NCBI GenBank assembly: GCA_903851195.1
Contig: CAINNJ010000049.1
Location: forward strand, 186,001 to 250,000
Length of the DNA: 64,000 nucleotides
Source of the DNA: an uncultured Acidobacteriia bacterium
GTDB taxonomy: Bacteria > Acidobacteriota > Terriglobia > Bryobacterales > Bryobacteraceae
Direction of reading: 5' to 3'
Shown here in pieces: positions 1 to 64,000 of this stretch. Each line of letters starts with the position of its first letter. Within the stretch, counting starts at the first letter, position 1. The notes under the pieces were generated by a model that did not search any database, was not told the origin of the DNA, and saw nothing but the letters and a program-made list of their open reading frames with translations. The translations under genes and the position numbers were made by a program.

Positions 1-1708
1 GAACCAGTTCCGCCGTAAGCCGAAACTGAGAAGCCGGATAAAAGGACCACTCCCCGCCCGGCTTCAGTTCCAGAATATGGGAATGGTATTTCACCAGCGA
101 CGGATGATGCGTCACGCTCACAATCGTGGCCGACGTGGACGCCAGTTCGTCATACAGCATCTCTTCATTCTCATGATCCAGCGCGCTGGTCGCCTCATCC
201 AGCAGCACATACCGGGGATTCCGCAGCAACATCGCCGCAAAAGCCAGACGCTGCCGCTCTCCCACGGATAGAATCTTCTCGAAATCGAGTTCGCGATCGA
301 AACCGCCGCAGCGCTCTTCCAGATCGGGCAGATTGACGCGGATCAAAACACTCCGTAACTCATCGTCGGAACAGTTCTGGTCCATATTCGGATAGTTCAG
401 CTGCTCGCGCAGCGTGCCGACGATCATATACGGATGCTGCGGCAGAAATAAGAGATCCTCCGCACCCGGCCGCTCGAATGACCCCGCGCCGCAATTCCAT
501 AGTCCCGCCATCATCCGCAGCAAAGAGCTCTTACCCAGGCCGCTGCCTCCCACGATCATCAGGCTCCCGCCACACGGAACGGACGCGGTAAGATCCCGGA
601 TCAGCACGCGCTCGCTGTTCGGAGTCCGCAGGGTCACGTTCTCGAAATGCAGGCGCTTACTGTCGATGGTCGCGATCTCCCCGTTGCCCGGCCTGGCGGG
701 CGCGCCGGCGCGCTTCAGACTGATGTTCAGCGTCCGCACGCGACTGATGCCCGCCGCGAACCGGCTGAGGTCTTCCATGTTATCGATCAGAATGGTCAGT
801 GACGACATGATCGCGGAAAATGCGCCCGTGGCCTCCACGATTTTGCCCACTTCAAACCGCCCCGAGAGCACCTGCGGGGCGATAATCAGGCTCGGCAGCA
901 CCAGCATCAGCAGACTGTGCGTGTACTGGAAAAAATTCAGTCCGAACTGCCAGTTGATCAGCCTGCGGTAATTGCCGTATAAGGCGCTGAACAGGCCGCG
1001 CACTTTCGACAACTCCTGCCGCTCTCCCCGATACAGCGCGATAAACTCCGCGTTCTCCCGCACGCGCACCAGGCCGAACCGGAAATCGGCTTCTTTGCGC
1101 CGCTGCTGGTAATGCAGCGAGACCATTTTCCGTCCGAAAACTCCGTAAGTCAGCAGCGTCGTGACAATCGCATAGGCCAGCAGGAAAAGTATCAGGTAAC
1201 CGGATATTCGCCAGAGCACATGCCCGAAAGCCACCATTTGAAACACCGCCCCCGCGAGAATAAGCAGGAAATTGACGGACTGGCCCGTGATGGAATCGAT
1301 GTCGTCCGCCATGCGCTGGTCCGGATTGTCGATCTGCGGATCGGTCCGCAACCGGTAAAACGCATGGTTCCGAAAATATTTGTCCAGAAACCGGTGTGTC
1401 AGCGCGCGCCGCCAGCGAAGCCCCATCCGGTCACGCGCGTAATAATAGGCGGAATACTCGGGAACGGCGATCAGCAGCAGCAACAAATAGATCCGGATGG
1501 TATGCCAGAAGCGCGCGCCGTCGCGTGCCGCCAGCGCCGATGTCGCTTCCCCGGACTGCGAGTTAAACCAGACATTCAGCTGCGTATCCGCGAGCAGCAG
1601 AACGATCAGCAGTGCCACAAGCCACCAGGACTTCCGTCCCTCTCTGGAAGACCAGTACGGCTTCGCCAGCGCCGCCGCCTGTTTGAGGAGCCTGAGATTT
1701 AATCTCAT
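1..1708 (-). CDS. SbmA/ABCD-type ABC transporter, fused permease and ATPase (3' end outside window)
   Basis: I translated this from the minus strand; it runs off the left edge, leaving about 569 codons. The N-terminal half has several hydrophobic segments, with the first near residues 29-45, and fits the ABC_membrane_2 family (SbmA/BacA, YddA, human ABCD). These are inner-membrane transporters, some of which move peptides or cobalamin. The C-terminal half is an ATPase. Walker A GGSGLGKS lies at residues 387-394, the signature LSVGERQRL near 477, Walker B reads YVLLDEATSALD, and the switch motif is VTHH. The ATG overlaps the TGA of the upstream ABC gene by four bases (ATGA), so the two are translationally coupled. 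The substrate cannot be read from sequence. Confidence 0.9.
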   Translation of the reverse strand, partial: MRLNLRLLKQAAALAKPYWSSREGRKSWWLVALLIVLLLADTQLNVWFNSQSGEATSALAARDGARFWHTIRIYLLLLLIAVPEYSAYYYARDRMGLRWRRALTHRFLDKYFRNHAFYRLRTDPQIDNPDQRMADDIDSITGQSVNFLLILAGAVFQMVAFGHVLWRISGYLILFLLAYAIVTTLLTYGVFGRKMVSLHYQQRRKEADFRFGLVRVRENAEFIALYRGERQELSKVRGLFSALYGNYRRLINWQFGLNFFQYTHSLLMLVLPSLIIAPQVLSGRFEVGKIVEATGAFSAIMSSLTILIDNMEDLSRFAAGISRVRTLNISLKRAGAPARPGNGEIATIDSKRLHFENVTLRTPNSERVLIRDLTASVPCGGSLMIVGGSGLGKSSLLRMMAGLWNCGAGSFERPGAEDLLFLPQHPYMIVGTLREQLNYPNMDQNCSDDELRSVLIRVNLPDLEERCGGFDRELDFEKILSVGERQRLAFAAMLLRNPRYVLLDEATSALDHENEEMLYDELASTSATIVSVTHHPSLVKYHSHILELKPGGEWSFYPASQFRLTAELV

Positions 1709-3546
1709 ACCAGGGTCGGGACCTCGCCCGACTCGCGCGCCAGTTCCGCGAACCAGCCCCCGGTCTTCGTCAACTCGCTCGGCGGCCCCTCTTCGGCCAC
1801 CTCGCCGTCCCGCAGCACGTACACGTAATCGGCGTTTTTCATCATGGTGAACCGATGCGCGATCACCAGCATGGTGGGGCGCGGGGAGATGGCCTCCAGC
1901 GCCGCGCGGATGTCGAGTTCGGTCGCGTAATCCAGGTTCGCCGTCGCCTCGTCGAGCACCAGCAGTCGCGGCTTATCCACCAGCATCCGCGCGATCTGCA
2001 ACCTCTGGCGCTCGCCCAGAGACAGGCCCACGCCGTTTTCCCCCACCTCCGTGTGCAATCCCTGCGGCAGGCGATCCAGAGCGCGGCCCAGGCCTGCCGA
2101 CAACGCCGCCTGATGAACCTCTTCGAGCGTGGCGCCCGGACGCTTGTACCGGATGTTCTCAGCCAGCGTGCCGCGGAAAACCGCGCCATCCGAGGCGACC
2201 ACGCCGATCGCCGCGCGCACCGACGAAGCGCCGGCCTCGCTCAGCGGTTGTCCGTCCAGCAGAATCTCGCCCGACCACGGCTCGAACAGCTTGAGCAGCA
2301 GATCGGCCGTGGTGGTTTTGCCGGCGCCGGAGGGCCCGGCCAGCGCCGTCACCTTGCCTGGCTGCAACGTCAGGTTGATGCCGTGCAGGACTTCTCTTTC
2401 CGGCGTGTATCCGAAACGCACGTCGCGAAACTCCACCCGGCCCTTGCCCTCGCGGAGTGACGCGCCGGCGGGCTCGGGATCCCCGGAATCTTTCAGTTTC
2501 ACCGCGCGTCGAATCGCCGTCAGATGCTCCTGCAGCGTCACCGCAAGCCCATTCAGCGCGTCGATCGGCGAGTACAGACGGTCCAGATAGGCCGCGAACA
2601 TCACCACATCTCCCGGCGTCAGCCGGTGCCGCAGAACCAGCCATCCGCCATAACCCAGCACGAACGCCTTGCTAAGATTGCTGAGCGCCACCTGCGACAA
2701 ATAGTATTTGTGCGAAGTCCGGATCCGCTGCAGATAGACCTCATACGCTTCCATCGACTTGCCGCGCAGTTTTTCTTCCTCGCGGGCCTCCGCGCCCGAG
2801 AGCTTCACCGTTCTCACCTCGCCGATCGCATCCGCGATCTGGGATGAGATGTCTTCCCAGAGCTGGTAATAAGGATCGAGATTCGAACGCATCCGGATCG
2901 CCGCCCGCCGCGCCAGCCACATATAGGGAGGCAAAAGCGAGATCGCCACCAGCGACATTTTCCAGTTCTGGGTCAGCATGATGGCGCAAATCGCCACCAG
3001 ACGCACCGCTTCCGGCGCAATCTGCTGGGAAACGGCGTGGATTACCGGCGAGACCTGATCGCAGAGATCGATGCGCCGCGCCAGCCCCGCGCTGGCCTGG
3101 TGATTAAAGAAGCGCAGCGGCATCCGCAGCACATGGCCGAAGGTATCGACAATCAGCTTCGATTCCATGTAACTCGCCACGCGGGAGCCGTAATAAGTGG
3201 CGCGCTGGTAGAAATAATACGAAGTTACGGCGATAACAAACAGCAGGACGACCGAGATCATCAGCGTCCGCAGCGTCTGTTCCGGCGTGTGGGCCACCAC
3301 GACGCCCAGACCCGGTCCGGCTGCCGGGGCGTTGATCACGAACAGTCCGGCTACCGCATTGATGGCCTCGCGGTAAACCAGTGGCTGCAGCAAATCGAGC
3401 CCGGTATAGAGGAAGGAGAAAATGCTGACGACAATAAACTGACGTTTGTACTGGCGCGCCATGCCCAGCAGAGCGTGGATCGCGCTCCGGTCGAACGGAG
3501 ACGGCTCCTCTTCACGCTCGATGGGCGCTTCGACCGGGTCCGTCAT
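1705..3546 (-). CDS. ABCB-type ABC exporter, transmembrane domain plus ATPase
   Basis: A 613-residue half-transporter of the MsbA/MDR type, expected to act as an inner-membrane dimer exporting lipids, drugs or peptides. Residues 35-320 form the transmembrane domain, with hydrophobic stretches near 37-57, 97-113 and 180-210. The nucleotide-binding domain follows. Walker A GPSGAGKT is at 404-411, the signature is LSLGERQRLQIARML, Walker B is LLVLDEATANLD and the H-loop is IAHR, so the ATPase looks intact. It is the upstream member of a two-gene unit with the SbmA-type transporter, overlapping it by four bases. Pairing of an ABCB and an ABCD-like half-transporter suggests one export function. 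Substrate unknown. Confidence 0.92.
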   Translation of the reverse strand: MTDPVEAPIEREEEPSPFDRSAIHALLGMARQYKRQFIVVSIFSFLYTGLDLLQPLVYREAINAVAGLFVINAPAAGPGLGVVVAHTPEQTLRTLMISVVLLFVIAVTSYYFYQRATYYGSRVASYMESKLIVDTFGHVLRMPLRFFNHQASAGLARRIDLCDQVSPVIHAVSQQIAPEAVRLVAICAIMLTQNWKMSLVAISLLPPYMWLARRAAIRMRSNLDPYYQLWEDISSQIADAIGEVRTVKLSGAEAREEEKLRGKSMEAYEVYLQRIRTSHKYYLSQVALSNLSKAFVLGYGGWLVLRHRLTPGDVVMFAAYLDRLYSPIDALNGLAVTLQEHLTAIRRAVKLKDSGDPEPAGASLREGKGRVEFRDVRFGYTPEREVLHGINLTLQPGKVTALAGPSGAGKTTTADLLLKLFEPWSGEILLDGQPLSEAGASSVRAAIGVVASDGAVFRGTLAENIRYKRPGATLEEVHQAALSAGLGRALDRLPQGLHTEVGENGVGLSLGERQRLQIARMLVDKPRLLVLDEATANLDYATELDIRAALEAISPRPTMLVIAHRFTMMKNADYVYVLRDGEVAEEGPPSELTKTGGWFAELARESGEVPTLV

Positions 3547-3615
3547 GGGTGGATTCGCCGCTTGCCAGCAAAACTCAATTCATCATACAGGCAATTCCCT
3601 GGCCAAAGTTGGATC

Positions 3616-6600
3616 TCACCCGTGTTCTTCGATGGGCGGCAGTTTATCGCCGTCACGCGCCACCCACACATACATGGTGGGCAGCAGGAAAATGCTCAAC
3701 AGCAGCGCCGCCATCAGGCCACCCACAATCACGATCGCGAACGGCCGCTGCGAGTCCGATCCGATGCCGCGCGATGTGGCGGCGGGCAGCAACCCGAGCG
3801 TTGCCACCAGCGCCGTCATCATGATAGGCCGCAGTCGCAGAACGGCGCCTTCGATCGCGGAATCTTCAATCGTGTGTCCCCGCAGGCGCATCTGGTTGAT
3901 GTACTCCAGCATGATCACGCCGGTCTGCACCGCGACCCCGAACAGCGCGAGAAAACCCACGCCGGACGACACACTGAAATGCGTCCCCGAAAGCCATAGC
4001 GCGAGCAGTCCGCCCAGCGGCGCCATCGCCACGTTGATAAACAGTAGCCCGGCCCACTTGAATGAGCTGAACATCGTGTAAAGAATCAGGAAAATCATCA
4101 GCAGAGTCACCGGCAGCACCAGCGCGAGCCGCTTCGAAGAACGCTTCTGGCTCTGGTACTCGCCCGCCCATTCCGTGCGATACCCGGAGGGCAGCTTCAC
4201 CTTGTTCTCCACGGCGGCGATCGCCTCCTGCACCGTGCTGCCAAGATCCCGGCCGCGCACGCTGTATTTCAGCGCGACATAGCGGGAATTCGCTTCGCGC
4301 GAAATCTCCGACGCGCCGTCCAGCGTCTTCACGTCGCACAACTGCGCGAGCGAAACGCGTTCACCGGAGGGAGAAAGCAGCCGGATCTGTTCGATGGCCT
4401 CCCGGGAATCGCGGTAAGCGGGCAGATAACGCGCTACCAGATCGTAACGCTGTTCGCCCAGCAGCAACTGACCCACCGCGTTGCCGCCGATAGCCGTCTG
4501 CACCGCGTCCTGCACATCCGAGACATTGATGCCGAACCGCGCCGCCGCGGCCCGGTCCACTTTGAGGTTCAGATTCGGCTGCCCGACCACCCGGAACAGC
4601 CCGAGATCTTCCACGCCGGGAATGCCGCGCAACACGTTGACGATCTCGTCGCCCTTGGCTTCCAGCGTCTTCAGATCGTCGCCGTAAACCTTCACAGCCA
4701 GTTGCCCCTTCACGCCGCTCACCGCTTCTTCCATGTTGTCCGCAATCGGCTGGGAGAAGTTCCAGAGCACGCCGGGCAGTTTGGACACCTCGCGATTCAT
4801 GGCCGCCACCAGTTCTTCCTTGTCCTGATGGAATACGGGACGCCACTCCTCTTTCCGCTTCAGATCCACGAAATACTCGGTGTTGAAGAAGCCGCCCGTG
4901 TCGGTCCCGTCGTCGGGACGCCCCACCTGCGACACCACCAGACGGGTTTCCGGAAATGACGCCAGGATCACGCGCGCGCGGTCCATCAGACTGGTGCCTT
5001 CCGTGGGGCCCGTGCTCGGCGCCAGCGTGCCCCGCGCCCAGATCGCGCCTTCGTCCAGATGCGGAAGAAACTCGGATCCGATAACGCCGCTCAACGCCAG
5101 ATACGCCGAGCAGCCCACCGCCAGCAGGCCCACGGAAACAGTCAAGTAACGATGTTCGATCGCCTGTCGCACGGCGTACCGATAGCGGTTCGTGATCCGG
5201 ATCAGCACCGGATTGTGAAACTCTTTCACGCCCTTGCGAAACAGCAAGCTCGAAAGTACCGGCGCGACAATCATGGAAAACAACAGCGCTCCCAGCAGCG
5301 CGAAAGCGACCGTCCACGCCATGGGCTTGAACAGGCGCCCTTCCACGGCCTGCAGCGTGAAAATCGGCAGATACGCGGTGATGATGATGCCGATCGCGTA
5401 AAAAACCGGTCTCTGCACTTCGTGCGCGGATTGCCGAATCCGCTCCAGCACGGTGAGATTCGCGTCCTCCCTGTGCTGTGTCATGTGCCGGACGATATTC
5501 TCGACCATCACCACGGCCCCGTCCACCACCATGCCGAAATCGAGCGCGCCCAGGGAAAGCAGGTTCGCCGGAATGTGCCGCAACTGCAGGCAGATCGAGG
5601 CGAACAGCAGGGAAAACGGAATGGTCAGCGAAACAATCAGAGCGCCGCGCAGATTGCCCAGGAACAGAATCAGAATCAGGGCCACCAGCGCGATGCCCTC
5701 GCCCAGATTGTGCAGCACCGTCTCCGTGGTGTATTCCACCAGATTGCTGCGGTCGAGAAACGGCACCACCTTGACGCCGGGCGGCAGGATCTGCTCGTTC
5801 AGCTGCTTCACCTTTTCATGGATGCCGTTCAGGGTGGATTCCGCATCGGCGCCCTTGCGCAGCAGCACAATACCTTCCACCACGTCGCCGTCGTCCACAA
5901 TCGTTCCGTTCACGCGGTGAATCGCCTTGCCGATCTTGCCAAGCCGGATCTTGCGGCCCTGCTCCACCTGGGCGATATCGCCCATTCGCAACGGCGTGCC
6001 GCGCTGCGATTTGATCAGCGTGCCCGCAATCTCCTCCACATTGCTGTAAAGGCCCACTTCACGCACGTTCACCTGCTGCAGTCCCTCTTCAATGAAGCTG
6101 CCGCCTGCGCTCACATTGTTGTTTTGCAGCTGCTGCTCGATCTGCCCGATACCCAGACCATAAGAGATCAGCTTGTCCGGATCCATGCGGACCTGATACT
6201 CACGCGTGGGCCCGCCGAAACTCGAAACGTCCACTACGTTCGGCACGGATTTAAACTGCTTCTCCAGCACCCAGTCCTGCAGCGACTTCAGTTCGGTTAC
6301 GTCATAACTCGGATTCGTGCTGGTCAGCGTATACCAGTAAATCTGTCCCACCGGGCTCCAGTCCGTGCCCATCTGCGCCTGGATGTTTCCGGGCAGCGTC
6401 ACCTGGGACAGGCGCTCCAGAGCTTTCTGGCGGTTCCAGTCGTTATCGGAATCGTCGTCGAAAATGAGCGTGACGCTGGAGAGCCCGAAGACCGATTTGG
6501 AGCGCAGGCTGGTCAGGTGCGGAATGCCGTTCATCACGATTTCGATGGGAATCGTCACCTGCTGCTCCACCTCTTCGGCGGCGCGGCCCGGCCATTGCGT

Positions 6601-6750
6601 GATGACGTTGACGTAGTTGTTCGCCACGTCCGGATAAGCCTCAATCGGCAGATTGGCGAAGGAGACGGCGCCCCACGCCAGCAGGAAAAGCGTTGCCAGC
6701 AAGACCAGAAAACGATTATTTAAAGCGAAATCGACGACGGCCCGAATCAT
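3616..6750 (-). CDS. CzcA/CusA-family RND efflux pump (HME type)
   Basis: A 1044-residue RND permease, the usual length. N-terminal helix 1 is followed by a large periplasmic domain. The TM4 motif DFGMVVDGAVVMVEN (from residue 404) has the single-Asp pattern of the heavy-metal-efflux subfamily rather than the Asp-Asp pair of AcrB-type drug pumps. The family pumps cations such as Co, Zn, Cd, Cu or Ag across the envelope with an adaptor and an outer-membrane channel. Neither partner is adjacent, so it must use partners encoded elsewhere or outside the window. A strong purine-rich ribosome site (AAGGAAGG) directly precedes the ATG. Metal specificity is not predictable here. Confidence 0.93.
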   Translation of the reverse strand: MIRAVVDFALNNRFLVLLATLFLLAWGAVSFANLPIEAYPDVANNYVNVITQWPGRAAEEVEQQVTIPIEIVMNGIPHLTSLRSKSVFGLSSVTLIFDDDSDNDWNRQKALERLSQVTLPGNIQAQMGTDWSPVGQIYWYTLTSTNPSYDVTELKSLQDWVLEKQFKSVPNVVDVSSFGGPTREYQVRMDPDKLISYGLGIGQIEQQLQNNNVSAGGSFIEEGLQQVNVREVGLYSNVEEIAGTLIKSQRGTPLRMGDIAQVEQGRKIRLGKIGKAIHRVNGTIVDDGDVVEGIVLLRKGADAESTLNGIHEKVKQLNEQILPPGVKVVPFLDRSNLVEYTTETVLHNLGEGIALVALILILFLGNLRGALIVSLTIPFSLLFASICLQLRHIPANLLSLGALDFGMVVDGAVVMVENIVRHMTQHREDANLTVLERIRQSAHEVQRPVFYAIGIIITAYLPIFTLQAVEGRLFKPMAWTVAFALLGALLFSMIVAPVLSSLLFRKGVKEFHNPVLIRITNRYRYAVRQAIEHRYLTVSVGLLAVGCSAYLALSGVIGSEFLPHLDEGAIWARGTLAPSTGPTEGTSLMDRARVILASFPETRLVVSQVGRPDDGTDTGGFFNTEYFVDLKRKEEWRPVFHQDKEELVAAMNREVSKLPGVLWNFSQPIADNMEEAVSGVKGQLAVKVYGDDLKTLEAKGDEIVNVLRGIPGVEDLGLFRVVGQPNLNLKVDRAAAARFGINVSDVQDAVQTAIGGNAVGQLLLGEQRYDLVARYLPAYRDSREAIEQIRLLSPSGERVSLAQLCDVKTLDGASEISREANSRYVALKYSVRGRDLGSTVQEAIAAVENKVKLPSGYRTEWAGEYQSQKRSSKRLALVLPVTLLMIFLILYTMFSSFKWAGLLFINVAMAPLGGLLALWLSGTHFSVSSGVGFLALFGVAVQTGVIMLEYINQMRLRGHTIEDSAIEGAVLRLRPIMMTALVATLGLLPAATSRGIGSDSQRPFAIVIVGGLMAALLLSIFLLPTMYVWVARDGDKLPPIEEHG

Positions 6751-6759
6751 TCCCTTCCT

Positions 6760-7023
6760 TCAGATACTCATACGGCGGGCGACCGGACCAGCCCCGCGGC
6801 TGTGAGACCGCGGAGCTGTCAGCTTGTCGGCGGCGAGCAGGACGCCGGCAAGAAGAAGCAGCACGCCGAACACCCGGTACCAGCGCAGAAACACGATCCG
6901 AGTTCCCGGCGGCAGATCGCGCATCCGGTCGCCGCTCCAGAGCCGGGCTGCGCGGGATGGCGCCGCGGCCGCAAGAAGGCCGAAAGTCAGGGCAAGAGCG
7001 CTCGGCAATAAGTCAATCGGCAT
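6760..7023 (-). CDS. small two-helix membrane protein, unknown function
   Basis: An 87-residue frame with two hydrophobic segments, residues 5-20 and 50-66. Between them lies a short polar stretch rich in Arg and Asp, typical of a small integral membrane protein. It ends nine bases before the RND pump start, so it is probably the first gene of that transcription unit. I do not recognise a named family. Support comes from its placement, ATG start, membrane-like pattern and lack of a competing frame. It could be an accessory subunit of the pump, but that is inference. Confidence 0.6.
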   Translation of the reverse strand: MPIDLLPSALALTFGLLAAAAPSRAARLWSGDRMRDLPPGTRIVFLRWYRVFGVLLLLAGVLLAADKLTAPRSHSRGAGPVARRMSI

Positions 7024-7211
7024 TAGTCCCGGCGTAATTGCGCCGTGTGAGTTCCTGCCTCTTATTCTGGAAATCCGCCGGTCGATTAGCCAGCAATCAT
7101 TGGTCTAGACCGGGGTATCTTTTGGCCGCATCTTTCGGTTGTGTGTATTGACCATCCGGGCAGGAGTGTTGGCCGCCGTTATGGCACGGGCAGACTGGCG
7201 AGCGGGCGTGA

Positions 7212-7236
7212 AAGGCGCGGCTTATAGCCGCGCCTT
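7212..7236 (-). terminator. hairpin terminator downstream of the PQQ dehydrogenase gene
   Basis: A perfect 10-bp stem (aaggcgcggc / gccgcgcctt) with a five-base loop lies about 70 bases past the dehydrogenase stop codon. Read on the minus strand it ends in CTTT, so the T tract is weak. The rest of the 7024-7305 gap holds only a 10-bp palindrome, ggtctagacc at 7102-7111, and no convincing gene. Confidence 0.6.
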
Positions 7237-7305
7237 CGGCATGGGTGTGAGACGTGGGTGGATCGGAACCGTGTTCTTAAGTGCTCAAACGGGTCGTCGC
7301 CGGGC

Positions 7306-9564
7306 TCAGGGCTTCCGCTCAGCCGGCAGCGCGAACGCAATGTAACTCTTCGACACCGCCGGCGGCGTTACGCCCCCCGGCGGCACATACGCCCCCGCCG
7401 GATACGGATTCCCGCCGCACACCGTCAGCAGCACATACTCGCGGCCATTCACCTCATAGACCGCCGGCACGCCCAGCGACCCGTTCGGCAGCGCCTTACT
7501 GAACAGCATTTTCCCCGTGTCCTTATCCAGCGCGTATAACTTCGAATCGTTCCCGGCGAATAAGACCAGCCCGCCCGCCGTGATGACAAACCCGCTCTTC
7601 GGATACGCATTCCCGCGCGGCTTCTCGCTCGGACCCGCCTGCGGAAGATCGCCGTAGGGCGCCTGCCATTTGATTTTCCCGGTATTCAGGTCATAAGCCG
7701 TAATGGTGCTCCACGGCGGCGTAATTACATAGGATTCATTCCCGTATCCCGTCTTATAGCGCGAAGGCGGCGGCGGAACATCGTCCGGATAATCCGGTTC
7801 CGCGCGCAGTCTCGCCATCGCCACTGCCGAGGCGGATGCCGCCGTGCCTACCGGAGCCGCTTCCGGCTGAGCCAGGAAAGCCATCAGATCGCTCATCGAA
7901 GCCGCCGGTATCGACGCAAACGCCGGCATGGTGCCCCGCCCCTTCGCGATTACGCCCCGCGTCGCCTCCGCGCCCAGACGCTTCACGGCTGTCTCAAGTT
8001 CCGGCCCGCGATCCCCCTTCAGTTCCGCGCCGTGGCAAACCTGGCAGGTCTGCTCATAAACCGCGCGGCCCATCTGCGCGGGCGTCGGAATCGCCAGTGG
8101 CCCCGCGCCGCCTCGTCCCGGATTGCGCGGACGAGCGGGAATCAGCCCGCCCGCATTCCCCGCGATCGACTCGCCCGCCGGCACAAGCTTGATGATCGAC
8201 GGCATGTCCTTCGATTCCACGAACACCATGCCGTTCGCCGGATCCGCGCCCGTGCTGAAGAACAGCGCGCCGCCGTTCACGCTCGGCAGCAGGATCGTGT
8301 CCACCAGCGCCGGCGGCGTATAGAAACCCGTCCGCGCGCTCGCCAGCCGGTCTTTCCACCAGGTCTTTTCCTCGGGATTCATGAAGCCGTCGTACATGTC
8401 CTTCACGGTCATGCCCTGGCGCGCGAACGCCGGCACCACGGTCGGAAACGGCTGCGTTTTCGACGTCACTTCGCCCGGCACGTCGGTCTGCGGCACGGCG
8501 CGCTCCTCGATCGGCCACAACGGCTTCCCGCTCACACGGTCGAACACATAGAGGAATCCGTTCTTCGAAGCCAGCGCCACCGCGTCCACGGTCTTGCCGT
8601 CGTGCTTCACCGTGACCAGTTGCGGCGCCGCGTTCGGATCGTAATCCCACAGGTCGTGATGCACGGTCTGGTAGTGCCAGAGATACTTGCCGGTGCGCGC
8701 GTCCAGAGCCAGCAGACAATCGGCGAACAGGTTATCGCCCTTGCGGTCGCCGCCATAGAGTTCGTACTTGGCCGACGCGGTGGGCAGATACACGATGCCG
8801 CGTTTCTCATCCACCGTGATCTCACCCCACACGTCCACGCCGCCCATGTACTTATAAGCGTCCTTGGGCCACGTATCGTAGCCGAACTCGCCGGGGCGCG
8901 GAATTGTGTGGAAGACCCACAGCAGCTTTCCGGTCACCGTATCGAACGCCCGCACGTCACCCGGAGGCGCCAGATACCCCTCGCCTGTCGCGCTGCCCAG
9001 AATCAGAATGTTTTCGAAAATGCGTCCCGGCGTGCGCGACGCGAGCGCTCTGTCGCCGCGGTCGAGGCCGATTTTCAGATCGAGCTTCCCGTGATCCGCG
9101 AACGAATCCACCAGCTTGCCCGTGCGCGCGTCGATCGCATACAGAACACCGCCGGCGGGCACGAACAGTCGCCGGTCCTGCCGGTCTTTGCTCTCCCAGT
9201 AATTGGCGCCGCGCTGTCCCGCGATGCCGCCAAAACGCGCGAACCCGCCGGCCGCGGACGGAAACGCATGGACCCACAGTTCTTTCCCCGTCGTCGCGTC
9301 CACCGCCACCAGCGAACCCTGTTTCGCCGCGACATAGGCGATGTTATCCACCACCAGCGGACTGAACGTGTAACTCAGGTCGTCGCCGGTCTCGTAACTC
9401 CACGCGACGTCCAGCTTACTGACATTCGCTTTGTCGATCTGCTTCAGCGCCGAATAATGCGAACTATCCGGGCCGCCCAGATATTCCTTCCAGGAGGTTC
9501 GTGCCTGCTGCGCGGCGAGACTGCCGCTCAGCGCCAGCAGCAGAGTCAATGCTTTGGTTTTCAT
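7306..9564 (-). CDS. secreted PQQ-dependent dehydrogenase with inserted cytochrome c domain
   Basis: A 752-residue periplasmic quinoprotein. The signal peptide covers residues 1-18, ending LAAQ. Repeated tryptophan-docking motifs of an eight-bladed PQQ propeller follow, for example TGKELWVHAF near 92, TGKLLWVFHT near 211 and TGKYLWHYQT near 291. A cytochrome c module with heme site CQVCH at 507-511 is inserted before the last blades. The family oxidises sugars or alcohols and passes electrons through the heme to the respiratory chain. I chose the ATG at 9564, which overlaps the TGA of the upstream DUF1080/FG-GAP gene (ATGA). A longer open frame upstream is an out-of-frame shadow of that gene. 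The substrate is not certain; glucose or another sugar is the usual annotation. Confidence 0.88.
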   Translation of the reverse strand: MKTKALTLLLALSGSLAAQQARTSWKEYLGGPDSSHYSALKQIDKANVSKLDVAWSYETGDDLSYTFSPLVVDNIAYVAAKQGSLVAVDATTGKELWVHAFPSAAGGFARFGGIAGQRGANYWESKDRQDRRLFVPAGGVLYAIDARTGKLVDSFADHGKLDLKIGLDRGDRALASRTPGRIFENILILGSATGEGYLAPPGDVRAFDTVTGKLLWVFHTIPRPGEFGYDTWPKDAYKYMGGVDVWGEITVDEKRGIVYLPTASAKYELYGGDRKGDNLFADCLLALDARTGKYLWHYQTVHHDLWDYDPNAAPQLVTVKHDGKTVDAVALASKNGFLYVFDRVSGKPLWPIEERAVPQTDVPGEVTSKTQPFPTVVPAFARQGMTVKDMYDGFMNPEEKTWWKDRLASARTGFYTPPALVDTILLPSVNGGALFFSTGADPANGMVFVESKDMPSIIKLVPAGESIAGNAGGLIPARPRNPGRGGAGPLAIPTPAQMGRAVYEQTCQVCHGAELKGDRGPELETAVKRLGAEATRGVIAKGRGTMPAFASIPAASMSDLMAFLAQPEAAPVGTAASASAVAMARLRAEPDYPDDVPPPPSRYKTGYGNESYVITPPWSTITAYDLNTGKIKWQAPYGDLPQAGPSEKPRGNAYPKSGFVITAGGLVLFAGNDSKLYALDKDTGKMLFSKALPNGSLGVPAVYEVNGREYVLLTVCGGNPYPAGAYVPPGGVTPPAVSKSYIAFALPAERKP

Positions 9565-11519
9565 TTCTTCCTCCCGGCCGGACGCATCTGATTCCAGAAA
9601 ATAAACGTGCCTTTCACGTCGGAGATCACGATGTCCGGCGCTCCATCGCCATTCAGATCCGTGACGACGAACTGAGACCCCACGCCGGACCGGTTGTGGA
9701 TCAGTTCCGGCACGAATTCCGCGCCGCCCTCCGCCTTCGGATTGCGCACGGTCCGGTACCAATAGAGCACCGCCGGGCCGTCGGGATCGGGATCCAGATG
9801 GCTTTCCAGATGCGAGTAGAGGCGCTTGCCCGTGATCATGTCCGGAATACCGTCGCCATCCATGTCGGCGAACGCCAGCCCATGCGGTTCGGAAAACGCC
9901 ACGCCGCCTGCGTTTTTCGTGGAAAGATCGCCCATGATGTCGTGGCGCACGAACGAAATCGTGCCCTGCGCGTCCCGCTTTTGTTCGAACCAGGCGAGGC
10001 CCCAACCGTGCGCCGCAATGGCAGTCACCACGTCGGCCAGCCCGTCGCCATTCACGTCATACACGCCCATCTCCGCGCCACCCGTTCCGAAGGTGGCCTC
10101 ATGGAACTTCCAGAGCCCTTCGCCCGCGCCGTTCGCCGGCTGCTCCCACCACCCGCGGCTGTTCACGATATCCATGCGCCCGTCGCCGTTGATGTCGCCG
10201 ACGCCCATGCCGTGCGGAGCCGCCAGTCCCGGTTCCGAAATCGTGTGCACCTTCCAGGGCTTCGTGGCGTCCGCCGGATCGGGCTTCGCATAACACATCA
10301 CCGCGCCGGGTCCGGTGAACAGCACCTCGGGCTTGCCGTCGCCGTCGATATCCCGGAAGACTTCGATCTCCGAAGTCGCGTTCGGGATCACGTTGTAACG
10401 CTCCCAGCGCCGCTGCTCGCCCTTCGGATTCACATACAGAAAAACGGGCCGCGAATCGACCACCAGCAGGTCGGTCCAGCCATCGCCCGTGTAGTCGTAC
10501 GCGTGATAAACCATGCCTTCCGGGAAGTTACTGGTGGCGCTGTAACTGCGCGCCGCCGTGTATTCGTGGCGCTCCGTGTAAGCCGGGCCGGGATAGTAGA
10601 AAGGCCCCGCGATCACGTCGGGAATGCCGTCGTGAGTGACATCGCCCACCGTCGCTCCCCACGAGTAGAAAAAGTCGTTCAGCTGCTGCATGCGGAAGTG
10701 CTTCGACACCTCCTCCGCGGGCTCACGCTTGAAATTCAGATCTTTGAAAGAGATATCTTTGAACCGCACTTCGGACGTTCCCGCGACATGCAGCGCGACC
10801 GGGCCGTAGCCCGTCATGTGATCGTTCGTGGCCGTGTTGGAGAGCCCGCGGCGGCCGTTCAGCGTGAGCCAGACCATGTCCATATCGACAATCGCCTGCA
10901 CGGTGTTCCAGTCGTTTGACGTCAGCGAAGGACGTGGCGGAGCACCGCGCCCGCCCGCGCCCGCCGGCGGCGTTGCCGGGCGAGCGGGCGGTTTCGCCAA
11001 CTCTGCCTGGTACTCCGCGAGCGTGGGTGCGGGCCGCGCGAAACCCGGAACCTGCGCGCCACCATTGTTCCACGCGCCCGTCGCCATGCGCGCGAACTGC
11101 GCCGTGGCGCGCTCCAGTTTCGTGCGGCTCTTCTCCTTACCCTCGGCGCCGAGCACAACTTCGTAGCTGTCGGTGTCGCCATCACTCAGCGACACATAGA
11201 CACCTTTGAGACCGCCGTCGGCCGTCTTTTCGGCCCGCAACAGCAGGCCGGCATTGCACGCGCCGCCGCAGCGAAGCTCCGTGTAGAACTGAATATCCTG
11301 GTAACTCTTATCGAGCAGCAGCCAGCCGCCCTCCGGGCTTTTCGGGACGCCCGTGATCTCCCCGTTGTTCGCGCGCCACTCGGCCGCGCCCAGGGTCCGC
11401 AGACCGGCTACGGAAGAGCCCTTGAAAATGGTGTCGGGAACGAAGTCGTGCGTCGCCGCGAAGAGGACCGAAAGCAGCGCGGGAACGGCGACGAGGCCCG
11501 AAAGCAGGATTCTGTTCAA
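9561..11519 (-). CDS. secreted DUF1080 (LamG-like) and FG-GAP/VCBS repeat protein
   Basis: About 652 residues. A signal peptide is followed by a DUF1080/3-keto-disaccharide-hydrolase-like jelly-roll, roughly residues 25-260. A C-terminal propeller has at least five calcium-loop repeats of the type DxNxDGxxD, including DVNGDGLADVV, DINGDGRMDIV, DMDGDGIPDMI and DLNGDGAPDIV. Such proteins bind or process polysaccharide outside the cell. I place the start at the TTG at 11519 because AAGGAG lies eight bases upstream and a good signal peptide follows. A further 42 in-frame codons upstream do not look like protein. Coupling to the PQQ dehydrogenase suggests a shared role in sugar oxidation, which is inference. 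Confidence 0.82.
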   Translation of the reverse strand: MNRILLSGLVAVPALLSVLFAATHDFVPDTIFKGSSVAGLRTLGAAEWRANNGEITGVPKSPEGGWLLLDKSYQDIQFYTELRCGGACNAGLLLRAEKTADGGLKGVYVSLSDGDTDSYEVVLGAEGKEKSRTKLERATAQFARMATGAWNNGGAQVPGFARPAPTLAEYQAELAKPPARPATPPAGAGGRGAPPRPSLTSNDWNTVQAIVDMDMVWLTLNGRRGLSNTATNDHMTGYGPVALHVAGTSEVRFKDISFKDLNFKREPAEEVSKHFRMQQLNDFFYSWGATVGDVTHDGIPDVIAGPFYYPGPAYTERHEYTAARSYSATSNFPEGMVYHAYDYTGDGWTDLLVVDSRPVFLYVNPKGEQRRWERYNVIPNATSEIEVFRDIDGDGKPEVLFTGPGAVMCYAKPDPADATKPWKVHTISEPGLAAPHGMGVGDINGDGRMDIVNSRGWWEQPANGAGEGLWKFHEATFGTGGAEMGVYDVNGDGLADVVTAIAAHGWGLAWFEQKRDAQGTISFVRHDIMGDLSTKNAGGVAFSEPHGLAFADMDGDGIPDMITGKRLYSHLESHLDPDPDGPAVLYWYRTVRNPKAEGGAEFVPELIHNRSGVGSQFVVTDLNGDGAPDIVISDVKGTFIFWNQMRPAGRKK

Positions 11520-11659
11520 AGCGGGTACTCCTTTATCAAATGCCCGGGCCGCTCGTATGCGCATTACGAAACCGGGTGTGCGCGACGAACAAACCCGGAT
11601 AGAGATTATCACAACCGGCGCGCGGCTGGTATTCTGATCGGGCAAAGGGTTTCCACGTC

Positions 11660-12610
11660 ATGCGAACGCTTCTGTTAACGGCATTTTTCTGTGTGAGCAT
11701 CGTCCGCGCCGAGGTGCGCATCGGCATCGTCGGGACCGATACGTCCCACGTGGTGGCCTTTACGCGCGTGCTGAACGACGCCGCCAATCCCGACCACATC
11801 CCCGGCTTTCGCGTGGTGTCCGCCGTGAAAGGCGGCAGCCCGGACATCCCTTCGAGCGCGTCGCGCGTGGAAGAGTACGCGGGCGAAATTCACTCGAAAT
11901 GGAATGTGGAGCTGGTTCCCGATATCCCGTCTTTAGCCGGGAAAGTGGATGCCATTCTGCTGGAAAGCGTGGATGGCCGCGCGCATTTAAGGCAGGCCCG
12001 GCAGACCTTCGCGCTGCACAAGCCGGTTTTCATCGATAAGCCGCTCGCCTCCACGCTGGCGGACGCCCGTGAGATCGCGAGACTGGCGGAGGCCGAACAT
12101 GTCGCGTGGTTCAGTTCGTCCTCGCTGCGCTTCGGCGAACTGGTGCAGTCGGCCAAAATTCCGGATGCCGTCGGCGTTACCGTATGGGGTCCCGGCCCGG
12201 TGGAAGAACACCACGAACTCGATCTCTCCTGGTACGGCATCCATCCGGTGGAGATGTTGTTCACTTTGATGGGACCGGGCTGCGAAACCGTCACGCGTCT
12301 GTCCGGCGGCACCGACAGTAGCGGCACGGACGTGATCGCCTGCCGCTGGAAAGACGGCCGCCTCGGGACGGTTCGCGTGCTGCGGCCGAACGGCGGTTAT
12401 GGGGCGGTGTCGTTCGGCGCGAAGGAGATTCGGTACGGAAAGACGGACGTCCCGCCCTTCAGTTACGTGCTGTTGCTGAAACAGATCGCGCGCTTTTTCG
12501 AAACCGGCACGCCACCGGTGGCGAATGCCGAAACACTCGAAATCATGGCGTTCATGGACGCCGCGCAGCGCAGTAAGCAGGCAGGCGGCCAGCCGATGAA
12601 ACTTCGATAG
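11660..12610 (+). CDS. secreted Gfo/Idh/MocA-family oxidoreductase
   Basis: A 316-residue protein with a short signal peptide, residues 1-17, ending VRAEV. A Rossmann fold begins at VRIGIVGTDTSH. The family's EKP-type motif appears as IDKPLA near residue 115, and HxxE-like residues occur in GIHPVEML. Family members are NAD(P)-dependent sugar or cyclitol dehydrogenases. Secreted versions are common in Acidobacteria and Planctomycetes. It is divergent from the FG-GAP gene, with about 140 bp between the two starts serving both promoters. The nucleotide-binding glycine pattern is unusual (GTDTSH instead of GxGxxG), so cofactor use may differ. Substrate unknown. Confidence 0.82.
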   Translation: MRTLLLTAFFCVSIVRAEVRIGIVGTDTSHVVAFTRVLNDAANPDHIPGFRVVSAVKGGSPDIPSSASRVEEYAGEIHSKWNVELVPDIPSLAGKVDAILLESVDGRAHLRQARQTFALHKPVFIDKPLASTLADAREIARLAEAEHVAWFSSSSLRFGELVQSAKIPDAVGVTVWGPGPVEEHHELDLSWYGIHPVEMLFTLMGPGCETVTRLSGGTDSSGTDVIACRWKDGRLGTVRVLRPNGGYGAVSFGAKEIRYGKTDVPPFSYVLLLKQIARFFETGTPPVANAETLEIMAFMDAAQRSKQAGGQPMKLR

Positions 12611-12643
12611 AGTGGGGAGGTAGAATGTGGGAGAATCGTCCCC

Positions 12644-13201
12644 ATGCCTCTTGCCGACGACCTCTACAAGGCCCTTCTTGATGAGTCGAAGATGTATCGC
12701 GAAAAGGTTTCCGCGATTTGGCTGCAGAAGTTTACTGTACTCGGCGCCATCGTCGTGTTTGCCGCTGCGCGATCAGAGGTGATCGCCTCGAACCCGGGCC
12801 TGATCGCGGCGGCCATTCTGTCACTTCCACTGATCGCGCTCCTGCTGGATATCAAGTTGGGAGAATTCGGCATTCACGCCAACATTATCGACCACTTTAT
12901 CATCAGACATTTTCCTGAGCCCCCTGTTCTGGGCGAATGGGAGCGAACGAAATGGGGCCTGATCTCCAACTCTGACGAGCGCTTCTCGTTGGTTCGTTTA
13001 CGCTCGATTCTTACCGTGGCGGTCACGGTCATACCGACATGCGTCATCTCCGCGTTATCCGTTCTGGCCGCCAGACCCTTTCTTTTCGCTTCCGAACATG
13101 GAGGTCTCTATGGTTATCTCCGCGTTACGGTAATCATCTTCTGCGTTCTTTACCTGGCGGCCGGCCTGATCTCGGTTCCCCTGATTGTTTTTCGCCGGTA
13201 A
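12644..13201 (+). CDS. four-helix membrane protein, unknown function
   Basis: A 185-residue protein with four hydrophobic segments, near residues 30-48, 52-70, 121-141 and 157-180, and a soluble loop of about 50 residues between helices two and three. This is the common topology of small uncharacterised inner-membrane proteins. The ATG is preceded by a GGGAG-type ribosome site. It follows the oxidoreductase by 33 bases on the same strand and may be cotranscribed. I do not recognise a family and assign no function. Confidence 0.75.
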   Translation: MPLADDLYKALLDESKMYREKVSAIWLQKFTVLGAIVVFAAARSEVIASNPGLIAAAILSLPLIALLLDIKLGEFGIHANIIDHFIIRHFPEPPVLGEWERTKWGLISNSDERFSLVRLRSILTVAVTVIPTCVISALSVLAARPFLFASEHGGLYGYLRVTVIIFCVLYLAAGLISVPLIVFRR

Positions 13202-13260
13202 AATCCAGGCGCCCTCCATCAGGGCCGCAGCGGGCACGGGATCGAAAAGAGCTAAAATCG

Positions 13261-13550
13261 GTGTGTACATTGCCAACCCGATTTTACGTGGATACGGCGA
13301 CCGGGGCGCCGCACATATACAACCATCATGTGGACGAACATGAGGTTATCGACATTCTCGAAAAACCCGGCGAAGACCGCGCTGGCAGGGAAGGGTCCAG
13401 AATTGCCGTAGGACAGACGGCATCCGGAAGGTATCTGAAAGTCGTTTATTGCGCCCGAGCCCGAGGGCGTGTTCGTGATCACGGCCTATGATCTGACGGG
13501 AAAACCGCTTGCCGCATGCAAGAAGCGAATGTCGGAAGAAGCAGCAATGA
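13261..13550 (+). pseudogene. frameshifted BrnT/DUF4258-like small protein (toxin-like)
   Basis: The first frame encodes a domain of the BrnT/DUF4258 kind: TRFYVDTATGAPHIYNHHVD, then EHEVIDILEKPGEDRAGREG, then GQTASGRYLKVVY at 13411-13449. It then derails. Skipping the T at 13450 restores APEPEGVFVITAYDLTGKPL in the next frame. Around 13520-13532 a second one-base skip would give an ending RKKQQ with a TGA overlapping the next gene's ATG. The start is uncertain: GTG at 13261 or TTG at 13270. Either the gene is decayed or the sequence has two one-base insertion errors. Family assignment is by recollection of the motif pattern. Confidence 0.65.
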
Positions 13551-13741
13551 AGAACAATCAGTTACCGGAAGGATGGGACGAGAGCAGAGTAAAAAGAGTG
13601 ATTGCACATTACGACGAGCAGTCACCCGAAGAGGCATTGGCCGAGGACGAAGCCGGCGTCGCCCCCGCCGAAACCGTCATGAGCGTCCCGCACGACCTTG
13701 TCTCCAGGGTTCGGGAAATGATCGCGAAGCACCACGGCTAA
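13547..13741 (+). CDS. small antitoxin-like partner of the BrnT/DUF4258-like protein
   Basis: A 64-residue protein beginning MKNNQLPEGWDESRVKRVIA. It has an acidic middle (EEALAEDEAG) and ends in VREMIAKHHG. It resembles the small proteins commonly found immediately downstream of DUF4258-like toxins. A GGAAGA ribosome site lies nine bases before the ATG. In the sequence as given it is in frame with the tail of the broken toxin gene, so a fused 90-residue reading frame from 13469 also exists. The short form fits the family better. It would neutralise or regulate its partner if the pair is a toxin-antitoxin module, which is not proven. Confidence 0.6.
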   Translation: MKNNQLPEGWDESRVKRVIAHYDEQSPEEALAEDEAGVAPAETVMSVPHDLVSRVREMIAKHHG

Positions 13742-13753
13742 ACCGATCGGCAA

Positions 13754-13775
13754 GGCCGGCGCACCCGCGCCGGCC
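13754..13775. terminator. hairpin between convergent genes
   Basis: A perfect 9-bp stem (ggccggcgc / gcgccggcc) with loop accc sits between the stop codons of the antitoxin-like gene and the DinB gene. It is flanked by aa and cccctt. Its place between converging genes fits a bidirectional terminator. Confidence 0.6.
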
Positions 13776-13785
13776 CCCTTGAACC

Positions 13786-14343
13786 CTACGCGCCTGCCTG
13801 CGCCGCCGCCGCCCGCATCTGCGCAATCCGCTCTTCCATCTGCCGCGTCAGATGAGGCGTGACGCCAAGCAGCCGCTGCACCAGCATCAACTGCCCGCGG
13901 TGATGCATCTCGTGCTCCTTCGGGCCCATCAGCATTTCAAACCGCGATTTCACCGGCGGCGTCATCCCTTCCGGGTACGTAACCTGCTCAGCCAGAAACT
14001 CCTCCGACGCGCCGTCCAGAACCGCGGCGAATTTCTCGCCTTCGCTCCGCAGCAATTCCAGAATTTCGGCCTTCGTGCGCGGCACGGCCAATTCCCCGTG
14101 CAGCTCGCCCATCATTCCGAAGAAATCGAATCCCACCAGCGTGTCGCGTCGTTCCACCGCCTGGATCTGCACCTGCACCCGCGGCATCACCGCGATATGC
14201 ACCAGCGTCTCCGCCACGGAACGGCAACCCGCAGCCGGACGAAATCCGTAACTCTCTTCCGGAATTTCCCCCGCAATTTTGATCGTATTTTCCCGAACCG
14301 TGCGGAACGATCGCGCCAGCTCACTGGCGCCGTAAAAGGTCAT
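13786..14343 (-). CDS. DinB-family four-helix metalloprotein
   Basis: A 185-residue protein of the DinB/YfiT fold: four-helix bundles that bind a divalent metal through three histidines and often act as thiol-dependent transferases or have unknown function. Candidate ligands are the His in AETLVHIAV near residue 48 and those in GPKEHEMHHRGQL near residues 142-147, the typical second-site motif. Its ATG overlaps the stop codon of the RND pump gene by four bases, so it is the last gene of the efflux operon. Its role there, perhaps detoxification by conjugation, is inference. Confidence 0.82.
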   Translation of the reverse strand: MTFYGASELARSFRTVRENTIKIAGEIPEESYGFRPAAGCRSVAETLVHIAVMPRVQVQIQAVERRDTLVGFDFFGMMGELHGELAVPRTKAEILELLRSEGEKFAAVLDGASEEFLAEQVTYPEGMTPPVKSRFEMLMGPKEHEMHHRGQLMLVQRLLGVTPHLTRQMEERIAQMRAAAAQAGA

Positions 14344-17300
14344 GACTTTTCTTTCCCTCCCAGATAATAATGAACCGCCGGCGTCACCAGCAGCGACAGC
14401 ACCATCGACGCCAGAATGCCGCCAATCACCGCGATCGCCAGCGGCTGCAGCATCTGCGAACCCGCCCCGATCGCCAGCGACAGCGGAATCATCCCCGCCA
14501 CCGTCGCCATCGCAGTCATCAGAATCGGACGCAGCCGGCGTTCACCAGCCTCCATCATGGCATCGTGCGCGCTGTAACCTTCCGCGCGAAAACGCTGGTC
14601 CGCGTCGAGCAGCAGAATCCCGTTCTTCGCCACGATTCCGATCACCATGATCAGCCCCATGAAGGACGAAATATTGAACGTCGTCCCCGTGATCAGCAGC
14701 GCCAGAAACACGCCGGACGTGGACAGCAGCGCCGACGCCAGCACCGCGATTGGCGCCCCGAACGCGCCGAACTCGAACAGCAGCACCAGGAACACCAGCA
14801 CCACGGCCACGAACAGCACGAACAACAAATCGCGGAAAGACCGCTGCTGCTCCGCGTACGTGCCGCCATACACAACGCGAATCTCCGGCGGCAGCTTCAG
14901 CTCATCCACCGCCTTTTGCACCTCGATAATTCCCTTGCCCAGGCTGATCCCCTCGAACCGCCCCGTCACGCCCACCACGCGCTGCAGATTCTCCCGCCGC
15001 ACTTCCGTCTGCCCGGCCTGATCCTCGAACGTCGCGAGAGAACCAAGTGACGCGTTCTTGCCCGTCGAACTGACGATCATGGTGTTCTTCACCTCATCGA
15101 GATTCACGCGCGTGCTGTCGGGAAAACGCACGCGAATGGTGTACGACCGGTCGTTCACCACTACCGGCATCGTCGCCGGCTCACCCTGCAGAATCGCGCT
15201 GGCATCCAGTTCGATTTCCTGCGGCGTAAAGCCCGAACGCGCGGCCAGCACGGGGTCTACGCGCATAATCACGGCCGACCCGCTCACCGTATTCTCGATG
15301 CCGTTCTTCACGTCTTTCACCGTGGGAATTTTCTTAATGCGATCGCCCACCTTCGCCGCCCACTTCTTCAGCAGCGCCGGATCCTGCGCGAACAGCTTGA
15401 TCTCGATCGGCTCCGGCGAATTACTCAGATCGCCGATCATGTCCTGCAGCACCTGAATAAACTCGACATCGAGCTGCGGCCACGTATCGTTGATCTTCTT
15501 GCGAAGCTCGGAAATAATCTCATCGACAGGACGCCGCTCCCCCGCCGGCTTCAGCCGCACCAGAAAATCTCCGGTATTCGCTTCCGTTACCGCGGACAAG
15601 CCTAACTGCAGCCCGGTCCGTCGCGAAGTCCCCGCGACATCCGGCACCTTCGCGAGCAATTTCTCCACGCCCAGCAGCACCTCGTTCGTGTCCTTTAACG
15701 AAGACCCCGCCGGCATCAGATAATCGAGCACGAAGCCGCCCTCATCCATCTCCGGCAGCAGATCGCTGCCGAGCGACTGGTAACAGAAAAACGACACCGC
15801 CACCAGCCCCGCGCAGCCCAGCGCCAGCACCAGCGGACGCGCCAGAGCCACGCCCAGCACGCGGACATAGAACTTATTCAGCCGGCCCATCAGGCCGGTA
15901 GTCGGATGCGCATGAACATCCGCCACCGGCTCCCCGGCGCGCTTGCGACGCAGCAGGTAATGGCTGAGCGCCGGCGTCCACGTCAGCGCCAGCGCCAGTG
16001 ACGTCAGCAGCGAAGTTCCCACCGTCACGGCCAGCGCGCGGAAGAACGTCCCGGTCACGCCCGTAATGGAAACCAGCGGCAAAAACACCACAATCGGCGT
16101 AATCGTGGAACCTACCAGCGGCACGCGAATCTCGCTCAGCGCGCTCCGGATCGCATCCCCGCGCGACTGCCCCGAATCGCGGTGCATCACGATGTTTTCC
16201 ACCACCACAATCGCGTCGTCGATCACCAGCCCGACCGCCGCCGCCAGCCCGCCCAGCGTCATCAGATCGAAGCTCTCGCCCAGCCACCGCAGCACAATCA
16301 GCGTGATCGCGATGGTCGCCGGAATCACCAGCCCCGCCACAATGGAACTGCCCCAGTCCCGCAGGAAAAGCACCAGAATAATCGCCGCCAGCACCAGCCC
16401 GATCAGGATGGCGTCGCGCACGCTCGTGATCGAATCGCGCACCAACTGCGACTGGTCATAGAACGCCTGCAGCTTCACCCCCGGCGGCAGTGTGGCGCGA
16501 ATCGCATCCAGCTCCTTCGCCACCAGATCCGCCACCGCGACGGTGTTGCCCGCCGGCTGCCGGAACACGTTCAGCAGCACCGCCGGCTTCGCATTCGCCG
16601 TCACGATGGTATAAACCGGCATCACCGAAGGCGTCACGCGCGCCAGATCGCCGATACGAATCGGCACGCCGGCGGGCGAGGTCTTCACCACGATATTCGC
16701 GATCTCCGCCGGATTCCGCGTCTGGCTCGTCACCAGCGCGAGCGAGAGCTCATGGTTGTTCTCCAGCAGCCCCGGCGAATCGATCATGTTGCCGCGCGCG
16801 ATTGCATCCAGAATGCCCGGCACCGTGACCTGCGTCTCCAGCAGCTTCGCCGGGTCCGGCTCCACTTCGAACTCCGGCACCTGCCCGCCCTGGATCACCA
16901 CCATGGACACGCCGTTCACGCGGTTCAGCCGCGGCTTGATCGTGTAATTCGCGAGTTCCCACAGCGCGCTCTGCGGAATGGAATCCGACGTCAGGCTGTA
17001 GCCCAGAATCGGAAACGCCGCGAACGTCAGCCGGTTCGCCGTCAGCTTCGCGGTGGGCGGCAGCGTGGGCTGCACGCGCGCCAGCGCGGCGTTGACGAAC
17101 TCCAGCGTCTGGAACATATTCACGTTCCAGTTAAAAAACAGATTCACCTCGGCCGAGCCGCGGCTCGTCGTCGAGCGAACGGTCTCGAGGCCCGGCACGC
17201 TGTTCATGGCCTCTTCGATATTGCGCGTCACCGTCACCTGCATCTGGTCGATGGGAGACACGCCGTTATCCACGCCGACCACAATGCGCGGAAAATCAGT

Positions 17301-17444
17301 GGAGGGAAACACCGCCACCGGAATCGACAGCGCCAGATAAGCGCCCATGCCGACCAGCGCGACGATGAGAAAAATAATGGGCTTCGAGAACCGGGCTGTC
17401 CAGTGCTCATCGCCCGAACGGAGCGGCTGCTGCTGTTCGTCCAT
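14340..17444 (-). CDS. drug-type RND efflux pump (HAE1/MdtBC-like)
   Basis: A 1034-residue RND permease with the expected twelve-helix, two-periplasmic-domain layout. The proton-relay pair Asp409-Asp410 lies in GLVIDDAIVVVEN of TM4, as in AcrB and the MdtBC group, which marks it as a drug/solvent pump rather than a metal pump. The start codon overlaps the adaptor stop by one base (TAATG), showing tight coupling. With the adaptor and the TolC-like protein upstream it forms a complete tripartite efflux system spanning both membranes. Substrates unknown. Confidence 0.93.
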   Translation of the reverse strand: MDEQQQPLRSGDEHWTARFSKPIIFLIVALVGMGAYLALSIPVAVFPSTDFPRIVVGVDNGVSPIDQMQVTVTRNIEEAMNSVPGLETVRSTTSRGSAEVNLFFNWNVNMFQTLEFVNAALARVQPTLPPTAKLTANRLTFAAFPILGYSLTSDSIPQSALWELANYTIKPRLNRVNGVSMVVIQGGQVPEFEVEPDPAKLLETQVTVPGILDAIARGNMIDSPGLLENNHELSLALVTSQTRNPAEIANIVVKTSPAGVPIRIGDLARVTPSVMPVYTIVTANAKPAVLLNVFRQPAGNTVAVADLVAKELDAIRATLPPGVKLQAFYDQSQLVRDSITSVRDAILIGLVLAAIILVLFLRDWGSSIVAGLVIPATIAITLIVLRWLGESFDLMTLGGLAAAVGLVIDDAIVVVENIVMHRDSGQSRGDAIRSALSEIRVPLVGSTITPIVVFLPLVSITGVTGTFFRALAVTVGTSLLTSLALALTWTPALSHYLLRRKRAGEPVADVHAHPTTGLMGRLNKFYVRVLGVALARPLVLALGCAGLVAVSFFCYQSLGSDLLPEMDEGGFVLDYLMPAGSSLKDTNEVLLGVEKLLAKVPDVAGTSRRTGLQLGLSAVTEANTGDFLVRLKPAGERRPVDEIISELRKKINDTWPQLDVEFIQVLQDMIGDLSNSPEPIEIKLFAQDPALLKKWAAKVGDRIKKIPTVKDVKNGIENTVSGSAVIMRVDPVLAARSGFTPQEIELDASAILQGEPATMPVVVNDRSYTIRVRFPDSTRVNLDEVKNTMIVSSTGKNASLGSLATFEDQAGQTEVRRENLQRVVGVTGRFEGISLGKGIIEVQKAVDELKLPPEIRVVYGGTYAEQQRSFRDLLFVLFVAVVLVFLVLLFEFGAFGAPIAVLASALLSTSGVFLALLITGTTFNISSFMGLIMVIGIVAKNGILLLDADQRFRAEGYSAHDAMMEAGERRLRPILMTAMATVAGMIPLSLAIGAGSQMLQPLAIAVIGGILASMVLSLLVTPAVHYYLGGKEKS

Positions 17445-18721
17445 TATTTCTCGTCCTCATCCACATCGGCCGGAGGAGCCTCCACAATCTTGACCTTGGC
17501 CTTGTCCTCAAGCCCCAGGCCGCCGGCTACCACCACCTTTTCGCCTTCCTGCAGGCCCGTAGCGATCTGCACATTGTCGCCCTGGCGCACGCCGGTCGTG
17601 ATGCGGCGCTCATGCGCCAGATTGTCGTCCCCGATCACCATCACCTTCAGACCGCCCTCGTCGAAATTCAGCAGCGCCGCCGCCGGCACCAGAATTACGT
17701 CCTTCAGCGTCTCCGCCTTGATGGTCACGTGTACCGTGCCGCCTGGTTTGAGCTTCTCTCCGGGGTTCGGAGCCTGCACCCAGACCTCAATGGTTGTGGT
17801 GGAAGGATCGACAGCCGGGCTGACCACCGTAACCTTGCCCGCAATATCGCCCTCCGGCCCGGGAATCGTCGCCGGGCTGCCCACCTTAATCGATAGCGCC
17901 TCTTTCACCGGAATATTCGCGCGCGCCACAATCTGCGAAATATCCACGATGGAAACAATCGACGTGCCGCTCGCCGCCATCTCGCCCGGATACACGGGCC
18001 GATCCGCCACCACGCCCGCGATCGGGCTGCGAATCTCCGCGTAAGAGAGTTGCGCATTCAGACTTTCCAGATGCGCCTTCGCCGCATCCACCTGCGCCTG
18101 CGCGCTGCGCGTCTGCTCGCGCTGGCCCGTGGAATTGAGCGTCTGCAGATGGCGTTGCACCGTATCGAACTGGCTCTGCGCCTGCACCATGGCGACCTTC
18201 GCATCGTCCGCCATCTTCTGCGCCAGCGCGCCCTGCTTCACCAGTTCCACGCGGTTGTCATACAGGCGCTTCGCGGTCTCGAGCGACTGCTTCGCATAAT
18301 CCAGATCGGCCTGCGATTTCGTCTTCTCGTCCAGCATCGTCGCGCCCGTAGCCGCCACGTAATTCGCCTGCGCCTGCTCCAGCTGGCTCTTGCTCTCACT
18401 CGCCGCGGCGCTCAGGTCGCGGCTCTCCAGTTCAGCAAGTAACTGCCCCGCCTTTACGTGATCGCCGCGATTCACCAGCACGCGCTTCAGCGGCGAACTG
18501 ATCTTTGACGTCACATTCGCCTGATTAATCGGATAAAGCACCGCGTCCGACGTGACGATATGGTCGATGGGACCGCGCCGGGCTTCCTCGATCTGCACCG
18601 GGGTGGGAGCTTCGGTCTCGGCTGCCTTCTCTTTTTCCTTGCCGTGGCAGGAAATGAGCAGAAGGCAGGGCGTGAGCATCGCCACCAGAGCGGGCGACAG
18701 CGCTGCGTATTTCGCGTTCAT
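17444..18721 (-). CDS. RND efflux periplasmic adaptor lipoprotein (MFP family)
   Basis: A 425-residue membrane-fusion protein. The N-terminus is a lipoprotein signal with lipobox LISC and modified Cys25. Then come a biotinyl-lipoyl-like half (ITSKISSPLKRVLVNRGDHV region), a long coiled-coil hairpin of roughly residues 100-215 rich in Ala, Gln and Lys, the second lipoyl half (SYAEIRSPIAGVV), a beta-barrel domain and a C-terminal membrane-proximal domain. Adaptors bridge the inner-membrane pump and the outer-membrane channel. The gene lies between the TolC-like and pump genes, separated by three bases upstream and overlapping downstream. Confidence 0.93.
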   Translation of the reverse strand: MNAKYAALSPALVAMLTPCLLLISCHGKEKEKAAETEAPTPVQIEEARRGPIDHIVTSDAVLYPINQANVTSKISSPLKRVLVNRGDHVKAGQLLAELESRDLSAAASESKSQLEQAQANYVAATGATMLDEKTKSQADLDYAKQSLETAKRLYDNRVELVKQGALAQKMADDAKVAMVQAQSQFDTVQRHLQTLNSTGQREQTRSAQAQVDAAKAHLESLNAQLSYAEIRSPIAGVVADRPVYPGEMAASGTSIVSIVDISQIVARANIPVKEALSIKVGSPATIPGPEGDIAGKVTVVSPAVDPSTTTIEVWVQAPNPGEKLKPGGTVHVTIKAETLKDVILVPAAALLNFDEGGLKVMVIGDDNLAHERRITTGVRQGDNVQIATGLQEGEKVVVAGGLGLEDKAKVKIVEAPPADVDEDEK

Positions 18722-18724
18722 GAT

Positions 18725-20035
18725 TCAGAGACTCCCCGTGAGTGACTGCAGAGTGGCCTGGGCGATGAGATAGCGGACCTGCCCGTCGTCATAAGCATTG
18801 CGCGCGCCGGTGACGGTGGCCTGCGCGTCCACCACTTCGAAAGCGATGGCCTCGCCCGCCGTATAACGCAGCAGCGTCAGGCGCAGGCTTTCCATGGCGA
18901 GATCGAGCGAACCGCGCAGCGAATCCAGTTGCGCGCGCGCGGCCCGCGCTTCCGCCAGCGCCGCCGCCACATTGCCCTGGAGCGTCTTCTCCGCCAGCGA
19001 AAGATCCAGCCGGGCCTGCGTGCGCCGCAACTCCGCCTGCGCGATGCGGCTCTTCGTCGCGCCCCAGTTCCACACCGGAATGTTCAGTGTGACCTGCCCC
19101 GAGTAGCCCAGATTATGCCGCGGCAGGTCCCCCGGCCGCGTCGTATCGATGGCCACCTGATTCGCGTTAATCCCGTAGAAGAAATCGACCGAAAGGGACG
19201 GCAGATATCCATAGCGCGCCACGTTCACGTCATACCCCGCGGATTCCACGCCGAAGCGCGCCGCGCGCAGATCGGGCGAACTGGCGGCGGCTTTCGCGCG
19301 GGCTTCTTCATCGGGTGGCAGCAGATCGGCGGGCGTGCCCGCGTCCACCACATTGAAATCGGCGCTGAAATTCGGAAAAATCAGGACGCCCAGCGCGATT
19401 TTTGCCTTTTCGATATTCGCCTGCGCGTCCTGCAGATCGCGCTGCCGCTGCTGCTGCTGAATGCGGGCTTTCACCACGTCGGCATGCGCGGCCTCCCCGC
19501 CCTTTTCCTGCTTATCGGTGATATCGAGGAAGCGATCCGCCTCCTGCAGACTGGTCTGCGCGTTCCCGAGGCGCCGCTGCGCGCTCACAATCGCGAAATA
19601 ATTCTGGATAATGGTCGCGTTCAGGCCGCGCGACGCCACCTCAACCCTTGCCCGCGCCACCGCTTCCGCCGCCAGCGAGCGGTTAATGTCGCCCTTACGG
19701 AAGATCGCGAGCACCTCTTCGTGCACCACCGCCTGCTCGTTATAAACGTGCACGCCGTCATTGGCAACGAATACACCGGAGGGCGTCCCGTTGCCTTCCG
19801 TGTGGATGTACTGATTGAAAGCATTAACCGTGGGAAGCCGGCCCGCGCGGGCCTGCGTAATGTCCTCTTTCGCCAGCAGCACGGCGAGATTCGCGCTCTG
19901 GATCTGCCCCGCATACTGGCGCGCGCGGGCCAGGGCGTCGGGCAGCGAAATACTCGGAGGGCCCGCCGGTGTTTGGGCGCGCGCCAGCGGAGCGATTGTC
20001 AGGAACGTGAGCAACGGAAGCAGGATGGCGCGCAT
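18725..20035 (-). CDS. TolC-family outer-membrane efflux channel
   Basis: A 436-residue protein with a signal peptide, residues 1-20, ending ARAQT. Two repeats of the outer-membrane efflux protein family follow, each with long Ala/Gln/Arg-rich helices (for example ARARQYAGQIQSANLAVLLA near residue 35). Trimers form the outer-membrane exit duct of tripartite pumps. It is the first gene of the efflux operon, with the adaptor start three bases past its stop codon. No regulator gene is adjacent, so expression may be constitutive or controlled in trans. Confidence 0.92.
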   Translation of the reverse strand: MRAILLPLLTFLTIAPLARAQTPAGPPSISLPDALARARQYAGQIQSANLAVLLAKEDITQARAGRLPTVNAFNQYIHTEGNGTPSGVFVANDGVHVYNEQAVVHEEVLAIFRKGDINRSLAAEAVARARVEVASRGLNATIIQNYFAIVSAQRRLGNAQTSLQEADRFLDITDKQEKGGEAAHADVVKARIQQQQRQRDLQDAQANIEKAKIALGVLIFPNFSADFNVVDAGTPADLLPPDEEARAKAAASSPDLRAARFGVESAGYDVNVARYGYLPSLSVDFFYGINANQVAIDTTRPGDLPRHNLGYSGQVTLNIPVWNWGATKSRIAQAELRRTQARLDLSLAEKTLQGNVAAALAEARAARAQLDSLRGSLDLAMESLRLTLLRYTAGEAIAFEVVDAQATVTGARNAYDDGQVRYLIAQATLQSLTGSL

Positions 20036-20079
20036 AGCGTTCGAATGGGCAGTCTACCAGTGAAGCAGCGCAAGCTGAA

Positions 20080-20104
20080 AAATGCCTGAAAAGTTTCGGC
20101 ATTT
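20080..20104 (-). terminator. probable terminator of the TPR lipoprotein gene
   Basis: On the minus strand, aaatgcc and ggcattt form a 7-bp stem with an 11-base loop, and the right arm runs directly into TTTTT. It lies about 55 bases past the stop of the TPR lipoprotein gene and before the TolC-like gene. No other signal is visible in this gap. Confidence 0.5.
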
Positions 20105-20159
20105 GCAGCCCCCAGCCCACCTGACCGCGTCATTGACCGCGCCTTCCGGGCGCTAACCG

Positions 20160-22418
20160 CTACTTCGCTTCGAACAACGGCGCCACCGCGGCCCGGACTT
20201 CCGAACCGGGATCGAGTTTGAGTCCCAGCTCATACTCCCTGCGCCCACCGCCCGGATCTCCCGCCGCCAGCAGCGCCCCGGCCAGGTGATAGTGCACCCA
20301 CGGCTGGTCCGCCTGTTTCAGCGAATTCTTCAGATAAGTCAGCGCTGTGTTGACCTTTCCCAGCTTGTAGTACACCCAGCCAACCGTGTCCTCGATCGCG
20401 GGATTTCCCGGCGCCAGAGCCAGCGCTTTCAGCGCCCAAAACAAGGCATCGTCGAATTTGCCCTGCCGGGACACCAGAAGGTTGGCCAGATTGTTCATCG
20501 CCGCTGCATTCGTCGGTTCCATCTCCAGCGCGCGCAGGTAATGTCCGGCGATCACTTCGGCCGAAGCTTTCTTTTGGGTCTCGATTTCCGCCAGCATGAA
20601 TCGCGCCGGCGCGCTGTCGTGCACCTTCACCAGTTCGAGCAGCCTTTGCCGCGCCCTTTCCGGCTCTCCCGTCCGCATTTCCAGAAAGGCGATCGCTTCG
20701 TCGGCTTTACCAGGCTCTCCCGCCTTCCTCTCCGCTTCGAACGCCGCGCGCGCTCCGTCGCGGTCGCCGGCGATCATCAGTTGTTTGCCCAGCAGTTCCT
20801 GCAGGGCGGCCGACTCCGGATGTTTCGCCGCGTCTTCCCGGAGCAGCGAAACGAACTTCGCGCCTTCATTCTGCCGTTTCATCACGTCGCCCAGAAGGTT
20901 GAGAACCGCCACGTCGGCAGGAGCCAGCTGAATGGCCGATTCCAGAGACTTGCGCGCGCCGGCCAGATCCCCGGTCCGGATGCGAACCATCGCGTCCTGC
21001 CCCAGAAATCCGGCCGAAGGTGACCGCGCCAGCGCTGCCTTGATGCCCTGCCGTGCCTCGTCGTAGTTGCCGGCCGCGATCAGCGTCAGGTTCCGGTAAT
21101 AGGCATACCGAAGACTCTGTTTCTCTTCCTCGCTCGCCGTCTCCAGAGTGTTCAGCGCGAGTTTCATCTGACCGGCCTTGGTCAGCGCGTTGGCGAGTTC
21201 GAGCCTCGCTTTCAGCATCCCCGGACTGGAGCGCAGCGCATTCGCGAGCAACTCCACCTGCTTCGTCGTCTCACCGCGCGAGCCGGCAACGCGGGAGTCC
21301 TGGTAATTCAGTTCGGCGGAATTTTCCCCCATTGTGCGCAGGGTTCGGATGTCCGCGGCGGCTCCGGTCAGATTTCCGTCGTCGATCCGTGTCGTCGCCC
21401 GTTGCAACAACGCCGGCCGGTCTTTTGGATTTCTCGTCAGCGTCTCGGCGATAATGGCGGCGGCCTCTTTATTGCGCGAAGCATGGATCAGGAGCGCCGA
21501 GTATTCGTCGCGAAGTTCCGGGTCGTTATTGTGCGCCTTCAACACCCGGCTGTATTCGGCGATGCCCTCGTCGACCTTGCCTTCACCAAACAGCAGGCGG
21601 GCGTAACTGCCCCAGCTTTGCCGGTCCGGAAGTTGGGCAAGCTCCCTGGTGGTTTCCTCGGCCGAGGCGCGGCTGTCCTCTTTGGTCAGTTCCCGGCGCA
21701 GGCGTAGTTGCAGCGCCGGCCGGAAGTCCCGTTGAAGAGCCAGCGCATGAGTAATCTGTGCGTCGGCGTCGGCTGAGTCGTTCACCGTCAGCGCGACGCG
21801 AGCCCTCAGGATGGCCAGGTCCGGCGATTTCTCAAATCGCCCGGTCAGATATCGCGTTACCTCGGCTGCGCTTCCGGGCTGGCCGCTGGAGACGAAATAT
21901 TCCACAAGTCTTTCGGCGGCGCGGATATTTGCCGGATCCTTCTCCTCCGCCATGCCGATCGCTCGCAGCATCTCCGGTTTATCGCCCGACCTCGCAAAGG
22001 CAAGCGACAGCGCCCCCAGAGCTTCGCCATCGTCGGGATGCGTCGCCAGAAACGCCGTAAGAACCCGCTTTGATTCCTGTATGACTTCGGGCTTATCGGA
22101 ATTGACTTCGACCAGGGCCATCTGATACCGCGCGCCTTCATGCCGCGGATCCAGACGAAGTGCCTTCACGAAAGACTCTACCGCTAACTCCGCGGCTCCG
22201 GCCCGCAGGTAAGTCATCCCGAGCTGATAGACCGGCTCCGGATCCTTCGGCATGTTTTGAGAGGCCACCTTGAACTCGATCACCGCTTTCCGGAATTCAT
22301 TTGAAGCGGCGAACTTCCTGCCTCGCGTCATGTGCGCCGCTTCTCTGGCGCGCGGGCTGGCCGAGCACCCCGCCAGCAACGCCACCGCTATGGATAGGAG
22401 GAGCTTTTCGTAAGTCAT
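20160..22418 (-). CDS. large TPR-repeat lipoprotein (PEP-CTERM-associated type)
   Basis: A 752-residue lipoprotein. The signal ends in lipobox LAGC with modified Cys18. The rest is a series of about 15-18 tetratricopeptide-like repeats, clearest at YQLGMTYLRAGAAELAVESF near residue 64 and in the C-terminal repeats (NNLANLLVSRQGKFDDALFW, then DTVGWVYYKLGKVNTALTYL). TPR lipoproteins of this size occur with PEP-CTERM/exosortase systems, where they help assemble or export exopolysaccharide. Two genes upstream is a PEP-CTERM protein, which fits that context, but no exosortase or polysaccharide gene is in the window. The start follows the stop of the zinc-ribbon gene by seven bases. Confidence 0.85.
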   Translation of the reverse strand: MTYEKLLLSIAVALLAGCSASPRAREAAHMTRGRKFAASNEFRKAVIEFKVASQNMPKDPEPVYQLGMTYLRAGAAELAVESFVKALRLDPRHEGARYQMALVEVNSDKPEVIQESKRVLTAFLATHPDDGEALGALSLAFARSGDKPEMLRAIGMAEEKDPANIRAAERLVEYFVSSGQPGSAAEVTRYLTGRFEKSPDLAILRARVALTVNDSADADAQITHALALQRDFRPALQLRLRRELTKEDSRASAEETTRELAQLPDRQSWGSYARLLFGEGKVDEGIAEYSRVLKAHNNDPELRDEYSALLIHASRNKEAAAIIAETLTRNPKDRPALLQRATTRIDDGNLTGAAADIRTLRTMGENSAELNYQDSRVAGSRGETTKQVELLANALRSSPGMLKARLELANALTKAGQMKLALNTLETASEEEKQSLRYAYYRNLTLIAAGNYDEARQGIKAALARSPSAGFLGQDAMVRIRTGDLAGARKSLESAIQLAPADVAVLNLLGDVMKRQNEGAKFVSLLREDAAKHPESAALQELLGKQLMIAGDRDGARAAFEAERKAGEPGKADEAIAFLEMRTGEPERARQRLLELVKVHDSAPARFMLAEIETQKKASAEVIAGHYLRALEMEPTNAAAMNNLANLLVSRQGKFDDALFWALKALALAPGNPAIEDTVGWVYYKLGKVNTALTYLKNSLKQADQPWVHYHLAGALLAAGDPGGGRREYELGLKLDPGSEVRAAVAPLFEAK

Positions 22419-22425
22419 TGTGGAT

Positions 22426-22977
22426 TTACGGAGCTTCGAAGGAAGCGTCGATCATGGCGAGAATGACGATCTTGTCGACGCCCGCCTCGCGGAATGCAAT
22501 TACGGATTTCGGACTGATATCGTAATCCGCGTTCGACGTGCGAATCAGCCGCAGAATAATCTCGGAGCCGACGTTCGCCCGCCAGAGTTCCAGTACGCTG
22601 TCGTTATTCAGCGTGTTCCGCGGCTTCCTGAGCATCATCCGCTCAAACGTGGACAAGCCGCCCGCGGAAGTGCGGGCCATGATTTCCGCCGCGTTCTGAG
22701 GCGCGTCCTCGCCGCGCCGGATGATCGTGATGTTTTGGGTGTAGGCAAAAATGCTTCCCGCCACCATTACCACAAGAAACAGGAAACCCGCGGCTGTAAT
22801 AAGAGTCGGCCGAAATTCCGTCTGCCGCCAGCCGCAGCGCGAGCACACGTTCCGGCAAACCGCCAGCAGCTTCTGCAGGGTGCTTCTCGGGGTACGCTGC
22901 ATTTCTCTGGCGCCGCACTGTAAGCAGGGCATCGCCAGCGATTTCACGGGATGTACGTTCTGGGTCGGGGTTGCCAT
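22426..22977 (-). CDS. zinc-ribbon membrane protein, unknown function
   Basis: A 183-residue protein. The N-terminal 50 residues carry two Cys pairs, CLQCG near 18 and CSRCGW near 46, typical of a zinc ribbon. One transmembrane helix follows at about residues 60-80 (TAAGFLFLVVMVAGSIFAYT). The remaining 100 residues form a soluble domain containing EIILRLIRTSNADYDISPKS and ending DKIVILAMIDASFEAP, with no family I recognise. Its position between the PEP-CTERM gene and the TPR lipoprotein, with a seven-base gap to the latter, suggests a shared operon. Function unknown. Confidence 0.75.
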   Translation of the reverse strand: MATPTQNVHPVKSLAMPCLQCGAREMQRTPRSTLQKLLAVCRNVCSRCGWRQTEFRPTLITAAGFLFLVVMVAGSIFAYTQNITIIRRGEDAPQNAAEIMARTSAGGLSTFERMMLRKPRNTLNNDSVLELWRANVGSEIILRLIRTSNADYDISPKSVIAFREAGVDKIVILAMIDASFEAP

Positions 22978-22996
22978 GGTGAGTGCCCTGTTGGTT

Positions 22997-23051
22997 TACT
23001 GAACGAAACGCGCCTTCCGGCAGCCTGCCGGCCGACGCCTCTCGTTCAGTA
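22997..23051. other. nested inverted repeat between the PEP-CTERM and zinc-ribbon genes
   Basis: A 10-bp outer stem, tactgaacga at 22997-23006 with tcgttcagta at 23042-23051, encloses an inner palindrome ccggcag-c-ctgccgg at 23017-23031. It fills most of the 92-bp gap. It may end or attenuate PEP-CTERM transcription before the zinc-ribbon gene, or be a regulator site. Confidence 0.5.
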
Positions 23052-23069
23052 TTTCGCCATCGGAATTTC

Positions 23070-23606
23070 TTAGGAGGACTTACTTCCCGAGTAACGCCGG
23101 GTCAGGAAAAGGGCTGCCGTTCCCAGACCGACCAGAGCGAACGTCGCGGGCTCCGGGGTGGCGGCCGGAGCGGTGGAATTTGCGGTCAGGTCGCCGGTGA
23201 TATTGGACGGAACACCGGGAATATTCGAGATATACTGGACCGGCGAACCCGTGGCATTGATGATGATCGCTCCCGCCGTCGGCTTCGTTGTGTCATTCAG
23301 CTTGGTGGCATTCACGCTGAAATTCTCATTGCCGGTCGCTGTCGGACTGAAAGCGATCGCCAATACCCACAGCACATTGCCGGTCGTCGTATCAACAACG
23401 TCCTCGGTCCGGGTCCCCGTGGCAGTCGTGGTGGGGAAGTAGACACCCGTGAAGCTGGTCGAAGTCGTGGATCCCGCCGGCGGCGTAATCCAGTTCGCAT
23501 CCGTGGTAAAAACCGGTGTCGAACCGGTCAGATTAACATTCAAATTGGCGGCGCTCGCGAGCGCCGCAAACCAGAGACATACTCCTGTAGCGATAAGCGT
23601 CTTCAT
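23070..23606 (-). CDS. PEP-CTERM sorting-signal protein
   Basis: A 178-residue secreted protein. The signal peptide is residues 1-20 (ending ASAAN), followed by a low-complexity Thr/Asn/Val-rich body. The C-terminal sorting signal has PEP in TPEPATFALVGLG, a hydrophobic helix and a basic tail (LTRRYSGSKSS). Exosortase recognises this signal and cleaves or anchors the protein at the cell envelope. The body has no catalytic motif and looks like a structural or adhesive surface protein. GGAGA nine bases upstream supports the start. No exosortase is encoded in the window. Confidence 0.88.
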   Translation of the reverse strand: MKTLIATGVCLWFAALASAANLNVNLTGSTPVFTTDANWITPPAGSTTSTSFTGVYFPTTTATGTRTEDVVDTTTGNVLWVLAIAFSPTATGNENFSVNATKLNDTTKPTAGAIIINATGSPVQYISNIPGVPSNITGDLTANSTAPAATPEPATFALVGLGTAALFLTRRYSGSKSS

Positions 23607-23772
23607 CTCAAAGTATCTCCAAAGTTCTTTCCATAGGTGCCGTGACGATCCATGGCAGTGGAGACAACAGTAAGTTAAGCGGAGACTATTTGCAAGATAT
23701 TATGCTCTTGTTAAGTAATCGGGATTACCGTTCGAAATAGAAGACATAAATCGCATAATAGTACAACTCTGT

Positions 23773-25053
23773 TTAATCGAAAAATCCTCTGTCCCCGGCC
23801 TCCAGCCGCGCCTTCGCCGCCGCCACCCGGAACGTAACGCCCAGCCCCGGCTTATCCCACACATCGATAAACCCGCGCTTTACAATCGGATCCGGCAGAC
23901 CGTCCACAATGTCGTACCACCACTCCGGCTGACCGATCGGATACTCGAACGCAATATAGTTCTGCGGCAGACTCGCCCCCATCTGCACATGCGCCGCGAG
24001 ACCAATCAGCCCGTCGAAAACTCCGTGCGGAGCCACCAGAATCCCGTGCAGATCCGCATACTCCGCAATCCACTTCAGCTCCGCGATCCCGCCCACATCT
24101 TCCGGATCCGGCCCGATTACATTCACCGCCTGCTTTTCGATCAGATCCTTGAAATTCTCGCGCAAATACACCTGTTCGCCGGTATGAATCGGGACCGACG
24201 TGCTCTGCGTGACTTCGCGGAACAGCTCCGCGTTCGTCGACACCGAGTAATCGCCGGTAATCAGATCCTCCAGCCACGTGATATGCAGCGGTTCCATGGC
24301 CCGCGCGAACGTGATTGCGTCCTTTACGGTCCAGCCCGGCCCGCAGTCCAGCGCCAGCCCGATCTCATCGCCCAGCACTTTCTTCATTGCCTCCACGCAG
24401 GCGATCACATGCTTCATCCCGCCCTCCGTCATCAGCCCGCGGTCCGGATGCGGCGCACCCGTGCGCGACTCGTCGTACCAGGCATTCGGCACCGCGCCCA
24501 TCATCGGCTGATTATGAAAACCCACCGCCTGCTTGATCAGCGTGAAGCCCTCTTTGGACTCCTTCATCCGCGCCATATTCTCCGCGTAATCCTGCGGCAT
24601 CTGGCCCTTCATCGGGAAGCGCACCGCGCCATTGTAGATGCGCACCCGGTCGCGCATCTTCCCGCCCAGCAGCTTATAAACGGGCACTCCGGCCACCTGC
24701 CCGGCGATATCCCAAAGGGCGATCTCGATCGCGCTCACCGCCGCGCCCCACGGCTTCGACGCGCCCAGCCGCCGGATCTTCAGCAACACCCGCCCCACGT
24801 CGGTCGGGTCCTCGCCCAGCAGATATTCTCTGTAAAACAGGACCATTGGCTTCAGATACGGCTTGCGCGTTTCCGCCTGCCCGTATCCGGTAACGCCCTG
24901 ATCCGTCGTGATGCGGACCACCGGGCTGCCGCCGATGATGGCGCACCGCAGATCCGTGATTTTGATGGGGACACTCCCCGCGCGCTTCTGCGCCCACAGC
25001 GGCGCCGCTCCCGCGAGCGTCCCGACAAAGCCTCTTCGTGTCCAGTCCGTCAT
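23773..25053 (-). CDS. mandelate racemase/muconate lactonizing (enolase superfamily) dehydratase-like protein
   Basis: A 426-residue enolase-superfamily enzyme. The N-terminus carries a Tat-type signal (TRRGFVGT near residues 5-12, then a short hydrophobic run), pointing to export in folded form. The capping domain is followed by a barrel with metal ligands Asp236 (LALDCGPGW), Glu262 (WLEDL) and Glu293 (HTGEQ). The base pair is His343 (APHGV) with Asp316 (GPDPEDVGG). This residue set fits acid-sugar dehydratases such as galactonate or mannonate-type enzymes. The exact sugar acid is not predictable. It precedes no related gene, though sugar-oxidation genes occur at 7306-12610. Confidence 0.85.
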   Translation of the reverse strand: MTDWTRRGFVGTLAGAAPLWAQKRAGSVPIKITDLRCAIIGGSPVVRITTDQGVTGYGQAETRKPYLKPMVLFYREYLLGEDPTDVGRVLLKIRRLGASKPWGAAVSAIEIALWDIAGQVAGVPVYKLLGGKMRDRVRIYNGAVRFPMKGQMPQDYAENMARMKESKEGFTLIKQAVGFHNQPMMGAVPNAWYDESRTGAPHPDRGLMTEGGMKHVIACVEAMKKVLGDEIGLALDCGPGWTVKDAITFARAMEPLHITWLEDLITGDYSVSTNAELFREVTQSTSVPIHTGEQVYLRENFKDLIEKQAVNVIGPDPEDVGGIAELKWIAEYADLHGILVAPHGVFDGLIGLAAHVQMGASLPQNYIAFEYPIGQPEWWYDIVDGLPDPIVKRGFIDVWDKPGLGVTFRVAAAKARLEAGDRGFFD

Positions 25054-25090
25054 AGCACAGCCAGTATATGGCGATGCCTCAAACGGCTAT

Positions 25091-25681
25091 TTATTTCTGT
25101 TCAAACCCCAGGTTCACGGGCTTACTCGCCGTTGGGGAACCCATCGAGGTCACCGGCGTTTCCTGCCCGACCATCTCCACTTTCACGCTGTTGAGCAAGA
25201 CAGTGCCCGGCCCGTCCAGCAGAATGCCGAAAGCCATTCCCGTGGCATCCTGCGGAACGTCGAGCACCACCTCGTAATGCATCCACCCGGTGCTGCCTTT
25301 GATCGCGCGGTTCTGCATATTGTCGAATGACACGGACTTCGTGCCTTTATCGACCCGCATCCAGAGACCCGCCCATCGCGTGACGTCTTCCGCTTTCACG
25401 AAGGCCCCCAGCCGCACGCGTTTCCCCAGATATTCCGTCGCCGCGAACTCCTGCATCAGCGTGCCGAACCCCTCCGGCACCGGGCCCTTCGATCGCAGAA
25501 ACGCGCTCGGCGCTCCGCCGTAAGTCATGGACTTATCCACGTCCGTCTCATAAAGGGCCGGTCTGCTTCCGGCAAGGAACCAGCCGGGGGGCGCGGCGAG
25601 AGTGGCCGCGGTGACCGCCAGCAGCATGACGGCTGAGGCCAGAGCGGCCTTCTCGCGGAATAAACCGTTTCGTCGTGTCAT
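25091..25681 (-). CDS. secreted jelly-roll-like protein, unknown function
   Basis: A 196-residue protein starting at the ATG at 25681. A signal peptide covers about residues 1-29 (ending TLAAPPG). The mature part includes FGTLMQEFAATEYLGKRVRL, AGLWMRVDKG, FDNMQNRAIKGSTGWMHYEV and VPQDATGMAFGILLDGPGTV. This pattern recurs in a carbohydrate-binding-like module found in several bacterial proteins, some attached to regulators. There is no catalytic motif. Its neighbour downstream is the dehydratase, 37 bases away on the same strand. A longer frame reaching 25771 exists but lacks protein-like sequence. Confidence 0.7.
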   Translation of the reverse strand: MTRRNGLFREKAALASAVMLLAVTAATLAAPPGWFLAGSRPALYETDVDKSMTYGGAPSAFLRSKGPVPEGFGTLMQEFAATEYLGKRVRLGAFVKAEDVTRWAGLWMRVDKGTKSVSFDNMQNRAIKGSTGWMHYEVVLDVPQDATGMAFGILLDGPGTVLLNSVKVEMVGQETPVTSMGSPTASKPVNLGFEQK

Positions 25682-25786
25682 GGGTCCTTTCATTCCAGTG
25701 CAGCTATTATGGCACCCGGAGCGACCGGAATCGAGTGAGAACTCGCGGAACCGGGGCAACGCCGAAATCAACTGATAAAACTAAAA

Positions 25787-25831
25787 AGGTCTGTGCCCCG
25801 GTGACGATTCGCTCGCCCGGGACACAGACCT
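25787..25831 (-). terminator. strong rho-independent terminator
   Basis: A 9-bp stem (aggtctgtg / cacagacct), one mismatch and a further 5-bp stem (cccgg / ccggg). Read on the minus strand it is followed by TTTTTAGTTTTATC. It lies 21 bases past the stop of the repeat-bearing surface protein and ends the long minus-strand run of secreted-protein genes. Confidence 0.85.
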
Positions 25832-25851
25832 GTCTTCCCGCGGAACGCGCT

Positions 25852-28227
25852 CTAATTCGACCCCAGTTCTCCGATCTTATTCAGCAGTTTCCGCACATCG
25901 AAACGCGCGCCGAACAGGAACCGCAGGTCGTCCCCGATATCGGAGTATCCGCTCAGATGCTGCGGTCCGTAAGGCTGCTGAATGCGCTGCAGCCCCACGT
26001 TGGCGCTGAATCCGAGCAGGAAAGGAGAGTGCGGCAGCTTGAACATACCCTCCACACCAAGCCGCCAGGGGCGATAACGCAGGTAATTCATCAAAGCCGT
26101 CTTATTACCGGCGGTATCCAGCACCGGCTTTCCGGCGCTGTCCAACAGGTACAACTGAGCCCCCGTGGCATCCAGCCTTGGCAGCCCCAGGATATTCTCG
26201 AAATTGCCAAAACGCCCCACCACGAAATCAACGTAAGTCATGGGCTCGGGCGAGCGATTCCTGTCCCGCGCTCCGTCCCACGACGAGTATTCGCGGTTGT
26301 GTCCCAGCCTCGCCCCGAAACCGTAGTTCACGAAGAACCGGTTGGAGTCGAGGCCATTCGTGGAAGTGGTCGTCGGCGTCACAAAACCAACCTTGCCGAG
26401 CGGCGCGACAAAGAACGAATAGTCTTTCTCGGCGAAATGCCACCGCGTCAGCGTAATCGGCGCGTACACTCCGGTCGTGAGTGAGCCGGCTTTCTGGCTG
26501 GTTACCAGTGTATCGAGCGTCGCGCTGCTCGCCGTCCGGGGCGCGGTTGACGGGTTGGCAACCGGAATCGCGGTGAGCCGGGCATCGAAGAAGGTGTGCA
26601 GGTCGAGCGTGGGCTTCTTGCTGCGTTGAATTGACGTCCGGCCGAGCATCCAGCCCTTGTCCATATTGAGACTGAGGAACGGATCCCAGCTGTCGAAGTT
26701 CCCGCTGCTCTTCGAAAGCAGAGCTCCCAGCGTGAAGTAAGCGCGCATCCGCCCGAAATCGAAATCCACCGGGTTGACGGGCAGACTGACGGAATCGCCC
26801 TGCGTCGCTCCCTTTACGCCGGAAACAAGCAACCGCTCGTCGGCGTTGAATTTCGTCTTATCGAAGGTCGTCGTGAAGGCGCCGCTGGCATCCACCATGG
26901 CATCTTTGGCGGCGATCAACTGGTCGCCTTCCACCAGTTCCACATGCACTTTGTCCAGTCCCGTCGCTCCCACGCCGGAAACCGTGCTGTCGCCCTCAGT
27001 CACCTGCAGAATATTCGACGGAGGCTGCGGAGGCGCATCCGCGGCGCTCACGGTAATAATATTGGACGCCTCCCCCCCGCCCTGCATAACGGACAACCGG
27101 TCGCCTTTCGACAGCGGAGCGGCCAGCTTGACCGTAACCCGCAGCGGATTATCGCTCACCACGGCCGCGCTGTCGGGGACGGCGGCCGCTTTGTCATTTA
27201 CCAAAACCTTCAGGTCGCCGCGAGGATTGCTGACCCGGTGCCCGAGAATTACGTCGAACGAAGAGCCCGGCTTGACTGGTTCCACGATAGTCGACGGGTC
27301 GAACGAGACCGGGGTCGACGGATTTGCCGGAGTCGACGGACTTGCCGGAGTCGACGGACTTGCCGGAGTCGACGGACTTGCCGGAGTCGACGGACTTGCC
27401 GGAGTCGACGGACTTGCCGGGGTCGCCGGAGTGGCCGGAGTCGCCGGGGCGGCCGGCTTGGCCGGAATCGCCTTCGCCCCTAATTCCACTCGGTGCCGGT
27501 TGACCAGCAGAAAGAAAGAAAGCTTGCCCGCACCGATTTCCTGAGCAGGGCACTTCATTTCCTGAGCGGCGCACCTCGTGGTTACGGTAACGTCCCATTC
27601 ATTCGGAACCGACGAGAAGGTTACCTTCGTGTCGTAAGGCCGCTTATTTCCGTTTTCATCCAGAATGTTGAGCTGGGGAGTAACCTTCGAATCCAGGCTG
27701 AAGTGCAGTTGGGTCGCGCTCGAATCGAAAGAATCCATGGTAATTGCACTTTTTTCGCCCGCTTCCACATAGACAAGCTCCGATGGCGCGCCGGAATTCG
27801 GCTCCACGATAACGGTCTCGCCCAAATTCAGCGAATTTGCCAGCCTGACTTTCAGCGTTCTCGATCGCCCCGGGTCGCTTGAGTTGAAAACCTCTTCGAC
27901 CTCTTTTGCCGGTTGCGGCGCGCTGGTCGCGGGAGCGGCAGCCGGTTCTCCGGCAGTCGTTTTTCCGGCAGCCGGTTGCGGCGTCGGCTCGGGAGTCGCA
28001 ATCCGGTTACCGATTCGGACCTTTGCGGGCGATGCGGCCTCCGTGCAGGCGCGGGCTTCGGCGTCACAAGTGAAATTGACCGTCAGGACTTTCGTTCCCG
28101 CTTTCGGCGGCTCCACATCCAGAATGACGCTCACGCGACCGGATGTGCCGGATTTCCCTTTCGGGGCGGCGGGAAGAACGAATGCGAGCAACAGAGGAAC
28201 TATTAGACCAACGCGAAAACGTCTCAT
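25852..28227 (-). CDS. secreted Pro/Ser/Thr-repeat protein with probable outer-membrane C-terminal part
   Basis: A 791-residue protein with a signal peptide, residues 1-22. There is an N-terminal region with a Cys pair (CDAEARACTEA), then a hinge near residue 270-310 of repeated SPSTPA units encoded by an 18-bp minisatellite. Then comes an Ig-like part (IVEPVKPGSSFDVILGHRVS) and a C-terminal 300 residues of alternating polar/hydrophobic strands with many Tyr and Phe, such as YGFGARLGHNREYSSWDG and LGFSANVGLQRIQQ, resembling an outer-membrane barrel. I know no family name. The start at 28227 begins a clear signal peptide; open codons upstream overlap the next gene and are rejected. It is the last gene before a strong terminator. 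Confidence 0.75.
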   Translation of the reverse strand: MRRFRVGLIVPLLLAFVLPAAPKGKSGTSGRVSVILDVEPPKAGTKVLTVNFTCDAEARACTEAASPAKVRIGNRIATPEPTPQPAAGKTTAGEPAAAPATSAPQPAKEVEEVFNSSDPGRSRTLKVRLANSLNLGETVIVEPNSGAPSELVYVEAGEKSAITMDSFDSSATQLHFSLDSKVTPQLNILDENGNKRPYDTKVTFSSVPNEWDVTVTTRCAAQEMKCPAQEIGAGKLSFFLLVNRHRVELGAKAIPAKPAAPATPATPATPASPSTPASPSTPASPSTPASPSTPASPSTPANPSTPVSFDPSTIVEPVKPGSSFDVILGHRVSNPRGDLKVLVNDKAAAVPDSAAVVSDNPLRVTVKLAAPLSKGDRLSVMQGGGEASNIITVSAADAPPQPPSNILQVTEGDSTVSGVGATGLDKVHVELVEGDQLIAAKDAMVDASGAFTTTFDKTKFNADERLLVSGVKGATQGDSVSLPVNPVDFDFGRMRAYFTLGALLSKSSGNFDSWDPFLSLNMDKGWMLGRTSIQRSKKPTLDLHTFFDARLTAIPVANPSTAPRTASSATLDTLVTSQKAGSLTTGVYAPITLTRWHFAEKDYSFFVAPLGKVGFVTPTTTSTNGLDSNRFFVNYGFGARLGHNREYSSWDGARDRNRSPEPMTYVDFVVGRFGNFENILGLPRLDATGAQLYLLDSAGKPVLDTAGNKTALMNYLRYRPWRLGVEGMFKLPHSPFLLGFSANVGLQRIQQPYGPQHLSGYSDIGDDLRFLFGARFDVRKLLNKIGELGSN
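27314..27421. repeat. 18-bp minisatellite, six tandem copies
   Basis: Six head-to-tail copies of gtcgacggacttgccgga. The first copy has one change (t for c at the tenth base) and the sixth one (final g). They encode the Ser-Pro-Ser-Thr-Pro-Ala hinge of the surface protein on the minus strand. Degenerate 9-bp half units (TPA) continue to about 27450. Confidence 0.95.
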
Positions 28228-28283
28228 GTTTCCGAAAGCGCAGTTTTTTTCGGAAAGGGGACATTTATTTTTGGATTTCCCCC

Positions 28284-28853
28284 TCAGAACCGGATTGCCG
28301 GCGACAGCGTCCTCGGTTCCACCCACAGCTGGCTCGGCCGGTACGCCACCACCAGCACATTCCGGAACTCCTCCGGGAACCGCACCCGCACGGATGTAAT
28401 CTCCCGCGGCGCCACCGCATCCGCGCGAATCTCCACCGGCTCCTCGTGCGAATGCCCGCCTGATCCGCCATTGCCTGGATCCACCATCGCCTGCATCATG
28501 CGCTGGCGCAGCAAATCCTGCACCTGCTTCGCATCCGGCCACACCCAGTTACTCAGCGACAGCTCCGGCCCCTCCGCCAGATATAACCGCGTCGCCGCCT
28601 GAAAACCCGCCTGCGCGCGCGATAACTGCTTCTGCAGGTCCTCCGGCTTCATCGCCGAATAAATCGCCAGAAACTCCGCCGGAGGACGCTTCGGAGCCAG
28701 CGCCGCATGCAGCGCTTCCGCCCACGCGATGTAAAGCGTCATCGTCAGATGCCGCCCGTCCCGCAGCACCAGAGTCGCCCGGTTATCCGCCAGTTCATGC
28801 GCCCCCGCCGGCGAACAGAGCAACAGTGCCAACACCACCAGTACCCGTCTCAT
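28284..28853 (-). CDS. small secreted protein downstream of the YHYH gene
   Basis: A 189-residue protein with a signal peptide (residues 1-18, ending AGAHELA). The region NRATLVLRDGRHLTMTLYIA recalls the extracellular part of HupE/UreJ_2-type proteins, but no membrane helices follow. A His-rich patch (GGHSHEEP) near residue 137 could bind metal. The ATG at 28853 lies seven bases past the YHYH stop codon, so the two are likely cotranslated. Function unknown; I place it in the phosphatase/YHYH transcription unit by spacing. Confidence 0.75.
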   Translation of the reverse strand: MRRVLVVLALLLCSPAGAHELADNRATLVLRDGRHLTMTLYIAWAEALHAALAPKRPPAEFLAIYSAMKPEDLQKQLSRAQAGFQAATRLYLAEGPELSLSNWVWPDAKQVQDLLRQRMMQAMVDPGNGGSGGHSHEEPVEIRADAVAPREITSVRVRFPEEFRNVLVVAYRPSQLWVEPRTLSPAIRF

Positions 28854-28860
28854 TCGCGGT

Positions 28861-31401
28861 TCATTTACAGTAAGACACAGTCGGCTGCGTCGTCTTCCCG
28901 CTGCCGTCCACGAACTGAAAATTCCAGCACGCCGTGGCATTCGCATTCTGCCGCAAAGCCAGCAGCGCCGTAAGATCCGCCCCGGTCACGATCTTATAAC
29001 GAATCTTATAAGTGCCCGGCGCGTTCGGATAACTATCCGTCCCGTTCTCCGATGTATTAAAACGAATCGCCGAAGTAAACTGCAGCACCTGGTACCCATC
29101 CGTCGAATCCGTTGTCAGCGTCATCCCCGAAACATTGAACGGCGTCACCGGAGGCTGCCGCAAAGGCTTATACTTACTGCCCTGATTCGGCAAATCCGGG
29201 CTCGGCGTACCCGCCAGGCAGGACGTCACATAAGGCGGCGCGTCCGTCACATGATAGCTGTACCCCGCGGGCGCGTTCGGCGCCGTTTTCGTATTCCCGC
29301 CGCAGAGGTTGTCGCGCGCCGCCGTCGTGCCGTCCGCGTCCCGATAGCCGAAGATGGCGAACCCGTCGAGCGCCCACCCCAGCGGATGCGTATCCCAGTA
29401 GCTCGGCGGCTGGTCCGCCATCATGCAGTTCGGCGCGGCGTGGTAATGATAATCGTCCGCCCGGCCCGCATGGCCGTTGCAGTTGTCCAGTTGCCCCAGC
29501 GCCTTCGTGTCGCCGCCCGTCACGCACCCGCCCTGCGTGCACGGGTTGAATATCGGCACGCCATTAATCGCAACCCCCAGCGGACCATCCAGCACGCTCG
29601 TGGGCGCGGCCGCCAGCGCCGGATTCAGCGGAATCTTCCACGCATTCGCGCCGTTGAAATTCTGCGGCACCGGAATCTGCAGATTTGTCGATGTAATGCC
29701 GTTCATCATCGGCGCGGTCGTGATCCCGTTCGACCCCACGTACGCGTACACGCCGTCGCAGGTCACCGTCGCCGTGCCCGATTTCGATGCCCGCACGGAA
29801 TTCGAAATATACCCGCAACCAGGCGTCGATCCCGGCGGCGTCGCCGGCCGTGCATAACTCAGATTCAGCGCCGCCGAGCCCAGCTTCAGCGAAGCGATCG
29901 CATCCGTCACCATCTGCCCCGTCACCTGCGCCGCCGGAACGGCAAGCACCGGCGCGTCGGACAGCGCGTAGAGCGTCCATGTATATACCTTCGCGCCCGG
30001 ACCCTGCGAACACGGCGGATTGTACACCGTCCCCGGCCCGTCGCTCCCCACGCCCAAAGTCCCCACCAGAAAACTGTCCCGCGCCAGAGTCGTCGTTCCG
30101 GCCGGCAAGTGGTAGAGCACCCAGTTCCACTTCGTGGTCCCATCGCCCGGCAGAGTGGTCATCAGCAGCGCGTACTCTTTCGTTCCCGAAGGCGCGCCGG
30201 ACCACGCCAGTGGCAGCGTGGACCCCATCCCGTCGCACGTATAAGCGGCGGGCAGGGCCCCGCCTTCCACGCCCGCCGAACTGGTCAGCGTGAACGATCC
30301 GCTGGCCGGCGCAACCGGCGTCACCGTCACGTTCGCCGACGCATTACCGGCGCCCACCGCGTTCGCCGCTACCACCGAGCACGTATAAGTGACTCCGTTC
30401 GACAATCCCTTGACCACCACCGGACTGGCCGCAGCCGTTCCCGTGAGAGTCGCCCCGCCGCCCCGGCACGTCGCCGTATAAAGCGTGATCGCGGACCCGC
30501 CATCCGACGCCGGCGCGGAAAACGCAATCACCGCGCTGCCATCGCCCGCCGTGGACGTCACATTGCGCGGCGGCCCCGGTACGCTCGCGCCGCCCGCCGG
30601 CAGGAACAGCGTCTGCGCGATCACCACGCCGTTCAGCGTCGTCTGCACCGGCAGATCGGTCGCCGCCGCGGGCACCGCCGGAACCACAACATTGAACTGA
30701 TATAGCCCCACCACGCCCGGCGCGATCCCCGCATAGCTCGCCTTCGCGGCCGCATTGCCGATGGTCATCGTGAATGGATTCACCAGCGTCGCCTGCCCCC
30801 CGGCCAGACGCCCGGCCGGCGCAACCGGAGTCACGGCCCCGAAGCCAATCCCATAAAACGTCAGCGTCTCGCCCGCCACCGCCGGAGCCGCGGGTACGCC
30901 CGCAACACTGCCGTTCCCGACCAAAGCCCCCGTCGACGCATGCACCGCGACCACATACTGCTTGCCCCCCGCGAGGAACCCCGCCGGAGCCAGCAGTCCC
31001 GGTTGCTGCGCGTTGATCGTCATCGACGCAGGCGCGCCCGCCGCGCCCTGATTCGTCACCACAACGTTCACCGTGCCGTTCACCGAATTGCCGTCCGGAA
31101 CCTGCAGATTGATCTGCGTCGGACTGATGTAGCTGAGATACGCAGGTGATCCGGCCACGCTCACGCTCACCCCGTCGAGCGTCGTCGGCGCGGCCGTCCC
31201 CGTGAAATCGCCCTCTGCCCATTGCCGGGTCGTCCCCGCCAGATTCGACCCGTAGATCTCCACCCAGGAGCCAGGCGCGGCAACGCCGGGATAGCCGCCA
31301 AACCCGCTCGCCGTGATCATATGATCGATCACCGGCCGGGCGCCGGTCTGCGCCCACGCGGACCCCACCAGCAGAAACACAAACAGTCCGCGCTTCCTCA
31401 T
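28861..31401 (-). CDS. secreted fusion: TIGR03437 module, fibronectin III, PEBP-like and YHYH domains
   Basis: An 846-residue secreted protein with a signal peptide (residues 1-17, ending AWAQ). Residues about 25-275 form a TIGR03437-type module (PGSWVEIYGSNLAGTTRQW, SYISPTQINLQVPDG). A fibronectin III domain follows (PRNVTSTAGDGSAVIAFSAP), then a PEBP/YbhB-like domain (AYTCDGMGSTLPLAWSG, WNWVLYHLPAG). Last is a YHYH domain with NCNGHAGRADDYHYHAAPNC and LGWALDGFAIFGYRDADG. YHYH domains are extracellular, probably metal-binding, and of unknown activity. The TIGR03437 module is usually C-terminal, so its N-terminal place is odd. A 17-bp tandem duplication lies at its start. Confidence 0.88.
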   Translation of the reverse strand: MRKRGLFVFLLVGSAWAQTGARPVIDHMITASGFGGYPGVAAPGSWVEIYGSNLAGTTRQWAEGDFTGTAAPTTLDGVSVSVAGSPAYLSYISPTQINLQVPDGNSVNGTVNVVVTNQGAAGAPASMTINAQQPGLLAPAGFLAGGKQYVVAVHASTGALVGNGSVAGVPAAPAVAGETLTFYGIGFGAVTPVAPAGRLAGGQATLVNPFTMTIGNAAAKASYAGIAPGVVGLYQFNVVVPAVPAAATDLPVQTTLNGVVIAQTLFLPAGGASVPGPPRNVTSTAGDGSAVIAFSAPASDGGSAITLYTATCRGGGATLTGTAAASPVVVKGLSNGVTYTCSVVAANAVGAGNASANVTVTPVAPASGSFTLTSSAGVEGGALPAAYTCDGMGSTLPLAWSGAPSGTKEYALLMTTLPGDGTTKWNWVLYHLPAGTTTLARDSFLVGTLGVGSDGPGTVYNPPCSQGPGAKVYTWTLYALSDAPVLAVPAAQVTGQMVTDAIASLKLGSAALNLSYARPATPPGSTPGCGYISNSVRASKSGTATVTCDGVYAYVGSNGITTAPMMNGITSTNLQIPVPQNFNGANAWKIPLNPALAAAPTSVLDGPLGVAINGVPIFNPCTQGGCVTGGDTKALGQLDNCNGHAGRADDYHYHAAPNCMMADQPPSYWDTHPLGWALDGFAIFGYRDADGTTAARDNLCGGNTKTAPNAPAGYSYHVTDAPPYVTSCLAGTPSPDLPNQGSKYKPLRQPPVTPFNVSGMTLTTDSTDGYQVLQFTSAIRFNTSENGTDSYPNAPGTYKIRYKIVTGADLTALLALRQNANATACWNFQFVDGSGKTTQPTVSYCK

Positions 31402-31429
31402 TGGATATTCACCCTCATTGGATATTCAC
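31396..31429. repeat. 17-bp perfect tandem duplication at a gene junction
   Basis: Two adjacent perfect copies of cctcattggatattcac, 31396-31412 and 31413-31429. On the minus strand each copy holds the end of the phosphatase gene (NIQ and TGA) and an ATG. The first ATG now opens a six-codon mini-gene, MRVNIQ then TGA, that ends on the start codon of the YHYH gene. Confidence 0.95.
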
Positions 31430-33460
31430 AATCGTCACATTCGCGTTCCGCCCCGCCACGGTCAGCGCCACCGGCACGTCCCCCTTCCCCTGCAGCGCGC
31501 GCGGCACCGCGATGTTGATCTGATCCAGCCCCGCGAAATCCGGCTGCGATCCCGCGTAGAGTACCGTCGCCTTCTGCCCGCCGATCGTCGCCGTCACATC
31601 CGCCAGCGCCCCGCGGTTCCGGAACCCCGTGCCGTAGAACGAAAGGAACAACTGATCCCCGGCCGCACCCAAAGAGATCGGCGCCGTCACGCAACTGCCC
31701 GCCGCGGCCCCGCACCGGTAAACCAGCTCGCTCGCCTGCGACCCGTCCGCCCGCAGATGCAACGCCACCGCCGCCGCCACGCCCTTCCCGTCGGCATTGG
31801 CCGTAAACAGCCCCGGCGCTACGGCATCCACCAGAATGTCGCCCAGCCCGGCGCCCCCGGCAATCGACACCTGCGCCCGGCCCGCCGCCGTCCCCGCCGG
31901 CACCACGAAATTCACTTGCGACGCCACCGCGCCCAGCACCGTGGCCGTGCGCGCCACGCCCAGGCTGTCCGTCACCACCACCGGCCCCGCGGGAATCGCC
32001 TGCCCGTAAGCCGCCACCAGCGACTCGGCCGCCACCACGCCGCCCGCATACCCGGCCGCCGAACCGAACTTCAGATTCGTCCGCCGCGGCGCGAGCGCCC
32101 AGGTATCCGCCACCATGCCGTTCTGCTGCTTCGCGTTCTGCAGCGAAGGCACCCAGGTCTCCACATACTCCGCTTTCAGGCCCGCCGGCGAAACCTGCAT
32201 GCGCACATACCCCGTGCCGCCCAGAATCGTCCCGTGCGTGTAGTTGTAATCCGTGGCGCGCGTGCCCAGCCCCGTATTCTTCGCGCTCGGCTGCGGACCT
32301 TCCAGATACACGATGCCGTCCAGATCCTGCTTCGCATACAGATGGTCGTGCCCGTGGAAATAAGCGGTCACGTTGTTCGCCACCAGCAACTGATGAATCG
32401 GCATGGGCCAGCCGGGCCGCGCCTTATCGAAACCCCACGTCCCGTCCAGGTTGTAGCCGCCCCACTCCAGATACTTCGCCGTCTCGATCCCGCCGCGCAT
32501 CGGACCACTCAGATCCAGCCCGCCCACCAGGTTATGCGAAAACACGAACTTATAAGTCGCCGTGCTCTTCTCGAGCGTCGTCTTCAGCCAGTCATACTGC
32601 GTACGCCCCAGCGTGAGCGCCCAGTCCCCTCCCGCTTCGCCCGCGCCCGGCTGATTCCAGTAAGGGTCCAGCACCACGAACAACGCGTCGCCCCATTCGA
32701 ACGAGTAGTAACTCTGTCGCTGCCCCGTCAGCGGATACGACTCCGTGTCGCCCGTGAAAAACCCGTCCGGCGCCGGATTCGGATAATACTGCTTCCGCGT
32801 CAGCGTATCCCAGATGGCAACATTGTTGGCCGTCCCGTTCAGATTCCGCCCCCACTCGCCTTCATGATTTCCCAGCGCGATAAACAGCGGCACCGAATGC
32901 GTCGCCTGGTCATAAAACGACCGCAGCAGCCGCACGCGGTCCAGAATGGAAGGCGCGGTCGGCGGCGTCAGTTTATCGGCCATCGTGTTATCGCCCAGAT
33001 CGATCAGGAAATCCGGCTTATTCGCCAGAATATTCGCCATCGTCAGGCTGTAAGTCGCGGCATCCGAGTTCTCATCCATGTGCGGATCGAACTGCATCGC
33101 GAACGTAAACGTCGATCCCCGCGGCCTTTGCGTCCGGAACGAATGCTCCGGCCGCGCCGTGAATGCCGCAGTTCCCGCCAGCCGGTACTGCATCCGGTAA
33201 AAATACGCCGTATTAGCCTGCAGTTTATCGATTAAGACCTCGAAAGGCGTCCCGCCCGGGAACGTCTTCGTGTCCGTCCTGCCCGTATAAACGCCGGTGG
33301 CGACCCCGTACTCGAAATACGCCTCGATATCCTGATCCGCCGACACGTTCACCGTCACCGAGCTGTTCGTCACTCTGCCCAGCAGTTCCTGCCCCGTAAA
33401 CGTGACCTGCGCCGAACACACGGCGGCCACCGCCAACAATCCTGCGTATGCTCTCTTCAT
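31415..33460 (-). CDS. purple-acid-phosphatase-like metallophosphoesterase with C-terminal TIGR03437 module
   Basis: A 681-residue secreted enzyme with a signal peptide (residues 1-17, ending CSAQ). Next is a purple-acid-phosphatase N-terminal fibronectin-like domain (residues 20-110), then a metallophosphoesterase domain. Dinuclear-site motifs are Asp125-x-His127 (FDPHMDE), Asp154/Asp157 (DLGDN), Asn-His in GNHE at 197-200, His in FSHN, and HGHDH. The C-terminal 220 residues form a TIGR03437-type module ending NVTIVNIQ. The predicted role is hydrolysis of phosphomonoesters outside the cell. It is a paralogue of the next gene upstream and ends at the 17-bp duplication before the YHYH gene. 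Confidence 0.88.
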   Translation of the reverse strand: MKRAYAGLLAVAAVCSAQVTFTGQELLGRVTNSSVTVNVSADQDIEAYFEYGVATGVYTGRTDTKTFPGGTPFEVLIDKLQANTAYFYRMQYRLAGTAAFTARPEHSFRTQRPRGSTFTFAMQFDPHMDENSDAATYSLTMANILANKPDFLIDLGDNTMADKLTPPTAPSILDRVRLLRSFYDQATHSVPLFIALGNHEGEWGRNLNGTANNVAIWDTLTRKQYYPNPAPDGFFTGDTESYPLTGQRQSYYSFEWGDALFVVLDPYWNQPGAGEAGGDWALTLGRTQYDWLKTTLEKSTATYKFVFSHNLVGGLDLSGPMRGGIETAKYLEWGGYNLDGTWGFDKARPGWPMPIHQLLVANNVTAYFHGHDHLYAKQDLDGIVYLEGPQPSAKNTGLGTRATDYNYTHGTILGGTGYVRMQVSPAGLKAEYVETWVPSLQNAKQQNGMVADTWALAPRRTNLKFGSAAGYAGGVVAAESLVAAYGQAIPAGPVVVTDSLGVARTATVLGAVASQVNFVVPAGTAAGRAQVSIAGGAGLGDILVDAVAPGLFTANADGKGVAAAVALHLRADGSQASELVYRCGAAAGSCVTAPISLGAAGDQLFLSFYGTGFRNRGALADVTATIGGQKATVLYAGSQPDFAGLDQINIAVPRALQGKGDVPVALTVAGRNANVTIVNIQ

Positions 33461-33469
33461 GAAAATCCC

Positions 33470-35641
33470 TCAGTGCTGTACGGCGATAACGGTACCGGCC
33501 TGCGTGGTCAGTCCGTTCGAGGTCGCAATCACCAACTGATTCCCGTCCGGCGTATTCGGCGGGACCGTGACGTTGAATTGAAACAACCCGGGTGAGACCA
33601 GTCCCGCGAACGCGACGTCCGCGTTCGCCCCGCCAATCTGTATCGCTGGCATCGGCGTCAGACTTCCCGACTGTGAACCCGCCCCCCGCACCACGGGGCT
33701 CGACACCGCGCCGAAACCGTTGCCATACAGCACGATCGTCTCGCCGGGCTTCGCCGGTGTGCTCGCGCCCGGATACAGCGTGGCGGGTCCCAGCAGTCCG
33801 CCGCCCGCGTGCGTGGCCGCGATATGCGGACCGCCCTGCAGCACGAAGAACGACGGCGCCGCGCTCTGCCCCGCCGCGCTGAAAACATTGCTCAACACGC
33901 CGTTCACCGTCACCTGCACCAGCGCGGGACCGGTGATCGCATCGGGCGGCGTCAGCACATTCAGCTGCCCCGGGCTGATGTAGTAAACATAGGCGGCCTT
34001 CCCGTTCACCGTCACGCTGACGCCGTCCAGTTGCGCGGGCATCTGGTTCTTCACGAAGTCCGCCGCCGTCCACACGCGCGTGTCGCCCGCCGGCGCCAGA
34101 TTCGCCCCATCGATCTCGATCCAGCTGTTCGGCGCGATCGCCGCGCCTTCGCTCGCCGCATTGGCCACCCGCGTCACCGAAGGCGCCGCGATCGTATAAG
34201 AGAACTGGTTCATCCCGCTCACCTGCGCGGGCGCCTTCTCATCCTTCGGCAGAAACTCGCGAATATAATCCACCTTGACCGACGCCGGCCCCACCGTGAC
34301 CTTCGTATAACCGGCGTTGGGAAAAACATCGCCCGACAGATAAGCGTCCGCATTAAACGCCGTGTAAGTGTAGTCCGCCGGATTCGGTAACTCCTGGTAA
34401 GTCACGCCGTCCAGTTGCTGGTGCGCGAAGAGATGATCGTGCGCCTGAAAGAAGATCGTCACGTGATTGGCCACCATCAGATCGTGGATCGGCAGCGCCC
34501 ACGCGGGACGCTGCGCCGCGAAACCGGCCGCGCCGTTCTTGCTCTTGCCGCCCCACTCGAAGAACCCGGCGATCTCGATACCCCCGCGGCCCGTCCCCAT
34601 CACGTGGTGCGCGAAGATGAACTTCCACTTCGCCTTGCTCTGTTCCAGCGTCTGCTTCAGCCACTGGTACTGCGCGTCGCCGTGCGTGATCTGCCATTCG
34701 TCCGCCGTCTTTCCGCCGCCGGTGCCCTTGTCGTCCCCCAGTCCCGTATCCACCTGCGCCGGCGAACTCCAGTAGGGATCGATCACCGCGAACAGAGCGT
34801 CTCCCCACGTCCACGCGTAGTAATCCCGAAGCAGGCCGATCCCAGGCAGGCTGGCCGTATTGCCCGAATAGAAGCTGCCCGTCGTGGCGTCGTTTGGCGC
34901 GGGCAGTGCGTAATAAAGATTGCGCGCGTTCTGTGCCCAGACCGGCACCATGTTGTCGTTATTCGCGTTCGCCGGCAGGTTGTAATTTGAGAGCGACGCC
35001 TCTTCATGATTGCCGTTAGTCAGGAACAACGCCGAGGTGCGCCCGATGATGTTGAAGTACGGCAACTGGAGCGTGTAGCGGCCCGTCACCGCGGCCTGCG
35101 TATAAGGCGCCTTCAGCGTATCCACACTGAAATCGTCGCCGCTCGTCACGTAGAAATCGGGCTGCTCTTTCGCGGCCGCCGTCAGCGTCTGCGTGTAGAG
35201 ATTCGCGTCGAACATGGAATTCGCGCGTTCCGGATGTGAATCCCCCTGCACGGCGAACGTGAACGTGCTGCCGGGCAGCCGCTGCGTGTGGAACGTGCCT
35301 TCCGTCCCCGGCGCAAAAGCCGACGAGGATCCCGCGGCCCGGTACTCCAGCCGGTAAAAGTAGCCCGTATCCGCGGCCAGACCCTCCAGCACGGTCTGCG
35401 CCACGAAATAACCGCTGGCGTAAGGATCCGCCGCGGGCGTTACAGCCTTCGTCTGCGCCGTGTAGACGCCGGACTTCACGCCATATTCAACGTAGATCTC
35501 AAGCGCCGTATCGGCCCGGACGCTGAGTGTGACCGAGTGGTCGGTAGGCTGGCCGGGAATTTGCGTGATCGCCGGACCCGCCGCCCAAAGCCGCAGGCAG
35601 GTCAGCACGAACACGCTCCCCCTCAGAACGTGATTTCGCAT
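33470..35641 (-). CDS. purple-acid-phosphatase-like metallophosphoesterase with C-terminal TIGR03437 module (second copy)
   Basis: A 723-residue paralogue of the downstream gene with the same order: signal peptide, fibronectin-like domain, metallophosphoesterase, TIGR03437 module (SWIEIDGANLAPAGDTRVW near the join, ending GTVIAVQH). Motifs are GDSH, SGDD, GNHE, FAHH and AHDH. The last differs from the usual GHDH and from the other copy, so metal use or activity may differ. I start at the ATG at 35641, where a signal peptide begins (LRGSVFVLTCLRLWAAGP); 25 upstream codons are not protein-like. The gap to the next gene is nine bases. Confidence 0.87.
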   Translation of the reverse strand: MRNHVLRGSVFVLTCLRLWAAGPAITQIPGQPTDHSVTLSVRADTALEIYVEYGVKSGVYTAQTKAVTPAADPYASGYFVAQTVLEGLAADTGYFYRLEYRAAGSSSAFAPGTEGTFHTQRLPGSTFTFAVQGDSHPERANSMFDANLYTQTLTAAAKEQPDFYVTSGDDFSVDTLKAPYTQAAVTGRYTLQLPYFNIIGRTSALFLTNGNHEEASLSNYNLPANANNDNMVPVWAQNARNLYYALPAPNDATTGSFYSGNTASLPGIGLLRDYYAWTWGDALFAVIDPYWSSPAQVDTGLGDDKGTGGGKTADEWQITHGDAQYQWLKQTLEQSKAKWKFIFAHHVMGTGRGGIEIAGFFEWGGKSKNGAAGFAAQRPAWALPIHDLMVANHVTIFFQAHDHLFAHQQLDGVTYQELPNPADYTYTAFNADAYLSGDVFPNAGYTKVTVGPASVKVDYIREFLPKDEKAPAQVSGMNQFSYTIAAPSVTRVANAASEGAAIAPNSWIEIDGANLAPAGDTRVWTAADFVKNQMPAQLDGVSVTVNGKAAYVYYISPGQLNVLTPPDAITGPALVQVTVNGVLSNVFSAAGQSAAPSFFVLQGGPHIAATHAGGGLLGPATLYPGASTPAKPGETIVLYGNGFGAVSSPVVRGAGSQSGSLTPMPAIQIGGANADVAFAGLVSPGLFQFNVTVPPNTPDGNQLVIATSNGLTTQAGTVIAVQH

Positions 35642-35746
35642 CTGGTCCGTATTCGCACCAGCGCAAGGAAAGTTCCGGCCTTTTTTCGTTGCGTGGGAAG
35701 CGGGGCGCCCGCGCACCCCGCACTCAGCGAATCGGACTCGACCGGA

Positions 35747-38700
35747 TCAGAAATGAATTCTGAGTCCGAACTCCAGATTCCGCGGCGTATTCGACTGCGT
35801 CGTGATCCGCCCGAACGTCGACGGGCTCGTCAGACTCAGACTCGACGGATTGCCCGCCTGAAAATGATTCAGCACGTTGGTGAACTGGAACGTGAGCGTC
35901 GCGCCCACCCGCCCGTCCTTCCACACGCCCACTTCCTTCGTCAGACTGGCGTCCATATTCCATGTGGGCAGCCCGCGCAGATTTCCATAGCCGCCGCAAC
36001 TCGTATCCAGCCCCAGCACGCACCGCCGGAATCCGCCCGCCACCGCCGCCGGGTCGGCAAACAGATTCAGGCCCGTCGGATTGTTCGTGCCCGTCCCGTT
36101 CGAGCCGGCCACGTTACTGTGCAGCGTGGACCCGCCCGTGAACGGCGTCGATGCCACCGCGCACTCCGCCGAAGACGTGATCGCCGTCGAAGACGATTCG
36201 CCGAACGACTGGTAAGACGCCGCGCTGCCCGTCGTATACCCGATGCAGATCGGCGCGCCGCTCTGCGCGAAGAACAGCGGAGCCACCGTCCAGCCGCCCG
36301 CCGCGTGTCCCAGCAGACCTTTCTGGGACTTAAACCACGGCGTGCTGTAAGTCATCGCCAGGTTATACAGGAACTTATAGTCGAAGTTATTCGGACCATA
36401 GTTCGCATGGATGTCCCACGCATCCTGCTGCGTGTAAGAGCTGTTGTACTGCGCCAGCGTCGCCGTCCCCAGCGCGCGGCCATAAGTGAAGTTCGAAAGA
36501 ATCGTCGCGTGGTGGAAATCGCGCGCTCTCCACGTCACGAACAGCGCGTTGTAATTGCCCGAACCGTTCGATCTCACCATCACGATGGAACTCGCCTGCG
36601 CCGGCGATCCCGAAATCATCGTCCGCCCCAGCGCCCAGCTGGCCGCTTTATTGAGCGAAGCCCACAGATCGGAAACCTGCGCGCCCTTGATCTGCGACGT
36701 AAAGCTGGAGGCCACGTAGGCCGTGCAACTCGCGTACGCCTTGCACGATGCCGATGACGCCCCGCCCAGCGAACTTTCGAAGAACGGCTGAGCCGCCACC
36801 GAACCCGGCGCCGCGCCTGCACCCAGCGCCTGATACAGCGCCGCATATGCCTGCGCGAACGTCTGCCCGCCCAGCGTCGTCATATAAGGCACGGCATCGA
36901 GATTCGTCTGCATCGTCTCGTTGCGGATAATCCGGCTCATCATGCCGACTTCCAGGATGCTCTTCGATGTAATCTGCCGCTGCACGCTGAACGTGAAGTT
37001 ATCCGTCCGCTGCGGGCGATAGTGCGGATCGAGCACCGTCGCGTCACCCGCGATCGCATTGCCGCCCACGCCCGGATAGAAAGGCTGCGCCAGCGTCTGC
37101 GTCACCGCGGGCAGCGGCGCCGTCAGACCGTCCGTGCCGATGCGGAAGACCGTGCTCGGATCCACGCCGCCCGCGCCCGTGCACTGGCCGGAACGGTTCG
37201 GACCCTGACACACCACCGCCTGCAGCAGACCCACGCCCAGCAGCGGCGTCAGCACCTGGTTCACGCCGTTCAGACGTCCCCAGATGCGGCTGTATCCGCC
37301 GCGCACCACCGTGCCGCTGTTCCCGAACACCTTCCCCAGCAGGCCTTTGCCGAACGTCGGATTCCACGCCAGCGAGGCGCGCGGGCTCCACTCTCCATAG
37401 AACGGATCGTACGGGTACTTCCGTCCGCCATTCGCCGTGTTGCCCACCAGCGCGAAACCGAGACTCGGATTGTAGACCTGCCCCTGCAGCGCCGCCGCCT
37501 TCCGCGCGTTCAGATAATCCGCCGCCACAATCGGATTGCCCGACGGATCCACCAGCGCCACCTGTTTGCCCGAAGCTTCCGTCGGCGGCATCTCCAGCGT
37601 GTAACCCAGGCTGTAAGACAGCGTCAGTGAGGGCTTCAGCTTCCACGTGTCGTTGATGTAAGCGTCGTAATAAGGAATCGTGCTCTTGTCGAATGCCGAA
37701 TTTCCCACCGGCTGAATCGTCAGGTTATTGCCCGTCCGTGTGTAAGCCACCTGGGGCTGACCCACTAAGCCGAGAACCTCCGAATACAGCGCCGCGTAAG
37801 TGCTCTGATAAGCGGAACCGACCGTCGACGGAATATACGGCGAGTTATTGAAGTTGATGTTCGTGCTGGTGATCTGATAGACGATCTGGTTATTGATCCC
37901 GACGCCGTTATCCGTTCGCGTGTGGTAGTCGAAATTCCGCTGGTAAGCCCCGCCGTACTGAATCAGGTGTTTGCCGGTAATCCACGACAGATCGTCCCGC
38001 AGATACAGATCGTGCGCGTCCCAGAAGCGCTGCCGGATGCTCTGCGTATTCACGTTGTAAGGAATCAGCGCATTCGTGTTTTCCGCGCTGGCGCTGGTGC
38101 CCGGCGCGATTTCGAGCGCCCCGCCCAGACCCGAGATCTGTGGCGGCGCATTGGCGCTGCCCCACTGCCAGAATTCCCGCAGGTAGCTCAGCCGGAAATC
38201 GTTGATCAGATTCGGCCGCAGATTCCCCGTCAGACCAATCACGTAAAACGACGGCAACTGCGGGCGCGGCGCAACCGCCGCCGGCTGACCCAGCGTGTTT
38301 CCGCTCAGCGACCCGCCAATGTCCACCTGATTCGTCGTCAGATTGATCAGCCGCATATACCGGTAGCTCGACATCAGATGCCAGTTATCGCCGAAGTCAT
38401 GGTCCACGCGGGCCACGTAAGCGTTCGAAGTCAGCGGCGCCCGCACCGTCGAAAGATACCCCGCCGTGTTCACGCCGTCCGCGCCCGTGCCACCGTAATT
38501 GAAATCGGTCGGCAGCGGCATGTTCTTCGACCACAGCTGCGAAACCAGCGGATTGATTCCGATGCCGCGCGGATCGCACAGCGCCCCGCCCGCGCAGGTG
38601 GCCGGCTGGTAAGTCGTGCCGTTGTAAGTCACCGGCGTCGGATTCAGATTGTAAGCCTGATAAACACCCGCCGCATTCGGCACCTGAATCACACCCAGCC

Positions 38701-39736
38701 GCATCAGCGCCGTCGGCACCAGGCGTTCATAGGTGCCCACGTTCGGGAACCGCAGACCTTCATAGTTGAAGAAGAAGTACGTCTTGCCGCCCGCGATCTT
38801 CGGCGTCAGCGGCCCGCCCAGCGATGCGCCAAAGCGGTCGCGATGGTTCGACGGCAGCGGCGTGTAAGCCAGCCCGTTCGAGGGCGAGTGGTTATTCACC
38901 CACGTATTCGCCGCGCCCACGTTCGTCGCGAAATAAAACCCGTACGCCGACCCGTGCCACTGATTCGTCCCGCGCTTCGTCGCCATCTGAATCTGCCCGC
39001 CGATCGAGTTATTGAAATCGGCCGACTGATTGAACGTCGAAACCTTGAATTCTTCAATACTCTCCACCGGCGTCGGCACCACCGCCGAAGGCGTGCCGGA
39101 CGTCTGCGTGCCCCCCAGACCCGTGAAGTTCGTCTGGTACCCGGTCACGTTGCCCGCCATGTCGTCCGTCGCGTTGCCGCCGTCGATCTGGTAGGTATTC
39201 TGATCGTTGTAAGCGCCCGCCGTGAACCCGCCCAGCGTGGTGCCCGGCTGCAGCACCGCCAGCGTGGAAACGTCGCGACCCATATTCGGCAGCGACTGCA
39301 GCACGTCGCCCGAAAGCGTCGTCCCCACCGCCGCGCTCGTCGTCACCAGTTCCGCCCCGGAAGAGGCCGTCACTTCGATCGTCGTGTTCGTCGAGCCCAC
39401 CTGCAGCACCGCGTTCACCGCCACGGCCGTGCCGATCTCCACCGGCAGCGCGTCGATTTTAAACGTCGAAAACCCGTCCTTCACCACCGTCACCGCGTAG
39501 GTCCCCGACTTCACGCCGACAAACACATACCGTCCGGCGCCGTTCGTTTTCGTCGTCTGAGTCTGGCTCGTCGCGGGATCGAAAACCCGCACTTCCGCGC
39601 CGGGAATAGCCGCCTGCTGCTGGTCCGTCACCAGACCGGAAATGCTGGCGGAAGAGGTTGCCTGCGCCCAGGCAGGTGAGGAAGCGAGCAGAAGGGAACT
39701 GGCGAGCGCTGCCAGGCCGCGTAAGAAAGTTCTCAT
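35747..39736 (-). CDS. Oar-like TonB-dependent receptor with carboxypeptidase-regulatory domain
   Basis: A 1329-residue outer-membrane receptor. The signal peptide (residues 1-24, ending AWAQ) is followed by a carboxypeptidase-regulatory-like Ig domain (ASISGLVTDQQQAAIPGAEV) at about 28-110. A plug-like domain follows (LQSLPNMGRDVSTLAVLQPG, YQIDGGNATDDM), then a long beta-barrel ending in NLEFGLRIHF with the terminal Phe usual for such barrels. This is the large acidobacterial Oar/TonB-receptor type that imports oligosaccharides or other bulky ligands. AGGA eight bases before the ATG at 39736 fixes the start. It heads the run containing the phosphatases, 105 bases upstream of the first. Ligand unknown. 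Confidence 0.9.
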   Translation of the reverse strand: MRTFLRGLAALASSLLLASSPAWAQATSSASISGLVTDQQQAAIPGAEVRVFDPATSQTQTTKTNGAGRYVFVGVKSGTYAVTVVKDGFSTFKIDALPVEIGTAVAVNAVLQVGSTNTTIEVTASSGAELVTTSAAVGTTLSGDVLQSLPNMGRDVSTLAVLQPGTTLGGFTAGAYNDQNTYQIDGGNATDDMAGNVTGYQTNFTGLGGTQTSGTPSAVVPTPVESIEEFKVSTFNQSADFNNSIGGQIQMATKRGTNQWHGSAYGFYFATNVGAANTWVNNHSPSNGLAYTPLPSNHRDRFGASLGGPLTPKIAGGKTYFFFNYEGLRFPNVGTYERLVPTALMRLGVIQVPNAAGVYQAYNLNPTPVTYNGTTYQPATCAGGALCDPRGIGINPLVSQLWSKNMPLPTDFNYGGTGADGVNTAGYLSTVRAPLTSNAYVARVDHDFGDNWHLMSSYRYMRLINLTTNQVDIGGSLSGNTLGQPAAVAPRPQLPSFYVIGLTGNLRPNLINDFRLSYLREFWQWGSANAPPQISGLGGALEIAPGTSASAENTNALIPYNVNTQSIRQRFWDAHDLYLRDDLSWITGKHLIQYGGAYQRNFDYHTRTDNGVGINNQIVYQITSTNINFNNSPYIPSTVGSAYQSTYAALYSEVLGLVGQPQVAYTRTGNNLTIQPVGNSAFDKSTIPYYDAYINDTWKLKPSLTLSYSLGYTLEMPPTEASGKQVALVDPSGNPIVAADYLNARKAAALQGQVYNPSLGFALVGNTANGGRKYPYDPFYGEWSPRASLAWNPTFGKGLLGKVFGNSGTVVRGGYSRIWGRLNGVNQVLTPLLGVGLLQAVVCQGPNRSGQCTGAGGVDPSTVFRIGTDGLTAPLPAVTQTLAQPFYPGVGGNAIAGDATVLDPHYRPQRTDNFTFSVQRQITSKSILEVGMMSRIIRNETMQTNLDAVPYMTTLGGQTFAQAYAALYQALGAGAAPGSVAAQPFFESSLGGASSASCKAYASCTAYVASSFTSQIKGAQVSDLWASLNKAASWALGRTMISGSPAQASSIVMVRSNGSGNYNALFVTWRARDFHHATILSNFTYGRALGTATLAQYNSSYTQQDAWDIHANYGPNNFDYKFLYNLAMTYSTPWFKSQKGLLGHAAGGWTVAPLFFAQSGAPICIGYTTGSAASYQSFGESSSTAITSSAECAVASTPFTGGSTLHSNVAGSNGTGTNNPTGLNLFADPAAVAGGFRRCVLGLDTSCGGYGNLRGLPTWNMDASLTKEVGVWKDGRVGATLTFQFTNVLNHFQAGNPSSLSLTSPSTFGRITTQSNTPRNLEFGLRIHF

Positions 39737-39824
39737 GGCTCTGGTCCTATTAAGCCCACTCCAGCCGTCTGAAGTCAATGCCAGTGTGCGTTACAGTACC
39801 AGCAGTTTTTTATATTTGAGGGAT

Positions 39825-39838
39825 AAACGAAGTCGTTT
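39825..39838. promoter_or_regulatory. possible operator upstream of the TonB receptor
   Basis: A 14-bp near-palindrome aaacga-ag-tcgttt lies in the 119-bp gap between the mfd stop and the receptor start, about 90 bases upstream of the start codon. The gap also holds AT-rich sequence (tttttatattt at 39807-39817) that could include a promoter. No regulator is adjacent, so this is a weak call. Confidence 0.3.
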
Positions 39839-39855
39839 GGACAATTATTGGCTGC

Positions 39856-42800
39856 CTACTCCAGTGCCGCAATCAGTCCCGACTCGATGAACTCCAGCAT
39901 CGCCGCCGGCGTCTGCGCCCCCTCCACCGGCAGCCGCAACACCCCCGCCGGCGTGAATTGCGCCCCCCGCGTGCTGCTTACCAGCGTCATCAGTTTCTGC
40001 GCATCCACCCGCGTCTGGTCATGGAACTTAATATTCAGCACCGTGCTCCGCCGGTCGATCGCCTCGATCCCGATCTTCTCCGCCGCCGTCTTAATCCCCG
40101 AATATTTCAGCAAATACCGGATATCGTCCGGCACCGGCCCGTACCGGTCCGCCAGTTCCTGCTCCACCTTCACGCGCTCTCCGGCATCCGCCGCCTGCGC
40201 GATCCGCTTATAAGCCCGCAAACGCTGATTCTCGTCCGCGATATACGCCGCCGGAATCCGCAAATCCAGCCCCAGATTCAGCGACGAATGGATCTCCGGC
40301 GCCACCTCTTCGCCGCGCAGTTCCCGCACCGTCTCCTCCAGCATCCGGATATACATGTCGAAACCGATCGCATTGATATGCCCGTGCTGCTCGCCGCCCA
40401 GCAGATTTCCCGCCCCGCGCAGTTCCAGATCCAGCGCCGCGATCTTGAACCCCGCCCCCAGATCGCTGAACTCCTTGAGCGCCGCCAGCCGCTTCCGCGC
40501 CACCTCAGTCAACTCCGTATCCGGCTCCACCAGCAGATAACAATAGGCGCGCCGGTTCGATCGGCCCACGCGACCCCGCAGCTGATACAGCTCGGAAAGC
40601 CCGTAATGCTCGGCCTTTTCGATAATCATCGTGTTCGCCGACGGAATATCCAGCCCGTTTTCCACAATCGTCGTCGAAACGAACACGTCGAACTCGTGCC
40701 GCATGAACTGCAGCATCACCTTTTCGAGTTCCGCCTCCGCCATCTGCCCGTGCCCCACGCCCACCCGGATGTTCGGGAACATCTCCTGAATCATCGCCGC
40801 CCGGTGCCAGATCGAATCGATCCGGTTGTGCACGAAATACACCTGCCCGCCGCGCCCCAGTTCCAGCTCGATCGCCGGCTTGATCAGATCCGGATGGAAC
40901 GGCGCCACCACTGTATGAATCGCCAACCGGTCCTTCGGCGGAGTCTCGATCACCGACATATCCCGCAGGCCCAGCAGCGACATGTGCAGCGTTCTCGGTA
41001 TCGGCGTCGCGCTCATCGCCACCGCGTCCACGGCCTGGCAGATCTCCTTCAGACGCTCTTTGTGCTTCACGCCGAACCGCTGTTCCTCGTCGATAATCAC
41101 CAGGCCCAGATCCTTCCAGACCACGTCTTTCGAGAACAGCCGGTGCGTCCCCACCACCAGATCGACCTTGCCCTCCGCCAGCTCGTCGATCACCACCTTG
41201 ATTTCCTTCGCGGTCCGAAACCGGCTGAGCATTTCAATCCGCACCGGGAACTGCTGGAAGCGCTTCTTGAACGAGTTGAAGTGCTGAAAACACAGCACGG
41301 TCGTCGGCGCCAGCACCGCCACCTGCTTGCCATCGCCCATCGCCTTGAACGCCGCCCGCATCACCACTTCGGTCTTTCCGTACCCGACGTCGCCGCACAA
41401 CAGCCGGTCCATCGGCTGCTCGCTCTCCATGTCGCGCTTGATATCGGCAATGGCGGATTTCTGGTCGCGCGTCTCCGTATACTCGAACGCGTCCTCGAAC
41501 TCCCGCTGCCAGTTGCTGTCCGGCGAAAACGCGAATCCCTCGGCCAGTTTGCGCTGCGCGTAGAGCTTCAGCAGCTCGTCCGCCATGTCGCGCATCTTCG
41601 CTTTGATGCGCGTCTTGGTGCGCGTCCACGTCGCCCCGCCCATCTTGTCGAGCGACGGCCTGGCCTCCCCCTCGCCGCGGAAGCGCTGCACCAGATCCAT
41701 GCGCGCCAGCGGCACGTAAAGCCGGTTGCCGCCCGCGTACTCCACCAGCATGTAATCGCCTTTGGCATCCCCCTGCGCGATCTCCCGAACGCCCAGGTAC
41801 TGCCCCACCCCATGCTCCACGTGAACCACGAAATCGCCCGGCTTCAGGTCGAACTGATCGGCCGAAAACTTCCCCAGGTGCGAAACAGCCGGTTTCGCCG
41901 CCGCCTTCTCCTGGGATTCGAACAGGTCTTCCGACCCGAAAATCGTCAGCCCGGTCTCCGGAAACGCCGTCCCCCGCGCCACTTCCCCCCGGATCAGCGC
42001 GATCGCCGACGACGAAGATTGCGCCCGCTCCCGCAAATAATCCGGCGCCCGGTCCCCCGCCAGATCGATCTGGTACGGCACCGAATACTCGCTGAACACA
42101 TCCGCCAGCCGCTCGATCTCACCCGTCGTCGGCGCGAAAAACGCCAGCTTCGTCCCCGCTTCCAGCTGCGTCTTCGCTTCCTTGATCGCCACCTGCAGAT
42201 TGCCGTGGAACGCCATCGACGGCCGCGTCGGAATATGGAAGCTCCCGCCTTCCTCCGCCCCCAGATCCAGCTGCCGCACTTCCAGCCGGTCAATTTCCGC
42301 CGCGCGCTCCAGAAACTCGTCCCATGGATACGCGCCGGCCTCCGGTTTCACATACGCCGCGCCCGGCGAGCTCTCCAGCCGCTGCCAGTACCGTTCCGCC
42401 GCCGCCTTCGTCATCTCCGGCTCGTCGATCACCAGCAGCGGACGCTCGAAGAAATCGAGAATGCTCGCCTCTCGCTTCCGGATCGCCGCCGTCATCAGCT
42501 CCCACCCGGCAAACGGCTCGCCGCCCACCGGCAGTTCCCGCGTCTTCATGCCGGAATCCCGCAGATGCTCCGCCAGATCGAACAGCAGCTTCCGCGACCG
42601 CTGGAACTCCGTCAGCGGAGCCAGCACGCACTCGTTCAGCTTGTGAATCGACCTCTGCGACTCCGGGTCGAACCGCCGGATCGACTCAATCTCATCCCCG
42701 AAAAACTCCACCCGCACCGGCTGCGCCTGATCCGGCGAAAACACATCCAGAATGCCGCCCCGTATGGAGAACTGCCCCACCATCTCCACCGGATCCTGCC

Positions 42801-43323
42801 GCTCATAACCGATGCTCTCCAGATGCGCCGCCAGATCGTCCAGCGCGATCTCCTCATGCACCTTCAGCGTCAGCGTGAGCTGCAAATATTGCGCCGGCGG
42901 ATCCAGGCGGCTCAGCGCGGCCGTCACCGGCAGCACCGCGATTCCCACCTTCCCGTGCGCCAGCCGGTCCAGCGCGGCCGCCCGCGTCGCCAGAATCTCC
43001 GCGTGTGGCGAGAGCCCCTGCCCGGGCATCACATCCAGCGACGGCAGAATCAGGGGCGTGGTCCCGGCCTCCAGCAAATCGCAGAACGTGCGCAGCAGCG
43101 GATACAACGCCTCCGCCTGCCGGTTCCCGTCCGTCACCAGAATCAGCGGCCGCCGGCTCTCCCGATAGAGCAGCGCCATGTAAACCGCGCGCGCCGTCAG
43201 CGTCAGCCCGGACACCCGCAGCACGCCGGATCGTTCCCTCGACCCGACGCGCGACGCCAGTTCCTGGAATCCCGGATTGTGCGTCAGGCCGAAGAACAGG
43301 GTTTCGATGCGTGGATTTCGCAA
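39856..43323 (-). CDS. mfd: transcription-repair coupling factor Mfd
   Basis: A 1155-residue superfamily 2 translocase that removes stalled RNA polymerase and recruits UvrA. The N-terminal UvrB-like region is followed by the RNA-polymerase-interacting domain (GDFVVHVEHGVGQYLGVREI). The motor has Walker A GDVGYGKTE at about residues 644-652 and the DEEQ box in LVIIDEEQRFGVKH, with helicase motifs through VSTTIVENGLDIPSANTMII and QLRGRVGRSNRRAYCYLL. The TRCF C-terminal domain closes the protein. The start is uncertain: TTG at 43323 avoids overlap with the small YHS-like gene and gives a length close to E. coli Mfd. A TTG at 43413 would overlap that gene by 59 bases. Confidence 0.95.
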   Translation of the reverse strand: MRNPRIETLFFGLTHNPGFQELASRVGSRERSGVLRVSGLTLTARAVYMALLYRESRRPLILVTDGNRQAEALYPLLRTFCDLLEAGTTPLILPSLDVMPGQGLSPHAEILATRAAALDRLAHGKVGIAVLPVTAALSRLDPPAQYLQLTLTLKVHEEIALDDLAAHLESIGYERQDPVEMVGQFSIRGGILDVFSPDQAQPVRVEFFGDEIESIRRFDPESQRSIHKLNECVLAPLTEFQRSRKLLFDLAEHLRDSGMKTRELPVGGEPFAGWELMTAAIRKREASILDFFERPLLVIDEPEMTKAAAERYWQRLESSPGAAYVKPEAGAYPWDEFLERAAEIDRLEVRQLDLGAEEGGSFHIPTRPSMAFHGNLQVAIKEAKTQLEAGTKLAFFAPTTGEIERLADVFSEYSVPYQIDLAGDRAPDYLRERAQSSSSAIALIRGEVARGTAFPETGLTIFGSEDLFESQEKAAAKPAVSHLGKFSADQFDLKPGDFVVHVEHGVGQYLGVREIAQGDAKGDYMLVEYAGGNRLYVPLARMDLVQRFRGEGEARPSLDKMGGATWTRTKTRIKAKMRDMADELLKLYAQRKLAEGFAFSPDSNWQREFEDAFEYTETRDQKSAIADIKRDMESEQPMDRLLCGDVGYGKTEVVMRAAFKAMGDGKQVAVLAPTTVLCFQHFNSFKKRFQQFPVRIEMLSRFRTAKEIKVVIDELAEGKVDLVVGTHRLFSKDVVWKDLGLVIIDEEQRFGVKHKERLKEICQAVDAVAMSATPIPRTLHMSLLGLRDMSVIETPPKDRLAIHTVVAPFHPDLIKPAIELELGRGGQVYFVHNRIDSIWHRAAMIQEMFPNIRVGVGHGQMAEAELEKVMLQFMRHEFDVFVSTTIVENGLDIPSANTMIIEKAEHYGLSELYQLRGRVGRSNRRAYCYLLVEPDTELTEVARKRLAALKEFSDLGAGFKIAALDLELRGAGNLLGGEQHGHINAIGFDMYIRMLEETVRELRGEEVAPEIHSSLNLGLDLRIPAAYIADENQRLRAYKRIAQAADAGERVKVEQELADRYGPVPDDIRYLLKYSGIKTAAEKIGIEAIDRRSTVLNIKFHDQTRVDAQKLMTLVSSTRGAQFTPAGVLRLPVEGAQTPAAMLEFIESGLIAALE

Positions 43324-43354
43324 AGTGTCAGCTCGGTTGTATCCGGATCGGCGA

Positions 43355-43648
43355 TCAGGCCGTAAAGCGGCTGCGGCATTCCGCCGAACAGAAATGATAC
43401 ACGCGGCCCGCAATGATCTTTTTCAGGGAAGTATCCACGCCCACGTAAGTGCCGCAGATCGGATCCTGTTGCAGGAGGGTGGAAGTGTGTCCGCCGGACG
43501 AAGACGGTGTTGAGGAGTGCTGCTGAGGACGAAAAACAGGACGTGGCTGGGATGTGCCGCTCCAGAGGCGGCTGATATGCCCGATCACGGAGCGAATCAC
43601 CGAGATCGCAATCAGGAAAACGAAAATTCGTTCGATAAAGAGGAACAT
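43355..43648 (-). CDS. small membrane-anchored YHS/TRASH-like protein
   Basis: A 97-residue protein with one N-terminal membrane helix (residues 1-20). A Ser/Pro-rich linker leads to a C-terminal Cys cluster (DPICGTYVGVDTSL, YHFCSAECRSRF). The CxxxY...FCSxxC pattern is that of YHS/TRASH-like metal-binding domains, and small anchored versions are common in Acidobacteria. It lies just upstream of mfd on the same strand and may be cotranscribed. It may sense or carry a metal; that is inference. The start at 43648 is the first ATG before the helix. Confidence 0.72.
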   Translation of the reverse strand: MFLFIERIFVFLIAISVIRSVIGHISRLWSGTSQPRPVFRPQQHSSTPSSSGGHTSTLLQQDPICGTYVGVDTSLKKIIAGRVYHFCSAECRSRFTA

Positions 43649-43670
43649 GACAACGGGCGCCGCCGCTCTC

Positions 43671-43725
43671 AATGTGGGGCAGGAAGTATTCCCGCGGCGG
43701 GTTGGAAACCCGTTTGCCCCACATT
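43671..43725. repeat. nested 55-bp inverted repeat, possible dispersed element
   Basis: Perfect 11-bp outer arms, aatgtggggca at 43671-43681 and tgccccacatt at 43715-43725. They enclose an inner hairpin with arms cgggtt at 43698-43703 and aacccg at 43707-43712, loop gga. It lies between the TPR gene stop and the YHS-like gene start. It may be a terminator, a REP-like dispersed element, or both. Confidence 0.8.
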
Positions 43726-43750
43726 GCCACGCAACTACACGATCGGGAAA

Positions 43751-44905
43751 CTACTTCTTCTTCGGAGCCGTTTTCGCGGGCTTCGCATTCGGATTCTGGA
43801 ACGTCGTGGCCACCGAACCGCCGAGCGCCGCGATCATTTCCTTCGCCGCCGGAGCGTTCGCGCCATCCGGCCTCAGCTCCAGATACTTCTGCAGAGCTTC
43901 CACGGTTCCGGGAGGCGGAATCACCTTGCCGGTCGCATCCGTCGTAGCCTTGCCGGCCAGCGCGACACCATACTGATACTGGGCATCGGCATAGTTCGGA
44001 TCCAGCTCGATCGCTTTCTTAAACGTGTCCGTCGCGGCATCGTTCTGTCCGCTGTTTACCAGCAGCGCGCCCAGATTGTAGTAATACTTGCCCGCTCCGG
44101 GAGGATCCAGCTCAGCCGCTTTCGCCAGGTTCGTCTTCGCGTCGTCGATCTTCTTGTCTTTCGCCAGCGCCAGCGCATAGTTGTTGAACAGGCCGGCGTC
44201 GGTCGGGGAGATTTCCAGAGCCTTCTTGAAGGAATCGAACGCCTTCTCGTAATTGGCCGCGGCTTCCGCCGGAGTGGCTTGGGCCTTGCCCACATACGCA
44301 TCGGCGAGCGCGCTCCAGACGGCGCCCTGTTTCGGATCCATCTCACCGGCTTTGACCAGGCTTTCGATCGCGGCGTCGTACTGCTTCGCTTCCAGTGCGT
44401 TCTTGCCGGTGGTGTAGGCGTCGTTCAGAGCTTTGTTCTTCGCCAGCTGCGCTTCACGAGCCTTCGCGGCCTTGTCGAACGCTTCTTTCTGCTCCTTCGA
44501 CATGCCCCGTTCCTGCTCTTTGGTCAGCGTGCCCGTCTCCGCGGCTTTCTGCAGCGCGGCGGCGGCGGCGGCGGATTCGTGCAGATCGAAATTCAGAGTT
44601 TTCGGATCGCCCAGACCGGTCCGGAATCCATTAGCCGTATCCTTCGTCTGCCCGTCGACCACCACCGTGATCGTGTACGTGCCGAGCGGCAGACCGTAGT
44701 GGCCGTAGTGGCCTTTCTTATCCGTCTTGACGCTGTAGTGGCCTTTAATATCGGTCCGGTCGAAGTTCACGACCGCGCCCTGCAGGGGCTTGCCTGTGGG
44801 ATCTTTGACAATGCCTTCGACGGCCGAAGTCTGCGCCATCGCGGGCAGCGAGAGCAACAGGAACGCGAAAGCGGAGACTGTGAGTGATTTTAAGGGGAAA
44901 GACAT
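43751..44905 (-). CDS. secreted TPR protein with N-terminal carboxypeptidase-regulatory domain
   Basis: A 384-residue protein with a signal peptide (residues 1-24, ending AMAQT). An Ig-like carboxypeptidase-regulatory domain follows (VEGIVKDPTGKPLQGAVVNF), then a charged helical linker (residues 110-165). Four to five tetratricopeptide repeats come next (ALDAKQYDAAIESL-type units, then YNLGALLVNSGQNDAATDTF and DAQYQYGVALAGKATTDATG). The tail is Lys-rich. It probably acts as a periplasmic scaffold; no enzyme motif is seen. GAGG ten bases upstream supports the ATG at 44905. Confidence 0.85.
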   Translation of the reverse strand: MSFPLKSLTVSAFAFLLLSLPAMAQTSAVEGIVKDPTGKPLQGAVVNFDRTDIKGHYSVKTDKKGHYGHYGLPLGTYTITVVVDGQTKDTANGFRTGLGDPKTLNFDLHESAAAAAALQKAAETGTLTKEQERGMSKEQKEAFDKAAKAREAQLAKNKALNDAYTTGKNALEAKQYDAAIESLVKAGEMDPKQGAVWSALADAYVGKAQATPAEAAANYEKAFDSFKKALEISPTDAGLFNNYALALAKDKKIDDAKTNLAKAAELDPPGAGKYYYNLGALLVNSGQNDAATDTFKKAIELDPNYADAQYQYGVALAGKATTDATGKVIPPPGTVEALQKYLELRPDGANAPAAKEMIAALGGSVATTFQNPNAKPAKTAPKKK

Positions 44906-45049
44906 GTTCAGGCTACCTCAACGGAGAATGAGTAGGGGTCCAGAGGACCAGCATACTACAGGAGACGGTATTACCACGCCGAAGGCTACAGGCGGGAAGG
45001 CCGATGAACGGAATTTCATTCACCCGCAGCCAAACCCGGCTGACAGGCA

Positions 45050-45086
45050 GGCGCCGCACCCGGCGGGAAACGTGGGGTACGGCGCC
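45050..45086 (-). terminator. possible hairpin terminator of the small acidic ORF
   Basis: Arms ggcgccg at 45050-45056 and cggcgcc at 45080-45086 enclose 23 bases and lie just past the stop of the small acidic ORF. There is no T tract, so the role as terminator is weak. Confidence 0.35.
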
Positions 45087-45096
45087 GCCCAAAAAC

Positions 45097-45267
45097 TTAT
45101 TGCGCCGGTTCGCCGGGAATCAGCGGATCGGTCTCTTCGTTGTTGTTCTCGAAGGCAGGCGCCTCCCCGGTCTCACCCAGCCCGGGGGCAAAAGCCGACG
45201 GCTCGCCCGGCTCGTAGGCGAAAGCAAATCCAGGTACTGTGTTCTGTTGCGGCTCTGCGTAGGTCAT
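45097..45267 (-). CDS. small acidic protein without basic residues (hypothetical)
   Basis: A 56-residue frame beginning MTYAEPQQNTVPGFAFAYEP, with GAGAGG-like ribosome sequence about ten bases upstream. It contains nine Glu and one Asp but no Lys, Arg, His or Cys, and is rich in Pro, Gly, Ala and Phe (AFAPGLGETGEAPAFE). It would be disordered and strongly negative. It sits alone in the 460-bp gap between the TPR protein and the cyclase. I do not recognise it. It may be a real small protein, or a chance frame. Confidence 0.45.
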   Translation of the reverse strand: MTYAEPQQNTVPGFAFAYEPGEPSAFAPGLGETGEAPAFENNNEETDPLIPGEPAQ

Positions 45268-45365
45268 CTTTGTCAATCCTCTCTTCGCCGGGCCCTGTCG
45301 CGGACGGATCGTAAACCCGGCAGATATTGTGAGTATCCCACCAATTCCCGCCTGATTTCCGATAA

Positions 45366-47411
45366 CTACGGCGTCAGCCCGATCTTTTTCAGTAAAGCCG
45401 AATAACGCGGATCGCTCTCGATATTCCGCAAAACCGGATGCCCCTGGATTTCCGTAAGCTCGGGATCTCGCACCTTGTACGCCTTTTCCAGCCACTCAAA
45501 AGCCCTGTCTTTTTCCCCGCGAAACGCATAAACCTCGCCGATCTGACACGGTGAACTCTGCTCGGAAGCGATCATTTTCGCCAGACTGTCCTTCGCCGCC
45601 GCCTGATCTCCCAAAGCGAAATTCGCCAGCGAAAGGCCGAAAAGCCGGTACGCCGCGTTCTTTTCCAGTTCCGCCTCCTGCAGCGCTTCCCGCGCATTTC
45701 CCTGCGCCAGCCGGATCAGACTCAGATACAAATGCGACGCGCCCTTACCCGGCGCCAGTTCGATCGCTTTCCGCAACGAGGCATCCGCCTCCGCGTATCG
45801 TCCCGCAAAATAGAATGCCTCGCCTGCATTCGAAAAGTTCACGGCCGTCAGCGGGTCCAAACGGGTAACTCTGTTGTACAAAGCAATCGCCTCCTCCCGC
45901 CGCCCCAGCACCGACGCCAGCACCGCCGCGCTCGTCACGATTCCCGCATTCCCCGGCGCCAGGTTCAGCGCCTTCTGGGAAGACGCCGACGCCGCCGCCC
46001 AGTTCCAGTCGTGATACATCGAGATAAACGCCAGCGTGGAGTGCGCAAAAGCGAGGTTCGGATCGAGATTCAGCGCTCGTTCGGCCGCCTCGCGCGCCTT
46101 CCGGTATCCTTCTTCACGGGGGATGTAATTGTGCTGCGCCTGATTGCTCCGCGACCCGCCCAGCGCGGCCCACGCCTGCGCATAGCCCGGATCCAGCCGC
46201 ACGGCCTCCTCATAGAAAGCCGTCGCCTTGGCCCGATCTTCCCGGCCGCCACGCCTCCCGAAATAACGGCCCTGCAGATACGCGTCATACGCGGCCGCAT
46301 TCGTGCTTGGCGCCGGAGCGCCGTTCGCCACCGTGAGACGCAGCTTCGCCGTAATCGTCCGGCTGATATCCTGCTGCACCGCCAGAATATCCGTCATATC
46401 GCGGTCGAACGTTTCCGACCACAGCTCGAATCCGTCGGCGGTCTTAATCAGTTGCACCCCGATGCGCGCACGGTTCCCCTGCCGCCGCACGCTGCCCTGC
46501 AGAATATTCGCGACCTTCAGCTTATTCGCGATGGCGCGGAAATCGCTGGCCCCGTTCCTGAACTGGAAAGAAGAAAGACGCCCCGCCACCCGCAGCCCCG
46601 GAATCCGCGTCAGACCATCCAGCAACTCCTCGGCGAGCCCTTCGGAAAAGTACGTTTGGTTCTTCTCCTGGCTCAGATCGGCAAAAGGCAGCACCGCAAT
46701 GGATGCTTCATCCGGCGCGCCCCCGCCACGAAACCTGCCGCTCGCGTACCACCACGCACCCGTGCCCGCCAGAACCAGTGCCGCGAAAGCAGCGCCCAGC
46801 CGCAGCCGGATCCGCGCGGCCCGCGCTGCCGCCGCGGCCTTGCGCCGGGAAGGTTCCGCCGGGTTGCCCGCCTCGTCGGTGACCAGGTTGTACAAATGCA
46901 CCCGGACGCCATGTTTCACCGGGAACTCGCCCAGATCGGTCAGGTGCGGCTTCCACTTGCTGAACTGCCGCAGCAGGTCCCCGGCGCCTTTGGAGATCAG
47001 GATGTGGCCGGCATCGCCGCAGTCCATCACGCGCTGCGCCATGTTGATGCCGTCCCCGGCGACATTGGCGTTCGCGTTGACATCGGCCACCCGGAACACC
47101 GGGCCGCTGTTGATGCCCATGCGCAGCTTGAGTTCGGGGTGGCGCCGCAGAGCCTCGCCGATTTCCAGCGCGCACTGCGCCGGAGCCGTCGGGTCGCCGG
47201 AGAAAACCAGCGCCATCCCGTCTCCGGTCGGCAGACTCACAATTTGCCGGGTGGCTTCCGCGCGCAGAAACCGGGGAGACTCGCGAACAATCTCCTGCAG
47301 CCGGGCCAGCGAATCTTTCTGCCGGTCCATGGGCAGCAGCGAATAACCAATCAGATCGGTGAATAAAACGTGAGCGATTTCAAGGTTGCCCAGGCTATCA
47401 GGCGGATTCAT
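45366..47411 (-). CDS. class III nucleotidyl cyclase with TolB-like and TPR domains
   Basis: A 681-residue signalling protein. The class III cyclase domain, residues about 10-175, has the metal Asp19 in LFTDLIGYS, the second-site Asp in [11 protein letters not shown], and the Asn/Arg pair in [12 protein letters not shown], so it may be active. A transmembrane helix follows near residues 207-225 ([20 protein letters not shown]). A TolB/FlgO-like domain ([20 protein letters not shown]) and about six TPR units complete it. It likely makes cAMP or cGMP; purine specificity is not clear. Its start overlaps the end of sdhB by 14 bases, so it lies in the sdh transcription unit. Confidence 0.87.
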
Positions 47412-48171
47412 CCTGTTTTACAGCGCCCCGGTCTTTCCAGCTCGCCTTCAGATAATCCCGGTTCATCCGCGCAATCACCGCCAGCGGAATATGCTTCGGA
47501 CAAACCGCCTCGCACTCGCCGATATTCGTGCAGTTGCCGAACTGCTCCGCCTTCACCTGCGCCACCATCCGCAGCGCCCGGCGCTCCCGCTCCGCCTGCC
47601 CTTGCGGCAGCAGTCCCAGATGCGAAATCTTCGCCCCGCTGAACAGCGCCGCCGAAGCGTTCGGACACGCCGCCACGCAAGCGCCGCACCCGATACAGGC
47701 CGCCGCGTCCATCGCCTGATCCGAACTGGCTTTCGGCACCGGAATCGCGTTGCCGTCCGGCGCGCTGCCGGTCCGCGCCGTGATGTACCCGCCGGCCGCG
47801 ATAATGCGATCGAAGGCATTGCGGTCCACCATCAGATCTTTCAGCACCGGAAACGCCTTCGCGCGCCACGGCTCCAGATACAGCTCGTCGCCGTCTTTGA
47901 ACGAACGCATGTGCAGCTGGCACACCGTCGTCCCGCTCTTCGGCCCGTGCGCCACGCCGTTGATCATGAATCCGCAGCTGCCGCAGATCCCTTCACGGCA
48001 ATCGTGCTCGAACGTGATCGGCGTCTTGCCATCGGCGATCAGCTTCTCGTTGACCACATCCAGCATCTCGAGAAACGACATGTCCGGGCTGACGTCTTTG
48101 GCCTCGTAACGCTCCATGCGGCCCGGCGCGGACGCCTTCGCTTGCCGCCACACGTGCAGGGTAAGGTTCAC
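47398..48171 (-). CDS. sdhB: succinate dehydrogenase/fumarate reductase iron-sulfur subunit
   Basis: A 257-residue iron-sulfur subunit of respiratory complex II. The [2Fe-2S] site is [10 protein letters not shown], with Cys58, Cys63, Cys66 and a fourth at Cys84. The C-terminal ferredoxin part has [15 protein letters not shown] and [15 protein letters not shown] for the [4Fe-4S] and [3Fe-4S] clusters. Sequence features match the SdhB of the class with a single cytochrome b subunit. The start is GTG at 48171, sharing four bases (GTGA) with the sdhA stop. Confidence 0.95.
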
Positions 48172-50081
48172 TTGTAACTCCGTTGAGCCGGGTGCACGTA
48201 CTCGAATTCCAGCGGCTCTTTATGCAGTTCCGGCGGCGTGTCCGGACCCTTGTATTCCCACGCCGCGACATACTGAAAATTCTCGTCGTCCCGCAGCGCT
48301 TCGCCTTCGTCGGTCTGGTACTCCTCGCGGAAATGCCCGCCGCAGCTCTCGTTCCGCTCCAGCGCGTCCAGACACATCAGCTCGCCCAGCTCGAAGAAAT
48401 CCGCCACGCGGCCCGCGCCTTCCAGCTGCTGATTCAGATCGTCGCCGCTGCCCGGCACATTCACGTTGGTCCAGAACTCATGCCGCAACTCGCGCACCCG
48501 GCCGATCGCATGCTTCAGCCCTTCCGCGTTGCGCGCCATGCCGCAGTAATCCCAGATGATCTTGCCCAGTTCCCGATGGAACGACGCGACCGTCCGCTTG
48601 CCCTTGATGGACAGCAGCTTCTGCACGCCCTGCTCCACCTCGGCCGCCACCGCCTGGAACTCCGGCGCGCCCGTGTCCACCTTGCTCAGCTTGTTGGACG
48701 CCAGATAATTCCCCAGCGTGTAAGGAATCACGAAGTAGCCGTCCGAAAGCCCCTGCATCAGCGCGCTCGCGCCCAGCCGGTTCGCCCCGTGATCGGAGAA
48801 ATTCGCCTCGCCCAGCACGAACAGCCCGGGGATGGTGCTCATCAGCTGGTAATCCACCCACAGCCCGCCCATCGTGTAGTGGATCGCCGGATAGATCCGC
48901 ATCGGCGTCTCATACGGATTCTCGCCCGTGATCCGCTCGTACATCTCGAACAGATTCCCGTACCGCTCTTCGATCGTGCTGCGGCCCAGCCGCCGGATCG
49001 ATTCCGCGAAGTCCAGATACACACCCAGACCCGTCTCGCCCACGCCCCGGCCTTCGTCGCAAACCGCCTTGGCCGCCCGCGAAGCCACGTCGCGCGGCAC
49101 CAGATTGCCGAAGCTCGGATACCGCCGCTCCAGATAATAATCCCGTTCGCCTTCCGGAATCTGGCTCGGCGTCCGCTTGTCGCCCTTCTCTTTCGGAACC
49201 CAGATGCGCCCGTCGTTCCGCAGCGATTCCGACATCAGCGTCAGCTTCGACTGGTAATCGCCGCTCACCGGAATGCACGTCGGATGAATCTGCGTGAAAC
49301 ACGGATTCGCGAACGCCGCGCCGCGCTTGTGCGCCCGCCAGATCGCCGTGCAGTTCGACCCCTTGGCGTTCGTCGACAGATAAAACACGTTCCCGTAGCC
49401 GCCGGTCGCCAGAATCACCGCGTCCGCCACATGGGACTCGATCTTGCCGGTCACCAGATTGCGCGTGATAATGCCGCGCGCCTTCCCGTCGATCACCACC
49501 AGATCGAGCATCTCGGTCCGCGGGTACATCGTCACGCGCCCCGCGTCGATCTGCGCTTCCAGAGCCTGATACGCGCCCAGCAGCAACTGCTGCCCCGTCT
49601 GTCCCCGCGCGTAAAACGTACGGGAAACCTGCGCGCCGCCGAACGAGCGGTTCGCCAGCAACCCGCCGTACTCGCGGGCAAACGGCACGCCCTGGGCCAC
49701 GCACTGGTCGATGATGCTGACGCTGTTCTGCGCCAGCCGGTACACGTTGTACTCGCGCGCCCGGAAATCGCCGCCCTTCACCGTGTCGTAGAACAGCCGG
49801 TAAATGCTGTCGCCGTCGTTTTGGTAGTTCTTCGCCGCGTTGATGCCGCCCTGCGCCGCGATGGAGTGCGCCCGGCGCGGGCTGTCCTGGAAGCAGAAAC
49901 ACTTCACGTTGTAGCCCAGTTCGCCCAGGGACGCCGCGGCCGCCCCGCCCCCCAGGCCCGAGCCCACCACGATCACGTTGAACTTCCGCTTATTTGCCGG
50001 ATTGACCAGCTTCATATCGAAGCGAGCCTTTTCCCAGGCTTGTTCGATAGGTCCGGAGGGAACTCTGGAGTCGAGTTTCAT
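48168..50081 (-). CDS. sdhA: succinate dehydrogenase/fumarate reductase flavoprotein subunit
   Basis: A 637-residue flavoprotein. The dinucleotide-binding site is [15 protein letters not shown] near residue 39. The covalent FAD is expected at His72 in [11 protein letters not shown]. Substrate-site motifs include [15 protein letters not shown] and [18 protein letters not shown]. It oxidises succinate to fumarate in the cytoplasm-facing head of complex II. It is the middle gene of sdhC-sdhA-sdhB, seven bases after sdhC and overlapping sdhB. Confidence 0.95.
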
Positions 50082-50087
50082 TCTGTC

Positions 50088-50789
50088 TTATAAACTCATG
50101 CTGGATAGCCGCACCACGCCCGTCATCACGGCCAGCGGAATGGAAGCGTAGCCGGCGAAGAAAAGCGCCGAGATCACGCTCGCCGCGGCCTGAATCCGGG
50201 GCGTGTGCCGCGGATGGTTGAAGCCCAGCGTCTGGAACATGCTGGAAATGCCGTGCCGGAGATGCAGGCAAAGCAGTCCGACCGCAACGATATAGGAGAC
50301 CGCCACCGGCCATTGCAGGAACCCGTAAACCAGGTTCGCGTAAACGTCGGTCTCGGAGTAATGCGGGTGCACCGTCCCCAGCGTCAGATGCAGCAGGTGG
50401 AAAATGACGAACGCCAGAATCACCGGGCCCGAGTAATACATGGTGCGCGCCGCCAGTGACGAGTGCGAGTTGTTCTTCTTCACGTAGCCCACCGGTCGCG
50501 CCGCGTTCTTGATCTGCCACAGCTGAATCGTCATCGCGATATGCGCGAACAACGCGATCAGCAGCGTGATTCGCGCGCCCCAGAGCAGTTCCGCATTGCT
50601 CTTCAGGAACGCCGAATAGGCATTGATACGCTCCGGACCCAGAAATACCTGGAGGTTCCCGAGCAGGTGGCCCGTGACGAAGCCGAACATCACGGCACCG
50701 GTCACGGCGACAATGGCCTTTTTTACGATAGTCGCTTCAAAAAAGCGCAGGGCGCGATTCTGGCTGCCTGCGGCTGTTGCTGGACTCAT
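50088..50789 (-). CDS. sdhC: succinate dehydrogenase cytochrome b subunit
   Basis: A 233-residue membrane anchor of the cytochrome b558 type (one five-helix subunit carrying the hemes, as in Bacillus and Bacteroides). Helices lie near residues 24-47, 70-92, 110-135, 155-180 and 205-225. Candidate heme ligands are His40 in GFVTGHLLGNL, the His in VIFHLLHLTLG and the His in CLHLRHGISSMFQTLGF. It reduces quinone in the inner membrane. It is the first gene of the operon; the promoter must lie in the 51 bases upstream or further back. Confidence 0.93.
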   Translation of the reverse strand: MSPATAAGSQNRALRFFEATIVKKAIVAVTGAVMFGFVTGHLLGNLQVFLGPERINAYSAFLKSNAELLWGARITLLIALFAHIAMTIQLWQIKNAARPVGYVKKNNSHSSLAARTMYYSGPVILAFVIFHLLHLTLGTVHPHYSETDVYANLVYGFLQWPVAVSYIVAVGLLCLHLRHGISSMFQTLGFNHPRHTPRIQAAASVISALFFAGYASIPLAVMTGVVRLSSMSL

Positions 50790-50840
50790 GTGAGGGACTA
50801 ATCCAATCGTACTATTGCAACTCTTTTGATGCGGACGTCA

Positions 50841-51710
50841 CTAGACATGACGTTTAAAAAATGTCTCGAACGTCCCGAACGTCAGAGGCGGCGCGTCGAA
50901 CACCTGTTCCGGCTCTCCCGGCCGCGAAGCGCGCAGCCGGTGCCGCCGCTGCGGACCCTGATCGAAGCTGTTGTCGTTCAGGAATCCATGCTCCAGCCCT
51001 TCGATGACCGAAAGTGTAACGTGGTTCCCCGCCGCCCGCAGCGCTTCGTACAGGAGCTCACTTTGCGATACCGGTACCGACGTGTCCGCGCTGCCATGCA
51101 CGAGCAAAAACGGCGGCGCGCCCGGCTGCACATACGTCACCGGATTCGCCTGTTTCACCAGCTCCGGCACCGTCCGGATCGGCGCCCCCAGAAATCGGGA
51201 CTCATACGATCGCGGCGACGCCGACTCCTCGCCCATCTGCAGAAAATCCACCGGCGGATAGACCGCCGCCACCGCCCGCACCCGCGTCTCCGGAGCCGAA
51301 AGCGCCGCCAGCGCCGCCAGATGCCCGCCCGCCGACGCGCCCCAGACCCCAATCCGCTCCGGATCCAGCCCGTATTCCGCGCCCGCCGACCGCAGCCACT
51401 GAATCCCGGCGATCACATCCTGCAGCGCCGCAGGAAAAACCGCCTGCCGGCTCGAACGGTAATCGAGACTCGCCATCGCGAAACCCCGTTCCGCGAAAAA
51501 CCGCCCCAGATCCGGCGCGAACCGCCGGTCGTGATTCAGCCACCCGCCCGCATGCAGAAACACAATCACCGGCAGCGGACGCGCCGCCTCGTCCGGCAAA
51601 TACAGATCCACCAGCAGCGGCTGCCCGTCCGGCGACGCATACACAATATCGTCGAAGCGCGTCACGCGGCACGGAAATCCCCGCAGAATAACAGGCGAAA
51701 ACGTCGGCAT
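50841..51710 (-). CDS. alpha/beta hydrolase, BD-FAE/esterase type
   Basis: A 289-residue esterase-like protein. The oxyanion loop is HAGGW at residues 53-57 (HGGW-like). The nucleophile Ser126 lies in GASAGG. The acid is probably the Asp in HGSADTSVPVSQ and the base the His in GLEHGFLND, so the triad appears complete. Family members cleave esters or small peptides, and hemicellulose-acting types are frequent. No signal peptide is visible, suggesting cytoplasm. I start at the ATG at 51710; a GTG six bases upstream is also possible. It precedes sdhC on the same strand. Confidence 0.85.
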   Translation of the reverse strand: MPTFSPVILRGFPCRVTRFDDIVYASPDGQPLLVDLYLPDEAARPLPVIVFLHAGGWLNHDRRFAPDLGRFFAERGFAMASLDYRSSRQAVFPAALQDVIAGIQWLRSAGAEYGLDPERIGVWGASAGGHLAALAALSAPETRVRAVAAVYPPVDFLQMGEESASPRSYESRFLGAPIRTVPELVKQANPVTYVQPGAPPFLLVHGSADTSVPVSQSELLYEALRAAGNHVTLSVIEGLEHGFLNDNSFDQGPQRRHRLRASRPGEPEQVFDAPPLTFGTFETFFKRHV

Positions 51711-51754
51711 AATCACCTGGAGTCTATCAACCCGCGGGAAGCGTTGGCCGACTG

Positions 51755-52354
51755 TCAGGAAGTCGGCCAGGCGATGTTTCGACGGAAATCGGAATGCGCC
51801 AGAAGCTCGGGAGCGGGGTGATATCCAGGCACAACCACGAGCGCCACCTGAAGTCCGGCACGTCGGGCATGCTTCATTGCCGGGATGCAGTCGGTGTCGT
51901 TCGTAACGAGCGCGATCAGGTCGATTGAGCCGTTCGCTGAAAGTATCGCCATATCCAGTCCGATCCGCATGTCCACGCCCTTCTGCTCGAATTTGGCCTC
52001 GAAATCAGCATCGGTGAGGGGCACGGTTGGCGTAAACGGGATGCGGGATTGCCGCAGCAGGAATCCCCGGAACTTCAACACTCCCGTCCGCACCGCGAAG
52101 AGGTCTTTTCGGGAGAGTTCATGCAGCCACTGGTCCGATCCGGAGAATGCCTTCTTCGTCCCTGAAACTGGCTGCACCGCCTCCCCTTCGAACGGCGGGC
52201 AGTCATAGTAGAGGATGCGGTGGATTACCTCATCCGCAAGAGCGCAAGCATGCCCGATCTTTTCAATATAGTCGGGGACATAGGATTTTTTGGCCTTTCT
52301 TGCGTAGGAGCGAAGGTGTCCACCATCGATCAGGACAGCGATTTTCTGCTTCAT
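51755..52354 (-). CDS. NYN-domain (PIN-like) putative nuclease
   Basis: A 199-residue LabA/NYN-type protein of the PIN-like fold. Acidic active-site residues are the Asp in VLIDGGHLRSY (residue 9), the Asp pair in KGVDMRIGLDMAI near residues 125-132, and TNDTDCIPAMKHAR near 150. These residues coordinate metal in related RNases. Similar stand-alone NYN genes occur in defence islands and in bacterial RNA turnover. There are no other defence genes here. A 12-bp hairpin lies 15 bases before the ATG. Confidence 0.85.
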   Translation of the reverse strand: MKQKIAVLIDGGHLRSYARKAKKSYVPDYIEKIGHACALADEVIHRILYYDCPPFEGEAVQPVSGTKKAFSGSDQWLHELSRKDLFAVRTGVLKFRGFLLRQSRIPFTPTVPLTDADFEAKFEQKGVDMRIGLDMAILSANGSIDLIALVTNDTDCIPAMKHARRAGLQVALVVVPGYHPAPELLAHSDFRRNIAWPTS

Positions 52355-52369
52355 GGCTCAAAATAGTAA

Positions 52370-52397
52370 AGGTCCAGGGAGCAGACTCCCTGGACCT
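52370..52397 (-). terminator. perfect 12-bp hairpin between nucleoside hydrolase and NYN genes
   Basis: Arms aggtccagggag at 52370-52381 and ctccctggacct at 52386-52397, loop caga. On the minus strand it is followed by TTTACTATTTT, as expected for a terminator of the nucleoside hydrolase gene. It also sits only 15 bases upstream of the NYN start codon, and a TATTAT-like box (52398-52406 region) lies just before it, so it could instead form the 5' end of the NYN message. Confidence 0.75.
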
Positions 52398-52481
52398 GTA
52401 TAATACCCGCCTACGGGTGTGTCGGATAAACCGAGGCGCCAGAAAATTGTCGCCTGGGAATAGTATACACGGATCCGCGTG

Positions 52482-53468
52482 CTATCGCGCCGTCAGAGCT
52501 TTCCGGTAAAGACCCAGCACACCATCGAAATCCATATCCAGCACCACCGTCACCGGCGTTCCCGCCTTCCCGCCCGTCCGCACCGCCCCATACGAAGGCC
52601 CGAACGTCGTCTCCACATCCAGCCGCAGGCTCTCCGACCGCTTCACCAGCTTCGGGTCGATCACATACGCCGCCGCCAGTTCATCCCACAACGAACCTTG
52701 CGCGTTCGGATTCTTCAAAAACCCCGGATACACATTCCCGAAATCCTCCCGGTAAAGCTCCGTAATCGGCGTTTTCACCGCGACAATCTCGTCGAACAGC
52801 TTCTTCGTGAAATGCGCGTGATTACACACATCCAGCGCAAACAGCACTTTATTCGGAATCCCGCTCCGCAGCACAATCCGCGCCGCTTCCGGATCGAACC
52901 AGAAATTGAACTCCGCGGCCTGACTCGCGTTCCCGCCCACATGCACCGCCCCGCCCATCATCACCAGACTGCCGATCTTCCCCGCGATATCCGGTCGCAA
53001 CTGCAGCGCCGTCGCCACATTCGTCAGCGGCCCGATCGCCAGAATCGTCACCCGCCCCGGCGCCGCCTCCACCGACCGGATCAGGAAATCCACGCCCCCG
53101 CTCGGCGGCTGCACCTCCGCCGCCGGAACCGGCAGATCGAAAGCCCCCGCGAACGCAATCGGCTTCTCCGTCTTCCGCATCGCCGCCGTGTGCGTCATTG
53201 GCATTTCCGTGCCCGCCAGCACCGGCAGTTCGGGCACACCCAGTAGCCTCGCGTTGCGCGCCATGAAACCGGCCCCGTCCCGCGACCACACATTCCCCGA
53301 CACCACCGTAATCCCCCGCAGATCGCCGCGCCGCGGACTCCGCAGCAGCATCGTCACCGCTACCCCGTCATCGGCGAACGCTCCGGAATCGGTATCCAGA
53401 ATAATCTGCCCGCGCGCGCCGGCGCCGGCCAATAAGAAGCTCATGGCAACGAAAGTGAGTTTCGGCAA
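52482..53468 (-). CDS. secreted nucleoside hydrolase-like protein (IUNH family)
   Basis: About 328 residues of the inosine-uridine nucleoside N-ribohydrolase family. The N-terminal calcium-binding motif reads LDTDSGAFADDG instead of the usual DTDPGxDD, with an extra residue but both end Asp residues kept. Later motifs are AIGPLTNVATAL, VMMGGAVHVGG, and FNFWFDPEAA with LFALDVCNHAHF. The enzyme cleaves the ribosidic bond of nucleosides. A short hydrophobic start (residues 4-16, ending ARGQ) suggests export. Start uncertain: TTG at 53468 gives the better signal peptide, while the ATG at 53444 is the alternative. Confidence 0.83.
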   Translation of the reverse strand: MPKLTFVAMSFLLAGAGARGQIILDTDSGAFADDGVAVTMLLRSPRRGDLRGITVVSGNVWSRDGAGFMARNARLLGVPELPVLAGTEMPMTHTAAMRKTEKPIAFAGAFDLPVPAAEVQPPSGGVDFLIRSVEAAPGRVTILAIGPLTNVATALQLRPDIAGKIGSLVMMGGAVHVGGNASQAAEFNFWFDPEAARIVLRSGIPNKVLFALDVCNHAHFTKKLFDEIVAVKTPITELYREDFGNVYPGFLKNPNAQGSLWDELAAAYVIDPKLVKRSESLRLDVETTFGPSYGAVRTGGKAGTPVTVVLDMDFDGVLGLYRKALTAR

Positions 53469-53491
53469 AGTTCAGAATATAGAATCGCCTT
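53469..53491. promoter_or_regulatory. compact divergent promoter region, possible leaderless starts
   Basis: If the nucleoside hydrolase starts at 53468, only 23 bases separate it from the cupin ATG, with no ribosome site on either side. The sequence gaatatagaat offers a -10-like box in both directions (TATAGA plus, TATATT minus), so both messages may be leaderless. Confidence 0.35.
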
Positions 53492-53872
53492 ATGGATTTC
53501 AGACACAGTACCTGGGAAGCCGTGCCCCTCGAAGCGATGAGCGACGTCATCTCGCGGAAAATCTTCACCGGAGAGAAGGCCATGGTCGCCCAGGTTTTTC
53601 TAAAAAAGGACGCCGTGGTGCCGCTGCACTCCCACGAGAGCGAGCAGATCACCTACATCCTCAAGGGCGCGCTCAAATTCGAACTGCAGGACCGCGAAGT
53701 CGTGGTTCACGAAGGCGAGATCCTGCACATCCCATCCTGGGTTCCCCACCGCGCCATCGCCCTCGAAGACACCCTCGATCTCGACATCTTCTCGCCCATC
53801 CGCAAGGACTGGCTCGATAAAGACGACGCCTATCTCCGCCGCGGCGAAACCGAAGAAACCTCAGGCTCTTAG
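53492..53872 (+). CDS. single-domain cupin protein
   Basis: A 126-residue cupin. The first metal motif is LHSHESEQITYILKGALKFE (His-x-His, then Glu); the second is HEGEILHIPSWVPHRAIALE. Small cupins bind a metal and may be isomerases, dioxygenases, or sugar- or ligand-binding proteins. No partner gene indicates which. It is divergent from the nucleoside hydrolase across a gap of only 23-47 bp and ends in a 12-bp overlap with the pheT stop on the other strand. Confidence 0.85.
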   Translation: MDFRHSTWEAVPLEAMSDVISRKIFTGEKAMVAQVFLKKDAVVPLHSHESEQITYILKGALKFELQDREVVVHEGEILHIPSWVPHRAIALEDTLDLDIFSPIRKDWLDKDDAYLRRGETEETSGS

Positions 53873-56170
53873 TTCGTACCCCAGACTGTTCAGCCCGTCG
53901 ATAATGCGGGTTCTGATTCCGATGATGTCCGCGCTCGACAAAGTCCGGTCGGGCGCGCCGGCCACCACGCGGAACGACACACTCTTGCGACCTTCCGGCA
54001 GCGGCGGACCCTGAAACTCCCGCACATACTCCACCGCTTCCGCCAGATCCCCACCCAACCGCCGGATTTCCAGTTCCAGCGTCGCCGCCAGTTCCCGCTC
54101 GGCCGTCAGAATCGAGAGGTCGAACACGCTCGTCGGGAAGCGCCGCACCGCCGCGTACTTCACCGCTTCCGGCTGCAGTTCCCGCAGCAGTTCCAGATCG
54201 ATATCGAGCACCGCCCCGCGGCCGCCCTCCACCAAATTTGGATGCAGTTCCGACAGCCGCCCGATTCTTTTAGCGGCACGAGCCCGGCCCTGCCACCACA
54301 ACTCCGCCGCGCGCATCGTGTGTTCCCACGCGTTCGGTGCCGCGGGCCGCACATGCAGTCCCGGCGCCAGCCCTTCGGCCGCCCGCTTCAGCTCCAGTAA
54401 ACCCGCGCGCCCGTCGTCCTTCGAGAACACCGCCGCCATCGCATGCGTCCGCTCCGCCGGCTTCTGGCCCGGAACCTTGTGGATCTCGCGCCCCGTCTCG
54501 AACAGCTGAAAATGTTCGAAATGCTTGGCGTTTTCGACGATATTCCGATAAATCCCCGGCAGCAGCGACGTCCGCATCAGTTCCTGCCCGGCCGCGATCG
54601 GATTCAGCACCCGGACGTGGCTCTCCACCGCAAACCCGAACCGCCGCGCCTCTTCCTCGCTGATGAAGGAATAATTCGAGACTTCCGTGAACCCCTGCGC
54701 CGCCAGATGCCGCTTCACCCCGCGCAGAAACTCGCGCTCCGGCGGATCGTACGACGGCGCGCACAGCACCGCGGGCGGCGTCGGCGCAATCGAGTCGTAC
54801 CCGATCATCCGGCCCACTTCTTCCACCAGATCGTCCGGCATCGCGACGTCCTTCGTCGCGCGCCACGAAGGCACCGTCACCGAGAAATTCTCCGCGTCCG
54901 TCTCCGTGACCCCGAACTCCAGGCTCTCCAGAATCCGCCGCACTTCCGCCGTCTCCAGCGTGCGCCCCAGCTTCCGCGCCAGCCATGGCAGATTCAACCA
55001 AATGGGCGCAGGCACGCTCAACTCGCGGCTGCAATCCGCCATCCCGCCCACCAGCCGGATTCCCGGCGACAACACCGGCAGCAGTTCCAGAGCCCGCGCC
55101 AGCGCCCGCACCGTATTGTGCGGATCCTGGGCTTTCTCAAACCGCATCGACGCGTCCGTGCGCAGCTTCAAAGCCGACGATGTCTTCCGAATCCCCGATG
55201 CCTGAAAATTCGCGCTCTCCAGCACAATCGACGTCGTGGCCGCCGAAATTGCGCTGTCTTTCCCGCCAATCACGCCCGCCAGAGCGATCGGCCCCGCACC
55301 ATCCGCGATCACCAGATTCGCCGGATTCAGCTCGTAACTTTCGTCGTTCAGCGCCAAAATCGTCTCGCCCGCGCGCGCCGGACGGGCCGAAATCACACTG
55401 CCCTGCAGCTTCGCCCGGTCGAAGGCATGCATCGGCTGCGCCAGTTCCGCCATGATGAAATTCGTCAGATCGACAATGTTGTTGATCGGATTCAGTCCCA
55501 CCGCCGTCAGCCGCGCCTGCAGCCACAACGGCGAAGGCTGCACCGTGACGTTCTCAAACACCAGCGCCGAATATCGCGGACACAGACCGAAATCCTCGAT
55601 CTCCACCTGAACCGGACTTTCACCCGCGGGCAGCAGCGACAGATCCACCGGATCCCGCAAAGGCTGCCCCGTGATCGCCGCCACTTCCCGTGCCATCCCG
55701 TGGTGGCCCCACAAATCCGGCCGGTGCGTAATCGACTTATTGTCGATCTCGATAATCTGATCCGCCGCCGGCAGTTCCTGCGTCCCGTCCAGTTCCAGAA
55801 TCCCCGCGTGGTCCCGGTTAATCTCCAGTTCCGCCGCGCTCGCCAGCATCCCGTCGCTCATTACGCCGGAGACTTTCTTCAGCCCCAGCGGCACGTAAAC
55901 CGTCGTGATCCCGGCCCTGCAGTTCGACGCCCCGCAGACCACGGTCTTTTGCCCGTAAGGCCCCGCGTCCACCGTCGCGATCTGGTTATGAAAACCTTCG
56001 ATCGGCTGCACCGCCTGCACCTTCGCGACAGCCGCCCCGGCGAGCAGCGCGCCCGCCGTTTCGATGCCCTCGCACTCGGCGGTTTTCATCGTGATAAGCC
56101 GTTCCAGCGCCTGTGCCGGCATCTCCAGCCCGGGCACGAACTCGCGGATCCAGCGATAAGAAAACTTCAT
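53861..56170 (-). CDS. pheT: phenylalanine--tRNA ligase beta subunit
   Basis: A 769-residue beta chain of the heterotetrameric enzyme. It has the N-terminal tRNA-binding OB fold (residues 40-150, with VCGASNCRAGITTVYVPLG), B3/B4 editing domain (LTNFIMAELAQPMHAFDRAK), B5 domain and the C-terminal anticodon-binding FDX-ACB domain (FRVVAGAPDRTLSSADIIGI). It is nearly the usual bacterial length. The start directly follows the pheS stop (TAA then ATG), so expression is coupled. It charges tRNA-Phe in the cytoplasm. Confidence 0.96.
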   Translation of the reverse strand: MKFSYRWIREFVPGLEMPAQALERLITMKTAECEGIETAGALLAGAAVAKVQAVQPIEGFHNQIATVDAGPYGQKTVVCGASNCRAGITTVYVPLGLKKVSGVMSDGMLASAAELEINRDHAGILELDGTQELPAADQIIEIDNKSITHRPDLWGHHGMAREVAAITGQPLRDPVDLSLLPAGESPVQVEIEDFGLCPRYSALVFENVTVQPSPLWLQARLTAVGLNPINNIVDLTNFIMAELAQPMHAFDRAKLQGSVISARPARAGETILALNDESYELNPANLVIADGAGPIALAGVIGGKDSAISAATTSIVLESANFQASGIRKTSSALKLRTDASMRFEKAQDPHNTVRALARALELLPVLSPGIRLVGGMADCSRELSVPAPIWLNLPWLARKLGRTLETAEVRRILESLEFGVTETDAENFSVTVPSWRATKDVAMPDDLVEEVGRMIGYDSIAPTPPAVLCAPSYDPPEREFLRGVKRHLAAQGFTEVSNYSFISEEEARRFGFAVESHVRVLNPIAAGQELMRTSLLPGIYRNIVENAKHFEHFQLFETGREIHKVPGQKPAERTHAMAAVFSKDDGRAGLLELKRAAEGLAPGLHVRPAAPNAWEHTMRAAELWWQGRARAAKRIGRLSELHPNLVEGGRGAVLDIDLELLRELQPEAVKYAAVRRFPTSVFDLSILTAERELAATLELEIRRLGGDLAEAVEYVREFQGPPLPEGRKSVSFRVVAGAPDRTLSSADIIGIRTRIIDGLNSLGYELRA

Positions 56171-57178
56171 TTAAAACTGCCTCAGGAAGCGGAGATCGCC
56201 GCTTTGCAGCCAGCGAATATCGTCGATCGCATACCGCATCATCACCAGCCGCGTCAGCCCCAGCCCGAACGCGAAACCGCCCCACTCGTTCGGATCGATG
56301 CCGCTCATCCGCAGCACATGCGGATTCACCAGACCGCACGGCAGCAACTCCACCCAGCCGCTCTGCTTGCACACCGGACACCCGTCGCCGCCACAGATCA
56401 GGCACCGGATGTCCAGCTCGAAACCCGGTTCCACGAACGGGAAGAATCCCGGCCGCAGCCGCACCGTCACTTCGCGTTTGAAGATCGCCGTCAGCAGCGT
56501 CTTCATGAAATAAATCAGATTGCCCGCCGACACGTTCCGGTCGATCATCATCCCTTCGAGCTGATAAAACGTGTGCTCGTGCGATGCGTCCACCGACTCG
56601 TTCCGGAACACCCGCCCCGGCGCGATCATCCGCAGCGGCGGCCCCAGCTTCTCCATGCCGCGCACCTGCACCGGCGACGTATGCGTCCGGAGCAGATGAT
56701 GCCCCTCCAGCCAGAACGTGTCCTGCATGTCGCGCGCCGGGTGATCGGGCGGAATATTCAGCGCGTCGAAATTGTGGTGCTCGGTCTCCACTTCCGGCCC
56801 GTCCAGCACGCTGAACCCAAGCGACCGGAACAGATCCTCGATCTCCCACTGAATCTGCGTAATCGGATGCAGACTGCCCGGCCGCGCGCCCGGCGCGGGA
56901 ACCGTCAGGTCCAGCCACTCCGAATCCAGCCGCTTCGCCAGCGCCTCGGCTTCGAACTTCGACTTCAGCTCTTCGTAAGCGCCTTCGAGCGACTGTTTCG
57001 CCGTGTTGATGAACTTGCCGCGCGCTGCCCGCTCATCGGCGGACAGCTTGCCCATGTCTTTGGAAAGCTGCGCCAGCACGCCCTTGCGCCCCAGCACTTC
57101 CACGCGCACCGCTTCCAGTTCCGCCGCCGTGCCTGCGGCGGTAATGCGCGCCAGCGCGCTGTCGAGAAGATCCTGCAT
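56171..57178 (-). CDS. pheS: phenylalanine--tRNA ligase alpha subunit
   Basis: A 335-residue catalytic chain. An N-terminal coiled coil (residues 1-95) leads to the class II core with motif 2 GRVFRNESVDASHEHTFYQL and motif 3 GFAFGLGLTRLVMMRYAIDD. It contains the usual Cys-rich insert CLICGGDGCPVCKQSG. It forms the alpha2beta2 enzyme with PheT. The gene lies 13 bases after the 154-residue hypothetical gene, which therefore heads the unit. Confidence 0.96.
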   Translation of the reverse strand: MQDLLDSALARITAAGTAAELEAVRVEVLGRKGVLAQLSKDMGKLSADERAARGKFINTAKQSLEGAYEELKSKFEAEALAKRLDSEWLDLTVPAPGARPGSLHPITQIQWEIEDLFRSLGFSVLDGPEVETEHHNFDALNIPPDHPARDMQDTFWLEGHHLLRTHTSPVQVRGMEKLGPPLRMIAPGRVFRNESVDASHEHTFYQLEGMMIDRNVSAGNLIYFMKTLLTAIFKREVTVRLRPGFFPFVEPGFELDIRCLICGGDGCPVCKQSGWVELLPCGLVNPHVLRMSGIDPNEWGGFAFGLGLTRLVMMRYAIDDIRWLQSGDLRFLRQF

Positions 57179-57191
57179 GTTCGGCTCAGAC

Positions 57192-57656
57192 CTACGCCGC
57201 GGCGGGGATGAACGCCTGCTGCGCGCCGCCCAGTTCCAGATCCAGGTGGTTGATGTAGAACAGCAGCAGGGATTCGTTATAGGTTCCCTTGAACTGCTCG
57301 AACACCCGCGCCTGCCACCCTTCCGTCAAATACGGCTTCGCGTCGATTTCTTTCTCGAAGAAGCCTTCCTGATTCGGAATTCCCAGGAAATTCAGCACCG
57401 TCGAAATCATGTCCAGATGCGAAATCAGCACGGCCTGAGACAAGTCCGTCGCGAACTCGGTCTCGTGGGCCTCCAGCCGCTTCCAGAACCGCGGCACCGC
57501 GCCGCGCAGATTTTCGGTATTCACCTTCGGCAGGTGGGTCCGGGTCTTGAAACGATCGTAAAGCTGGTACGTTCTCAATTTGCCGATGGAGATGGTGCGC
57601 ACGAGTTGCCGCAGGCGCTCTTCACCGAGCTGCAGAAACACGTCGGAAAGCTGCAT
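57192..57656 (-). CDS. conserved-looking hypothetical protein upstream of pheST
   Basis: A 154-residue soluble protein with a helical, charged composition and no signal peptide or Cys motif. Its length and coding quality, such as LRTYQLYDRFKTRTHLPKVN and RFWKRLEAHETEFATDLSQA, indicate a real gene. It is 13 bases before pheS on the same strand and divergent from purA, so pheST may depend on its promoter. I do not recognise the family and propose no function. Confidence 0.8.
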   Translation of the reverse strand: MQLSDVFLQLGEERLRQLVRTISIGKLRTYQLYDRFKTRTHLPKVNTENLRGAVPRFWKRLEAHETEFATDLSQAVLISHLDMISTVLNFLGIPNQEGFFEKEIDAKPYLTEGWQARVFEQFKGTYNESLLLFYINHLDLELGGAQQAFIPAAA

Positions 57657-57726
57657 AAGAGGTCAGCGTAACACAGTGGGTTACAATAGCCAGTTTGGGC
57701 GAAACTAAGGCGAATCAATCGTTATC

Positions 57727-59031
57727 ATGAGTAATATCGTCATTTTGGGCGCGCAGTGGGGCGATGAAGGCAAGGGCAAACTGGTTGACCTTCTCGCGGA
57801 CCGCTTCGATTACATTGTCCGGTACCAGGGAGGCCACAACGCCGGCCACACCATCGTCATCGGCAGCAAAAAGTTCGTGCTGCGGCTGGTGCCGAGCGGC
57901 ATCCTGCACCCCGGCAAAGTCGCCGTAATCGGCAATGGTCTCGTCGTGGACCCCCTCGCGCTGTATGAAGAAACCGGCCAGCTCGAAGCCGCCGGCATCG
58001 ACGTGCAGAATCAGTTGCGCATCAGCAATCGCGCCCACATCGTGCTGCCGACACACCGTCTGGTCGAGAAGATCTCCGAGACGGTTCCCGGCCAGGTCGC
58101 TATCGGGACCACCCTGCGCGGCATGGGCCCCACCTATGAGGACAAAGCGGGTCGCCGCGGCCTCCGCATGGCGGACCTGCTCGACCGCGATCACCTCGAA
58201 GGCGCCCTGCGCACCCTGATCGCCAATCACGTGACCCGTGCCCGCGCCTTCGGCGTCGAAGATGCCATAAATACCGACGAGATCGTCGCGCGCTACACCG
58301 AAGCGGCCGAACGTCTTCGCCCCCTGGTCTGCGATACCGCCTACCTGCTCTCCGACGCCATGCGCGCCGGCAAGAACCTTCTGTTCGAAGGCGCCCAGGG
58401 CACCATGCTCGACCTGGATCACGGCACCTACCCGTTCGTGACCTCCTCCAGCGCCTGCGCCGGCGGAGCCTCTACCGGCACCGGCGTGCCCCCCACGAAG
58501 ATCGACGCCGTCATCGGCATCTCGAAGGCCTACATCACCCGAGTCGGCGGCGGTCCTTTCCCCACCGAAGCCCTCGACGGTAAGGGCGACCTCATCCGCA
58601 ACCGCGGCCACGAGTTCGGCTCCGTCACCGGCCGCCCGCGCCGCTGCGGCTGGTTCGACGCGCCCCTGCTCAAATACTCCGCCACCCTGAACGGCTTCGA
58701 AACCATGGTGGTCACGAAGCTCGACGTCCTCGACGAACTCGACGAAATCCCCGTTTGCGTCGGCTACAAAATCGACGGCGTCACCACCACCGAGATGCCG
58801 GCCACCGTCCGCGAACTGGCCAGGGCCGAACCGGTCTACCAGATTCTCCCCGGCTGGCAGTCCATCACCGAAGGCATTTCGGACTGGGACCAGCTTCCGG
58901 AAGCGGCCCGCAACTACGTCCTCTTCCTCGAAGACCTCACCGGCGTCGAAGCCGGCTGCATCTCCACCGGCCCCGAACGCACGCAAACCGTCCGCCGCGC
59001 CGGCTCCATCTTCGAGAAGATCACGGCCTGA
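57727..59031 (+). CDS. purA: adenylosuccinate synthetase
   Basis: A 434-residue enzyme that joins IMP and aspartate using GTP in the first AMP-specific step of purine synthesis. The P-loop-like start QWGDEGKGKLVDLLADRF and QGGHNAGHTI hold the catalytic Asp and His. IMP-binding and GTP-binding motifs include GTTLRGMGPTYEDKAGRRGL and GAQGTMLDLDHGTYPFVTSS. The length is normal. It is divergent from the pheST unit with about 70 bp between starts. Confidence 0.96.
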   Translation: MSNIVILGAQWGDEGKGKLVDLLADRFDYIVRYQGGHNAGHTIVIGSKKFVLRLVPSGILHPGKVAVIGNGLVVDPLALYEETGQLEAAGIDVQNQLRISNRAHIVLPTHRLVEKISETVPGQVAIGTTLRGMGPTYEDKAGRRGLRMADLLDRDHLEGALRTLIANHVTRARAFGVEDAINTDEIVARYTEAAERLRPLVCDTAYLLSDAMRAGKNLLFEGAQGTMLDLDHGTYPFVTSSSACAGGASTGTGVPPTKIDAVIGISKAYITRVGGGPFPTEALDGKGDLIRNRGHEFGSVTGRPRRCGWFDAPLLKYSATLNGFETMVVTKLDVLDELDEIPVCVGYKIDGVTTTEMPATVRELARAEPVYQILPGWQSITEGISDWDQLPEAARNYVLFLEDLTGVEAGCISTGPERTQTVRRAGSIFEKITA

Positions 59032-59071
59032 AAACGCAGGAATTGGCAGCAGCCGTGCACTTCGTCCGTGC

Positions 59072-59918
59072 ATGAAAGGTCCGCACCCTGTTTTGTGCGT
59101 AATTCTTTCCACATCCGCGGCGTGGGCCATGGCGGACCCGCCGGATGTGAATGCCCTGGTCCGCCAGTCGGTCGCCAACTTCGAAAAGAGCCGCCGGGCG
59201 GGGCTGCAATGGCAGTACACCCAGACGGACACCACGGTTGCCGCAAACTCTAAAACCACCGAAGTGTCGGAAGTGACGCCCTTGCTCGGCACGCCCTACG
59301 AACGCCTCGTCGCCAAAAACGGCCATCCCCTCTCCCCTGAAGAACGCCGGAAAGAGGAAGAGAAGTTTCAGAAGACCCTCCAGCGCCGACAACGAGTCCA
59401 CACAGGAGCGTGCCGCCCGCCTCCGCAAATTCGAATCGGACTGGTCTTTCCTGAAAGATCTCCCCAACGCCTACACATACAAACTCGTTGGCGAGGAGGC
59501 AGTGAACGGCCGCCCCGCATGGCTTGTGCAAATGACGCCCCGCCCCGATTTCCGCCCCGTCACCTCGCGAGGCGCCATGCTGAAACACATCGAAGGCCGC
59601 CTCTGGATCGACAAAGCGGAGGTGCAGTGGGCACGCGCCGACGCACATGTGATCGACCCCATCAGCATCGGCTGGATCATCGCCCGCATCGGCGCCGGAG
59701 CCGACATCCACCTCGACTTCGAACGAGTCGCCGAAGGCGTCTGGTTGCCCCAGGATATCGATATCAACGGCAGCGCCAGGATCATGATGGTGCACCGGAA
59801 AGACCTGAAGGAGCACGTCGCCTTCTCGCGCTATTCCCGCGCGGAAGAGCCCCCCGCCGTTCAGGTCACCGGAACCCCTGCCAAAAAGAAGCCCCTAACG
59901 AAACGATCCTTTCGTTAA
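59072..59918 (+). pseudogene. frameshifted secreted protein (outer-membrane-lipoprotein-sorting-like)
   Basis: The first frame starts with a signal peptide (ATG at 59072, MKGPHPVLCVILSTSAAWAM). It continues with protein-like sequence, SVANFEKSRRAGLQWQYTQT, to QKTLQR at 59386. Skipping one base at about 59387 moves to the next frame, which reads DNESTQERAARLRKFESDW, then YKLVGEEAVNGRPAWLVQM and IEGRLWIDKAEVQWARADA, ending KKPLTKRSFR at 59918. Joined, this is 281 residues with no other break. The second half resembles acidobacterial periplasmic proteins with a LolA-like fold. Either it is a recent pseudogene or the sequence has a one-base insertion error. Confidence 0.75.
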
Positions 59919-59979
59919 CCCCTTTCACTACCAAACGAAATCATGCTATCCTTTCGTTAACCAAAATCCAGCGAAAGGA
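59896..59979. promoter_or_regulatory. putative autoregulatory operator array of the Fic gene
   Basis: Five copies of a half-site close to taacgaaagg. Plus-strand copies are at 59896-59903 (taacgaaa), 59934-59940 (aacgaaa) and 59973-59979 (cgaaagga). Minus-strand copies are at 59908-59917 and 59950-59959 (cctttcgtta). The first four pair as two inverted repeats with 6- and 11-base spacers. The fifth overlaps the ribosome site of the Fic gene. The first pair also overlaps the end of the upstream frameshifted gene. Confidence 0.65.
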
Positions 59980-59985
59980 TTTCAC

Positions 59986-61173
59986 CTGCCGGACGAGCCC
60001 CCAACCCGCGCCCTCGGCCACTATGTCGTCACAAAATACGCCGGCGAGGAGGTGCGTGCCTTCGTCCCCCCGCCGCTCCCGCCATACCCCCCGGTTCGCC
60101 TCGACAATCTCCAACTCCTCCTCGAACAGGCCAACCAGGCCGTAGGCCGCCTCGACGGTCTCGCCTCCGTCCTCCCCGATCTCTCGTATTTCATCTACTC
60201 TTACGTCCGTAAGGAGGCCGTTCTCTCCTCCCAGATCGAAGGCACCCAGTCGTCCCTCTCCGACCTCCTCATGTACGAAAACGAGTCCGCCCCCGGCGTC
60301 CCGCTCGACGACGTGCAGGAGGTTTCCAACTACGTCGCCGCCATGAACCACGGCCTCACCCGCATGCGCGACGGCTTCCCCCTCTCCCTGCGCCTCATCA
60401 GAGAGATTCACGACGTCCTGCTCTCCAAAGGGCGCGGCAGCGAAAAACAGCCCGGCGAATTCCGCACCAGCCAGAACTGGATTGGCGGCACCCGGCCCGG
60501 CAATGCCGCCTTCGTCCCGCCCCCGCCGGACATGGTCCTCGAATGCATGGGCCGCCTCGAACTCTTCCTCCACGAAGAGCGCCCCGACATGCCGCTCCTC
60601 ATCCGCGCCGGCCTCGCCCACGTCCAGTTCGAATCCATCCACCCATTCCTCGACGGCAACGGCCGCCTGGGACGCCTGCTCATCACCTTCCTGCTCTGCG
60701 CCGCCGGTGTCATTCGCGAACCAATCCTTTACCTCAGCCTCTACTTCAAAACTCACCGCTCCGCCTACTACGAACTACTCGACCGCGTACGCCGGACCGG
60801 CGAATGGGAGGTCTGGCTCGACTTCTTTCTCCGCGGCGTCCGCGAAACCGCCGACCAGGCCGCCCACGCCGCCCGCCGCATCGTCGCCCTCTTCGAGCAG
60901 GACATCCGCCGCATCGGCACCCTCGGCCGCCCCGGAACCTCCGCCCTCGCCGTCTTCCACTACATGCAGCGCGTCCCCATCGTCGCCATCCCGGTCACCG
61001 CCCGCAAAATCGGCATGTCGGCGCCGACCGTAGCCAAGTCTCTGGACCACATGCAGGCCCTCGGTATCGTCAGTGAGATCACCGGCCGCGAGCGCGACCG
61101 CCTGTTCACCTACCAGGCCTACCTGTCCATCCTCAACGAAGGCACCGAACCCCTCAGTCGCAACGCCTGGTAA
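59986..61173 (+). CDS. Fic-family AMPylase-like protein with N-terminal inhibitory motif and C-terminal winged helix
   Basis: A 395-residue Fic protein if started at CTG 59986; the first standard start in frame is GTG 60052. The CTG is chosen because AAAGGA (59974-59979) lies six bases upstream and the codons after it give the family N-terminus (LGHYVVTKYAGEEVRAFVPP), which a GTG start would cut. The inhibitory helix SSQIEGTQSS lies near residue 82. The active loop HPFLDGNGRLGR is intact. The C-terminal region VTARKIGMSAPTVAKSLDHM is a helix-turn-helix. Family enzymes attach AMP to target proteins. The winged helix probably binds the adjacent half-site array. Confidence 0.85.
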   Translation: MPDEPPTRALGHYVVTKYAGEEVRAFVPPPLPPYPPVRLDNLQLLLEQANQAVGRLDGLASVLPDLSYFIYSYVRKEAVLSSQIEGTQSSLSDLLMYENESAPGVPLDDVQEVSNYVAAMNHGLTRMRDGFPLSLRLIREIHDVLLSKGRGSEKQPGEFRTSQNWIGGTRPGNAAFVPPPPDMVLECMGRLELFLHEERPDMPLLIRAGLAHVQFESIHPFLDGNGRLGRLLITFLLCAAGVIREPILYLSLYFKTHRSAYYELLDRVRRTGEWEVWLDFFLRGVRETADQAAHAARRIVALFEQDIRRIGTLGRPGTSALAVFHYMQRVPIVAIPVTARKIGMSAPTVAKSLDHMQALGIVSEITGRERDRLFTYQAYLSILNEGTEPLSRNAW

Positions 61174-61209
61174 TGTCTTGCCAGAACCGCGCAATGCTAT
61201 TCTTCGGCC

Positions 61210-63288
61210 ATGCTTCGCCGCGCCCCGCTTCTTCTTGTCCTCGCCGCCTGCACTCTGACCAGCCAGCAGGCCTCCCGCAGCGGCATCCACCCCGAAGACA
61301 TGGACCCCACCTGCAAGCCCTGCACGGACTTCTGGCGCTACGTCAACGGCGGCTGGCTCGATAAGAACCCCATTCCCTCCCACCTCGCCAGCTGGGGCAC
61401 ATTTCCCGTTCTTTCCGAAGCGAATCAGGAAAGAACCCGCACCATTCTCGACGCCGCCGTCTCGGACACCTCCGCCAAACCCGGCTCCAACAAGCGCAAG
61501 ATGGGCGACCTCTACGCGAGCTGCATGAATACGGCCGCCATCGACCAGCGGGGTATCTCCCCCCTCCAGCCCGATTTCGACCGCATCGCCGCCATCTCCT
61601 CAACCAAAGACCTCACCGCCGCCCTGGCCGTCTTTCAGAAAAGCGCGCGCCCCTTCGGAGCCGTCAACGGCGTCGTCGTCGGCCCCTTCCGCCTCACCTC
61701 CGGTCAGGATCCCAAAGACCCCTCGCGCATCATCGCCCGCATCGTGGAACGTGACGGCGCCGGCCGCACCGGCAGCGCTATCTTCTCCCTGCCCGATCGC
61801 GACTACTACCTGAAAACCGACCCCAAATCCCTCGAAACCCGCGCCGCCTTCACGGACCACGTTGCCCGCCTCCTGCAACTTGCCGGCACTCCCGCCATCG
61901 ACGCCCAGACCCAGGCGAAAACCATTCTGGACTTCGAAACCGCCCTCGCTGCTTCCGTCATGAGCATCGCCGAAAAGCGCGATCCCGAGAAGATCTATCA
62001 CCTGATGGATCTCGCCGGCCTCCGCGCTCTGGCCCCCGCCTTCGACTGGGCACAGTTCCTCCGCGAACAGGGCCTCCCCGAATCGACTCCCGTCAACGTC
62101 ACCGAGCCGGAACTGCTGAAGAAGGTGAACGAACAACTCACCGCCGCCCCTCTCGCTACCTGGAAAACCTGGCTCCACTGGCGCGCTCTCCAGATCGCCG
62201 CGCCCTACCTGGCCAAACCCGTCTCGGATGAAGACTTTCACTTCCAGCGCACCGTCCTCGCCGGCGTGACGCAGCCGCCCCCGCGCTGGCAGACCTGCGC
62301 CTCCATCGTCGATCGCGATTTGAGCGACGTCCTCGGCCAGGCTTGGGTCGAGAAATACTTCCCGCCCGAAGCCAAACGCCGCATGATCCAGCTGGTCGAA
62401 AACCTCCGCGCCGCTCTGCGCGACAACCTCGAGCACTCCGACTGGATGCAGCCCGCCACCCGCCAGAGCGCCATCCGCAAACTCGATGCCCTCCAGATCC
62501 AGATCGGCTATCCCGACCGTTGGCGCGACTATTCCGCCCTCCCCATCGGCCCGAATACCTACTATGAAAACGTCCGCGCCGCCTGGGCCCATGGCCAGCG
62601 CTACGAAATCGCCCGAATCGGCAAACCCGTGGACCACCTCGACTGGGGCATGACGCCCCCCACCGTCAACGCCTACTCGAGCACCGCCGACATGAAAGTC
62701 GTCTTCCCCGCCGGCATCCTCCAGCCCCCGTTCTTCGACATGCAGGCCGACGATGCCGCCAACTACGGCGCCATCGGTGCCGTCATCGGCCACGAAATCG
62801 GCCACCAGTTCGACGACGGCGGCTCCAAATTCGACGCCACCGGCGCTCTGAAAAACTGGTGGACGCCGGAAGATCGCCAGCAGTTCGAAACCCGCACCGC
62901 CTGCGTTGTCGACGAGTTCAATACCCTCGATGTCGGCGGCGGACTGCACCACAACGGCAAACAGGTGCTCGGCGAAGCGCTCGGCGATTTAGGCGGACTC
63001 GCCATCGCCTGGAAGGCTTACCAGCGCACTCTGGCGGGAAAACCCGCGCCCCCGGCGATGGACGGCTTCACGGCCGATCAGCGCTTCTTCATCTCGTTCG
63101 CCCGCGTCTGGGGCACCCAACAGCGCGCCGAAGCCGAGCGCCTGCAGCTCAACACCAACAACCACCCCATCGCCCGGTACCGCGCCATCGCAACCCTCCA
63201 GAACATGCCGGAATTCCACCGCGCGTTCCAGTGCAAACCAGGCGACCCCATGGTCCGCCCGCTGGCAAAACAGTGCAAGTTGTGGTGA
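61210..63288 (+). CDS. M13-family (neprilysin-like) zinc metallopeptidase lipoprotein
   Basis: A 692-residue peptidase with a lipoprotein signal (lipobox LAAC, modified Cys14). It begins with the family motif CKPCTDFWRYVNGGWLDKNP. Zinc ligands are His528 and His532 in GHEIGHQFDDGG and Glu589 in GEALGDLGG, with Asp593. Substrate-binding VNAYSSTADMKVVFPAGILQ and the C-terminal FFISFARVWGTQ region are present. M13 enzymes cut small peptides outside the cytoplasm. It is a separate gene 36 bases after the Fic gene. Confidence 0.93.
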   Translation: MLRRAPLLLVLAACTLTSQQASRSGIHPEDMDPTCKPCTDFWRYVNGGWLDKNPIPSHLASWGTFPVLSEANQERTRTILDAAVSDTSAKPGSNKRKMGDLYASCMNTAAIDQRGISPLQPDFDRIAAISSTKDLTAALAVFQKSARPFGAVNGVVVGPFRLTSGQDPKDPSRIIARIVERDGAGRTGSAIFSLPDRDYYLKTDPKSLETRAAFTDHVARLLQLAGTPAIDAQTQAKTILDFETALAASVMSIAEKRDPEKIYHLMDLAGLRALAPAFDWAQFLREQGLPESTPVNVTEPELLKKVNEQLTAAPLATWKTWLHWRALQIAAPYLAKPVSDEDFHFQRTVLAGVTQPPPRWQTCASIVDRDLSDVLGQAWVEKYFPPEAKRRMIQLVENLRAALRDNLEHSDWMQPATRQSAIRKLDALQIQIGYPDRWRDYSALPIGPNTYYENVRAAWAHGQRYEIARIGKPVDHLDWGMTPPTVNAYSSTADMKVVFPAGILQPPFFDMQADDAANYGAIGAVIGHEIGHQFDDGGSKFDATGALKNWWTPEDRQQFETRTACVVDEFNTLDVGGGLHHNGKQVLGEALGDLGGLAIAWKAYQRTLAGKPAPPAMDGFTADQRFFISFARVWGTQQRAEAERLQLNTNNHPIARYRAIATLQNMPEFHRAFQCKPGDPMVRPLAKQCKLW

Positions 63289-63291
63289 TTT

Positions 63292-63684
63292 TTAAGAAAG
63301 AACCGTACTGAATTCCCGCAGAAACGCGGCATAGCCGGCCTCTTCCAGATCCCCGGAAGCCAGCGCCAGAACGGCCTGCGCCGCGTCTTCTTCGCTGGCT
63401 CCAAAGCGATACCCGTTGAGTTCCAGAAACAGCAGACCGATCACGAACCCGGTGCGCTTGTTCCCGTCCACGAAGGGATGGTTCCGCACAATGCCAGCCG
63501 TGTAAATGGAGGCGAGATGGATCACATCCGGCGACTCCCCATAGGCAAAATGCTGCTTTGGCCGGGCGAGGGCCGATTTCAGCAGCCCCTCGTCCCGCAG
63601 CCCTGCTGCCCCGCCATTCAGGATCAGCAGGCGGGTATGCAGGGCTAACGTATCGCGCTCGTCAACCCAGACCGGTTCTGTCAC
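63292..63684 (-). CDS. doc: Doc-type toxin (Fic fold)
   Basis: A 130-residue death-on-curing protein. The motif HPFVDGNKRTGF near residue 69 is the Doc variant of the Fic loop; Doc phosphorylates elongation factor Tu. The rest matches the short family (ALARPKQHFAYGESPDVIHL). It starts with GTG, 18 bases after the antitoxin stop, and ends three bases from the peptidase stop, so the two genes converge without a visible terminator. It needs the upstream AbrB-like protein as antitoxin. Intact by length and motif. Confidence 0.88.
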   Translation of the reverse strand: MTEPVWVDERDTLALHTRLLILNGGAAGLRDEGLLKSALARPKQHFAYGESPDVIHLASIYTAGIVRNHPFVDGNKRTGFVIGLLFLELNGYRFGASEEDAAQAVLALASGDLEEAGYAAFLREFSTVLS

Positions 63685-63702
63685 GTGGAGAGCCCGATTC
63701 TC

Positions 63703-63930
63703 TTATTTCGAAAGAACGTGCAGCGTATTGCGATACCGGCTGATAATGTCATCCGCTCTCGCCATCTTGCGTTCGAATCCCGGATCATACGGCGTGAGGT
63801 GATACCCGCCGTCCGGTCCTTCCACCAGATAAAGGAGGTCGCCCTCGACGGCTTGCAGATGGCTAAGGACGTCCTTGGGCAAAGCCAAACCCAGCGAATT
63901 TCCCACTTTCCTTACCTTCAGTGCAACCAT
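63703..63930 (-). CDS. AbrB/MazE-type antitoxin of the Doc pair
   Basis: A 75-residue protein with an N-terminal swapped-hairpin DNA-binding domain (VRKVGNSLGLALPKDVLSHL) and a C-terminal tail (ERKMARADDIISRYRNTLHV) that would cover the toxin. I start at the ATG at 63930 because GGAGG lies eight bases upstream. A GTG at 63945 would extend it by five residues. It likely represses its own operon at the two palindromes just upstream. Confidence 0.87.
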   Translation of the reverse strand: MVALKVRKVGNSLGLALPKDVLSHLQAVEGDLLYLVEGPDGGYHLTPYDPGFERKMARADDIISRYRNTLHVLSK

Positions 63931-63948
63931 AGCAAGCGCCTCCACTCC

Positions 63949-63968
63949 GTTATAACATTCGTTATAAC
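63949..63968. promoter_or_regulatory. paired palindromes upstream of the Doc antitoxin gene
   Basis: The perfect 8-bp palindrome gttataac occurs twice, at 63949-63956 and 63961-63968, 12 bases apart on centre. They lie 18-38 bases upstream of the antitoxin start codon. They probably form the operator, overlapping the promoter, of the toxin-antitoxin unit. Confidence 0.6.
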
Positions 63969-64000
63969 ATACCCCTCACCAAAAAAAAAGGCCCGGCTTC

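Follow-up and report, generated by a model that had tools for sequence, protein, structure and literature searches.

A conserved half-site array in the leader of a fic gene as the probable operator of a self-repressing Fic protein with a likely CTG start

An array of short inverted repeats fills the leader of a fic gene in the analyzed window (the whole stretch of DNA under study, 64 kb), and it is quite probably the operator of a self-repressing Fic protein, which would read it with its own winged helix and begin translation at CTG 59986. Our computations yielded the array itself, its place over the likely promoter, the conserved spacing of its half-sites, their co-variation with the recognition helix of the protein, and the lack of another start codon.

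Several copies of the half-site TAACGAAAGG, in both orientations, lie upstream of the fic gene at 59896-59988. With at most two mismatches, the 64-kb window contains 34 matches to TAACGAAAGG on both strands, which is no excess over shuffled sequence (mean 32); five of the 34 cluster within 83 bases at 59896-59978, and elsewhere any 84-nt stretch has two at most. The array of TAACGAAAGG-like half-sites that the initial annotation had described over the Fic leader is thus real. When three mismatches are allowed, seven matches are found in the fic leader, five near 13077, and five near 63905.

From left to right, the array comprises TAACGAAAC on the plus strand (59896-59904); TAACGAAAG on the minus strand (half-site 0, 59909-59917, 9/9 positions, 42 bp upstream of half-site 2); a weak minus-strand half-site at 59921; the degenerate CTACCAAAC in the conserved plus-strand position (half-site 1, 59928-59936); AAACGAAAT on the plus strand (59933-59941), 5 bp off the conserved register; TAACGAAAG again on the minus strand (half-site 2, 59951-59959), overlapping the -10 box; and CAGCGAAAG on the plus strand (half-site 3, 59969-59977). 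The five-match set includes the copy at 59921 and leaves out the one at 59933, which has three mismatches. Half-site 3 overlaps the Shine-Dalgarno sequence AAAGGA (59974-59979, plus strand), six bases before CTG 59986-59988, as had been noted when the ribosome site was first described as covered by one of the repeats. The leftmost copy is an arm of the 22-bp near-perfect palindrome TAACGAAAcgatccTTTCGTTA (59896-59917); a palindrome of this length with at most three mismatches occurs in 6/100 shuffles of the window, and the pattern AACGAAA-N6-TTTCGTT has its sole exact match in the 7.7-Mb genome in the fic leader. The unit common to the family is seen in the window as 59909(-), 59928(+, degenerate), 59951(-), and 59969(+); its register does not include the clear copies at 59896 and 59933. 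Two facing pairs had been proposed originally; inverted copies are present, but they are partly off register, whereas the relatives keep the order +,-,+ at 23 and 18 bp.

The gene downstream of the array (59986-61173, plus strand), read from CTG 59986 to TAA, has 395 codons and encodes a class II, SoFic-like Fic protein with a C-terminal winged helix. Both the Fic_N and Fic domains are present (Pfam Fic 72.6 bits, cut-off 24), and the PADLOC SoFic profile matches residues 22-384 with 387 bits (2.1e-116). The score with the NCBIfam SoFic equivalog, 135 bits, is far under the cut-off of 550, and the protein is therefore called SoFic-like. The active-site motif HPFLDGNGRLGR (residues 219-230; 60640-60675, plus strand) fits the pattern HxFx[D/E]GNGRxxR. 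In an alignment of 55 sequences, positions S81, S82, I84, E85, and G86 of the inhibitory-helix motif SSQIEG (residues 81-86; 60226-60243, plus strand) are invariant; we take it to be the class II Fic inhibitory motif [S/T]xxxE[G/N], located N-terminal to the Fic motif. As both the active-site and inhibitory motifs are present, the protein is predicted to be a class II Fic AMP-transferase.

The predicted structural model (mean pLDDT 82.4, pTM 0.83) combines the Fic core with a beta hairpin at residues 12-27 and a winged helix-turn-helix domain, and the solved folds closest to it are those of a Mycobacterium marinum Fic protein and Shewanella SoFic. According to the model and the fold matches, the winged helix-turn-helix domain covers about residues 317-384 (60934-61137, plus strand). 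Its predicted recognition helix, residues 346-358 (61021-61059, plus strand), co-varies with the operator, and so does wing residue 371 (61096-61098, plus strand), with operator positions 4 and 5. In its own genome, the protein has one further match, which is short and weak (35% over 102 residues, E 2.2e-11).

The first ATG, GTG, or TTG codon in the fic frame is GTG 60052, and from the in-frame stop upstream as far as codon 12, CTG 59986 is the sole NTG or ATN codon. To this extent the earlier claim that the N-terminus is readable only from the CTG is borne out. We compared the start region with 48 relatives of at least 65% identity whose match begins by residue 10. By a mechanical check, 48/48 of them have an ordinary start codon (ATG, GTG, or TTG) in frame no later than codon 12, some of the GTG and TTG codons possibly being there by chance. 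At the exact position of CTG 59986 the relatives have GTG in seven cases, TTG in one, and ATG in eight, and the start lies elsewhere nearby in 32. Since close relatives often have GTG or TTG at that place, preceded by AAAGGA or AAAGG and then four or five bases, a weak start seems to be usual. Translation from GTG 60052 would remove residues 1-22, including the predicted strand 12-18 (block mean pLDDT 84), which is the first strand of the hairpin, as well as G11 and E21, nearly invariant in the alignment of 55. In an ungapped comparison, first-position differences in codons 10-22 amount to 0.43 per codon versus 0.71 in the upstream DNA; the second positions vary about like the third (0.60 and 0.62), so this test is weak by itself.

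The relatives, the predicted fold, and the absence of an alternative codon make CTG 59986 the likely translation start. The contrary view, that CTG is not the natural start, either because GTG was misassembled as CTG or because translation begins at GTG 60052, is in our estimate unlikely, and it is the strongest of the competing explanations. CTG starts are rare, GTG stands at exactly this place in seven and TTG in one of the 48 relatives, and a sequencing or assembly error at the CTG base is possible. In favor of GTG 60052, it is directly preceded by GAGGAG, but this spacing is tighter than that of a usual Shine-Dalgarno sequence, and a start there would lose the N-terminal strand and the two conserved residues. 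Homologues starting at the position of GTG 60052 were sought: all 48 relatives whose match reaches residue 10 or earlier have a start codon at or before codon 12, and one protein points the other way, L031 (69% identity, match from residue 44-45), which has no ATG, GTG, or TTG among the 26 codons that are open ahead of its match and thus no ordinary start before residue 45. If CTG 59986 is the start, a gene finder restricted to ATG, GTG, and TTG would begin this gene 22 codons late, and the array could help to find such fic genes and correct their starts.

The array is conserved in design among relatives. Upstream regions were fetched for the best 30 of each of two homologue match lists and for 40 further homologues chosen by hand, and in Fic homologues of several phyla the design of the array is kept while its letters differ. 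The conserved unit consists of half-sites in the orientations +,-,+ at distances of 23 and 18 bp, extended to -,+,-,+ in a third of the relatives; the gaps between 9-mers in the family are 14 bp for facing and 9 bp for back-to-back copies. A letter-blind scan for three 9-mers repeating as +,-,+ near 23 and 18 bp was applied to 103 loci with sufficient upstream sequence, including the window. The triad reached the shuffle floor (p about 0.01) in 70/103 loci and p <=0.05 in 86/103, these counts being of loci rather than of independent events because the loci are kin. Exactly 23/18 bp spacing was found in 60/70 shuffle-floor triads, and in 72/103 loci the triad was better than all other tested 120-base stretches of its own locus. 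No triad at p 0.05 was detected in 17/103 loci, among them L030 and L065 (64-66% identity) and L033-L036, L040, and L041 (56-61%).

The middle half-site usually comes right after TATN: among 60 triads scored without any bonus for it, TAT directly precedes site 2 in 52, suggesting that site 2 covers the -10 box. When 166 loci were scored with a bonus given to triads whose site 2 follows TAT, p was below 0.02 in 97. An extra minus site (7/9 or better) about 41 bp above site 2 is present in 19/56 representatives, against 0.3 expected; it had no role in the selection of loci, except for L001 and L078 (2 of the 19), which were picked up through that site. In the window, the copy at 59951 directly follows TATC and therefore overlaps a likely extended -10 box, TGCTATCCT (59944-59952, plus strand), in agreement with the TAT pattern of the relatives. 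A possible, weak -35 box TTCACT, read from the sequence, lies 17 nt before it (59924-59929, plus strand). A sigma-70 consensus scan gave no promoter match and did not report the TTCACT box; the proposed promoter position over the array comes from the TAT pattern and from reading the sequence, and would place site 2 on the -10 box.

The letters of the operator change together with the DNA-reading part of the protein. The half-site types across relatives include TAACGAAAG, CAAAGAAAG, CTAAGAAAA, TTATTAAAG, CAAGTAAAG, and TTATTTTAG, with different recognition helices. In particular, the recognition helix SAPTVAKS goes with the half-site ..CGAAAG, TAPTVRSA with ..AGAAAA, TTPTVTAA with ..TTAAAG, SKPTANAA with ..GTAAAG, and PATVNK with ..TTTTAG. 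For a systematic analysis of alignment columns, 91 of the 166 loci were selected with the TAT-bonus score; two short proteins were left out, L094, L093, L108, L121, L178, L180, L186, and L141 were dropped for an uncertain frame or a missing helix, and for L001, L078, and L080 the sites were assigned manually, using the canonical frame. In the resulting 81 loci, operator position 5 is G in 48 and T in 33. It has the most excess mutual information, among 395 columns, with residues 346, 371, and 350, of which the first lies at the start of the recognition helix, the second in the wing, and the third one turn beyond the first; columns 99 and 39, outside the winged helix, are also among the top ten. 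Similarly, operator position 4 is tied to residues 371 and 346, positions 6 and 7 to residue 347, and position 2 to residues 355 and 345. Operator positions 1, 3, 8, and 9 have low values, and their best columns are elsewhere.

A divergence analysis covered 56 representatives with less than 90% core identity and was corrected for core divergence. Among 372 eight-residue windows of the protein, the one at residues 345-352 follows operator divergence best, with a partial r of 0.375 (mean 0.059, sd 0.111; permutation p 0.001, kinship not being fully removed). The nine best windows all lie within residues 340-359, and the tenth (246-253, r 0.301) is outside the winged helix. A switch can be seen within one fairly close set, where L079 and L084 have G350 and CTAATAAAA at site 2, and L076 and L083 have R350 and CTAAGAAAA. 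Position 5 switches seven times or more on the core tree, but only two independent pairs stand on well-supported branches, which is too few for a sign test, so that the tree test is underpowered.

A held-out sample was taken from 80 viral-contig loci, of which 74 were usable; 20 near-identical ones were dropped and 54 tested. The array was found at p below 0.02 in 26/54, and 17/26 could be framed, three of these being unscorable. A rule fixed beforehand was right for 10/14 scorable loci (T 7/7, G 3/7; Fisher p 0.096). In all four G failures, K351 is combined with L or V at position 346, which indicates that residue 346 counts for more than the rule allowed. A rule based only on residue 346, the top-ranked column, is right for 12/14 (one-sided Fisher 10/364 = 0.027), its residue classes having been chosen after all data were seen. 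The protein-DNA code thus appears real in outline and is no predictor yet. Residues 346, 347, 350, 351, and wing residue 371, with their operator positions, are the ones to examine, and the relatives offer a natural set of protein-DNA specificity switches.

Since operator letters co-vary with the recognition helix and wing, these data support Fic itself as the repressor. The promoters of toxic genes can have unlinked regulators, and such control by another DNA-binding protein encoded elsewhere, with Fic not binding the array, is conceivable on general grounds; we consider it highly improbable, because the operator letters agree more closely with the recognition helix and wing than with the rest of Fic, the array adjoins Fic in several phyla with no widely shared small neighbor (among the 25 most shared of 2396 small ORFs), and a genome search found no better second copy of the back-to-back pair. 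The original suggestion that the Fic winged helix could bind these sites and repress its own gene is well supported by comparison, through the occurrence of the array in several phyla, letters that track helix and wing, and the lack of a better genomic copy; binding and repression themselves are predictions.

The genome searches behind the last point were made with the palindrome and two conserved pair types. The back-to-back pair with at most three mismatches was found in two places, one of them Fic (two mismatches), versus four for the control; the other conserved pair type was found in one place (three mismatches), not at Fic, versus one for the control. The palindrome with at most two mismatches gave 22 genome matches per strand, two of them in the Fic array, versus six for the control, and only the Fic one is exact; the control pattern differs in dinucleotide make-up, so we do not read the 22 matches as a regulon. 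By these three patterns, no convincing second target was identified in the genome, and the absence of a better second copy of the back-to-back pair gives the array the look of a private switch.

Downstream of fic, the list of ORFs of at least 60 residues has an M13 peptidase gene at 61210. A coarse search for a small antitoxin partner (clustering at E 1e-6) found none shared beyond one related group among the 25 most shared of 2396 small neighboring ORFs. An operator shared with the Doc/MazE-like pair at 63292-63945 was considered and rejected, as the upstream region of that pair has its own direct repeat. A plasmid search revealed Fic relatives in 213 records.

The inverted repeats could also act at the level of RNA, if sites 2 and 3 of read-through transcripts paired over 11 bp and so masked the Shine-Dalgarno sequence. 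RNA 59930-59995 does fold with the Shine-Dalgarno sequence paired within a stem of 11 bp (-13.6 kcal/mol; z -2.9 against shuffles); the RNA from the expected own start, 59959, has a 6-bp hairpin only, which still includes GGA of the Shine-Dalgarno sequence, and its overall fold is no more stable than that of shuffled RNA (z 0.76). That the repeats act mainly in this way is very unlikely. One hairpin does not account for site 1, a direct repeat of site 3; site 2 lies over the -10 box and would be mostly absent from the gene's own transcript; and a correlation with the recognition helix would not be expected. In L021, L023, and L026, all from genomes of the same genus as the window, the last bases of site 2 are shared with the ATG, and site 3, although it falls at about codons 4-7 of the gene, is still conserved, which points to a constraint on DNA rather than on a ribosome site or an RNA hairpin. 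The hairpin could be a side effect that silences read-through; in read-through RNA, pairing of sites 2 and 3 would hide the ribosome site and possibly serve as a second lock.

Returning to self-repression, we infer the following scheme of binding, repression, and oligomeric state. Fic, probably in dimeric or higher oligomeric form, would bind TAACGAAAG half-sites through its winged helix. At site 2 it would cover the -10 box, at site 1 the -35 and spacer region, and at site 3 the leader and ribosome site. While Fic is present, the sites would be occupied and RNA polymerase shut out; expression would rise only once Fic is lost, diluted, or removed from the DNA. The use of CTG as a start, together with the inhibitory helix SSQIEG, would keep this potentially toxic AMP-transferase, for which a role in defence may be supposed, at a low level.

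A broader and more tentative suggestion, to which we give a modest chance, concerns the family as a whole. These proteins may be widespread one-gene defence toxins, each addressed to its own promoter: the 23/18-bp array is kept across phyla, and its letters and the helix change together, which would produce mutually deaf self-repressors. With half-sites doubling as -10 box and ribosome site, plus the hairpin and the weak start, several locks would be packed into about 90 bp. Loss or copying of the promoter, or an attack on it, might free the Fic oligomer sitting on the array, so that the promoter itself would act as a sensor.

A C-terminal winged helix is common among the Fic relatives found here, and self-repression, judged from the comparative data, is likely to be the common role in this branch of Fic proteins. 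Within the Fic literature searched, taken mostly as titles and abstract openings, DNA binding by the winged helix had been tested only for CccR and CbFic2, and no conserved Fic operator array or code linking operator and recognition helix was found in the literature on Fic regulation. Kinch et al. (2009; PMC2686095) had raised the possibility that an HTH domain joined to Fic regulates the expression of fic.

The closest known system is CccR, a Fic toxin of Yersinia pseudotuberculosis, which according to excerpts of PMC9755527 represses its own gene via inverted repeats near -35 and -10, as demonstrated by gel shift, footprint, and lacZ experiments; the same excerpts name the Fic inhibitory motif. 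The present protein resembles CccR in its Fic domain, N-terminal inhibitory motif, C-terminal HTH, and inverted repeats at -35/-10, the promoter position being the one proposed here. In the same account, CccR has two 10-bp repeats with 26 bp between them, whereas the array described here consists of three or four half-sites spaced by 23 and 18 bp, one of them over the ribosome site; CccR is also a type VI effector.

With SoFic (PADLOC SoFic; PDB 3eqx, 3zcn) the protein shares a common fold, winged helix included, at 25-26% identity to the solved SoFic. SoFic is described in excerpts of PMC12249575, for one E. coli study, as an anti-phage protein with the small antitoxin AS1 (47 residues), whose gene lies downstream; the main text of that article, in the form available, has no mention of transcription, HTH, winged, DNA binding, or upstream. 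In contrast to SoFic, our coarse search found no widely conserved AS1-like small gene among the 25 most shared of 2396 small ORFs. CbFic2 of Coxiella burnetii (PMC10628234; PDB 8cil) is also a class II Fic protein with a DNA-binding winged helix; it is reported to bind random DNA tightly, with an effect of DNA on its enzyme activity, and excerpts of PMC10628234 describe no operator for it. Finally, the system is like Phd-Doc, where, in the excerpt of PMC2686095, a toxin of the Fido fold is held low by repression at its own promoter. There a separate antitoxin is the repressor, whereas here the enzyme and the presumed repressor are one protein. A self-repressing Fic protein was thus known already from CccR, and what is new is the conserved array, its spacing, the outline of a protein-DNA code, and the likely CTG start.

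Upstream of the Fic gene lies an apparently broken gene (59072-59918, plus strand), in which one reading frame runs from 59072 and a different one from approximately 59502 to 59918. The gene has no Pfam match, and its final stop codon overlaps half-site 0, the minus-strand half-site located 42 bp upstream of site 2.

In three loci encoding Fic homologs (L021, L023, and L026), the end of site 2 is overlapped by the ATG codon and half-site 3 falls within the coding part, a layout that suggests a leaderless transcript with an operator inside the gene. In the alphaproteobacterial loci L045-L066, inspection by eye revealed additional half-sites, which often flank the triad of half-sites 1, 2, and 3 on both sides upstream of the gene and include one minus copy immediately 5' of the ATG. 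The Fic proteins of L033-L041 (56-61% identity) belong for the most part to the same taxonomic order; the helix is different in these proteins, and the conserved triad is weak or absent. Finally, an ATC codon in L084 apparently occupies the place of the ATG start in its near relative L079, and perhaps represents a further unusual start codon among the Fic relatives.

A second Fido-fold gene is found about 2 kb past the Fic gene, where a death-on-curing toxin and its MazE/AbrB-type partner are encoded on the minus strand (63292-63945). The toxin matches the DOC_P1 profile at 61.6 bits (cut-off 38.65), and the partner, which precedes it, matches doc_partner at 53.6 bits, slightly under the cut-off of 55.9. 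The region upstream of this pair contains a direct repeat around GTTATAACAT (positions 450-475 of L193), an operator-like element that would belong to the pair itself.

In three genomes of relatives (G015, G024, and G040), the Fic gene is split into separate pieces, one of them with an internal stop codon, which points to gene decay or assembly faults. Fic relatives with the same array also occur on contigs filed as viral (within L195-L274), and therefore the Fic gene and its operator may be carried on prophages, or host sequence may have been misfiled as viral.
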